Source: Treponema sp.
Lineage (GTDB): Bacteria; Spirochaetota; Spirochaetia; Treponematales; Breznakiellaceae
Assembly: GCA_009777535.1 (NCBI GenBank)
Contig: WRLP01000026.1
Coordinates: forward strand, 1-38,673
DNA: 38,673 nt
Direction: 5' to 3'
Shown: one piece after another, positions 1-38,673 of the stretch
How positions within the stretch are numbered: position 1 is the stretch's first letter
Layout: the number at the start of each line of letters is the position of its first letter
Made by a program: the position numbers and the translations under genes
Notes under the pieces: generated by a model
Told to the model about the DNA's origin: nothing
The model's input: only the letters and a program-made list of their open reading frames with translations
The model's database searches: none

Positions 1-1
1 G

Positions 2-1489
2 ACGATTACCTTTAGCACAGATGAAGCGGGCACGGCGTATTACGTGCAGCTGGCAAACGGAGCGAGCGCTCCCACAGGCGCTGCAGTGCGGGCGGGAACC
101 TCGCTCGGTGCTGCGGCGGTTGGTGCGAACAGTAAGGGGGTAACCCTTACCGCAGGGGCAAGGGATATTTATGTGGTTGTTGAAGATGCTGCCGGCAATA
201 TCAGCGCCCCACTTAAAATCGAGGCGGTGGCGTACATTGCACCCGACACCACAGCGCCGGTGCTCTCAGATGGCAGCGTCAGCCGCACAAGCGACACGGC
301 GGCGACTATCAGTTTTACCACTGATGAAGTAGGAACTGCATACTATGTCGAACTGACAAGCGGAGCGACAGCGCCCGCAAGCGCTACAGTGCGGGCGGGA
401 ACCTCGCTCGGCGCCGCAACTCTCGGAGCTAATTCCGGTAAAGCGGTAACCCTTACCGCAGGGGCAAGGGATATTTATGTGGTTGTTGAAGATGCTGCCG
501 GCAATATCAGCGCCCCGCTTAAAATCGAGGCGGCGGCGTATGACTCCAGCGATCCCTGGGCAGGCTTTAGCGCAGGCCTTTACTTGGGTGCGCCGGAAAG
601 CCTTAATTCATCAAGTACCCCCGAAGCCGTCGCCGCCAACGATCTAGCTGCCGCCGTTACCTATGCCAATGCAAACCCTGCCGAGTACACCCTGCTCTTG
701 GATAGTGCAGTAACAATCACCATCGGCGCTCAGACATTGAATTCCGGAAATCTGACCTTGATTGGTTTGGGCAGCGTACGGACAATCAGTGCTTCCGCCA
801 CCGGCTACGTTCTTTTCACGGTAAATAGCGGCGCCAGCCTCACCCTTGGCAGCAATATCACCATTCAAGGACTGGGGACTTCTCATGCGTATCAACTCAT
901 TTCCATTACTGCAGGCGGCAAGCTTGTCATGAAGAACGGCTCCACACTAACCGGTAATACTTCGGTAGTAAACGGCGGGGCAGTAAGAGTAGACGGCGTA
1001 TCCGCAGTCTTTGACATGGAAGGAGGAATCATACACGCTAACTATGTAACTAACGCTTCGGCCTCGGGTGGCGGCGTATGTGTAAATAATGGTGGAACTT
1101 TTAACATGCGTGGGACAGCGGAAATATCCGACAACCATGTAACCAATCCTTACGGCAATGGTAATGGCGGCGGCGTATTCATGTATGAAGGATCCTTCAA
1201 CATGGAAGGCGGTACCATACGCGCTAACTCGGCAACTGGCACCACCACAGCCACAGGAGGTGGCGTATATTATTATGGAAGTGCAACAACCACCTTTTCA
1301 AAAATCGGCGGCACCATTTACGGTGACGGTGCGGGGGCGGACAGCAATGTCCTCATCGCTACTACCAACAAATACGGCTATGCTGCCCGTGTTTATTTCA
1401 ATTCTGATCCCGGCGGATGGCGTGATCGCAATACTACCGCAGATCCGGGGGTAATCTTAAACGACCCGTCCAATAGCGGCTGGGAGTAA
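2..1489 (+). CDS. Surface protein, Ig-like repeats plus beta-helix (5' partial)
   Basis: The frame is open from the first base of the window, so the N-terminus and any signal peptide lie upstream; the GTG at 44 is only an internal codon. The visible part has two copies of a roughly 100-residue repeat, each with a TISF/TITF-T-DE-GTAYYV strand and a later DIYVVVEDAAGNISAP motif, as in bacterial Ig-like or fibronectin-like surface modules. After about residue 195 it changes to a Ser/Thr/Gly-rich segment with repeated GGGVxxxxGxFNMxGGTI turns, typical of a right-handed parallel beta-helix in autotransporter-like or polymorphic outer-membrane proteins. No membrane anchor is seen at the C-terminus. 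A role at the cell surface in adhesion or polymer binding is inferred only. The gene ends about 130 bp before a strong terminator. Confidence 0.8.
   Translation, partial: TITFSTDEAGTAYYVQLANGASAPTGAAVRAGTSLGAAAVGANSKGVTLTAGARDIYVVVEDAAGNISAPLKIEAVAYIAPDTTAPVLSDGSVSRTSDTAATISFTTDEVGTAYYVELTSGATAPASATVRAGTSLGAATLGANSGKAVTLTAGARDIYVVVEDAAGNISAPLKIEAAAYDSSDPWAGFSAGLYLGAPESLNSSSTPEAVAANDLAAAVTYANANPAEYTLLLDSAVTITIGAQTLNSGNLTLIGLGSVRTISASATGYVLFTVNSGASLTLGSNITIQGLGTSHAYQLISITAGGKLVMKNGSTLTGNTSVVNGGAVRVDGVSAVFDMEGGIIHANYVTNASASGGGVCVNNGGTFNMRGTAEISDNHVTNPYGNGNGGGVFMYEGSFNMEGGTIRANSATGTTTATGGGVYYYGSATTTFSKIGGTIYGDGAGADSNVLIATTNKYGYAARVYFNSDPGGWRDRNTTADPGVILNDPSNSGWE
140..541 (+). repeat. Two near-identical ~96-bp copies inside the surface gene
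   Basis: Bases 140-235 and 446-541 are almost identical, with a perfect run of about 70 bp, and lie 306 bp (102 codons) apart. The repeat units around them are more diverged. This suggests recent duplication or gene conversion of the Ig-like module, which can change its copy number. Confidence 0.75.
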
Positions 1490-1618
1490 TTTTCTAGGAG
1501 TGACAGTCCTATAATACAGGCAATCGCCCCCACGCATGAGATAAATGCAAGCGGGGTACTGGTGGCGAAGTAGGGAAAGGGACGACAAGAAAAATAAAAG
1601 TTAGAAGAAAAAGACAAG

Positions 1619-1670
1619 AAAGGGCGCCTGACCGACCGCTTGGTTCAGGCTGTCGGGGGGCGCCTTTTTT
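1619..1670 (+). terminator. Rho-independent terminator
   Basis: An AAAGGGCGCC arm pairs with GGGCGCCTTT across a roughly 30-nt, partly self-pairing loop and is followed by a T tract. It lies 130 bp downstream of the surface-protein stop and just before the convergent doc gene, so it can serve the plus-strand transcript. Confidence 0.75.
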
Positions 1671-1691
1671 CGTGTTATAAATAAAGAGGAT

Positions 1692-2075
1692 TTAACTATG
1701 TGAAATAATCCACTCTACCAACTCAGCTTTGGCAATTGAGCTGTTTGCAAGCCCCAGTCCAAGCGCTGCCAATTCTTTATTTGTACAAGTAATCTCTATG
1801 CCATTTGCTTTCAGAAAAATAATCATAACTGTTACACCAATGCGTTTGTTCCCATCAAGAAATGGATGATTCTTAATGAGAGAATAAGTCAAGTGAGCCG
1901 CTTTATCAATCAGCGTTGGATACAAGTCAACACCGTCAAAAGTCTGAAATGGTGCGTTTACTGACATATCAAGCAGGTTTTCATCTCTGATTCCAGAGCT
2001 GCCGCCAATTGTGCGTATCAATTCCGAATGAATAGTAATAACCGTCTCAATAGTGGGGCGAACAATTGGAGTCAC
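1692..2075 (-). CDS. doc: Doc-type (Fic-fold) toxin
   Basis: This 127-residue protein fits the death-on-curing family. The Fic-fold core motif HPFLDGNKR is visible near residue 90, preceded by the helix KAAHLTYSLIKN typical of Doc. The length matches Doc proteins (about 125-135 aa) rather than larger Fic AMPylases. Known Doc toxins phosphorylate EF-Tu and arrest translation; that activity is inferred here from the intact motif. The start codon overlaps the upstream antitoxin stop by 4 bp, so the pair is translationally coupled. The gene appears intact. Confidence 0.85.
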   Translation of the reverse strand: MTPIVRPTIETVITIHSELIRTIGGSSGIRDENLLDMSVNAPFQTFDGVDLYPTLIDKAAHLTYSLIKNHPFLDGNKRIGVTVMIIFLKANGIEITCTNKELAALGLGLANSSIAKAELVEWIISHS

Positions 2076-2287
2076 TTTGCAAGTTCTTCAAGGGCTGGGC
2101 GATATTTATCTATGACTTCAGCAGTCATTGAAACAGCGTTTTCCTTCGATAAAGTGGTGTATACGGTACCTTCGTCTTCGGCTGCCGATCTAAATATGAG
2201 TATTACTTTTCCTGTCGGTATTTCACGAGGAACTTCAATGAGCAATCGCCGGTCAGCAGGTATTTCTACGGTTTGTGTAATTGTCAT
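2072..2287 (-). CDS. Antitoxin partner of Doc, AbrB-like
   Basis: This 71-residue protein starts with a short beta-rich segment (TVEIPADRRLLIEVP) resembling SpoVT/AbrB or related swapped-hairpin DNA-binding antitoxins. Its C-terminal half (VIDKYRPALEELAK) is charged and probably binds toxin. It lies directly upstream of doc with a 4-bp overlap, the usual antitoxin-first order. No Shine-Dalgarno sequence precedes the ATG, and a good -10 box ends 7 nt before it, so the mRNA is probably leaderless. The family is assigned from context and fold-like pattern rather than a clear signature. Confidence 0.7.
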   Translation of the reverse strand: MTITQTVEIPADRRLLIEVPREIPTGKVILIFRSAAEDEGTVYTTLSKENAVSMTAEVIDKYRPALEELAK

Positions 2288-2293
2288 TTGAAA

Positions 2294-2322
2294 AATATAG
2301 CACGAAAAATAGGGAAAATCAA
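2294..2322 (-). promoter_or_regulatory. Promoter for antitoxin-doc operon
   Basis: On the minus strand, TTGATT (2317-2322) and TATATT (2294-2299) are separated by exactly 17 bp. The predicted start of transcription falls on the A of the antitoxin ATG (2287). Confidence 0.65.
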
Positions 2323-2333
2323 TCGTCAGTTAA

Positions 2334-2810
2334 AGAGTAGAAACTAAAGTATTGAACCAGGCTGTAAAACGCAATGCTAGTCGTTTCCCGCCGGAATTTA
2401 TGTTCCAACTGACGGAAGAAGAGTATATATCTTTGAGGTCACAAATTGTGACCTCAAAGAGTGGACGTGGCGGTCGTAGGTATTTGCCTTTTGTCTTTAC
2501 CGAGCATGGCGTTGTCATGTTATCTTCTGTTTTGAATAGCAAGATCGCCACACAAATTAATATAACTGTTGTCAATGCATTTATAGAAATGCGCCATTAT
2601 ACCCTTTCAAGAACAGATGCCAATGCACAGATTGCCGAACTCCGTAAGCTGCTAATGCTCCATATTGAAAATACAGATAAAAAATTCACTGAGCATGACA
2701 AGGCTATCAGCCAAATTATCCGGGCCCTTAACAACTTAATAGAACAGCCCCCAAAAACCAAAAAAATAGGTTTTAACGCAGGGGAAAGAATTCCGAAATA
2801 TAGAACTTGA
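2334..2810 (+). pseudogene. ORF6N-domain protein, 5'-truncated
   Basis: From residue VETKVLNQAVKRN onward this matches the ORF6N DNA-binding domain, then continues through GRGGRRYLPFVFTEHGVVMLSSVL and a C-terminal helix ending in PPKTKKIGF, the usual family end. What is missing is the N-terminal strand and the MLDxDLAxLY segment; an in-frame TAA at 2331 lies right where homology begins, with no ATG at the break. The protein is otherwise open to a stop at 2810. It is therefore a 5'-truncated copy of the same family as 3671-4135. Translation from TTG 2352 cannot be excluded. ORF6N proteins occur in phages and mobile accessory regions; their function is poorly known. Confidence 0.7.
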
Positions 2811-2946
2811 TATATAGACAGTAATACAGCAAACGGCACATCTACATTTACTGTAAGGGGTAGCGTATGCTAGCTTTTCTTTGCTCTTTTGTTTGTTCCG
2901 AGCTTGTTGATTCTTTGCAAAACTGATATATTTGAAAGGTATGCGG

Positions 2947-2961
2947 TAACGGTCACCGTTA
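2947..2961. promoter_or_regulatory. Candidate HicB operator palindrome
   Basis: TAACGGT-C-ACCGTTA is a perfect 7+1+7 inverted repeat that ends at the start of the AGGAG ribosome binding site (2961-2965) of hicB. HicAB and similar systems are autoregulated through such palindromes, so this is a likely operator. The short HicB here has no evident helix-turn-helix, which leaves the binding protein uncertain. Confidence 0.5.
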
Positions 2962-2971
2962 GGAGTAGAAT

Positions 2972-3169
2972 ATGGAGTTAGAATATACTTACTGGCAAGA
3001 TGATGAATATTTTGTAGGCTTTTTAAACGATTATCCCGAAGATTCCACTCAAGGGCTTTCATTAGCGGAACTTGAGGAGGCGCTTATCGAAGTTTACGAA
3101 ATTAGGCAGGAAGAAAAACAACATCTTGCCAAAATCCGAAAAACCGGTAAGCTCCGTATTCCTGCATGA
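2972..3169 (+). CDS. hicB: HicB-family antitoxin
   Basis: This 65-residue protein has the short HicB fold: an aromatic beta-strand start (YTYWQDDEYFVGFLNDYPE), then TQGLSLAELEEALIEVYE, matching the family TxGxSLxELxxxLxE helix. There is no C-terminal DNA-binding domain, as in the short HicB subgroup. AGGAG lies 6 nt before the ATG. Its TGA overlaps the hicA ATG (ATGA), so the two are coupled. The antitoxin-first order is the less common one for HicAB but is well known. Its likely role is to bind and neutralise HicA. Confidence 0.85.
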   Translation: MELEYTYWQDDEYFVGFLNDYPEDSTQGLSLAELEEALIEVYEIRQEEKQHLAKIRKTGKLRIPA

Positions 3170-3342
3170 AAAGAGAACATTTACTACAAAAAATTAATGA
3201 ATTGGGTGCTGTTTTCGTACGCCATGGCAGAAAACATGATATCTACGAAAATCCTCGCACACACAGATTAACTCAAGTACCAAGACACCCCAAAATAAAT
3301 GATAATACCGCAAGGGATATAATCAACAAATTATCAAATTAA
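3166..3342 (+). CDS. hicA: HicA-family mRNA interferase toxin
   Basis: This 58-residue gene starts MKREHLLQKINELG and contains RHGRKHDIYENP, with the active-site His in the GxxHxIYxNP position, followed by LTQVPRHPKINDNTARDIINKL. This is the double-stranded-RNA-binding-like HicA/YcfA fold at normal length. HicA toxins cleave mRNA independently of ribosomes. The start overlaps the end of hicB by 4 bp. All expected motifs are present, so the toxin looks active. Confidence 0.85.
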   Translation: MKREHLLQKINELGAVFVRHGRKHDIYENPRTHRLTQVPRHPKINDNTARDIINKLSN

Positions 3343-3356
3343 AAAGATTAAAATCA

Positions 3357-3395
3357 CTGATTTTTGAAGTCCGAGGGCATCAGGCCATGCTGGAT
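3357..3395 (+). pseudogene. ORF6N N-terminal remnant
   Basis: Thirteen codons read LIFEVRGHQAMLD, the conserved first strand and MLD motif that opens ORF6N proteins (compare VIYEIRGYKVMLD at 3641-3679). Homology stops at once afterwards and the frame continues into unrelated sequence. This is just the part missing from the truncated copy at 2334, so the hicBA segment may have been inserted or rearranged within an ORF6N gene. It is a very short match, so confidence is limited. Confidence 0.45.
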
Positions 3396-3573
3396 GAAGA
3401 ATGGCTAAAATTTATCAAAGAGGGGACTACAAATCTTACTTTGCTCTTTGCTACTTGTTATTTGTTCTTTTGTCATAGGTGTCATGGTGTACTTCAAATG
3501 AAACGTATGCTGCTTATGATTATGTTGTGCGAAAAGATGGGTATAGAAAAGTAGAAAAAATAATTTTTCTATC
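3396..3573. other. Degenerate sequence, no gene recognised
   Basis: About 180 bp between the ORF6N remnant and the next promoter. It is AT-rich, holds no convincing start with a ribosome binding site, and shows no repeat. It is best read as eroded accessory DNA. Confidence 0.4.
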
Positions 3574-3602
3574 TTAACTTTTTTTATATACTATGCTATA
3601 CT
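3574..3602 (+). promoter_or_regulatory. Promoter upstream of ORF6N gene
   Basis: TTAACT (3574-3579) and TATACT (3597-3602) are separated by exactly 17 bp in an AT-rich stretch. Transcription should start near 3609, next to an ATG at 3611 that runs into an in-frame stop after eight codons. Confidence 0.55.
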
Positions 3603-3670
3603 TAATTGTCATGAAGAGCAAATTGGAAAAAATCTAAAAAGTCATATACGAAATTCGCGGGTACAAGGTA

Positions 3671-4135
3671 ATGCTAGACAGTGATCTTGCTGCATTGTAT
3701 GAAGTAGAAACTTTCAATTTAAATAAAGCAGTAAAACGAAATATTGGTCGATTTCCCAATGATTTTATGTTTCAAGTAACCAAAGAAGAATGGAAAAACT
3801 TGATATTCCAAATTGGAATATCAAGTAAACAGCACGGTGGTAGACGCTTTATGCCTTATGCTTTTACAGAGCAAGGAGTTGCAATGCTGGCGGCAGTTTT
3901 AAATAGCCAAAAAGCAATAGATGTTAATATCAGCATTATGCGTTCCTTTGTTCAATTGAGACACTATGTCTTTTCTAAGCCAGATACCAATGTTCAAATC
4001 GCCGAGCTCCGTAAATTGCTTCTGCTGTACATTGAAAAAAACGACAAGCGTGTAAACGATATTCTCATCGCTCTGAATAATTTAATTGCACAGCCGCCAA
4101 AGCCCGCTAAACGGATTGGATTTAATTCGGGTTAA
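3671..4135 (+). CDS. ORF6N-domain protein, N-terminus interrupted
   Basis: The 154-residue frame begins MLDSDLAALYEVETFNLNKAVKRN and covers the ORF6N domain, the HGGRRFMPYAFTEQGVAMLAAVL segment and the usual C-terminal PPKPAKRIGF end. The family's true N-terminus lies upstream in the same frame: KVIYEIRGYKV is encoded at 3638-3670, and an ATG at 3611 begins it, but a TAA at 3635-3637 splits the two. The gene is therefore either inactivated by nonsense mutation or re-initiated at 3671, where only a weak AAGG lies 3 nt upstream. The family is found in phages and accessory islands and its role is not well known. Confidence 0.65.
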   Translation: MLDSDLAALYEVETFNLNKAVKRNIGRFPNDFMFQVTKEEWKNLIFQIGISSKQHGGRRFMPYAFTEQGVAMLAAVLNSQKAIDVNISIMRSFVQLRHYVFSKPDTNVQIAELRKLLLLYIEKNDKRVNDILIALNNLIAQPPKPAKRIGFNSG

Positions 4136-4167
4136 GACCCCGCCAGCGTTCAACTACTTTGACAATT

Positions 4168-4285
4168 GCAGAAATGCGTACCCGAAAATGGTAACATGGG
4201 GTGGCAGAGGCAAGAGTGCCATGCCTGCATGGTGCTCTTGCCTCTGACAGGACCCCTGTTGCCTGCTTTAGGTACGTATTTCTGC
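4168..4285. repeat. Large nested palindrome beside polA
   Basis: Three nested sets of arms pair around one centre: 4168-4182 with 4271-4285 (15 bp, one mismatch), 4193-4202 with 4252-4260 (one bulge), and 4205-4216 with 4235-4246 (12 bp perfect), with an inner CCATG/CATGG tip. A further pair, 4188-4195 with 4287-4294, can compete. No T tract follows on either strand, so it is not a plain terminator. It could be a MITE-like element or a transcript-end structure for polA, whose stop is 25 bp away. Confidence 0.65.
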
Positions 4286-4309
4286 CGTTACCATAGCCGT
4301 GGAAAAGCC

Positions 4310-7159
4310 TCAGTGAAAATCCCCCCACCTCTTGCCGGTTTCTACGCTCACGTTCAGGGGGATACGCAGGGTGACTGCCTGTTCCATCTCCGTCTTGACA
4401 ATAGCGGATGTTTCGACGGCGACTTCTTCGGGGCATTCAAGAATTAGCTCGTCGTGTACCTGCAGCAGCAACCGAGCAGGGCTTTTTTTCGTGGTGAGCT
4501 GCTTGTCCAGTCTAAGCATGGCAGTTTTCACAATATCCGCCGCCGAGCCCTGGATGGGGGTGTTAACTGCAATGCGCTCGGCTGCGGATTTTTCGGTTTT
4601 GTTACGTGAATTGATTGTAGGTATATAACGGCGGCGGCCGAGTATTGTGCTGACATAACCGGTCTGTTCGGTCTTTTTTATCAATTCCTCGATAAAACGC
4701 CGCACGCCGGCATAGGTGTTAAAATACGCGCTGATAAAATTCGCTGCGTCTCCCCGGCTGATATTCAGTTCATTGGCAAGGCGGAAGGCGCTCATTCCGT
4801 ACATTACACCAAAGTTAATCGTTTTTGCCATGCGGCGCTGCTCGCTTTGCACATCACCTTCGTTAATACCGAATATAAGGGTGGCAGTGCGCGTGTGCAC
4901 ATCACGGCCTTCCAGAAAAGCGCGGGTTAAATTCTCGTCTTGCGATAGGTGGGCGAGTATAACAAGCTCTATCTGGCTGTAATCTGCGGAAATTAACAGC
5001 GAGCCGGGTTTGGCAATAAAGGCTTCGCGGATACGGCGGCCTTCTTCCGCACGGATTGGGATATTTTGCAGATTGGGTTCCTTGCTGGAAAGCCGTCCTG
5101 TGGCGGTGCCGGTCTGCATAAAGTTTGTGTGCAGCCGCCCTTCGCTGTCAGCCATATTGGCCAGGGTATCAACGTATGTCGATTTTAATTTTGCCAATGT
5201 CCTGTGGCGCAGAATGAGTGCGGGAACCGGATCTTCGCGGGCAAGCTCTTCAAGAACGGCAACATCGGTTGAATAACCGGTCTTTATTTTTTTGCCCGGA
5301 GAAAGTTTGCGCTCTGTAAAAAGCACTTCCTGAAGCTGCTTGGTAGATGAAAGATTAAACTCATGGCCGACAATCTTCCAGGTCTCCGCCTGAATTTTTT
5401 CCAGTTCACCGGCAAGCTCCCCACCGTAGACGGTCAGCGCCTCCGGTTCGATTTTAATGCCGGCGCCTTCCATCTCGGCAAGAATGGGGAGCAGGGGCAT
5501 TTCCAGTGTTTCAAAAAGATTAAAGGCTTCCGTTTTTTTCAGAAGGGGTTCTAGGTAATATTTTAATCTGATGCAAAAATCCGCGTCTTCGCCCGAGTAG
5601 CGAGTCGCGGTTTCCAGCGGAACTGAGTCAAAAGTGCTGCCCTTAGGCACAATTTGCGAAAACGCTATTGGCGTATAATTAAAAGTATGCGAAACAAGGG
5701 AGTCCAGTGCATAACTGCTGCGCTCCGGATCTGCAAGCCATGCGGCAACCATTGTGTCCCATATTCTGCACTGCCACCGCTGTATACCCCAGCCCCTGCT
5801 TACCTTGTAATCGTACTTGGCGTTATGCGCAGCAACAGTCATCGAGCTGTCGGCGAAAATGCCGGCAAATAGGCCGCGCACTTTTTCCGGCTCTATGAAC
5901 TGCGAGCCGCCGGCATGGGGAGCAACAGGCACATAAAAAGCCTCTTTTGGTTTCAGCGCCAGGGAAACACCGATGGGTTTTGAATTCCATGCATCAAGAG
6001 AATCAGTTTCAAAATCAAAAGCCATAAGTTTTTGCTCTTTTGCCTTTTTTAGAATTGCTTCCAGTTCGGCAAGGTCGAGCACTGTTTTGTAAACACCGCC
6101 GCCAAGAAGGGAATTGTCTGCAGATGTGAAGTTATCTTCCGGCTGCTTGCCGGCATAATTGCTTTCGCCGCCGGCTGTTTCCGGCGCTTTCTGCGTAGAC
6201 CCCGCAGCCGGATCAAGCTGTTTGGCGCTTTGCCTTATACCTTCGCGCAGAAGCACTTTTGCGCCGGCAGGGCGGTTCAGGTTTTCTACAGACAGCTCGT
6301 CAATGTTTTTTATTGACAGGGGTGCTTTGGTTTCCAGGCGGATAAGAGAGCGGGAAAAATAGGCGCTCTCTTTTCCATCGGCGAGTTTCTTTCCGGTAGA
6401 GCCTTCGATTGCGGCAATGTTCGCATAAATTTCATCCAGTGAGCCGTAACGCGCCATAAGTTTAACGGCGGTCTTTTCGCCGATTCCCTTGACGCCTGGA
6501 ATATTATCCGATGCATCGCCGGTAAGGGAGAGAAGATCCAGCACTTTCCCCGGGCTTACTCCCCACTCGGCCTTTACTTCATTTGGGCCGATTAAATCCC
6601 AGGCAGGACCGGCGGCGGCTTCATTTTGCGTAACGGCCTTGGAATTTTTGGACGGCCGCAGTTCAAAGATTCCATCGCCGACAAGCTGCAGCAGGTCTTT
6701 ATCCGAAGAAATGATATAGCACTGACGGCTTTCTTCGCGGCACTTTTCGGCAAGGGCGGCGATAATATCATCGGCTTCGAAGCCCTCTGCGCCAAGGCTT
6801 GGAACGCCAAGGGCTGCCAGAAACTCCTGCACAAGCGGAACCTGCTCGTGCAGGTCTTCCGGGGTTTTTTGCCTGTTCGCCTTGTATTCGTCATACATCT
6901 TGTGCCGGAAAGTGGGCCCTTTAGAATCAAAAACAGCGGCAAGCCGCAGGGGTTTATCGGGGGTTTCGCTTAACTTGCCGTCAGCACAAGCTGCCGGCGC
7001 TCCGTCATTCAACAGGCTGACAATGGTTCTGGCAAAACCGAATAAGGCGGAGACATTCTTTCCGGCGTTGTTTCGCAGCGGGCGGGTTAAAAAGGCAAAA
7101 TACGAGCGGTAAATCAGGCCATAAGCGTCGATCAAATAAAGGGGAGCGGGATCTTTCAC
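4310..7159 (-). CDS. polA: DNA polymerase I
   Basis: This 949-residue protein has all three PolA domains. The 5'-3' nuclease covers about residues 1-310 (LIDAYGLIYRSYFA, EADDIIA, GDASDNIPGVKGIG). The 3'-5' exonuclease, about 375-545, keeps its acidic residues D382/E384, D450 and Y521/D525, so proofreading should be active, unlike in many PolA proteins. The polymerase, about 550-949, has motif A around D726 (SADYSQIE), an O helix (RRMAKTINFGVMYGMS) with Phe783 at the sugar-discriminating position, and motif C with VHDE at D903. A low-complexity linker lies at 305-350. It acts in Okazaki-fragment processing and repair synthesis. There is no Shine-Dalgarno sequence, and a -10-like box sits 7 nt before the ATG. 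Confidence 0.97.
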   Translation of the reverse strand: MKDPAPLYLIDAYGLIYRSYFAFLTRPLRNNAGKNVSALFGFARTIVSLLNDGAPAACADGKLSETPDKPLRLAAVFDSKGPTFRHKMYDEYKANRQKTPEDLHEQVPLVQEFLAALGVPSLGAEGFEADDIIAALAEKCREESRQCYIISSDKDLLQLVGDGIFELRPSKNSKAVTQNEAAAGPAWDLIGPNEVKAEWGVSPGKVLDLLSLTGDASDNIPGVKGIGEKTAVKLMARYGSLDEIYANIAAIEGSTGKKLADGKESAYFSRSLIRLETKAPLSIKNIDELSVENLNRPAGAKVLLREGIRQSAKQLDPAAGSTQKAPETAGGESNYAGKQPEDNFTSADNSLLGGGVYKTVLDLAELEAILKKAKEQKLMAFDFETDSLDAWNSKPIGVSLALKPKEAFYVPVAPHAGGSQFIEPEKVRGLFAGIFADSSMTVAAHNAKYDYKVSRGWGIQRWQCRIWDTMVAAWLADPERSSYALDSLVSHTFNYTPIAFSQIVPKGSTFDSVPLETATRYSGEDADFCIRLKYYLEPLLKKTEAFNLFETLEMPLLPILAEMEGAGIKIEPEALTVYGGELAGELEKIQAETWKIVGHEFNLSSTKQLQEVLFTERKLSPGKKIKTGYSTDVAVLEELAREDPVPALILRHRTLAKLKSTYVDTLANMADSEGRLHTNFMQTGTATGRLSSKEPNLQNIPIRAEEGRRIREAFIAKPGSLLISADYSQIELVILAHLSQDENLTRAFLEGRDVHTRTATLIFGINEGDVQSEQRRMAKTINFGVMYGMSAFRLANELNISRGDAANFISAYFNTYAGVRRFIEELIKKTEQTGYVSTILGRRRYIPTINSRNKTEKSAAERIAVNTPIQGSAADIVKTAMLRLDKQLTTKKSPARLLLQVHDELILECPEEVAVETSAIVKTEMEQAVTLRIPLNVSVETGKRWGDFH

Positions 7160-7213
7160 ATTCTTATCGTATCACAATAATTACGGTAAAGCCAGAGCGG
7201 CTCCCTTGACAAT

Positions 7214-7248
7214 GTTCATTTTACATTTCAGTATTATTAAAAATGAAC
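7214..7248. promoter_or_regulatory. Inverted repeat in ABC operon promoter region
   Basis: GTTCATTTT (7214-7222) and AAAATGAAC (7240-7248) form perfect 9-bp arms 17 bp apart. A TTGACA (7207-7212) lies just upstream and a TATTAT (7232-7237) lies between the arms; the spacing of 19 bp is slightly long. The repeat ends about 22 bp before the start of the binding-protein gene, with AAAGGGGG as ribosome binding site. It is well placed as a repressor operator for the transporter operon. Confidence 0.5.
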
Positions 7249-7270
7249 GTCGTGCTAAAGGGGGATTAAA

Positions 7271-8251
7271 ATGAAAAAGTTTTTATGGTTTGCCGCAGTT
7301 CTGGTTGTATTGGGAACTGCGGTCTCGTGCAGCGAGAAGGAATCCAACGAGGTATTGATTTTTACTTCCTCAGAGGATTTTCGTATTGAGTACCTTCAGG
7401 AACGGCTCAATGAGCAGTTTCCACAGTACTCTGTTTTAATCAATTACATGACAACGGGTAATCTGGCGGCAAAGCTGAAGGCCGAAGGATCGGCAACTGA
7501 TTGCGATATTATCGGCGAATTGGAATCTGCGTATCTTGAAGGCATCATTGATAATCTTGCCGATCTTTCGTCTTACGACAGCTCTGCTTTTTTGGATGAA
7601 CTGGTTCCCGCCCATAAAAGATACTATCCGTTTATCAAGAGCGCCGGCTGTATAATAATTAATGATAATTTTCTGGCAGCGCGAAATCTTGCAGTTCCCG
7701 CATCGTATCAGGATTTGATAAAACCGGAGTACAGGGGGATCATTTCCATGCCAAACCCAAAATCATCCGGAACCGGATATTTCTTTTTGAAAAATCTGGT
7801 AAATGTGTGGGGAGAAGAAGCGGCTTTTGAGTACTTCGATAAATTTGCGGATAACGTTTTGCAGTTTACTTCTTCCGGCTCAGGTCCTGTAAATGCCCTT
7901 ATCCAGGGTGAAGCAGGCATTGGTCTTGGCATGACTTTTCAGGCGGTTACCGCCATCAACACCAGGGGAGTGCCCTTGACAATTCATTTTTTTGAGGAAG
8001 GGTCTCCATACACGATATACGGTATGGGAATTGTAAAGGGTAAGGAAACCAGAAAAGCGGTGCAGGAGGTGTTTGACTTTTATTTGAATACGCTGACACG
8101 CGAGGACAAGGAGCTTTTTGCGCCCGAGCAGATATTCAAGTTCCAGGAAAATACTGTTCCCAATTACCCGCAGAATATCAGGACAGCCGATATGCGGGGA
8201 ATTGAAAGCCTCCCTGAAAAGGAAAGGCTTCTTGAAATGTGGGCACACTGA
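7271..8251 (+). CDS. ABC transporter substrate-binding lipoprotein
   Basis: This 326-residue protein opens with a lipoprotein signal (KKFLWFAAVLVVLGTAVSC) with a spirochaete-style lipobox and Cys20, so it should be lipid-anchored outside the inner membrane. The body fits the extracellular solute-binding family used by Fe3+, thiamine, putrescine and 2-aminoethylphosphonate importers: VLIFTSSEDFRIEYLQERLNEQFP at the start, NPKSSGTGYFFLKNL in the middle and AGIGLGMTFQAV later. The following ATPase and fused permease complete a FbpABC/PhnSTUV-like importer. Substrate cannot be read from sequence; the cytidylyltransferase at the operon end makes an organophosphonate or phospho-amino-alcohol worth considering. 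AAAGGGGG lies 6 nt before the ATG. Confidence 0.85.
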   Translation: MKKFLWFAAVLVVLGTAVSCSEKESNEVLIFTSSEDFRIEYLQERLNEQFPQYSVLINYMTTGNLAAKLKAEGSATDCDIIGELESAYLEGIIDNLADLSSYDSSAFLDELVPAHKRYYPFIKSAGCIIINDNFLAARNLAVPASYQDLIKPEYRGIISMPNPKSSGTGYFFLKNLVNVWGEEAAFEYFDKFADNVLQFTSSGSGPVNALIQGEAGIGLGMTFQAVTAINTRGVPLTIHFFEEGSPYTIYGMGIVKGKETRKAVQEVFDFYLNTLTREDKELFAPEQIFKFQENTVPNYPQNIRTADMRGIESLPEKERLLEMWAH

Positions 8252-8268
8252 CGAACAGGAGAGCGGCA

Positions 8269-9036
8269 GTGCCTGTCAAACTTGAGATTCAAAATCTCTC
8301 AAAGGTTTTTAACAAGCAGAAGGTGCTGCACGGGCTCAATTTTACTGTTAACGAGGGAGAGTTTCTCTCAATTCTGGGGCCTTCCGGCTGCGGAAAAACC
8401 ACTATACTGCGCATCTTAATCGGATTGATCCAGCCAACATCGGGAAAGATATTAAAAGACGGAGTGGATATCACGGGAACCCCCGCATCCAGGCGGAACA
8501 TGGGCATAGTTTTTCAGAATTATGCCCTTTTCCAGAATATGAGCGTTATGGGCAATGTGGAATATGCATTAAAATTCAACAGGGAATTTAAACCGCGTTC
8601 AAGGGAAATTGCCGAAAACATAATCGAACAGGTAGGGCTTAAAGAGCACATTCATAAAAAACCCTACAAACTTTCCGGCGGCCAGCAGCAGCGGGTCGCC
8701 ATTGCAAGAACATTGGCCTTAAACCCCGAGATAATTCTTTTTGATGAGCCCATGTCCGCGCTGGACGCCGCCAAGCGGCTTTTGCTTCGTGACGAGATAA
8801 AGTATATCCAGAGGCAGTTTCACTCTACAATGATTTATATCACCCATGATCAGGAGGAGGCTTTTGCCCTTTCGGATCGCATTATGGTGATGGATAACGG
8901 GACTATTCAGCAGCTCGATACGCCTGACGCAATAATCGAAAGACCTGCCAATTCCTATATAAAAGAATTTGTAATTGATAACCTTCGCGTTAAAGTAAAC
9001 TCTCTTGTTAAATATGTAAAACCGGAGACACAATGA
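8269..9036 (+). CDS. ABC transporter ATPase
   Basis: This 255-residue ATPase (from GTG 8269) has Walker A LGPSGCGKTT, Q-loop FQNYALFQN, signature LSGGQQQRVAIART, Walker B IILFDEPMSALD and the switch His in ITHDQEEA. These are the features of importer ATPases of the PotA/FbpC/PhnT type, but the protein stops soon after the ATPase core and has little of the C-terminal TOBE domain. The frame is open from a GTG at 8239, which overlaps the previous gene; I prefer 8269 because AGGAG (8257-8261) lies 7 nt before it and the family homology begins there. Its stop overlaps the permease start by 4 bp. Confidence 0.93.
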   Translation: MPVKLEIQNLSKVFNKQKVLHGLNFTVNEGEFLSILGPSGCGKTTILRILIGLIQPTSGKILKDGVDITGTPASRRNMGIVFQNYALFQNMSVMGNVEYALKFNREFKPRSREIAENIIEQVGLKEHIHKKPYKLSGGQQQRVAIARTLALNPEIILFDEPMSALDAAKRLLLRDEIKYIQRQFHSTMIYITHDQEEAFALSDRIMVMDNGTIQQLDTPDAIIERPANSYIKEFVIDNLRVKVNSLVKYVKPETQ

Positions 9037-10649
9037 CCGCCTCTGTACGGACTGCCGGCTCCGGCTATTTTCAACAGTCAGATTTTGTCAAACTGCTGAT
9101 AGGGGCTTTTCTTTTTATAACCGTGATCTGCCCGCTTGCCTTTATGCTTGCGAAAATGACCGGTTCGGATATTTCCGCTGTTATACGGCTGCCGCGTTTC
9201 AGGGAGGCCCTCTTTAATTCACTCCATACAGCCGCAGCCGCCACGGTAATTTCGATTGTACTCGCGTGGTTTTTTGCACTTTGCATTGTCCGCTCGAAAA
9301 TGCTTTTTCGCGAAATTTTCTCGGTTTTTGTTACCCTGCCCATGCTTATTCCTTCGATTTCGCATGGCATGGGGCTGGTACTTTTGTTAGGCGCAAATGG
9401 AGTTATCACACGCACGTTTTCCCTTTCCGGTACAATTTACGGGTTTGGCGGAATTGTTCTTGGGTCGGTTTTGTACACATTTCCTGTGGCATTTCTTATG
9501 CTGGCGGATATTCTAAAATACGAAGACGGCTCTCCGTACGAGGCTGCCTCGGTTCTGGGAATTCCGGGGAAAAATCAGTTTTTTTCAATTACCTTTCCCT
9601 ATCTTAGAAAACCCCTTATTGCCGTGGTTTTCGCTGTTTTTACAATGATTGTAACGGATTACGGCGTTCCACTGATGATTGGTGGAAGATATATCACCCT
9701 GCCGGTATTGATGTATCAGGAGGTGATAGGACTTTTGAATTTTAACCGCGGCAGTGTAATCGGCTCGTTTCTCCTGATTCCGGCTGTTGCTGCCTTTGTT
9801 TTCGATTTATTAAACCGCGACCGTGCAAATCAAAATTTTGTTGTTCAGGAAAAACAAACAGGTAAGAGCATTTTGCGTGATTCCGCGGCATTTTGTTATG
9901 TAATAATCGTATGTTTAATGATTGCTTTGCCAATAGCAGTTTTCGCTGTTCTTACCTTTATCAACAGTTATCCGGTGGATATGTCTTTATCGCTGCGTAA
10001 CATAACAAGAACCTTGAACATGGGCGCCGGGCGGTACCTTGTCAATTCATTAATCATCGCAGCCTGGGTTGCCGTTTTGGGAACCGTCCTTTCATGGGTT
10101 ATTGCCTATTTTACCGCCCGCACTCCGGGAAAATCATCACGTATGCTGCATCTTGTTTCAATTACTTCTCTTGCCATTCCCGGAATTGTACTCGGCCTTT
10201 CTTATGTGCTTTTTTTTAAGGGTACATTTATATACGGCAGCCTTGCCATGCTTGTTCTTGTCAATACAGTTCACTTTATGGCATCTCCGTATCTAATGGC
10301 GTATAACACTCTTGGAAAACTCAACATCAACCTCGAAGATGTCGGTCTTACCCTGGGCGTCGGCCGGCTGCGTATTATACGCGATGTGCTTATACCGCAG
10401 ACCAGGCTCACAATTTTGGAAATGTTCTCCTATTTTTTTGTCAATTCCATGATGACCATTTCGGCGGTTTCATTTTTAAGCACGGTGCGGAACCGGCCTG
10501 TGTCTCTGATGATCACACAGTTCGAAGCCCAGCTTTTTCTGGAAGGAGCCGCCTTTATTTCGGTCATTATTCTGGGCAGTAATTTAATTGTTAAATTTTC
10601 TGTGTATATTATTACCAAAATATCAAGGCGAAAGGGTGAAATGCAATGA
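9033..10649 (+). CDS. Fused two-domain ABC permease
   Basis: This 538-residue membrane protein has about 12 helices in two homologous halves, each with a binding-protein-dependent permease domain. The EAA-type coupling loops are visible in both (YEAASVLGIPGKNQFFSITFPYL, then LEDVGLTLGVGRLRIIRDVLIP). Fusion of both permease halves is usual for FbpB, ThiP and the proposed 2-aminoethylphosphonate permeases. It overlaps the genes on both sides by 4 bp, so the three are translated together. It forms the inner-membrane channel for the transporter. Confidence 0.92.
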   Translation: MTASVRTAGSGYFQQSDFVKLLIGAFLFITVICPLAFMLAKMTGSDISAVIRLPRFREALFNSLHTAAAATVISIVLAWFFALCIVRSKMLFREIFSVFVTLPMLIPSISHGMGLVLLLGANGVITRTFSLSGTIYGFGGIVLGSVLYTFPVAFLMLADILKYEDGSPYEAASVLGIPGKNQFFSITFPYLRKPLIAVVFAVFTMIVTDYGVPLMIGGRYITLPVLMYQEVIGLLNFNRGSVIGSFLLIPAVAAFVFDLLNRDRANQNFVVQEKQTGKSILRDSAAFCYVIIVCLMIALPIAVFAVLTFINSYPVDMSLSLRNITRTLNMGAGRYLVNSLIIAAWVAVLGTVLSWVIAYFTARTPGKSSRMLHLVSITSLAIPGIVLGLSYVLFFKGTFIYGSLAMLVLVNTVHFMASPYLMAYNTLGKLNINLEDVGLTLGVGRLRIIRDVLIPQTRLTILEMFSYFFVNSMMTISAVSFLSTVRNRPVSLMITQFEAQLFLEGAAFISVIILGSNLIVKFSVYIITKISRRKGEMQ

Positions 10650-11542
10650 AACTAACACGGGCGCAATTCGATGTACTGTGCCTTCTTGAACAAAAAAAGA
10701 ATGAAAAAACATTGAGCCAACGCAGCATTGCCGGTTTTACCGGACTTTCCGTTGGTACTGTAAACAAAACTCTTGTTTACCTGAGCGAAAGAGGATTGAT
10801 AGATGACAATTGCATCAACAAAGCGGGGCTTAAAGCCCTTGAACCGTACCGTGTAAAGAGGGCGGTTTTTATTGCTGCGGGTTTTGGTTCCAGACTCATT
10901 CCAATCTCGCTTAACACCCCAAAACCCCTTGTACGCGTAAAAGGCGTTCGCATTATCGACACCCTGCTGGATGCAGTCTGCGCAGCAGGCATCGACGATA
11001 TCGTAATTGTCCGCGGCTACCTGAGTGAACAGTTCGATCAATTAAAGTATAAATACCCAAACATTCAGTTTCTGGAAAATCCTCTCTACAACGAGGCGAA
11101 TAATATTTCTTCGGCAATGTGCGCCCGCTATCTTCTGCAGAACGCCTATGTCCTTGAGTCCGACCTTTTTTTAAATAAGGCTGCTCTGATACAAAAATAT
11201 CAGTTTGCAAGCAATTACCTGGGTGTTCCCGTCGAACGTACAGATGATTGGTGTTTTGAAACGCGCAACAAAATTATTACCCGTGTGCGGGTAGGGGGGC
11301 AGAACTGCTACCACATGTTCGGCATTTCCTACTGGAGCCAGGATGACGGCGCAAAACTGGCGGATCATATCAAACAGGTATACGAGATGCCCGGGGGCAA
11401 GGAGCGCTACTGGGATCAGGTTCCTCTTGAATACTTTATCAAGGAATACACGATAGAAGCGCGGGAATGCAGTATGGAAGACATTATAGAGATCGACACA
11501 TTTAACGAACTAAAAAAAATTGATGACACATACCGCATATAG
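10646..11542 (+). CDS. HTH-fused nucleotidyltransferase, LicC/PntC-like
   Basis: Residues 1-70 form a winged helix of MarR type (TLSQRSIAGFTGLSVGTVNKTLVYLSERGLI). From residue 72 onward there is a nucleotidyltransferase fold: FIAAGFGSRLIPISLNTPKPL as nucleotide-binding loop, then NEANNISSAM and the metal-binding LESDLFL. This pattern matches CTP:phosphocholine (LicC) and CTP:phosphonate (PntC) cytidylyltransferases, with the Asn-rich NxxNNxxS motif typical of that group. Treponema denticola uses such enzymes to make CDP-choline-type precursors. The HTH fusion suggests either DNA-binding autoregulation or just a structural role. The gene overlaps the permease end by 4 bp, linking uptake and activation of one substrate. 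The exact substrate is not determined. Confidence 0.8.
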   Translation: MKLTRAQFDVLCLLEQKKNEKTLSQRSIAGFTGLSVGTVNKTLVYLSERGLIDDNCINKAGLKALEPYRVKRAVFIAAGFGSRLIPISLNTPKPLVRVKGVRIIDTLLDAVCAAGIDDIVIVRGYLSEQFDQLKYKYPNIQFLENPLYNEANNISSAMCARYLLQNAYVLESDLFLNKAALIQKYQFASNYLGVPVERTDDWCFETRNKIITRVRVGGQNCYHMFGISYWSQDDGAKLADHIKQVYEMPGGKERYWDQVPLEYFIKEYTIEARECSMEDIIEIDTFNELKKIDDTYRI

Positions 11543-11543
11543 C

Positions 11544-12449
11544 TCAGGCTTCGAGAATTAAGCCTTCCCTGGCCATCATAACCTGCAGCCCGGATGCGCC
11601 CCCGTAGTTTTTTTCCAGTTCCTCCAGCCGCTTGTCGGTGCGGCCTGGTTCATGGTGGAAAAAGACCAGTTTTTTTACGCCGGCGTTTGCGGCCGAGTCG
11701 ATTGCCTGTTCATAAGTGGAATGACCCCAGCCCAGATGTCTTGAGTATTCGTCCGTTGTGTACTGGGCATCATGAATCAAGATGTCTGCACCTTTGTAAA
11801 AATTCAGTATTTTTTTATTTTCTTCCGCTGCGGCAAGTTCCCCTTCTTTTGCCGCTTCTTCATTATATCCGGGATCGGCGGGGTCAACCGGGAAAAGATT
11901 TCGGAACGGCTCATGATCGTATGCGGCAATGATGGACTTGCCCATATATTCGAGGCGGTAAGAAAGACAAAGAATTGGGTGGTTCAGGTATTTGGAAGTA
12001 ACCTTTAGGCCGCCGCCAAGGTCCAGCGTGGTCTCTATAATCTGCTCGTACTTTATGTCTGCGGCAAGTTCCCCCGCACGGACAGGCCAGTACCGGTAGG
12101 AAAGCTGGGCGCCGATGATCGTCTCCAGGCTGTCATCTTCAAATGTTACCGGGCCCCTAATGCGCAGCTTTGTTACAGGCAAAAAAATCGGAGTGAACAG
12201 GGGAAAACCCATAATATGATCCCAGTGGGTATGGGTAACAAAAATATCAGTGTCAATGCGGCCTTTTTTCTTAAAATCATTGGCCATAAGCCATTCGCCA
12301 AGCGCCCGAATGCCTGTGCCAAGGTCAATTATTACCAGTCTTTCATCAGCCCGTATCTCCAGGCAGGAGGTATTACCGCCGTATTTTACTGTATCCGGGC
12401 CGGGGCACGGTATCGAACCCCGTACACCCCAAAAGCGCACTGAAAGCAT
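11544..12449 (-). CDS. Metallo-beta-lactamase-fold hydrolase
   Basis: This 301-residue protein starts LSVRFWGVRGSIPCPG and has the metal-binding THTHWDH (H73, H75, D77, H78), then AAYDHE, LIHDAQYT and a final FHHEPGRTD. This is the class related to RNase Z and cyclic-nucleotide phosphodiesterases (PhnP-like), so a phosphodiesterase activity is likely but its substrate is unknown. It converges with the nucleotidyltransferase, one base apart, and diverges from the acyltransferase through a shared symmetrical promoter. No Shine-Dalgarno sequence is seen; the promoter predicts a leaderless mRNA. Confidence 0.85.
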   Translation of the reverse strand: MLSVRFWGVRGSIPCPGPDTVKYGGNTSCLEIRADERLVIIDLGTGIRALGEWLMANDFKKKGRIDTDIFVTHTHWDHIMGFPLFTPIFLPVTKLRIRGPVTFEDDSLETIIGAQLSYRYWPVRAGELAADIKYEQIIETTLDLGGGLKVTSKYLNHPILCLSYRLEYMGKSIIAAYDHEPFRNLFPVDPADPGYNEEAAKEGELAAAEENKKILNFYKGADILIHDAQYTTDEYSRHLGWGHSTYEQAIDSAANAGVKKLVFFHHEPGRTDKRLEELEKNYGGASGLQVMMAREGLILEA

Positions 12450-12454
12450 AGTCC

Positions 12455-12492
12455 ATTATAGTATTGTTGAAAGTACTCCGCAATACTATAAT
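12455..12492. promoter_or_regulatory. Symmetrical divergent promoter pair
   Basis: Perfect 12-bp arms at 12455-12466 and 12481-12492 flank a 14-bp spacer. Each arm contains a perfect TATAAT: on the plus strand at 12487-12492 with TTGTTG 17 bp upstream, and on the minus strand at 12455-12460 with TTGCGG 17 bp upstream. The plus transcript would start near 12499, ahead of GGGGGA and the acyltransferase ATG; the minus transcript would start at the MBL ATG itself. Confidence 0.75.
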
Positions 12493-12516
12493 ATGAAGGC
12501 TTTGGGGGAATGAATT

Positions 12517-13401
12517 ATGGCTGAAACCTTAACCACTTTTTTTGGCGATCATATAAAAAGGGCACTGACACTATCGAAAGTTCCGGGTGTAATTACCGAG
12601 CAGAATGTTTTTCAGGAGGGAGATCCCAATATACTGCCCATTTTGGACGATATGGTGGGAACTCTTGCTCTGCCCGGCTCCGGACTTGACGGCCTTGAAA
12701 ACCTTGAGGAGCTTTTGGCATTGGCAGAGTCGGGAAAGTCATGCCTGCTCCTTACGGAGCATTACAGTAACCTTGATCTTTCGATTGTTTCTCTCATGGC
12801 AAGGCTGGCGGGAGGCCGTGGGGAAGACATTGGAAAGGCGCTTATCGCCATTGCAGGAACCAAACTTAACGAAGACAATCCGGGCGTTGCCGCATTTGCC
12901 GGCGCTTATACCCGGATCGTCATCTATCCCAGCCGCTACATGCATGATTCCAATGAAGAAAAAGATTTGGCCGAAATAGCCCGAAGTAATGCCATTAACA
13001 GGGCCGCCATGAAAGCCCTTAACGAGCAAAAGGTTAAGGGCAGGCTGATTCTGGTTTTTCCGGCAGGAACCCGTTACCGCTCCTGGGATCCGGAAACAAA
13101 AAAAGGCGTCCGCGAAATTGATTCCTATATCCGCTCTTTTGATTACATGTGCTTTATTGCCCTGAATGGGGCGATCCTTCATGTTCAGAAAACAGATATG
13201 CTGAATGATATTGTAACCAGGGATTTAATAAGGGTTACAGCCGGGCCTGTTGTTTCCTGCCAGGAATTCCGCGAAAGGATCAGGGCCGCTACACCCACTA
13301 GTAGAGATAAAAAACAGGCGGTCGTCGATGCAATCATGGCGGAACTGGAAAAGATGCACGCCGCCGCCGAAATAAAGAGACAGAAATTGCTAAGGGTTTA
13401 G
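12517..13401 (+). CDS. Glycerolipid acyltransferase family protein
   Basis: This 294-residue protein has EHYSNLDLS with H82 and D87, the HX4D catalytic motif of PlsB/PlsC-type acyltransferases, and LILVFPAGTRYRSW, the FPEGTRS-like block with Glu changed to Ala. There is no obvious membrane helix, unlike PlsC. The length and the soluble character suggest a glycerol-3-phosphate acyltransferase relative rather than PlsC. It should transfer an acyl group to a glycerolipid precursor. GGGGGA lies 7 nt before the ATG. It is transcribed alone and converges on the RRM gene. Confidence 0.75.
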   Translation: MAETLTTFFGDHIKRALTLSKVPGVITEQNVFQEGDPNILPILDDMVGTLALPGSGLDGLENLEELLALAESGKSCLLLTEHYSNLDLSIVSLMARLAGGRGEDIGKALIAIAGTKLNEDNPGVAAFAGAYTRIVIYPSRYMHDSNEEKDLAEIARSNAINRAAMKALNEQKVKGRLILVFPAGTRYRSWDPETKKGVREIDSYIRSFDYMCFIALNGAILHVQKTDMLNDIVTRDLIRVTAGPVVSCQEFRERIRAATPTSRDKKQAVVDAIMAELEKMHAAAEIKRQKLLRV

Positions 13402-13406
13402 CTTAG

Positions 13407-13697
13407 CTACCAGTTGTTCCCGCCGCCGTAGCCGCCGCGATCGCGGCGTGGTTTGTCCATAGCCTCGTTTACACGCAGCTGGCGACCGTCGTATTCGCGG
13501 CCGTTTGTGCCGGCGATTGCAGCGTTCGCTTCTTCGTCACTTCCCATTTCGATAAAGCCAAACCCCTTGGAGTTGCCAGTCTCGCGATCGAGAACGATCT
13601 TGGCGGATGTTACATTGCCAAAGCTGGAGAAATGATTCCGCAGACCATCTTCGGTGGTGCTGTAAGAGAGATTACCGACATACAGTTTCTTAGCCAT
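13407..13697 (-). CDS. RRM RNA-binding protein
   Basis: This 96-residue protein is a single RNA-recognition motif: RNP2 LYVGNL at residues 5-10 and RNP1 KGFGFIEM near 45-52, with aromatic residues in place. A short Arg/Gly-rich tail (RRDRGGYGGGNNW) follows. It resembles the glycine-rich cold-inducible Rbp proteins of cyanobacteria and other bacteria, which bind single-stranded RNA. AAGGA lies 9 nt before the ATG. Its promoter lies about 250 bp upstream, leaving a long leader. Confidence 0.93.
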   Translation of the reverse strand: MAKKLYVGNLSYSTTEDGLRNHFSSFGNVTSAKIVLDRETGNSKGFGFIEMGSDEEANAAIAGTNGREYDGRQLRVNEAMDKPRRDRGGYGGGNNW

Positions 13698-13945
13698 TGA
13701 GAAAAATCCTTCTCCCGGATCAAACAGGAAATCCTGATATGATGCGTCCGGGCACGCTTATTCACGCCTGCAAAAGCGGGCGACTCAAACTCCCCCTGTT
13801 AAACCAACCGGAGAAAATAAGATGCTGATTGTTAAGGGAGAAAAAAGAAGTGCGAAAAACAGAAACAGAACCCCTAAACCCCCGTGAGCCTTTTCCGGGG
13901 CCACGGTAATACAAAAAATACAAGGTAAGAAAATACCCTAATGGA
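13698..13945 (-). promoter_or_regulatory. Long structured 5' leader of the RRM gene
   Basis: From the promoter at 13946-13974 to the RRM start codon is about 240 nt with no ORF. Near the 5' end of the transcript two stems compete: CCCCG (13880-13884)/CGGGG (13896-13900) and CCGTG (13882-13886)/CACGG (13902-13906). Long leaders of this kind regulate many cold-shock RNA-binding proteins, so post-transcriptional control is plausible. The 53 bp from 13975 to the radA stop hold only T-rich sequence. Confidence 0.4.
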
Positions 13946-13974
13946 AATCTATCTTAAATTTTGATTTTTGTCAA
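13946..13974 (-). promoter_or_regulatory. Promoter of the RRM gene
   Basis: On the minus strand a perfect TTGACA (13969-13974) and TAGATT (13946-13951) are separated by exactly 17 bp within an A/T-rich stretch. Confidence 0.7.
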
Positions 13975-14027
13975 GTTATTTTTTGTTTTTTAGGATTTTT
14001 TTAGGGTTCCTGTCATCCTAAACCCCA

Positions 14028-15443
14028 TTACTCCGGTTTCGGGGCTTCGCTGTATATCAACTTGATCGCCGATTTAATGTTCCCTGCCGTCATTAAATTT
14101 GTCCCCTGTGGAGGGGCAGGAGGGGAATTTTCGGCTTTTTGCCTCGATTGGGGTTCTGAAGCCGGGCCCAAAAAGGAGCTAAACCCGAGATTTGCGGCTG
14201 TTTTAATGCGGCTGTCCAGCCGCCGAACGGGACGTATCTCGCCGGTAAGGGACAGTTCTCCCGCGATTACGAGGTCGGCAGGCAGGGGCAGGCCGGTTCT
14301 GGCCGAATAAAGAGCGCAGGCCAGCGCCAGCTCCACTCCTACTTCGGTGATGCGAATGCCGCCGGCTACATTCACATACAGATCCTGATCCGAAAGCCGC
14401 AGTCCAAGGTGCTTTTCCAGGGACGCTGAAACACGCGAAACCCTGCCGGAATCAACCTTATCGGAAAAAACCCGGCTTACAGCGCCCTTGGCCGGAATGG
14501 TCAGCGCCTGAATTTCTGTCAGTATGGTTCTTGAGCCTTCCAATACCGCGGCTGTTGCCACCCCCGGCGGCAGTTCTCCTTCCCTTCTTACAAGAAACAG
14601 ACGGTCTGTATCTTCCACCGGAGTCAGTCCCTGCTCGCTCATTGTAAAAATACCGATTTCATCTACCGAGCCAAAACGGTTTTTTGCAGCGCGCAGGAAG
14701 CGGCATTCTTCCGCATTGTTCTGCTCAAAATAGAGCACCGTATCAACCATGTGCTCCAGGGTTTTTGGGCCTGCAATAAAACCTTCTTTTGTAACATGCG
14801 CTGTCAGAAACAATGCCGCATCATGTTCTTTTACCCACGAGATTAATTCAAACGTGCAGAATTTCATTTGATTTATTGTGCCAGGCGCCATATTTGCAGA
14901 ATAAAGAGTCTGGGCGGAATCTACCATTACCAGCATTGGATTTGCCGCGTTAAGAATCGTTTCTATTTCTTCAAGACAGCCGGCGCAGAGAATTTCTATG
15001 CGATCAATATTGTTTTTCAAGCCGAGCCTGTCTGCCCTGAGTCTTATCTGGCCGGCGGATTCTTCGCCGGATATATAAAGAATGCGTCCTTTTGTTTTTA
15101 CCGCTGCAGCGGTTTGCAGTAAAAGGGTGGACTTGCCGATTCCTGGTTCACCGCCCACCAGCACGGCCGAGCGTTTCATAATACCACCGCCCAAAACCCT
15201 GTCCAGTTCTGCAATGCCGCTGGATATGCGGCTTCCCTCCTGGGGATCCACCGCGGAAAGAGGCAGTGATTTGGGCAGGCTCCTGTTTGCCCTGCCGCTT
15301 AAAGCGCCATGACCGGAAGCCGCGCCGGCTGCTGTTTCGATCAGTGTATTCCATTCCCCGCATTCAGGGCACCGCCCCAGCCACTTTACTTCTTCATGGC
15401 CGCAGGCCGAGCACTTGTAGATAAGGGCCTTCTGCTTCTTCAT
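14028..15443 (-). CDS. radA: DNA repair protein RadA (Sms)
   Basis: This 471-residue protein has the full RadA layout: a C4 zinc finger (C11, C14, C25, C28), a RecA-like ATPase with Walker A GGEPGIGKST (K104) and the family-specific KNRFG motif around residue 258, and a C-terminal Lon-like domain (LTGEIRPVRRLDSRI). RadA is a hexameric branch-migration helicase acting in recombinational repair. The start codon's first base is also the first base of a 36-bp palindrome shared with malQ. There is no Shine-Dalgarno sequence and a -10-like box sits 7 nt before the ATG, so a leaderless mRNA is likely. Confidence 0.96.
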   Translation of the reverse strand: MKKQKALIYKCSACGHEEVKWLGRCPECGEWNTLIETAAGAASGHGALSGRANRSLPKSLPLSAVDPQEGSRISSGIAELDRVLGGGIMKRSAVLVGGEPGIGKSTLLLQTAAAVKTKGRILYISGEESAGQIRLRADRLGLKNNIDRIEILCAGCLEEIETILNAANPMLVMVDSAQTLYSANMAPGTINQMKFCTFELISWVKEHDAALFLTAHVTKEGFIAGPKTLEHMVDTVLYFEQNNAEECRFLRAAKNRFGSVDEIGIFTMSEQGLTPVEDTDRLFLVRREGELPPGVATAAVLEGSRTILTEIQALTIPAKGAVSRVFSDKVDSGRVSRVSASLEKHLGLRLSDQDLYVNVAGGIRITEVGVELALACALYSARTGLPLPADLVIAGELSLTGEIRPVRRLDSRIKTAANLGFSSFLGPASEPQSRQKAENSPPAPPQGTNLMTAGNIKSAIKLIYSEAPKPE

Positions 15444-15478
15444 TGTATCAGTATATCACTAGTGTTATACTGATACAA
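15443..15478. promoter_or_regulatory. 36-bp palindrome with symmetrical divergent promoters
   Basis: Perfect 13-bp arms surround a palindromic CACTAGTG core; only one base pair (T/T) is unpaired on each side of it. It fills most of the space between radA and malQ. Each strand carries TTGTAT, a 17-bp spacer and TATACT as mirror images, so transcripts would start at 15443 (the radA ATG) and near 15478. It could equally be the site of a dimeric regulator that covers both promoters at once. Confidence 0.7.
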
Positions 15479-15489
15479 AGGAGGCATAC

Positions 15490-17523
15490 ATGCAGAAACA
15501 GGCAATCCATAAAAGGCAGCTTGGCGTAGTTGTTCCTGTCGGAGCGCTGCGCGGTAAAAGCAGCCTGGGTGTGGGTGAATTTCCTGACCTTGCGGAATTT
15601 GCCCATCTATGCAAAAAAATGAAAGTAGGGCTAATTCAGCTTTTGCCTGTAAATGACACAGGTTTTGAAAGCTCTCCGTATTCAAGCCTTACCGCATTTG
15701 GCCTGCACCCCCTTTATCTTAAAATAGAGGAGCTCGACGAATACAGCGAAGCCCCTCCCCAGGTAAAAAAACTTGTAGATGAGGCCAGGAGGAAATTTGA
15801 TAATGATCCGCGCTTTTTACATCAGCAAATTCTAAAAGCAAAGATGGAGATTTTACATTCGCTCTATGATGTATGTAAAACCGCAATTCATAAAAAAGCG
15901 GATAACGGCAGTCTTTCAGCCTGGATTGATAAGAATTCCTGGGTCAGGGAATATGCCGTCTACCGCCGCTTAAAGGAAGTAAACGACGGAAAGAGCTGGA
16001 AGGAATGGCCTGAGTACAGAACAGTAAGGCCGCAGGATATCGAAGCCCTGTGGAACGATAAAAAATTACGCGAAGAGCACTTATTCTGGGTTTGGCTGCA
16101 GGAAGCTCTCGACAGGCAGTTTGCAATGGCTGCCGCCGCAGTAGCCGAAGCCGGGATTATTTTGAAAGGGGACCTGCCAATTCTGATGGGCGAGGATAGC
16201 TGTGATGTTTGGGCAAACCCTTCAATATTCATTCATGAGCTTTCTGCCGGCGCTCCTCCGGATATGTACAGCCCCGAAGGTCAAAATTGGGGATTCCCGA
16301 TATATGACTGGCAGGCACAGGAAAAAGATGACTATGCCTGGTGGCGCAGGCGGCTTGCAATAGCTGGCAGATACTACCAGGCATACCGCATTGATCATGT
16401 GCTGGGATTTTTCCGCATCTGGGCCAGTTCATTTTCAGATTACTCCTCAGCTTTGGGACGGTATGTGCCTTATGCGCCGGTCAGCGCCAGAGATTTGAAA
16501 AACCTGGGCTTTGACAAGGGCAGAATCCGCTGGGTGTCCCAGCCTCACATCTCCACGGGGGAGCTTTGGGACGCATTGCGCGGTAATTGGGAAGGCAAGG
16601 CCGATGAGGCGGAAATTGCGGAAGCCGCAAAAAAAATTTTTTCCAAAGCCCTCGACAGGATCAACCAGGAAGATATGTGGCTTTTCAAAAAAAAGATAAA
16701 GGGAGAAAAGGATATCGATTCTCTTGGACTGCATCCTGCTGCCCGCAGCTTTTTGTTCAAGGCGTGGCATGACCGTATCTTTTACGAGTACGAAAAGAAA
16801 AAATATTTTCCGGTTTGGTATTACCGGAATTCGCGCCCATATAATTCGCTTACCGGAGAAGAAAAAAAGAACCTGGAAATTCTGCTGGAGAAACATCGTG
16901 TAAAATCGGAAAAAATATGGGAAACCCAGGGAAAGAAACTTCTTTCCGTCCTGGTTGAAGCATCAAGCATGCTGCCCTGCGCGGAAGACCTTGGCGCTGT
17001 GCCCTCCTGTGTTCCAAAAGTGCTGGCTAAACTTAAAATTCTGGGCTTAAGGGTTGTAAGATGGTCATGCAGATGGGAAGAAGACGGGCACCCTTTTATT
17101 CCGGTGGAAGATTATCCGCAGCTTAGCGTCTGTACCGCCGCCGTGCATGACAGTTCCACCGTCCGTGAATGGTGGGAAAAAGAAGTTGATCAAAGGCAGT
17201 TTTCCGGTTTTATCGGGGTTCCTTCCCTCCCCAATAAATACAATCCGGGTGTCGCCAGAACAATTTTATCAAAGATCGCAGCATCCCGTTCCCGTTTTCG
17301 GGTTTTTCAAATTCAGGATATTCTCCATCTCTCCAATAAATGGTACAGTGAAAATCCCGCTTCTGAACGCATAAATGTGCCCGGCACTTACAATGAATTT
17401 AACTGGACGTACCGGCTTCCTGCGGCGATTAAGGAAATCGAAAAGGATAAAGAGTTGATCCGGGCGGCCGCCGAATTGAGCAGGATAAAGCCCCTGAAGC
17501 AGCGGGTAACAGAAAAACCTTGA
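15490..17523 (+). CDS. malQ: 4-alpha-glucanotransferase (amylomaltase)
   Basis: This 677-residue protein belongs to glycoside hydrolase family 77. The start VPVGALRGKSSLGVGEFPDLAEF, the LPVNDTGFESSPYSS block, the nucleophile region YRIDHVLGFFR, the acid/base block PCAEDLGAVP and the later VHDSSTVREWW are all present. It is longer than the 500-residue E. coli-like core region and begins with the substrate-binding motif directly. It transfers maltodextrin segments between glucans in glycogen or maltose use. AAAGGAGG lies 5 nt before the ATG. Confidence 0.95.
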   Translation: MQKQAIHKRQLGVVVPVGALRGKSSLGVGEFPDLAEFAHLCKKMKVGLIQLLPVNDTGFESSPYSSLTAFGLHPLYLKIEELDEYSEAPPQVKKLVDEARRKFDNDPRFLHQQILKAKMEILHSLYDVCKTAIHKKADNGSLSAWIDKNSWVREYAVYRRLKEVNDGKSWKEWPEYRTVRPQDIEALWNDKKLREEHLFWVWLQEALDRQFAMAAAAVAEAGIILKGDLPILMGEDSCDVWANPSIFIHELSAGAPPDMYSPEGQNWGFPIYDWQAQEKDDYAWWRRRLAIAGRYYQAYRIDHVLGFFRIWASSFSDYSSALGRYVPYAPVSARDLKNLGFDKGRIRWVSQPHISTGELWDALRGNWEGKADEAEIAEAAKKIFSKALDRINQEDMWLFKKKIKGEKDIDSLGLHPAARSFLFKAWHDRIFYEYEKKKYFPVWYYRNSRPYNSLTGEEKKNLEILLEKHRVKSEKIWETQGKKLLSVLVEASSMLPCAEDLGAVPSCVPKVLAKLKILGLRVVRWSCRWEEDGHPFIPVEDYPQLSVCTAAVHDSSTVREWWEKEVDQRQFSGFIGVPSLPNKYNPGVARTILSKIAASRSRFRVFQIQDILHLSNKWYSENPASERINVPGTYNEFNWTYRLPAAIKEIEKDKELIRAAAELSRIKPLKQRVTEKP

Positions 17524-17579
17524 GTGTGTTACATTGACACTCATGTGTAAACAACTTAATAATGGGTAAGGACATAACA

Positions 17580-19220
17580 ATGGCTGATAATAATTTTCAG
17601 GGTGGAATGGATCCGGAACTGGCTGCTTTACTTGGGACAGCCGGAGGGGGCGCCGATCTACCTCCTGAATTCGGAAGTGATACCCTGGACAGTAATTACG
17701 GCGGCCAGGATAACAAAGAGGCCCACGGTGTTGATTTGACCTCAGTTGGGTTTCCGGAAGTAAAAAAGCGCCTGGAAGCGAAGCCCAACAGTTATTTTAA
17801 TGATCCCAATTATTACAAAACCGCTCTTTCCGGAGAGGGTGATATTTCCAAGCGTGTACACGGCACTTTACAGAAATATCTTACCGCCAAAGATCCAAAG
17901 GATCGCAGCGTTTACCGTCAGCAGTTTATCGCGCCGTTTTGGGAATTTCTTTCGGGTATTGCCCGAAAAGCGCCGGGAAATCTGCTGCAGCAAAAAAAGT
18001 TTTTACTCAGGTTTGGAATTCTGCACCCCACGCTTCTGAATGCCGAGGTAAGGAATTTTTTCGCCAGGGTTGTGGTGGAAAATGAACTTAACCAGCCGGT
18101 TTATTACCTGGACGAATGGCTGAAAGCGGTGGGAACCAGTGCCATAAGGCCTTCGACCACCGACGAGGTAAAAATTGCCCGAAGTAATAACCAGGCTAAA
18201 ATGAATCAGGTGCTGGAAAAGGCCATGGGCAAACTGGACGGTTCCAGGGGCCTTCTAAGGGCAAAGAGCCAGGAACGCGCCGGGCTGGAATCGTATTTGC
18301 GGGATAAATTTCAGTTGATTTTTGAACACACCCCCGTTGATGAATTTGAAGAAGCCAGCATGCCCTACACCGAATCGCAAAAAAGGGCGTTCGCCGACAT
18401 TCAGGAATTAATAAAAAGTTTGTTCAGGGTCGACCGCGAGCTTGAAATAAGCGTAAGGGATTTTTATCAGTCCGAATCGGAAGTCATTGGCCTGCGGCAG
18501 AAAATAGAAGATGAGGGAGCCTCCGTTGTTGTTGATATGGGCGCCATAGATACCGAATTCGAAACCATTCGCCAGATGGCGAAAATGTCGGTCGGACGGC
18601 AGGGAAATCATTTCCCGATACTAACCGGCGAATATTTTCACCTGCCTCCCGGCGAAGTCGGCATACGCGAAAATGTCATCTCCCTGCTTGCCCGCATCGA
18701 AAGCATCGATGCCGAGGCTTTTTGCCGGGTTCACAGAAATCAGCTTAACCGCATCGTTCCCTATGTAATATTACTCCCCGCTTACGGTGACAGCGGCATC
18801 TGCTGGGAGCCCTTTGACCGTTTTAACAGGGCTACCAGCCGTTCGCGGATCGTTATCCCCATGTATCCAAAAAACCTGTATCTTGCAGTACTTTCCGCCG
18901 TAGCCGATCTGCGCTGGCAGGTGTGTAAGGAAAAAGCGTCGTACTACTGGATGGAAGAAGGGCTCACCGGTTATTACTACCAGTGGTTCCAGTCCCAAAA
19001 ACTGAAAGGCGATATAAAAGAATTTTTTATTCAGGATTATATTACATGGATGACAAAGGAAGCGGAGGGCATACAGAAACTGGACAAGGAAGTCCGCGGA
19101 ACATTCTGGCGTTATATGCCATTTACCAAGGAAGTCAAGGAAAGGCTCAGGAACCGTAACCTTGTGTACCAGGAGCTTTATCAGCGGGACGTTAACCGCT
19201 CCATGTCCGACGGATATTGA
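17580..19220 (+). CDS. Conserved protein of unknown function
   Basis: I do not recognise this 546-residue protein. It has no signal peptide, no clear membrane helix and no known catalytic motif. The N-terminal 45 residues are Gly/Asp-rich and probably disordered. The rest looks helical and charged, with a notable segment LPAYGDSGICWEPFDRFNRA followed by YPKNLYLAVLSAVADLRWQ near the C-terminus. The frame is open from ATG 17562, but ATG 17580 is preferred because TAAGGA lies 7 nt before it. It follows malQ by 56 bp. It is probably cytoplasmic, and large enough to be a scaffold or regulatory protein, but no role is claimed. Confidence 0.8.
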   Translation: MADNNFQGGMDPELAALLGTAGGGADLPPEFGSDTLDSNYGGQDNKEAHGVDLTSVGFPEVKKRLEAKPNSYFNDPNYYKTALSGEGDISKRVHGTLQKYLTAKDPKDRSVYRQQFIAPFWEFLSGIARKAPGNLLQQKKFLLRFGILHPTLLNAEVRNFFARVVVENELNQPVYYLDEWLKAVGTSAIRPSTTDEVKIARSNNQAKMNQVLEKAMGKLDGSRGLLRAKSQERAGLESYLRDKFQLIFEHTPVDEFEEASMPYTESQKRAFADIQELIKSLFRVDRELEISVRDFYQSESEVIGLRQKIEDEGASVVVDMGAIDTEFETIRQMAKMSVGRQGNHFPILTGEYFHLPPGEVGIRENVISLLARIESIDAEAFCRVHRNQLNRIVPYVILLPAYGDSGICWEPFDRFNRATSRSRIVIPMYPKNLYLAVLSAVADLRWQVCKEKASYYWMEEGLTGYYYQWFQSQKLKGDIKEFFIQDYITWMTKEAEGIQKLDKEVRGTFWRYMPFTKEVKERLRNRNLVYQELYQRDVNRSMSDGY

Positions 19221-20456
19221 TCATATAAAGTGTACCAGGTTTTTTCCCTCTATAAAGCCGTTTGTACGCGCCACAAAGTAAGAAATAAATGCGCATAACA
19301 TCACATCGATAAATGTTCCTATGGCAACCAGGTAAAATGCCAGCGGTTTCAGAATCAAATAACCGGCGCTGTATTCGCCGCCCCCGTAGGAAAGGCACAG
19401 TGCGGCAAGGGCGATAAAGGCGCCGTCGCCCGGATGGCGGGCAAGCAAAAGGGATATTAACAGGGCCTGCAGGCCGATGAGCAGCACGCTCAGCGGCGCG
19501 ATCCGCAGATATGAATACGACTTGGTAATCACGATAAAGGCGGCTGCCGCAACCATTGCGCTGCCTCCGCGGCAAAATGCAGTACAGAGGCTCAAAGACA
19601 AAGTACAGGAGCGGCGCCGAACGCCGAAATTTTCCTTCAGGTGGCGCTGCAGCACCGGCAGGGAAAAAATTACATCGCCGGAAAAGAATGCCGTAATCGC
19701 CGGCCCCAAAAAGCCGTAGAGAATGAGCCATGGATTAACCCTTGGCTTCAGGAAATACAGGAACAACGGCAGTATGCCGAAACAGAAAACAAGGCTGAAA
19801 CCGCCCAGCATAATTATTAAATCGCGGTAAACTTTTGCCTGTTGAATTCCGCTGAAACGGAACGCCCAATACGCTGAAAGCGCTATGATTATGAATCCCA
19901 GTATTTCCGAAAAGAATGATGCGATATGGTAAAAAATCCTGGAGAGGGAGTCGATCAGGGATATTACCGGCTTGGTATAATTCTTTTCGTAGTTAAGACC
20001 CATGCCCAAAAAGAAGGCAAACACGCAGACCGGTAAAAGATACTGGCCGTCGCCCGCCAATACACTCAGCATATTTTTCGGAAATACATCGAGGACACTC
20101 TGCGCGGTACCAAGACTGATCGCTTCAAGCTGTTCAGCCCTTTCTATGGGAATGCGGCCCGGCGAAAAAAACAGTGTTGTAAAAATCCCCAAAGTAATAA
20201 CAAATGCCGACGCGCCAATAATGAATATAAAATTTTTTAATACCAGCGGCCAGAATTGATCATCCTGGCGAAGTTCGTAAACGGCAATGGTAAGCGAGAA
20301 AACTAAAACAGGCACTACCGCATACCGGCCTATCCCCAGGGCAAGTTTTTCCAGCCATTGCAGAAACGAAACGACATTCGGGCTTTCTGAAGGCAGCAGA
20401 AATCCAACAACAACTCCCAATATTGAGCCAAGCAGCAACTTTAGCCATACTTTCAT
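19221..20456 (-). CDS. Divergent dicarboxylate/amino-acid:cation symporter (SDF)
   Basis: This 411-residue protein has about eight hydrophobic segments and the SDF-family shape: a start LLLGSILGVVVGFLLP, PVLVFSLTIAVYEL, and a hairpin region FFSGDVIFSLPVLQRHLKENFGV that aligns with the SSxxTLP hairpin of GltPh. The serine-rich hairpin is lost (FFSGDVIFSLP), and the NMDGTA block is replaced by GGSAMV. Those residues bind substrate and sodium in studied members, so the substrate is likely different or the mechanism altered. It follows the peptidase by 33 bp on the same strand and has no Shine-Dalgarno sequence. Confidence 0.75.
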   Translation of the reverse strand: MKVWLKLLLGSILGVVVGFLLPSESPNVVSFLQWLEKLALGIGRYAVVPVLVFSLTIAVYELRQDDQFWPLVLKNFIFIIGASAFVITLGIFTTLFFSPGRIPIERAEQLEAISLGTAQSVLDVFPKNMLSVLAGDGQYLLPVCVFAFFLGMGLNYEKNYTKPVISLIDSLSRIFYHIASFFSEILGFIIIALSAYWAFRFSGIQQAKVYRDLIIMLGGFSLVFCFGILPLFLYFLKPRVNPWLILYGFLGPAITAFFSGDVIFSLPVLQRHLKENFGVRRRSCTLSLSLCTAFCRGGSAMVAAAAFIVITKSYSYLRIAPLSVLLIGLQALLISLLLARHPGDGAFIALAALCLSYGGGEYSAGYLILKPLAFYLVAIGTFIDVMLCAFISYFVARTNGFIEGKNLVHFI

Positions 20457-20489
20457 GAATATAGGATAACGAATTTGGGGACGAAGTGC

Positions 20490-21641
20490 CTAGAGGCGGA
20501 TAATGCGGGCGTCGGTAAGAACCTCAGGCCCGTCTTTGGTTATCAGAATATCGTTTTCCAGACGGCAGCCGCCGTAAGCGGCGTCATATAAACCAGGTTC
20601 CAGAGTAAGGATCATGTCCGGTTCAAGAACCCATTCATTGTCGCCGCGGTTCCTTATTATGGGGTATTCATGTTCATCAATACCGATGCCGTGGCCGAGT
20701 GAATGGGGCATTTTCTTTCTGGATTTTGCAAAAAGACTGTCTATTGCCGCTGCTAATTTTTTCGCCGGCATACCGTTACGTGCCATCGACAGTCCCAGTT
20801 TGTAGGCTTTTTCCACCATATTAATAATTTTTTCCTGCCCGGTATTCGGTTCGCGGGCAAAGGTAAGTGTAACATCGGTACCGTAAGAACCCAGCCTTAC
20901 GCCAAAATCCAGAATGGAAAGGCCCTTTCCGGCAAAGGACGCATTTGTCCACGCGGGGAAGGCGTGAATGGCGTAACTCCTGTCGGGGCCGGCCGCCAGG
21001 GTTTCAAATGCGGTTCCCTCGCAGCCCAGTTTTCGCGCTTCAATTTCTATTAATATCGCCGCATCCGCTTCGGTTTTAATTTTGCCCTTGCGCACATTTT
21101 TTTCCAGCAGATCAATCAGCTCATTGGTAAGGGCGGCGGCCTTCCTTAAAATTTGTATTTCTTCTTCATCTTTTACAGCGCGCATCTTTTTAATCTCGAC
21201 GGCGGCGCTGCGCTGGCGGCAAAGAATGTCATGGTCTGTAAGCTCTCCGACAAAATCAAGAAAAACCGGATACGGCGTTACGGAAGGTATTTCAATTTTT
21301 GAGCCGGCCTGAATGCCAAGCAATGCCGTTACAGCGGCAACGGCCTTTTGCGGGAGGCGGTCAAAATCATTGTAAGAGGCGATGAGTATGGACGGTTCAC
21401 TCACATAATGCTTTGCAAGATTTATATCCCAGGCGGCCAATAGGGCCTTGCGATCGGCGGAAAGAAGGAGCAGGGCATCGCCGGGGTGTCCTGTAAGCCA
21501 GCGGATATTCCTGTCGCGGCGGCCTTCGGTATCTTCAAGCATTACAAGGGCGATGCCTTCAGCGGCCATCCAGTCCCACACTTTCTCAAGACGGCTCAGG
21601 TATTTAATTTGCGGGATTAACTTTTGCCGGCGCTGATTCAT
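20490..21641 (-). CDS. M24-family Xaa-Pro peptidase
   Basis: This 383-residue protein has the pita-bread metallopeptidase fold: an N-terminal creatinase-like domain up to about residue 155, then the catalytic half with LDFGVRLGSYGTDVTLTF (two Asp ligands), SLGHGIGIDEHEYP (His), LTLEPGLY and CRLENDILIT (two Glu ligands). All five metal ligands are present. It should remove N-terminal residues before proline in peptides. It overlaps the threonine aldolase by 4 bp and precedes the SDF transporter, making a peptide and amino-acid use operon plausible. Confidence 0.9.
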   Translation of the reverse strand: MNQRRQKLIPQIKYLSRLEKVWDWMAAEGIALVMLEDTEGRRDRNIRWLTGHPGDALLLLSADRKALLAAWDINLAKHYVSEPSILIASYNDFDRLPQKAVAAVTALLGIQAGSKIEIPSVTPYPVFLDFVGELTDHDILCRQRSAAVEIKKMRAVKDEEEIQILRKAAALTNELIDLLEKNVRKGKIKTEADAAILIEIEARKLGCEGTAFETLAAGPDRSYAIHAFPAWTNASFAGKGLSILDFGVRLGSYGTDVTLTFAREPNTGQEKIINMVEKAYKLGLSMARNGMPAKKLAAAIDSLFAKSRKKMPHSLGHGIGIDEHEYPIIRNRGDNEWVLEPDMILTLEPGLYDAAYGGCRLENDILITKDGPEVLTDARIIRL

Positions 21642-22675
21642 CGGGCGCCTTTTGGATTGGCGAATACTTCTGTGGCGGCTGAAATAATAGCATCTAACTC
21701 TTTATCGCCAATCCAGTAATGCATGGCAAAACGAAACCTGCCGTCGGCGGGCGGGGAAATCCTTATGCCCCTTTTCGCGAAGCCTTCAACTATATTTGCC
21801 GCTCCCTTGGCGTCCGTTCCGTAACTGAAAAAAACCATGTTAATGTCTACGGCTTTGCTGTCAATCTGAATTCCCTCGATGCCTTCAAGGGAGCGGGCAA
21901 GTTTTTTCGCCCTTTCATGATCGCCGGCAAGCAGGGGAGGGTGCTCTGTCAGGGCGACGATTCCCGCCGCAGCCAGAATCCCCGCCTGCCGCATTCCGCC
22001 GCCCATTACCTTTCGCTTCAGACGCGCGGCTTCGATAAAGTCCTTTGGCCCTGCCAGCATGGAACCGACGGGCGCGCACAGTCCCTTGGAAAGACAGAAC
22101 ATCACCGAGTCCGTCCTTGCCGCTATGTCGGCGGCGCTGCAGTTAAGGGCTGCGGCTGCGTTAAAAATACGCGCGCCGTCAAGGTGAACAGGCAGTCCCC
22201 ACTCCGCGGCAAGGGACTTAACGGCGTCCATGTCTGCCAGTGATACAACCCGCCCCGAAGAGTGCGCATTTTCCATGCAGATCAAAGATGTTGCCGGCGC
22301 ATGAAGATCCTGGCGGCGAAGCCGCTTTCGCAGTTCGGCGGGATTTAGCACGCCGTCGGGCGCCGATATGCAGCGAAGCTGCACGCCGGCAATTACCGCC
22401 GGAGCGCCGGCTTCGTGGGCAACAATGTGGCACTCTTCCCCCAGGGCCACTTCGCTGCCTCTGGGGCACCATGTAAACAGCGCCAGTTGATTCCCGAAAG
22501 TTCCCGACGGGACAAAAAGCGCTGCCTCCTTGCCCGCTATGCCGGCGCTCATCTCTTCAAGGCGCTTTATTGTGGGGTCGTCGTTATAAACATCATCACC
22601 AACCTCTGCGGCGGCCATTGCTTTGCGCATTGCTTCCGTTGGCTGGGTTACCGTATCGCTTCTTATGTCGATCAT
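21638..22675 (-). CDS. ltaE: Low-specificity L-threonine aldolase
   Basis: This 345-residue PLP enzyme begins MIDIRSDTVTQPTEAMRKAMAAAEVGDDVYNDDPT, the signature start of threonine aldolases (written here in part of that frame), and contains VHLDGARIFNAAAAL and the PLP lysine in FCLSKGLCAPVGSML. It cleaves L-threonine or allo-threonine to glycine and acetaldehyde. Eight bases separate it from hpf upstream, and its stop overlaps the peptidase start. No strong ribosome binding site is visible, so coupling to hpf is likely. Confidence 0.95.
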   Translation of the reverse strand: MIDIRSDTVTQPTEAMRKAMAAAEVGDDVYNDDPTIKRLEEMSAGIAGKEAALFVPSGTFGNQLALFTWCPRGSEVALGEECHIVAHEAGAPAVIAGVQLRCISAPDGVLNPAELRKRLRRQDLHAPATSLICMENAHSSGRVVSLADMDAVKSLAAEWGLPVHLDGARIFNAAAALNCSAADIAARTDSVMFCLSKGLCAPVGSMLAGPKDFIEAARLKRKVMGGGMRQAGILAAAGIVALTEHPPLLAGDHERAKKLARSLEGIEGIQIDSKAVDINMVFFSYGTDAKGAANIVEGFAKRGIRISPPADGRFRFAMHYWIGDKELDAIISAATEVFANPKGAR

Positions 22676-22683
22676 TGGGTGTA

Positions 22684-22974
22684 CTATCTTTTCTCCTTTA
22701 CCTTTTCTTTTTCTTTGGTTATTTTTTTATCCAGCTTATCCATCATTTTATCAATTGCCGGCGTAAGTTCAAAATCCTTTTCCTGAACATGAGTTGAAAC
22801 CCCCCAGCGGAAATTAACAGTAGCCTCTGCGCTGAATTCCTTGCCCTTGGTAAGGGTAATCAGCAGATCCACGATCATGTTTTCGGCATTACGTATCCTT
22901 TCAATTTTTTTCTGGACATACTCCTTCGCATCATCGCGTAATGTAAAGTGTACTGCCTTGATTTCTGTGTTCAT
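22684..22974 (-). CDS. hpf: Ribosome hibernation promoting factor (short form)
   Basis: This 96-residue protein has the beta-alpha-beta-beta-beta-alpha order of HPF/YfiA, with VHFTLRDDAKEYVQKKIERI at the start and AIDKMMDKLDKKI at the end. It is the short type with no dimerising C-terminal domain. Such proteins bind the 30S decoding centre in resting cells. GGAGG lies 7 nt before the ATG. It follows rpoN by 18 bp, the common rpoN-hpf order, so the sigma factor and hpf share a transcript. Confidence 0.93.
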   Translation of the reverse strand: MNTEIKAVHFTLRDDAKEYVQKKIERIRNAENMIVDLLITLTKGKEFSAEATVNFRWGVSTHVQEKDFELTPAIDKMMDKLDKKITKEKEKVKEKR

Positions 22975-22992
22975 GTCATAACCTCCGGTATA

Positions 22993-24381
22993 TTATTTCC
23001 GCTCATGGCGGATGTATGAAGAGCCCATGTCAAGTTCCTTTCGATATTTTGCCACAGTCCGGCGGGCCAGGGCAATTCCCTGCTGCTCCAGCATCCGTGA
23101 AATATCCTGATCCGTGTACCGTTTGTTTTCATCACCGATTATTTCCTTAATTATAGCCTTAACCCCTTCCTTGGAATACTGCGAACCGCCCGATCCCGTT
23201 CCGCTTATGGAATTGGTGAAAAAATACCGGATTTCAAAAATCCCCCACTCACACTCAAGATATTTACTGTTGGCAGTGCGGGAAACCGTTGCGTCGGAAA
23301 GCGACAATTCCCTGGCGATATCTCCCAGGGTAAGCGGTGCAAGGCTCTTGGGGCCGTCAATAAAAAACGGGCGCTGAAAATCCAGAATTGCCCTGACCAC
23401 CCGCAGTAATGTTAAATTACGCTGATGCAGCTGCTGAATGAAAAGTCTGGCCTCCCTGATATTATCCCTTACAAATTCCCTTGCGGCCGCTCCATTGGGC
23501 AGTTTATTGAGTTTTTCAAAAAACGGGCTAATCCCCAGAACCGGAATTTCTTCGTCGTTAAGACTTATGGCAAAATCTCCGCTGTCATTTATTACCCTGA
23601 TATCAGGGATAACATACTGAACCCTGCCGGGGGCAAAGTCTCTGCCGGGAAACGGAAAAAGGGTTTTGATGCGTTCGGAGAACAGGAGAATTTCGTTTTC
23701 TTCAATATTGATCTTTTGGGCAAGCTCGGAAAATCTTTCCCGTTCCAGAAGCTCAAGATGATCCAGCGCTTTTTCGATTCCGGCGGGCAAATCATGCAGA
23801 AAGCCAATCTGCACTTTTAATGACTCATGGTAATCGGCGGTACATGTTCCACGCGGCCGGAGACCCCTTACCAGGTCCATCGCCTCCTGAAGTCTGGGCG
23901 GGGGAGCTATGTCCGCCCCGGCGGAAACAGTCCTGAACAAGGTTTCCGGCGGCTCCTTGTGGAATCCGTCGTCGTCCAGGTTTTGAATCAGTGTTTCGGC
24001 AATTGCCCTAAGTTCATTATCAACGCATTCAAGCTGCAGCTGCCACAGCAGATGCTCCTGTAAAGTTTTCGGCCGTGTTAGAACCCCCTCAATAAAACGC
24101 CGGTGTTCTTCCGACGCTTCATTGCTGCCATAACCGGGAATTCCGGGGTCAGAGCTGGCCTCAAAATATTCATATTCATCTTTTCTTCCGCTTTCCGCTT
24201 CTTCAAGTGAAACCGTGCTTCGATCATCCAAAACCTCCAGCGCCGGATTCCGCTCAAGCTCCTGCCCTATCAATTCCCGCAGTTCCATAACCGGCATTTC
24301 CATCATTTTTATTGACTGGTAAACCTGGGGATTCATTCTAAGGCGCTGCTCCTGGTAAAAGGCCGGCCGCTGTAGCTGCAT
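22993..24381 (-). CDS. rpoN: RNA polymerase sigma-54 factor
   Basis: This 462-residue protein has the sigma-54 parts in order: an activator-interacting N-terminal region (residues 1-50, MNPQVYQSIKMMEMPVMEL), an acidic linker, the core-binding domain and the DNA-binding domain with the RpoN box ARRTVAKYRKEL near the end. Glutamine content in region I is low compared with enteric RpoN. It directs transcription from -24/-12 promoters with an enhancer-binding protein, none of which is encoded in the window. There is no Shine-Dalgarno sequence; the -10 box lies 7 nt before the ATG. Confidence 0.96.
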   Translation of the reverse strand: MQLQRPAFYQEQRLRMNPQVYQSIKMMEMPVMELRELIGQELERNPALEVLDDRSTVSLEEAESGRKDEYEYFEASSDPGIPGYGSNEASEEHRRFIEGVLTRPKTLQEHLLWQLQLECVDNELRAIAETLIQNLDDDGFHKEPPETLFRTVSAGADIAPPPRLQEAMDLVRGLRPRGTCTADYHESLKVQIGFLHDLPAGIEKALDHLELLERERFSELAQKINIEENEILLFSERIKTLFPFPGRDFAPGRVQYVIPDIRVINDSGDFAISLNDEEIPVLGISPFFEKLNKLPNGAAAREFVRDNIREARLFIQQLHQRNLTLLRVVRAILDFQRPFFIDGPKSLAPLTLGDIARELSLSDATVSRTANSKYLECEWGIFEIRYFFTNSISGTGSGGSQYSKEGVKAIIKEIIGDENKRYTDQDISRMLEQQGIALARRTVAKYRKELDMGSSYIRHERK

Positions 24382-24387
24382 ATTTTA

Positions 24388-24416
24388 ATTCTAACCCGGA
24401 AAGTGAAAATGAGCAA
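24388..24416 (-). promoter_or_regulatory. Promoter of rpoN, leaderless type
   Basis: On the minus strand TTGCTC (24411-24416), a 17-bp spacer and TAGAAT (24388-24393) place the transcript start on the A of the rpoN ATG at 24381. Confidence 0.55.
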
Positions 24417-24461
24417 TCAAACCTGTCTTTGAACAATAATTTTGTATCAGATTAATTTATC

Positions 24462-24490
24462 TTGTGTTATGTTTATACCTATGGTAGAAT
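24462..24490 (+). promoter_or_regulatory. Promoter of the HPt-kinase operon
   Basis: TTGTGT (24462-24467) and TAGAAT (24485-24490) lie 17 bp apart. A strong AGGAGGG then precedes the HPt start, so this transcript keeps a short leader. Confidence 0.6.
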
Positions 24491-24505
24491 CATCAGGAGG
24501 GAATT

Positions 24506-25135
24506 ATGTCGTCAGATGTTCAGGAGTTTTATGCTTTTCCCGATGACGATGGTATAATAATACCGGGAGTTGATACGGAGAGGGGGCTTTCTTATTTTTG
24601 CGGAGAGCTTGATGTTTATATTCCCTGTCTCCGTTCGTTTGCTGAAAATACTCCGGCGGCTTTAGACAAGCTTCGCAACGTTTCGCGTGAGACATTGCCG
24701 GACTATATCATAAGAGTTCACGGACTGAAAGGCACGAGCGCGACCATAGGGTCGGAAACCATAAGAGAAACGGCCATGGCGCTGGAAAAATTGGCCAGAG
24801 CCGGCGATTTGGACGGTGTTCTGGCCGGCAAGGACAAGCTGATAGAAGATGCCGAGAAAATTGTCGCCAATATAAACGCATGGTTTGAAAAATTCGATAA
24901 AATTAATGCAAAACCATGCCTGGAAGTCCCCGACAGGAATGTTTTGGCCAGGCTGCGGCAGTGCTGTGAAAAATTAGATATGCAGGGCGTTGACAATGCC
25001 AAAGCCGAACTTGAATGCGCCATATACAGCAAAGATGACGGTTTGGTTAAATGGATAATTGACAGAATAAATGTGTCCGAATTGGCTGAGGTTGCCGCAA
25101 GGCTTGCAGAATACGAAAAGGAATTGGACAGATGA
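24506..25135 (+). CDS. HPt phosphotransfer-domain protein
   Basis: This 209-residue protein holds an HPt helical domain over about residues 30-125. The motif VHGLKGTSATIG places the phospho-accepting His at residue 72, in the HxLKG context of the family. A second, shorter helical region follows to residue 209, with no clear family. There is no signal or membrane helix. It overlaps the next gene by 4 bp, and that gene brings three receiver domains, so the two should form one relay. AGGAGGG lies before the ATG. Confidence 0.85.
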   Translation: MSSDVQEFYAFPDDDGIIIPGVDTERGLSYFCGELDVYIPCLRSFAENTPAALDKLRNVSRETLPDYIIRVHGLKGTSATIGSETIRETAMALEKLARAGDLDGVLAGKDKLIEDAEKIVANINAWFEKFDKINAKPCLEVPDRNVLARLRQCCEKLDMQGVDNAKAELECAIYSKDDGLVKWIIDRINVSELAEVAARLAEYEKELDR

Positions 25136-27150
25136 ACAATGATAGAAAAAAAATTATCATTGTGGACGATAACCTTGAAAACCTTACAGCCATTAAAAAT
25201 ACATTGAAAGACATATACGATGTGTATCCGTCTTCAAACGCGTCCAAGATGTTCGATCTTATGGGCAGCTTCCTGCCGGATTTAATTCTGCTGGATGTGG
25301 ACATGCCCGGTATCAATGGATACGAAGCGGCAAAGATGCTGAAGCACAATGAGAAATACAGGGAAATACCCGTCATATTCCTGACTTCCATGAATGACGC
25401 CGAGAGTGAATATAGGGGTTTAAGCCTTGGGGCCGTGGATTATATACACAAGCCCTTTGTCAGTACTCTGCTGCTGAAGCGCATCGAAACGCATCTTACC
25501 CTGATCGATGTTAAAAATGAATTGCAGGAATTGTTTAAGTTAAAAACAAGGGAAGCATGGCGGCGAAAATCGGAAACGGAAAGAGCATTGAAAATTTCTC
25601 AAATAAAGGGCGAATTCCTTTCCCGTATGAACCAGGAGATTCGCACTCCGTTAAACGCCATAATCGGTATGATCGGCATTGCGTCGGGCACAGATGATAT
25701 TAAAAAAATAAAATATTGTCTTAACAGGGCGGGTAACGCGTCGAAGCATCTGCTCGGGATTGTCAATAATATACTTGATATGTCAAAAATTGAGGAAGAT
25801 AAATTCGAGCTTTCGTACAGCGAATTTGATTTTGAAAAAATGCTGATGAGCGTTAACAATGTTACAAATGTCCACGCCGAAGAAAAATCCCAGGAAATTG
25901 TGATTGATGTAAACCCGAATGTTCCGGCGTTTATTGTCAGTGATGAATTAAGGCTGTCTCAGGTAATTACAAATCTTCTTACAAATGCAATCAAGTTTAC
26001 GCCGGAAAACGGCAGAATAAAACTGAGTGTCGAAAAGATTGCCGCTTCCGGCGGCGAGATTACACTTAAATTTGAAGTTGCAGATAACGGCATCGGAATT
26101 TCAACAGAACAGCAGAAAAGGCTTTTAACATCTTATGGCCAGGGTGAAAACGGCGCAGAAAAAAACCCCGGGGCATCCGGACTCGGCCTTGCAATAACCA
26201 GGCGCATTGTAGCACTTATGCACGGCTCAATGTGGATAGAATCCGAGATTAACAAAGGCTCAAAATTTATATTTACAGCCAGGGTAAAAAAAGGAGCGGA
26301 CAAGCAGTATGCGAGGTTGTCCGGAAAAATTAACAGGGAAGATATAAGAATTCTTGCCGTAGATGATTCGGTGGAGACCAGGGCTTATTTTACCCGTGTT
26401 ATGGAGGCATGCTGTATTTCCAGCGAAACCGCCGCAACCGGCGCCGAAGCCGTTGAAATGATCAATAAAAATACCGGCAGGCCCTTTAACATATTTTTTG
26501 TTGACTGGAATATACCGGATATGGGCGGGATTGAACTTGTAAAAAAAATCAGGGAAATTGATAAAAAATCCATTGTAGTCATGTTTTCGATGACCGACCG
26601 GAGCGGCATCGAAAATGAAGCTGTAGCTGCCGGCGTAAAATATTTTATTTCAAAGCCGCTGTTCCAGTCCACTTTGATTAATGTCATTAACGATTGTATT
26701 GATATTGATTCGATGAAAACAGCCCGGTCTGTTTATGGCCCGGACAATGAAAAATATAATTTTACCGGGTATACCATACTGGTCGTAGAAGATGTTGAAA
26801 TAAACAGGGAAATCCTGCTTGCTGTTTTGGAAAGAACAGGCATTTCCGTTGATTTTGCCGGAAATGGGCTGATTGCGGTTTCCATGTTTGAGAATAATCC
26901 TGTAAAATACAGCCTGATAGTAATGGATATTGATATGCCCGAAATGGACGGATACAAGGCGACTGAGTCGATACGATCGCTTGACATAAAACGGGCAAAA
27001 AGTATTCCGATAATTGCCATGACTGCAAAGGTGTTTCGGGAAGATATTGAAAGTTGCCTGGCGGCGGGAATGAATGACCATATCGGTAAGCCGATAGATC
27101 AGGTTAATCTGCTGGAAAAAATTGATAAGTATGTACATACGCCTGTATAA
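25132..27150 (+). CDS. REC-HisKA(H-to-Q)-HATPase-REC-REC hybrid protein
   Basis: This 672-residue cytoplasmic protein starts with a receiver (D55), then a linker helix, a HisKA-like dimerisation domain, an HATPase with N box (N281/N285), DNGIGIS and GASGLGLAIT, and two more receivers (D458 and D599). The HisKA motif reads FLSRMNQEIRTPLN: the phospho-accepting His is Gln168. The ATP-binding residues are kept. All three receiver Asp residues are present, although the middle receiver shows MFSMTD where others have a Thr-X-A type motif. It can bind ATP but cannot use the normal His, so phosphate probably reaches the receivers through the HPt partner or another kinase. Confidence 0.9.
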   Translation: MNNDRKKIIIVDDNLENLTAIKNTLKDIYDVYPSSNASKMFDLMGSFLPDLILLDVDMPGINGYEAAKMLKHNEKYREIPVIFLTSMNDAESEYRGLSLGAVDYIHKPFVSTLLLKRIETHLTLIDVKNELQELFKLKTREAWRRKSETERALKISQIKGEFLSRMNQEIRTPLNAIIGMIGIASGTDDIKKIKYCLNRAGNASKHLLGIVNNILDMSKIEEDKFELSYSEFDFEKMLMSVNNVTNVHAEEKSQEIVIDVNPNVPAFIVSDELRLSQVITNLLTNAIKFTPENGRIKLSVEKIAASGGEITLKFEVADNGIGISTEQQKRLLTSYGQGENGAEKNPGASGLGLAITRRIVALMHGSMWIESEINKGSKFIFTARVKKGADKQYARLSGKINREDIRILAVDDSVETRAYFTRVMEACCISSETAATGAEAVEMINKNTGRPFNIFFVDWNIPDMGGIELVKKIREIDKKSIVVMFSMTDRSGIENEAVAAGVKYFISKPLFQSTLINVINDCIDIDSMKTARSVYGPDNEKYNFTGYTILVVEDVEINREILLAVLERTGISVDFAGNGLIAVSMFENNPVKYSLIVMDIDMPEMDGYKATESIRSLDIKRAKSIPIIAMTAKVFREDIESCLAAGMNDHIGKPIDQVNLLEKIDKYVHTPV

Positions 27151-27198
27151 GGGCGGATTTTTATGGTATTATGAGGAAAAGGAGAGGAAAGAGAAATT

Positions 27199-29121
27199 AT
27201 GAGGAGAAATACTGATAAATATTTACCGCTTATTCTGTTGGTTTTGATGGTTGTTCCATGTTTTCAGCTGCAAGCCCTGGATCTGCTGGTTCGTCCAAAG
27301 TTTTTTCTGTTTATACCCTCCGGGCAGGGCAATGAATCTTCCGGCGGCGACGAGCGCTACGGGCTCGGCGGGGGAGGAGACATAGGTTTTGATGTTGATT
27401 TTTCCACAATTCTGCCCAACCCGATAGGTCTTGGCTACACTGCCGGCCTGGAAGGGAGTATGGTTATCAACGAAATGCTTGGAGACGAACAGAAAAATGT
27501 GCAGATATATTCCTTTGGCGGCGTTCTGGGATTATATTACTTTCCAATGTCGCGTCTTTTCACGCGCGTCGATTTTGCCCTGGGGGCTTATCAGCCCATT
27601 CTTGATAAAACTAACGGTAAGACGGATTTTTTCTGGCGCTTCGGCGGCGAGGCGGGTTTCCGTTTTACTCCCGCCTTTACTCTTGCCGCCAATGCCGGCT
27701 GGCGGCATTTTTCGGCTGAGGGGGATACCTTCAATTCCGGCCTGAATGTCGGGCTTACCGCGCAGATTACCTTACAGACAGCCGCAGGAAGCGTGCGTGA
27801 AGGAATTGCCACAGTCCTTGATCAGGATGAAGCCGTTTACCCCGTTTTCATGCGGATATATCAATACAACCCGGTGGGAACCGTGGTCGTTCGCAATAAT
27901 GAAAACGCCGAGATTCGTGATGTGCGCCTGAGTTTTCGCGCCGCCGGATATACCGCATCGGAATTCCCATGCGGCTCCATTGATCTTCTTCCCAGGGGCC
28001 GCAGCGTAGAACTGCCGATGTTGGCGGATTTCTCTCCCGAGGTCTTAAGTTTTACCGATACCGGCCGTGTATTGGGCGAACTGGTCGTCCGTTACCGGTT
28101 CCTGGGCAGGGAACGGGAAGCAGTGCGGACTGTAACCGTGGCGGTTAACAACCGCAATACCATGACGGCGGGCGACACTGAGTCGCTTGCGGCTTTCATC
28201 TCCCCGACACAACCCGATATAGAGGAATATGCAAAACATATAGCGGGGCTTTCCCGCGCTAACCGTCGTACCGGCCACAATCAGAATATGCAATATGCAA
28301 TCTGGCTTTTGGAGGGATTGCGGGCTTCCGACATAAGGCTGGGCACGACTTATTCTTCCGAATCGGAAGCCCAGTTTCCGGCGGAGACTTTATCTTATGG
28401 AACAGGATCAAGCCGCGATCTGGCCCTGCTTTACGCCGCCGCTCTGGAAAGCGTTGGTATTCCTACAGCTTTTATCAAAACAGAAGATGATTTTCTTGTC
28501 GCTTTCTCACTCAATGTGAGCCAGAGCGGCGCGGAGACGCTGTTCAACGGTGTTGGAAGGATAGTCATTATAGACGATGAAGTATGGCTTCCGCTTTCCA
28601 TGAATGCATTTAACAACGGGTTTACGGCAGCCTGGACGCAGGGCGCCGCCGGTTTAAGCAGAACCTTTGCCGAAGGCGGGGGCGCCGATTTTGTCATGGT
28701 GGAATATGCGTGGGCTGTATACCCTCCGGCGCCGCTTCCGGCCCAGGGCGGCCGTCTTGTCCGCACCAACACAGAGACTGCATTAAGGGAAGTAAACCGG
28801 GTTATGCAGCAATATATAGAACAGGAGTTGACGCCCGTAATAAGGCAGGTGCAGACGCAGGTAAATACGAGTTCTACCGCTGCCCTGCATAACCGGCTGG
28901 GGATACTGCTGGCGCGCGCTGGCCGTATCGCGGAAGCCAGGGCGAGTTATGAGCGTGCCGCCGGCATGGGCTCTGTCCCTGCCATGACAAACCGGGGTAA
29001 TCTTGCGTTAATAGAGAGGGATTATGCCACAGCCGAACGCTGGTTCAGGCAGGCTCTTGGCAGGGAAAGCCAGAACAGGGCGGCGCTGCGGGGACTGGAA
29101 CAAGTTGCCGAGAGGAGATAG
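27199..29121 (+). CDS. Exported barrel / inactive transglutaminase-like / TPR protein
   Basis: This 640-residue protein has a signal peptide (LILLVLMVVPCFQLQA), then a beta-strand-rich part of about residues 28-195 with alternating aromatic patterns like an outer-membrane barrel. A second beta region and a transglutaminase-like domain lie at about 330-510, and two or three TPR repeats at about 560-640. It is the paralog of the protein at 29589. In the ungapped alignment, the paralog's Cys404 is Ser405 here and His430 is Asp431, so the transglutaminase-like site looks dead. It begins 48 bp after the kinase gene, and the three genes 27199-31190 probably form one operon. Confidence 0.75.
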   Translation: MRRNTDKYLPLILLVLMVVPCFQLQALDLLVRPKFFLFIPSGQGNESSGGDERYGLGGGGDIGFDVDFSTILPNPIGLGYTAGLEGSMVINEMLGDEQKNVQIYSFGGVLGLYYFPMSRLFTRVDFALGAYQPILDKTNGKTDFFWRFGGEAGFRFTPAFTLAANAGWRHFSAEGDTFNSGLNVGLTAQITLQTAAGSVREGIATVLDQDEAVYPVFMRIYQYNPVGTVVVRNNENAEIRDVRLSFRAAGYTASEFPCGSIDLLPRGRSVELPMLADFSPEVLSFTDTGRVLGELVVRYRFLGREREAVRTVTVAVNNRNTMTAGDTESLAAFISPTQPDIEEYAKHIAGLSRANRRTGHNQNMQYAIWLLEGLRASDIRLGTTYSSESEAQFPAETLSYGTGSSRDLALLYAAALESVGIPTAFIKTEDDFLVAFSLNVSQSGAETLFNGVGRIVIIDDEVWLPLSMNAFNNGFTAAWTQGAAGLSRTFAEGGGADFVMVEYAWAVYPPAPLPAQGGRLVRTNTETALREVNRVMQQYIEQELTPVIRQVQTQVNTSSTAALHNRLGILLARAGRIAEARASYERAAGMGSVPAMTNRGNLALIERDYATAERWFRQALGRESQNRAALRGLEQVAERR

Positions 29122-29145
29122 TATTTAAGTATGAAGGGGGTTTTT

Positions 29146-29544
29146 ATGAAAAGGACTATTATTTTTACAGTGATGATGGCAGCGCTGATTGCGTGTGCAT
29201 TTGGGCAAAATTATACAGTGCAGAATGTTACAGGACGTGTAGAGAGGGAGGCCGGAAGCCAAAGGGTGGCTGTAAGGGCCGGTGATTCCCTGCCGGGCGA
29301 TACGCTGATATATACCGGAGTTGGCGCTTCACTTGTTGTCAATAACGGTGAAAGGACGGTTACGGTTCAGGCTGCCCGCAGCGGCAGGCTGGAGGAACTG
29401 GCTGCCGCCGCTTCCGGGATTCGCATCAGCGGGAACATTGCCCGTGTTGACACCAGGGTGGTCAGCAGGACCACTGCCCAGGTGTCGACCGCTTCCGCCC
29501 GTGCAAGTGACGCCGCTCAGGACGAGGACATCGCCGCTGAATAG
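29146..29544 (+). CDS. Exported FecR-like small protein
   Basis: This 132-residue protein starts with a signal peptide (KRTIIFTVMMAALIACAFG) and continues with QNYTVQNVTGRVEREAG and a beta-rich middle like FecR-type domains, which bind surface ligands or regulate signalling. The tail is Ala/Ser/Thr-rich and ends acidic. The frame starts at ATG 29131, but ATG 29146 is preferred: AAGGGGG lies 5 nt before it and the signal peptide then starts at once. It sits between the two large paralogs, so it may join the same periplasmic complex. Confidence 0.7.
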   Translation: MKRTIIFTVMMAALIACAFGQNYTVQNVTGRVEREAGSQRVAVRAGDSLPGDTLIYTGVGASLVVNNGERTVTVQAARSGRLEELAAAASGIRISGNIARVDTRVVSRTTAQVSTASARASDAAQDEDIAAE

Positions 29545-29588
29545 GGTAGAATGTCAGCTTGAAGAAAGAAAAAAAAGGAAAGTTGACA

Positions 29589-31190
29589 ATGAATGTTAAA
29601 TGTAAATTAATTCGAAGTAAGGCAGTATTGTTTGTTTTCTGCTTTTTGCTGGTTGTTCCCTGTTTTGCAGAGAATGAATTTTACCTGCAAGTTACGCCGG
29701 TTGTGGAGGCGCCACTGGGGTTGAAGCAATTCAGTCCCGGAATGGGGGCCGGAGTTTCACTGGATTGGGCATTCTTTCCTTTTTTAAAAGATTTTACCCT
29801 TGGAGTTTTTGCCGGTGGTGAATTTTTCAGTCTACCGGTGCAAACCGGAGATCCGCTGACGTTTGTAGAAGGCAAGGCGGGTCCGTTTGTACGCTATCAT
29901 CCCTTTGATCGGTGGTCATTCTGTACCGGCTTAAGCGGCGGGTTTTATCAGTATTCACGCGGAGATGACAGCGGTACGCAGGGCCTTATGACATTCACCC
30001 TTGGCGTACAGTTTCACCTTTCTCCCCATTTTTCGCTGTTCACCGACGGGGCATATACCTACAGGGCTTTCAGCTCCTCTGAGTCTTTGTCCACTTTCGG
30101 CGCTTCTCTGGGTTTAAGGCTTAACCTTTCAGAAATAATGGGCGGAAGGGCTCGAATAAAAGTAGACAAGACAGAACAGTACAGGGTTTTTCCCGTCTCG
30201 TGGGCGTGGTATGAAAATAACCCTGTCGCAACGGTGAAAATAACAAATGAAGAACCCAATGCCATAACCGATGTGAATCTTTCTTTTTATATGGACAGCT
30301 ATATGGGGCAGGGCTGGGTCTTTGCCTCGGTGCCGAGGCTGATTCAGGGCGAGAGTGTTGATGTGCCGGTAACCGCCCTGTTTAACGAAGCCATGCTTAG
30401 TCTGACAGAAACGGTAACTGCAAACGGCGAGATACAGGTACAGTACCGCAGCCTTGGTACGCGCAAGGATACTGTAATCCCGATACAGATGCCGATATTC
30501 CACCGGAATACCCTTTCCTGGGACGATGATCGCCGGGCGGCGGCATTTGTTTCCCCCAGGGACAGTTCAGCCCGTCTTTTTGCCCGCTATGTCGCAAGCG
30601 CTGTTGAAGGACAGACTCAAACCGGTGATGTGCCAAAAAATGTCCGTAACGCGGCTGCCATGTTTGAAGCCCTGCGGTTGTATGGCATGAGTTATGTGGT
30701 AGTGCCGGCGACAAGTTATAAGAGCGTATCTGCCGATGAATCAGTTTTGGATAATGTGAGCTATCCATACCAGGCGTTGCATTACCGCAGCGGCGATTGT
30801 TCGTATCTTGCGATACTTTTTTGCTCCTTACTGGAGGCTCTGGATATTGAGACGGCCTTTATCACGATACCCGGCCATATTTATGCGGCTTTTGAGGTTG
30901 GCAGCAATGACTGGCAGGCCGGAAGCAGCGATATAATAGAGATTGACGGCCGCCGCTGGCTGCCTGTTGAAATAACCGTTCCCGATGAAGGCTTTACACG
31001 GGCATGGCGGATTGGCGGCCGCCAATGGAGAACCGGCGGAGCCGAAGCGCAGTTGTACCCAATTCGTGAATGCTGGGAAATTTACCCGTCTGTTACCGTT
31101 CCGGCATCGGGGGATCATTCGCCGGAAATGCCGCTGCGTCCTGACATTATCAGGGCGATGGAAGCGGAAATCAGAAACCTGGGCAGATAA
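29589..31190 (+). CDS. Exported barrel / transglutaminase-like protein
   Basis: This 533-residue protein has a signal peptide (LFVFCFLLVVPCFA) followed by a barrel-like beta-rich part of about residues 28-185. Its C-terminal half holds a transglutaminase-like cysteine domain: SGDCSYLAILF with Cys404, PGHIYAAF with His430, and WLPVE, where Glu461 may be the third residue. It aligns without gaps to the upstream paralog over the active-site segment but lacks the TPR tail. The frame is open from TTG 29559; ATG 29589 is chosen because AGGAAAG lies just upstream and the signal peptide follows. A peptidase or cross-linking role at the envelope is inferred. Confidence 0.75.
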   Translation: MNVKCKLIRSKAVLFVFCFLLVVPCFAENEFYLQVTPVVEAPLGLKQFSPGMGAGVSLDWAFFPFLKDFTLGVFAGGEFFSLPVQTGDPLTFVEGKAGPFVRYHPFDRWSFCTGLSGGFYQYSRGDDSGTQGLMTFTLGVQFHLSPHFSLFTDGAYTYRAFSSSESLSTFGASLGLRLNLSEIMGGRARIKVDKTEQYRVFPVSWAWYENNPVATVKITNEEPNAITDVNLSFYMDSYMGQGWVFASVPRLIQGESVDVPVTALFNEAMLSLTETVTANGEIQVQYRSLGTRKDTVIPIQMPIFHRNTLSWDDDRRAAAFVSPRDSSARLFARYVASAVEGQTQTGDVPKNVRNAAAMFEALRLYGMSYVVVPATSYKSVSADESVLDNVSYPYQALHYRSGDCSYLAILFCSLLEALDIETAFITIPGHIYAAFEVGSNDWQAGSSDIIEIDGRRWLPVEITVPDEGFTRAWRIGGRQWRTGGAEAQLYPIRECWEIYPSVTVPASGDHSPEMPLRPDIIRAMEAEIRNLGR

Positions 31191-31212
31191 ACAGCTGATA
31201 TTTGTGCTGATT

Positions 31213-33846
31213 TCAGCCCTGTCCGCCCTTCTTTATCTTAAAAGCAAGCGCATCATCGCTGCCGCCCGTTTTCCGGTCAGTTGAATTTTTGTCGGCTGTA
31301 ACAACATCTCCCTCATGTATTTTGCCCGCGATCATCATTTTTGCCAGCGGATTTTCCAGGTCGGCCTGAATTGTTCTTTTAAGTGGGCGCGCCCCAAACA
31401 TGGGATCATATCCCCGCTCGGCAAGAAGCTCCTTCGCCGTATTTGTCAGCTTAAGAGTTATTTTCCGCTCTTCAAGCTGCCGTGAAAGCCGCGTTAGCTG
31501 AATATCAACTATCCTGCCTATTTCATTTTTTCCCAGCCGGTTGAATATTACCGTTTCGTCAATGCGGTTCAGAAACTCCGGCCTGAAACTTTTTTTCAGC
31601 AGCTCTGTGAGGGCATCCCTTATTGTTTCCGGTTTTTTTGCCGCGAGTATCAGATCGGAGCCGAGGTTACTCGTCATTATTACAATGACGTTTTTGAAGT
31701 CCACAACACGCCCCTGCCCGTCGGTAAGGCGGCCGTCATCGAGGATTTGCAGAAATACATTAAAAACTTCCGGGTGCGACTTTTCGATTTCATCGAAGAG
31801 GATCACGCTGTAGGGCCGCCGCCTGACAGCCTCTGTAAGCTGGCCGCCCTGCTCGTAACCCACATAACCCGGCGGGGCGCCGATCAGGCGGCTTACCGAA
31901 TGTTTTTCTCCGTACTCGCTCATGTCGATTCTGGTAAGGGCTTTTTCATCGTTAAAAAGAAAATCCGCCAGTGTTTTGGCCAGCTCTGTTTTTCCCACGC
32001 CGGTCGGTCCCAAAAATAGGAAGGACCCCAGCGGGCGCCCCGCATCGGAAAGGCCGGCTTTGTTCCGCCTGATGGCATCGGCAACCGCGGCAAGGGCTTC
32101 GCTCTGCCCGACAACACGCTGTTCAAGCACTTTTTCCAGATCAAGGTATTTCTGCAGTTCGCCGGAAAGCATTTTGGAAACGGGAATACCAGTCCACGCG
32201 GATACCACGCCGGCAATGTCTTCCTCGCTTACCTCTTCGCGTAACAGGGCGGAAACGCCGCCTTCGCCTGTATCCTGTTTTTTTTCGATTTGGTCCGTAA
32301 GGGCGGCAAGCTGTTTCTGGGCTTCGGGAATTTTGCCGTGTTTTACCTCCGCCGCTTTCGATAGATTGCCCTCGCGTTCATAGCGGGTTTCCTCGATTTT
32401 TAATTCTTCAATCTGCTGTTTCAGCTTGTGTATTTTTTGAATTTCCTTTTTTTCTCCCTCCCAGCGCGCCTTCATCGCATCACGCTCGGCGGCAAGATCA
32501 GCAATTTCCTTCTCCAGCTTTGCCAACCGTTCCCTGGATGCCTTGTCCTCCTCGCGGGAGAGGGCCTGCTTTTCGATGGAAAGCTGCAATAACTTGCGCT
32601 CCAGCTTGTCCAGCTCGGTCGGGCGGCTGTCCAGTTCCATCTTTAGGCGGCTTGCAGCTTCATCCACCAGATCGATTGCCTTGTCTGGCAGAAAGCGGCT
32701 TGTAATGTAGCGGCTGGACAAAGCTGCCGCCGCAACCAGCGCCTCATCTTTTATTCTTACGCCGTGATGAACCTCGTATCGTTCTTTTAGCCCCCGCAGT
32801 ATCGCTATTGTATCGGGCACCGACGGCTCTGATGTGTATATCTGCTGAAAGCGCCGCTCCAGGGCTGCGTCCTTTTCAATGTGCTTGCGATATTCGTCTA
32901 ACGTCGTTGCGCCGATACAGCGAAGCTCGCCGCGCGAAAGGGCAGGCTTTAATAAATTGGAAGCATCGGTTGCGCCCTCGGCAGCGCCGGCGCCGACAAG
33001 TGTGTGCAATTCATCAATAAAAAGAATTATCTTTCCATCGCTTTCCTGAACCTCATGGATAACTGCCTTTAAGCGTTCCTCAAACTCACCGCGGAATTTC
33101 GCGCCGGCTACAAGCGAGCCCAAATCCAGCGCCAGTAGTTTTTTTCCTTTTAAGCCTTCGGGTACATCGCCTGCAACAATCCGCCGCGCAAGCCCCTCGG
33201 CAATCGCCGTCTTGCCCACACCCGGCTCGCCTATCAATACCGGATTGTTCTTGGTGCGCCTGGACAATACCTGCATACACCGGCGAATCTCCTCATCACG
33301 GCCTATCACGGGATCAAGTTTTTCCTGCCTTGCAAGAGAGGTCAGGTCGCGGCAGTAACGTTCCAGCACCTGATATTTTTCCTCCGGATTCTGATCGGTT
33401 ACTCTTGTATTGCCGCGTACCTGTTTTAGTGCGCCCAGTATGGCGCTTTTGGTAACGCCGGCTTTCTTCAATACATCCGCTGCCTTGCCTTCTGCGGCGG
33501 CGATTGCAATCAGGATATGTTCGGCGGAGACAAACTCGTCTTTCAGCGCGGCGGCTTCGGCTCCGGCCTTGGCAATTACCTTGGCCGCCGCGGAGGAAAA
33601 GTAAACCTGTGCGGCTTCTCCATAAATCTTGGGTGTCTGTTTAACAAGGGCCTGAACCTTTTCGGTCAGGCGGGCGACGTCGCCGCAAATCCTCACAATG
33701 ATGGGCTGCACAATCCCGTTTTCCTGCTGAAGCAGGGCCAGCAAAAAATGCTCGATTTCTATCTGCGAATGGTCTTCTTTTTGAGCTATATCAGAAGCCA
33801 TATTCAGCGCTTCCTGGGCTTTTATTGTCAACTTTTCATAATCCAT
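31213..33846 (-). CDS. clpB: ClpB disaggregase
   Basis: This 877-residue protein has the ClpB plan: an N domain (repeats around 1-145), AAA1 with [10 protein letters not shown], a coiled-coil middle domain of about 400-530 that marks ClpB rather than ClpA or ClpC, and AAA2 with [10 protein letters not shown] and the GYVGYEQGG pore loop. It has no ClpP-binding loop. It dissolves protein aggregates with DnaK. There is no Shine-Dalgarno sequence and no CIRCE repeat upstream, so control by HrcA at this site is not supported. It converges with the transglutaminase-like gene. Confidence 0.97.
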
Positions 33847-33852
33847 ACTTAA

Positions 33853-33881
33853 AAGATACGGGAGGTTGCGTTCAATGTCCA
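33853..33881 (-). promoter_or_regulatory. Promoter of clpB, leaderless type
   Basis: On the minus strand TGGACA (33876-33881), a 17-bp spacer and TATCTT (33853-33858) put the transcript start on the clpB ATG (33846). Confidence 0.5.
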
Positions 33882-33900
33882 GTTAGCCGGTAAGCCAGGA

Positions 33901-33929
33901 TTGCCTTTCCATCCAATTCCCCCTATAAT
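33901..33929 (+). promoter_or_regulatory. Promoter of the recombinase gene
   Basis: TTGCCT (33901-33906), a 17-bp spacer and a perfect TATAAT (33924-33929) precede the recombinase start by about 80 bp. GGAGG (33998-34002) then serves as ribosome binding site. Confidence 0.6.
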
Positions 33930-34008
33930 TACCCAAGCTTCAATTATCTTTTTATTTTTTACACATCAGCCTAAAAGGAACACTCATTAATTTCTGTGGA
34001 GGACAACG

Positions 34009-35178
34009 ATGGAAGTTGTCTATATTTTTTGCGAATCTGCTTCTGTGCGGATTCCTTTTTTTAATTACGACAGGCGTTTATTCCTGCTGCTTGTATCCGC
34101 AGGCGGCGGTGTCTGGGACGGCGGCCGGAGGGAATTTGTTTTCAGGCGGAACGAAACCCCTGACCGGTTTCGCCGGATTGCTTCGTATCTGCCATACGTC
34201 TGGGTAGCGGATAACTCCCGCAAGCTTCTGTATGTATTTAGTTTAGAGGAAGCTCAGGAAGTATCCCGAGATATTTGCTCCGCCGGCGAAGGGCCCGGGG
34301 GCGATGGTATTTTTTCCATGCCGCCGCCGCCCGTGCCGGAAAAATTTACGGAACACTGGCGCAGCAAGCTTGAAGCCGAGATGCGCTCCAGAAAGTTAAG
34401 CCCCCGCACCATGAAGGCTTACATTTATTATAACCGGCTGTTTTGCAAAACTTTGCAGAAGCCCCCTGAGGAAATCAAGCCTGATGATATTACTCTATTT
34501 CTCGCGGCGATAGAAAAGAAAAGGGAGTACTCCGCATCATCGCTGAATCTTGCCATCAGTTCTATCAGATTTTTTTATAAAAATATTTTTAAAGATGATA
34601 CTATCAGCGAGCATTATCGCCCCCATCATGATAAGCGTCTTCCATTGGTTCTCTCTAAGGCGGAAATCGGCAAAATCCTTGAAGCGGAAAAAAATCCAAA
34701 GCACCGCTTGTTGTTAATGTTAGCTTATTCTTCCGGCCTTCGTGTCAGCGAAGTTGTAGCTCTTAAGAAGGAACATATTGATCTGTCCCGCAAGGTGATT
34801 TATGTGGTGCAGGGGAAGGGGCGCAAGGATCGCTGCACCCTCCTTTCGGAAAAGGCCGCCGGTTTTATTACAGAGTACTGCGCTTTTTATGGAATAGAAA
34901 CATGGCTTTTCCCCGGCCAACTCCCAAACCGCCCCCTTACAATCCGCTCCGCCCAGCACATATTCGACAAAGCAATCCGCCGCGCCGAAATCCCTAAAAA
35001 AATCTCTATTCATAGTCTGCGCCACACCTTCGCCACACACCTGTTGGAAAGCGGCACAGATATCCGGTATATCCAAAACCTTCTCGGGCACGTACACCTG
35101 CGCACCACCGAACGATACACCCACATCGCCCGCCGCAGCGTCCTCAAGATCCAAAGCCCCCTTGACACCATTGAGTGA
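34009..35178 (+). CDS. Tyrosine recombinase with N-terminal extension
   Basis: This 389-residue protein has a full set of catalytic residues: R245 (SSGLRVSEV), K270 (QGKGRKDR), H335 and R338 (HSLRHTF), H361 and the nucleophile Y370 (TERYTH). The SAM-like core-binding domain spans about 113-205. Residues 1-112 are an extra domain with YDRRLFLLLVSAGGGVWDGGRREFVFRR, which resembles HARP-type modules fused to some recombinases. The tail ends in IQSPLD, like IntI and XerA-type enzymes. The insert that marks IntI (between the R-K block and HxxR) is absent: WLFPGQLPNRPLTIRSAQH runs straight on. It lies 1.2 kb before a cassette array and points the same way. It may act on that array, but the link is not shown by sequence alone. 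Confidence 0.9.
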   Translation: MEVVYIFCESASVRIPFFNYDRRLFLLLVSAGGGVWDGGRREFVFRRNETPDRFRRIASYLPYVWVADNSRKLLYVFSLEEAQEVSRDICSAGEGPGGDGIFSMPPPPVPEKFTEHWRSKLEAEMRSRKLSPRTMKAYIYYNRLFCKTLQKPPEEIKPDDITLFLAAIEKKREYSASSLNLAISSIRFFYKNIFKDDTISEHYRPHHDKRLPLVLSKAEIGKILEAEKNPKHRLLLMLAYSSGLRVSEVVALKKEHIDLSRKVIYVVQGKGRKDRCTLLSEKAAGFITEYCAFYGIETWLFPGQLPNRPLTIRSAQHIFDKAIRRAEIPKKISIHSLRHTFATHLLESGTDIRYIQNLLGHVHLRTTERYTHIARRSVLKIQSPLDTIE

Positions 35179-35212
35179 AAAGTAGAGGATAATTAAAGCA
35201 AGGGAGTATTAT

Positions 35213-35443
35213 ATGGTTGATAGTATAGAAGAACGGAAAAAAAGAGTTAGTTATGCAAATTATATAATAAGAACCTTTGCATACGGGTTCAAAAGACCCG
35301 CACAAGAAATTGTAGAATACCTTGATGAATACGGCGGATTGCAATTTCTTCTCGATAATTATGAATACGAGCATACACAGTCCGAATACCACACGCACAT
35401 GGCTCTTCTTGAAGTTTGCAGAAATAACGGAGGCTGGCTTTAA
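35213..35443 (+). CDS. DUF3791-like putative antitoxin
   Basis: This 76-residue protein (KKRVSYANYIIRTFAYGFKRP, then VEYLDEYGGLQFLLDNYEYEH) looks like DUF3791 proteins, which usually lie just before DUF3990 toxins. GGGAG lies 6-7 nt before the ATG. The gene ends one base before the GTG that opens the broken DUF3990 frame, so the pair is in the usual antitoxin-first order. It follows the recombinase by 34 bp and could share its transcript. The family is assigned from memory of sequence pattern and pairing. Confidence 0.6.
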   Translation: MVDSIEERKKRVSYANYIIRTFAYGFKRPAQEIVEYLDEYGGLQFLLDNYEYEHTQSEYHTHMALLEVCRNNGGWL

Positions 35444-35768
35444 GTGCAGGTGTTCCATGGTAGCGAAATATATATATCTCTCTCACCCTGCCCACACTTT
35501 TGATATTGTGGAAGGACCTATTGCCGATGACAAAATGGTTGTCCAAATTCGGCTGTATGAGCAGGGTAAAATTTCTATTGAAAGTTTGATAGAAAGACTT
35601 ACATACAGAGAGCCTACGCACCAAATTTGTTTCTGTACGCTTGCATCACTTTACGCCCTGGAACTTGTTGATAATGTAGAATTCTATTCCGCTATTGATG
35701 AAATAACCGGAGCTGTCCTTGAAGCGATGGTTGTAGACCTGAAAGTCCCTGAATCTTCTGCCATATAA
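35444..35768 (+). pseudogene. DUF3990-like toxin, deleted and frameshifted
   Basis: A GTG at 35444 begins VQVFHGSEI, the usual first strand of DUF3990 (a putative ADP-ribosyltransferase-like toxin), but this frame stops within 20 codons. The C-terminal part resumes in another frame at HTFDIVEGPIADDK and runs through THQICFCTLASL to the stop at 35768. The central part with the family's DFGxGFY segment is gone. The toxin is therefore inactivated by an internal deletion of roughly 60 codons plus a frameshift, while its antitoxin remains intact. Confidence 0.6.
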
Positions 35769-35795
35769 ACTTTTTACTCATCTGAGTTATATAAT

Positions 35796-35829
35796 CAACA
35801 ACCCCGCCCTGAAAGGACGGGGTATGTTG
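35796..35829. repeat. REP-like palindrome 1
   Basis: AACAACCCCG...CGGGGTATGTTGTT can form a stem (one C/A mismatch, GAA loop) just after the broken toxin. It could act as a transcript end but has no T tract. Confidence 0.5.
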
Positions 35830-35850
35830 TTTAGGTAAGGTATTTGCTTC

Positions 35851-35899
35851 GGGGTTTAATACCTTTTTTAGCGCCCTGAAGGGCGGGGTATTAAACCCC
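35851..35899. repeat. REP-like palindrome 2, nested
   Basis: GGGGTTTAATACC (35851-35863) pairs perfectly with GGTATTAAACCCC (35887-35899), and a GCCCT/AGGGC hairpin sits inside. The TTTAATACC end motif recurs in palindrome 3. Confidence 0.65.
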
Positions 35900-35901
35900 T
35901 C

Positions 35902-36006
35902 GCATACAATAAACTTTCTGATACAGATACTTTGCTTTGGCGGGAATCCTGGCAGACTTTATATAAAATGCTCAATGATGAACTTGATTTGGCCATTAAC
36001 CAGTAA
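35902..36006 (+). pseudogene. C-terminal gene remnant between palindromes
   Basis: Thirty-four codons read as AYNKLSDTDTLLWRESWQ and on to LDLAINQ before a stop, with no start codon. It looks like the tail of a small protein cut by the palindromic element. The family is not identified. Confidence 0.3.
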
Positions 36007-36031
36007 TAGCAACGCTTTTATTCGCAAGTCT

Positions 36032-36060
36032 GGTTTAATACCCCGCGGCTTGCCGCGGGG
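36032..36060. repeat. REP-like palindrome 3
   Basis: TTTAATACCCCGCGGC-TT-GCCGCGGGG has a perfect 9-bp GC-rich stem preceded by the TTTAATACC motif shared with palindrome 2. It lies 280 bp before the first cassette. Confidence 0.65.
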
Positions 36061-36341
36061 AGGTTCATTTTATGCTGCCAATCCTTTCCCGACTATGCCG
36101 GCCCCCGCTTTTAAGAACAGTTATATCCATACAAATTAAAGCCAAAGGATACCCATTGAAAATTGGTAAAAAGCCCCATTGACACTATGGATTAATAGGT
36201 ACAAATTTGTGCTACCTACACAATATACCTAATTTTTGCCTTAACACGAAACTCCCTTCGTATTAAGGCCTTGGGTTTGCGTTAAAGACTATACATCTAT
36301 CATTGAAGGGTAGGGTGTTCTTGAAATTCGGATATGGGGAG
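36061..36341 (+). other. Candidate attI region of the cassette array
   Basis: This stretch without an ORF ends at the first cassette junction, GTTAAGCG (36341-36348), whose G marks the recombination point. It contains a 13-bp stem (36238-36250 with 36257-36269, one mismatch) whose ends read CCTTAAC and TTAAGG, and a weak promoter candidate TTGACA (36179-36184), 17 bp, CAAATT that could be the common cassette promoter. The attI identity is inferred from position only. Confidence 0.55.
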
Positions 36342-36397
36342 TTAAGCGAAATAAAATATGGTATTTTGAGTATTTATAATAGTCATATTTTTAACTA

Positions 36398-36431
36398 TTG
36401 ACATATTTTTGAATTTGATCAAGAATATAAT
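36398..36431 (+). promoter_or_regulatory. Cassette 1 internal promoter
   Basis: A perfect TTGACA (36398-36403) is followed by AAGAAT (36421-36426) at 17 bp and by a perfect TATAAT (36426-36431) at 22 bp. Either places a start ahead of GGAG and the ATG at 36472. Confidence 0.55.
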
Positions 36432-36471
36432 GATTATGTAAATAATCAAATATTTGTAAAGGAGAAAAGAA

Positions 36472-36849
36472 ATGGAAGACAAAAAATTTTTGATGGGAGC
36501 ATTAATAATAATGCTAGTATTCGGAATGATGATTTTTGGATGTAGCAGTGATAAAAAATCATCTTTAGTTGGCGAATGGGATGTATGGTCGGGAGGAGTT
36601 GATTTTTTTAGTGTAACATCTCATTGTATCGACATTGCATCTAATGGGACACTTAAAAGGTATATTGGTGGTGGACCTGGTTATTCTGGTGATGGTGAAA
36701 ATAAATGGTCTGTTAGTGGTAAACGACTAACAATAGTAAGCGATGGCGATAGTTATGAATTTACATTTAATGTAAAAGATGAAATGCTTACTATTATTGA
36801 TAAAGATGGAAATGAAATGATTTTCAAAAAAAATAAATTTCAATGGTAA
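36472..36849 (+). CDS. Cassette 1 lipoprotein
   Basis: This 125-residue protein has a signal with GALIIMLVFGMMIFGC, a lipobox ending at Cys24, so it should be a membrane-anchored lipoprotein. The remainder, SLVGEWDVWSGGVDFF then NGTLKRYIGG and KWSVSGKRLTIVSDG, resembles small lipocalin-like or DUF5640-type beta-barrel modules that begin with a LVGxW motif. GGAG lies before the ATG. Codon use is more AT-rich than in the chromosome, consistent with transfer. No function is known. Confidence 0.8.
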   Translation: MEDKKFLMGALIIMLVFGMMIFGCSSDKKSSLVGEWDVWSGGVDFFSVTSHCIDIASNGTLKRYIGGGPGYSGDGENKWSVSGKRLTIVSDGDSYEFTFNVKDEMLTIIDKDGNEMIFKKNKFQW

Positions 36850-36876
36850 AGCGTATAAAAACCGCATATTTTACTT

Positions 36877-37047
36877 CGCTTAACAAACGGTTAACGCTAC
36901 GCCGCCTGTTCGGCGGCTCGGGGTTCAGTCGGCTAGGTCATGGCTTTGCCATTCCCACGCCTCCTTCACCCACATTCCAGCCCACCGCAAACCTACGGTT
37001 TGCTTTATAAGGTGGGCTGGAATGTCGTCAACCTAGAACGTTATGCG
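36877..37047 (+). repeat. attC site of cassette 1
   Basis: About 171 bp. R'' CGCTTAAC (36877-36884) and L'' GGTTAACG (with one mismatch to L' CGTCAACC at 37026-37033) lead into a long stem, and R' GTTATGCG (37040-37047) closes it. Inside, CCGCC/GGCGG, CATTCCAGCCCACC/GGTGGGCTGGAATG and AAACC/GGTTT pair. A block GTCGGCTAGGTCATGGCT is shared with the second attC. Confidence 0.85.
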
Positions 37048-37701
37048 AAAGGCTTGCTTGGTATGAAAAAAGAATTTATTTAGTATTTCATGCTGCCTAC
37101 TACCTTCATGATGCATATTAAAACATATTAAGTTGGATTTATTCGCTTAAAACTATAAGATACTTACTTGATGCGTTTAATTTTTAATGAATTGAATTTA
37201 TTAGATTAGGGCTGTAAGCATCCTACATGAAATGTCAGACTACACAGGGATTTGACTTTATCGTTTTAGGGCTGTAAGCACCCTACATGAAATGCTAGAC
37301 TACACATAGGTTTGGCTTTATCGGATTAGGGCTTTAGGCGATTTACTTGCTATGTCTGCCTACATGGAAATGGACTTTATCGGAATATTACTCTAAGCAA
37401 CCAACTTAATATGCATGGATATAAAGAAAAATGACTTCTTCGGGATTTTGCTATAGGCAGCATAAATAATATATCAGTTTACTAAAAAGAAACGATTGTA
37501 TAAATAATAGGATAATAATAAAAGAAAAGCAAGCCCATCGCATAACAGGTCTGTTTACGCTTCGGCGCTGAAGCGCCTCGGGTTCCGTTCGGCTAGGTCA
37601 TGGCTACGCCATTCCCACGCCTCACTCCACCACATTGGCGGTGGCGGTCTTGCTTCGCAAGCCCTTATATGCCGCCGCCAACGTCGTAAACAGCCGGAAC
37701 G
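37041..37701 (+). mobile_element. Integron cassette 2, no ORF
   Basis: It opens with TTATGCG after the junction G at 37040 and closes with R'' CGCATAAC (37539-37546), exact reverse complement of GTTATGCG. No frame longer than a few dozen codons is seen on either strand. It holds a tandem array of about 60-bp units instead. Confidence 0.85.
37082..37500 (+). repeat. Degenerate ~60-bp tandem repeats in cassette 2
   Basis: About seven units with a period of 59-60 bp, best kept at 37205-37264 and 37265-37324 (about 85% identical), where TTAGGGCTGTAAGCA and CCTACATGAAATG repeat; outer units diverge. Each of the best two can form a TAGG(G)/(C)CCTA hairpin with a CTGTAAGCA-type loop. A stop in each unit prevents translation as a repeat protein. 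Confidence 0.75.
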
Positions 37702-37709
37702 TTATGTGC
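37539..37709 (+). repeat. attC site of cassette 2
   Basis: 171 bp, the same length as the first. R'' CGCATAAC, L'' GTTTACG (37553-37559), L' CGTAAAC (37685-37691, exact complement) and R' GTTATGTGC (37701-37709). It shares CGGCTAGGTCATGGCT and GCCATTCCCACGCCTC with the first attC. Confidence 0.88.
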
Positions 37710-37737
37710 AATACCGCAAAAATATCAAGGAAATGTA

Positions 37738-37766
37738 TTGACAAAATAATCCTTTGAATATAAAAT
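37738..37766 (+). promoter_or_regulatory. Cassette 3 internal promoter
   Basis: Perfect TTGACA (37738-37743), 17 bp, TAAAAT (37761-37766). It lies inside the cassette, so the gene needs no integron promoter. Confidence 0.75.
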
Positions 37767-37796
37767 TAAATAAAATGAATAAAAGGGGTTATGAAA

Positions 37797-38471
37797 ATGG
37801 GAAACAGTAATGATTTTGGAAAAATGATAAATATTTCCAGTATTTTTGGTATTTTGGTTTTCTTAACTACTCCAATTACAGTAGTATTGTATTTCATGTA
37901 TAGTGGCACACCACCAGTTTGGAATGTTCTTTTAAGGACATTGGTAGCTATGTTTAGCCTTTTGTTTGTATTAATATTTTTTACATGTTTTCAAGAATTA
38001 ATCAAACATTTGGTCAAAGAAAATAATTGGATAATAAAATTAATGTATAATACTGTATGTATTTATATAGCAATAAGCTTCGTTGCTCGTTCGTTAGAGG
38101 CAGGTGGAGTATTAAATCCAGAAGGTATAGCAGTAGATGCAACTCAAGATGGTTTATTAGCACAAGGAAATTATTTATTATTAGGTTCAATCAGTCGATT
38201 ATTGATGGCTACTTTTATGACAATAATTGGAATATTAACGAACAAAATAAAAATATTTCCAAAATGGGCTGGTTTGATTGCAATAATAATTGGCTTAATA
38301 AATTTATCATTTATTCCCAGTATGTTTTTTGGAACAAATGCTGGAGATTTTTATAGCGCAATAGGTTGGGGAAATTCTGCATTTTCGGCGGGATTATATA
38401 CAATATGGATACTATTAATAAGTATGGTTTTAATAAAAAATAAGAAAAAAATAGAAAATGAATATGAATAA
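37797..38471 (+). CDS. Cassette 3 six-helix membrane protein
   Basis: This 224-residue protein (226 from ATG 37791) has about six membrane helices: 12-32, 44-64, 79-99, 128-148, 156-178 and 193-212. Charged residues at the loops suggest that the C-terminus (KNKKKIENEYE) faces the cytoplasm. The shape is like DUF4386-type integral membrane proteins, but the match is not firm. ATG 37797 is preferred since GGGG ends 8 nt before it, while it is only 2 nt before ATG 37791. It fills almost all of its cassette. Its role is unknown. Confidence 0.75.
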   Translation: MGNSNDFGKMINISSIFGILVFLTTPITVVLYFMYSGTPPVWNVLLRTLVAMFSLLFVLIFFTCFQELIKHLVKENNWIIKLMYNTVCIYIAISFVARSLEAGGVLNPEGIAVDATQDGLLAQGNYLLLGSISRLLMATFMTIIGILTNKIKIFPKWAGLIAIIIGLINLSFIPSMFFGTNAGDFYSAIGWGNSAFSAGLYTIWILLISMVLIKNKKKIENEYE

Positions 38472-38479
38472 GCGGTACT

Positions 38480-38656
38480 GCACATAACAGGTCTGTTTAC
38501 GCTTCGCCGCCTCACGGCGGCTCGGGCTACGAAAAACCGCAGTCGGGCTGCGCCCTTTGTGCGGTTTTGTCTCCGCCACAGTTTGGGCAGGGGTCAATGC
38601 TTCGCATTGCCCTATAACCTGCCCAAACCGTCGTAAACAGCCGGAACGTTATATGC
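38480..38656 (+). repeat. attC site of cassette 3
   Basis: 177 bp: R'' GCACATAAC, L'' GTTTACG (38495-38501), L' CGTAAAC (38632-38638) and R' GTTATATGC (38648-38656). The internal stems CGCCTCACGGCGG, AAAACCGCA.../TGCGGTTTT and GTTTGGGCAGG/CCTGCCCAAAC differ from the other two, but box order and size agree. Confidence 0.88.
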
Positions 38657-38673
38657 AATTGGGCACAAAAATT
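38649..38673 (+). mobile_element. Start of integron cassette 4
   Basis: TTATATGC after the junction G opens a further cassette, cut by the window edge. If real, it should close with GCATATAAC further on. Confidence 0.7.

Follow-up and report, generated by a model that had tools for sequence, protein, structure and literature searches.

The window, which is the whole stretch of DNA analysed (38,673 nucleotides), is contig C26 of an assembly of Treponema sp., a termite-gut spirochaete (2.77 Mb in 47 contigs; 92.8% completeness). It contains a gene for an integron-type tyrosine recombinase without the I2 patch, a putative attI and an array of gene cassettes whose complete members each end in an attC site; the contig stops at the end of the window and truncates the fourth cassette (Table 1). 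Contig C29 was considered as a continuation of the array, as it has a GTTATATGC...GCATATAAC cassette, but it was rejected because its sequence after the opening box differs. Between the integrase and attI, at 35213-35768, there is a DUF3791 gene followed by an ORF that matches only the C-terminal positions 92-151 (of 152) of DUF3990; these two ORFs may explain why attI lies 1163 bp (1.16 kb) after the integrase in the window, versus 60 to 550 bp in most loci of its relatives. The interval at 35800-36060, also between the integrase and attI and outside the attC sites, contains several GC-rich hairpins in which TTTAATACC/CCCCGC motifs recur. Within the array, cassette 2 carries degenerate repeats of about 60 bp at 37190-37460. 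A search for the cassette promoter Pc found promoter-like matches no commoner than in shuffled sequences.

Table 1. Features of the integrase and cassette array in the window.
Feature	Position	Strand	Remarks
I2-less integron-type tyrosine recombinase, 389 aa, transcribed towards array	34009..35178	+	PF00589, PF13495; TIGR02249 below cut-off
Putative attI	36327..36348	+	L-like TTCGGATA (read by eye), spacer, R' box GTTAAGCG; crossover expected at G^TT
Cassette 1	36342..37040	+	Junctions from matching R boxes
Cassette 1 ORF, 125 aa, lipoprotein-like N-terminus	36472..36849	+	No Pfam family
attC 1, 171 bp	36877..37047	+	Covariance model 129.4 bits, 1.2e-29; in training set
Cassette 2	37041..37701	+	No ORF of 40 aa or more
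attC 2, 171 bp	37539..37709	+	Covariance model 150.8 bits, 4.7e-35; in training set
Cassette 3	37702..38648	+	Junctions from matching R boxes
Cassette 3 ORF, 226 aa, hydrophobic (membrane-like)	37791..38471	+	No Pfam family above cut-off
attC 3, 177 bp	38480..38656	+	Covariance model 138.7 bits, 5.4e-32; in training set
Cassette 4, start	38649..38673	+	Cut by contig end

Integron cassettes open with an R' box that is complementary to the R'' box closing the same cassette. The sequence-only reading had proposed a cassette array with exactly placeable junctions, and all boxes are found at the positions it gave, in a pattern that extends to many genomes. In particular, GTTAAGCG (36341-36348) is paired with CGCTTAAC (36877-36884), GTTATGCG (37040-37047) with CGCATAAC (37539-37546), and GTTATGTGC (37701-37709) with GCACATAAC (38480-38488), while the last R' box, GTTATATGC at 38648-38656, is open and has GCATATAAC as its expected closing partner. 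The attC lengths of 171, 171 and 177 bp were likewise read correctly, as were the GTTATGY or GTTAAGY boxes in place of GTTRRRY, with the addition that a relative (G012) uses GTTAGRY too. The complementary L''/L' boxes it described do pair in all three sites, perfectly in sites 2 and 3 (CTGTTTACG/CGTAAACAG) and with one mismatch in site 1 (GGTTAACG/CGTCAACC). Moreover, the 8-mer of the putative attI was predicted from the R'' box of the first attC, and it occurs a single time between the integrase and the array. Five Markov shuffles of the window yielded zero sites in a strict hairpin scan, which required paired R and L boxes, and zero to two sites each in a looser scan.

An Rfam search of the window matched no family, and a covariance model was therefore built from 38 sites in nine genomes, including the three from the window. 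These sites align with a common fold that contains an R stem, an unpaired spacer, an L stem and a junction with side hairpins; the spacer is uneven, with 3-4 nt versus 6-7. Within the arms, 96.5% of the cells are paired, a figure biased upward because the structure was derived from the same 38 sequences, and 14 of the 25 pairs have double changes. The covariation score is 0.338, compared with 0.094 after shuffling and at most 0.092 after sliding. A third side hairpin appears in single-sequence folds and lies outside the consensus that was tested for covariation. The R core AAC/GTT is kept and its outer bases vary, as in attC. Accordingly, the covariance check called for by the earlier reading does find an attC fold, using our own model (129.4-150.8 bits for the three window sites, which are in its training set). 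Within the same genome the model has 14 matches, 11 of which are weaker and outside the training set, the last one being marginal. Across the loci searched it has 101 matches, where the training-set sites match by construction; at five classic IntI loci and in Bacteroidetes and Firmicutes relatives, it has none.

In classic attC sites, I2 binds an extra-helical base of L'' (PMC2727003). The extra-helical L'' base is not conserved in the present sites, because the L stem is mostly uninterrupted over its first 8 bp: all eight pairs form in 56 of 78 readable sites and seven of eight in another 15, and a bulge improves only four. The loci supplied too few clean canonical attC sites to serve as a control for this count.

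The integrase has a small N-terminal domain (residues ~1-77), which no Pfam model matched, and a core-binding and catalytic portion (~115-389) with SAM-like and catalytic tyrosine recombinase domains. The NCBI integron integrase model, TIGR02249, aligns with it in two blocks (4-171 and 241-314), leaving the region of the IntI-specific patch (171-241) unmatched, with a score of 196.6 bits that is below the cut-off of 265; the NF040815 score of 205 is also below its cut-off of 220. The spacing from the KDR to the HxLRH motif is 59 residues, versus 100 in classic IntI from the same bacterial family (measured in the three proteins where the motif was readable), and the measured I2-less copies have spacings of 58 to 65 residues, mostly 59. 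The catalytic residues R, K, H, R, H and Y are invariant or nearly so across 26 I2-less proteins. An AlphaFold model has no helix in the I2 region and places a small alpha/beta domain in front, although its mean pLDDT of 77.6 and pTM of 0.47 make the domain arrangement unsure. The nearest solved structures are XerA and VchIntIA, and the core is closest to XerA. No other integron-type integrase was found in the assembly, where the remaining matches are weaker and Xer-like. Two classic spirochaete IntI (L102 and L103) and the I2-less integrases of Flavobacterium (L044-L049) are also preceded by an N-terminal domain of similar appearance (F.YD..L...W).

The arrangement recurs in the same bacterial family. 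Of 200 genomes, 94 have a match to the integron-integrase model, which passes the cut-off in only five; attC sites of this type occur in 167. The I2 patch is absent and the catalytic residues are retained in all 59 spirochaete loci read, and in nearly all loci with enough flanking sequence the array lies 3' of the I2-less gene on the same strand. Further, 44 of 57 fragmented loci have a contig end within 3 kb 3' of the gene, compared with 18 that have one within 3 kb 5' of it; a repetitive array behind the gene would produce such a bias. For example, a relative assembled as a single contig (G012; 4,646,109 bp) has 42 attC sites in one orientation over 38 kb directly behind its I2-less integrase, and 35 of its 36 ORF-bearing cassettes have their longest ORF in the direction of the array. 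A second single-contig genome (G144; 4,059,867 bp), which may be Treponema primitia ZAS-2, has attC sites in two stretches behind its I2-less integrase. No classic IntI exceeds the cut-off in either genome. I2-less integrases of about 47% identity, likewise with arrays, occur in other families of the order.

Several loci depart from this layout. In two of them (L137 in G159 and L159 in G180), a site lies 5' of the I2-less integrase on the opposite strand, which is the usual integron layout, and in another (L118 in G111) inverted sites lie 3' of it. In a genome of 3,855,671 bp that may be T. azotonutricium (G142), both copies of the I2-less integrase (L093 and L100) look broken, one being split between model positions 262 and 302 and the other lying in pieces in different frames, and attC sites remain. 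In the genome of the window itself, six attC-like sites, one of them weak, occupy G000:C5:85627-94460 (locus L035) with no integron-type integrase nearby. Several I2-less loci with several kb of flank have no site under the covariance model, which is tuned to few site types.

The pairing of R boxes provides a quantitative test of cassette structure. As R' complements the R'' box of the same cassette, the R' box of one site should match the R'' box of the next site and not its own. Over the five variable bases, this rule holds exactly in 61 of 74 comparisons between successive sites, versus 9 of 83 within sites. In the 42-site array, 37 of 41 junctions are exact, compared with a mean of 7.3 and a maximum of 16 in 10,000 permutations; one array (L196) is non-discriminating, as its boxes hardly vary. 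Of 17 readable loci, 15 contain the exact attI 8-mer predicted from the first attC, usually with an A/T-rich motif after it. The claim that the array fits only the circular-cassette model is reasonable for the junction pattern; the pattern alone shows neither the responsible enzyme nor present activity. Overall, the sequence-only reading recognised the array and its circular cassettes, and overlooked the adjoining I2-less integrase and the conserved branched fold of the attC sites.

An independent case comes from the Flavobacteriaceae, where an integrase homologue is present in 144 of 249 genomes. In 27 loci examined, 85 sites of another sequence family and about 133 bp in length occur in 21 loci; all 85 lie 3' of the integrase on the same strand, as seen with 5' flanks that mostly extend only 3 kb. 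Their junctions are exact in 34 of 56 instances (permutation mean 2.25, maximum 8), 12 of 19 loci contain the predicted attI 8-mer, and these genomes have no IntI over the cut-off. At one locus, in Flavobacterium agri, at least six sites of 165 bp lie behind the I2-less integrase. The L stems of the Flavobacteriaceae sites frequently have an A.C mismatch on the top strand, corresponding to G.T on the bottom strand, which is a possible cue for strand choice. Elsewhere, a Firmicutes relative (Thermincola) and two Bacteroidetes relatives have no attC in the available flanks, and viral contigs have relatives at only 27-44%. On a Mesorhizobium plasmid (NZ_CP080530.1; L212), a 39.6% relative of the integrase lies directly upstream of an IS91 family transposase, and related copies recur several times per plasmid in rhizobia and Paraburkholderia.

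Phylogenetic trees separate a clade of classic IntI (100/100) from a clade of spirochaete I2-less proteins (92/90). Because the sampled classic IntI are monophyletic (100/100), descent of the I2-less clade from them was rejected. In the best tree, IntI group with Bacteroidetes and Firmicutes I2-less proteins (82/86); a tree that unites both integron groups is not rejected (AU p=0.284), so the tree does not decide between gain and loss of I2. A tentative reading, to which we give somewhat less than even weight, is that cassette recombination at folded attC is independent of I2 and older than it, that I2-less integrons are widespread (Spirochaetota and Flavobacteriaceae), and that classic IntI emerged from among them by a later gain of I2. 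If so, many clusters now called CALIN are complete integrons whose integrases are invisible to the standard search.

By sequence, the locus has an I2-less recombinase, one attI on its 3' side, and cassettes in the same orientation that each end in a 150-180 bp attC. These features make it probable that it is a chromosomal integron whose cognate integrase lacks the I2 helix and works without it, and the Flavobacteriaceae case, with its sites on the 3' side and its junction rule, is counted in support. In the proposed mechanism, the integrase would cross over at the G^TT of R', releasing circular cassettes by attC x attC recombination and inserting them at attI. As in other integrons, it would act on attC as a folded bottom strand, and it would probably read the uneven spacer and the junction of the L stem with the side hairpins where classic IntI uses I2 to grip extra-helical bases. 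We infer both single-strand recombination and current activity.

The first of three alternatives is that the array is a CALIN, built by a classic IntI that was lost or unassembled, beside an I2-less neighbour that is unrelated or merely maintains arrays. The incomplete assembly allows for this, as 92.8% completeness means that a classic IntI may be missing from the assembled contigs; attC clusters do occur far from any integrase in the same genome (contig C5), many genomes have attC with no I2-less gene found, and five same-family genomes have a classic IntI. Nevertheless, the five classic-IntI genomes have none of these attC sites, no classic IntI passes the cut-off in the two single-contig genomes with arrays, the I2-less gene is adjoined by attI and the first cassette, and the same arrangement is found in Flavobacteriaceae genomes with no IntI over the cut-off; this explanation is therefore unlikely. 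Against the main reading stand the several-kb flanks with no site under the covariance model, the reported need of IntI1 for I2, and the fact that across the 200 genomes the I2-less gene does not predict the presence of attC (77/88 versus 89/106, p=0.54). We attribute this null result to fragmented assemblies, which are a sufficient reason for it, although the attribution is unproven.

A second alternative, which we consider slightly less probable again, is that recombination of attC by the I2-less integrase takes place on ordinary double-stranded DNA, as with Xer at dif, the hairpins having another role such as transcript stability. The absence of I2 and a core closest to XerA are in keeping with this, as is the ancestral double-strand activity that IntI1 retains (PMC7790495). 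However, the R and L arms stay complementary, and the L stem and side hairpins covary, though sequence differs between site types, and the R core is kept while its outer bases vary as in attC; arm complementarity, covariation and R core would also fit a structured RNA. Finally, REP-like or terminator hairpins that resemble attC by chance, a notion encouraged by the GC-rich hairpins at 35800-36060, have a negligible probability, as the Markov controls are near zero, the junction rule and attI prediction would have no reason to hold, and the ORFs of the 42-site array run one way in all but one cassette.

The interpretation as an integron with an I2-less integrase bears on the defining rule of integrons. 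I2 is described as found in no other protein (PMC7790495), and the same source, citing Messier and Roy 2001, reports that IntI1 requires it to capture cassettes. Should the I2-less integrase prove cognate, the I2-necessity rule would fail, and both the defining rule and the detection software may need revising. The origin of integrons would also become testable, with natural I2-less recombinases paired with attC sites that have no conserved I2-bound base. IntegronFinder demands a match to an IntI-specific domain profile (PMC9668308), and it is only because of this requirement that the integrase would be missed; such systems are expected to go unseen or be filed as CALIN. Moreover, no integron was reported in termite-gut Treponema (PMC3607928), which the presence of sites in 167 of 200 sampled relatives contradicts; if the second single-contig genome is T. 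primitia, it conflicts with the statement there that this species has no integron. No description of I2-less integrons was found in the literature searched, which excluded preprints and most subscription journals.

Several known systems share parts of this organisation. XerA-like and IS91-associated recombinases (NF040815; the Mesorhizobium protein) have a short loop at the I2 position and about 40% core identity, but no attC array was found when two plasmid loci were read, including one beside an IS91 transposase. CALIN likewise comprise attC clusters to which standard tools would assign no integron integrase, and IntegronFinder's definition would probably still call the present system a CALIN; here, in contrast, the array comes after a candidate I2-less integrase and a putative attI. 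The integrons of T. denticola, T. succinifaciens and T. brennaborense have IntI integrases and attC sites of 63-132 bp (PMC3607928). In such oral and intestinal Treponema integrons, too, intI points towards attI and the cassettes, the arrays are long with mostly unknown genes, and the attC sites have R and L boxes; by their published description, the present system differs in its I2-less integrase, its 150-180 bp sites and its conserved branched fold. With classic integrons (IntI1, VchIntIA/VCR), it shares attI, R- and L-boxed attC sites, G^TT circular-cassette junctions, one-way ORFs and a tyrosine recombinase, whereas it has no I2 patch, its TIGR02249 score stays below the cut-off, the first 8 bp of its L stem do not conserve an extra-helical base, and its integrase falls in a separate clade. 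Overall, the system has the cassette-side features of an integron that were tested and lacks the defining I2, and it is thus a variant distinct from IntI integrons.
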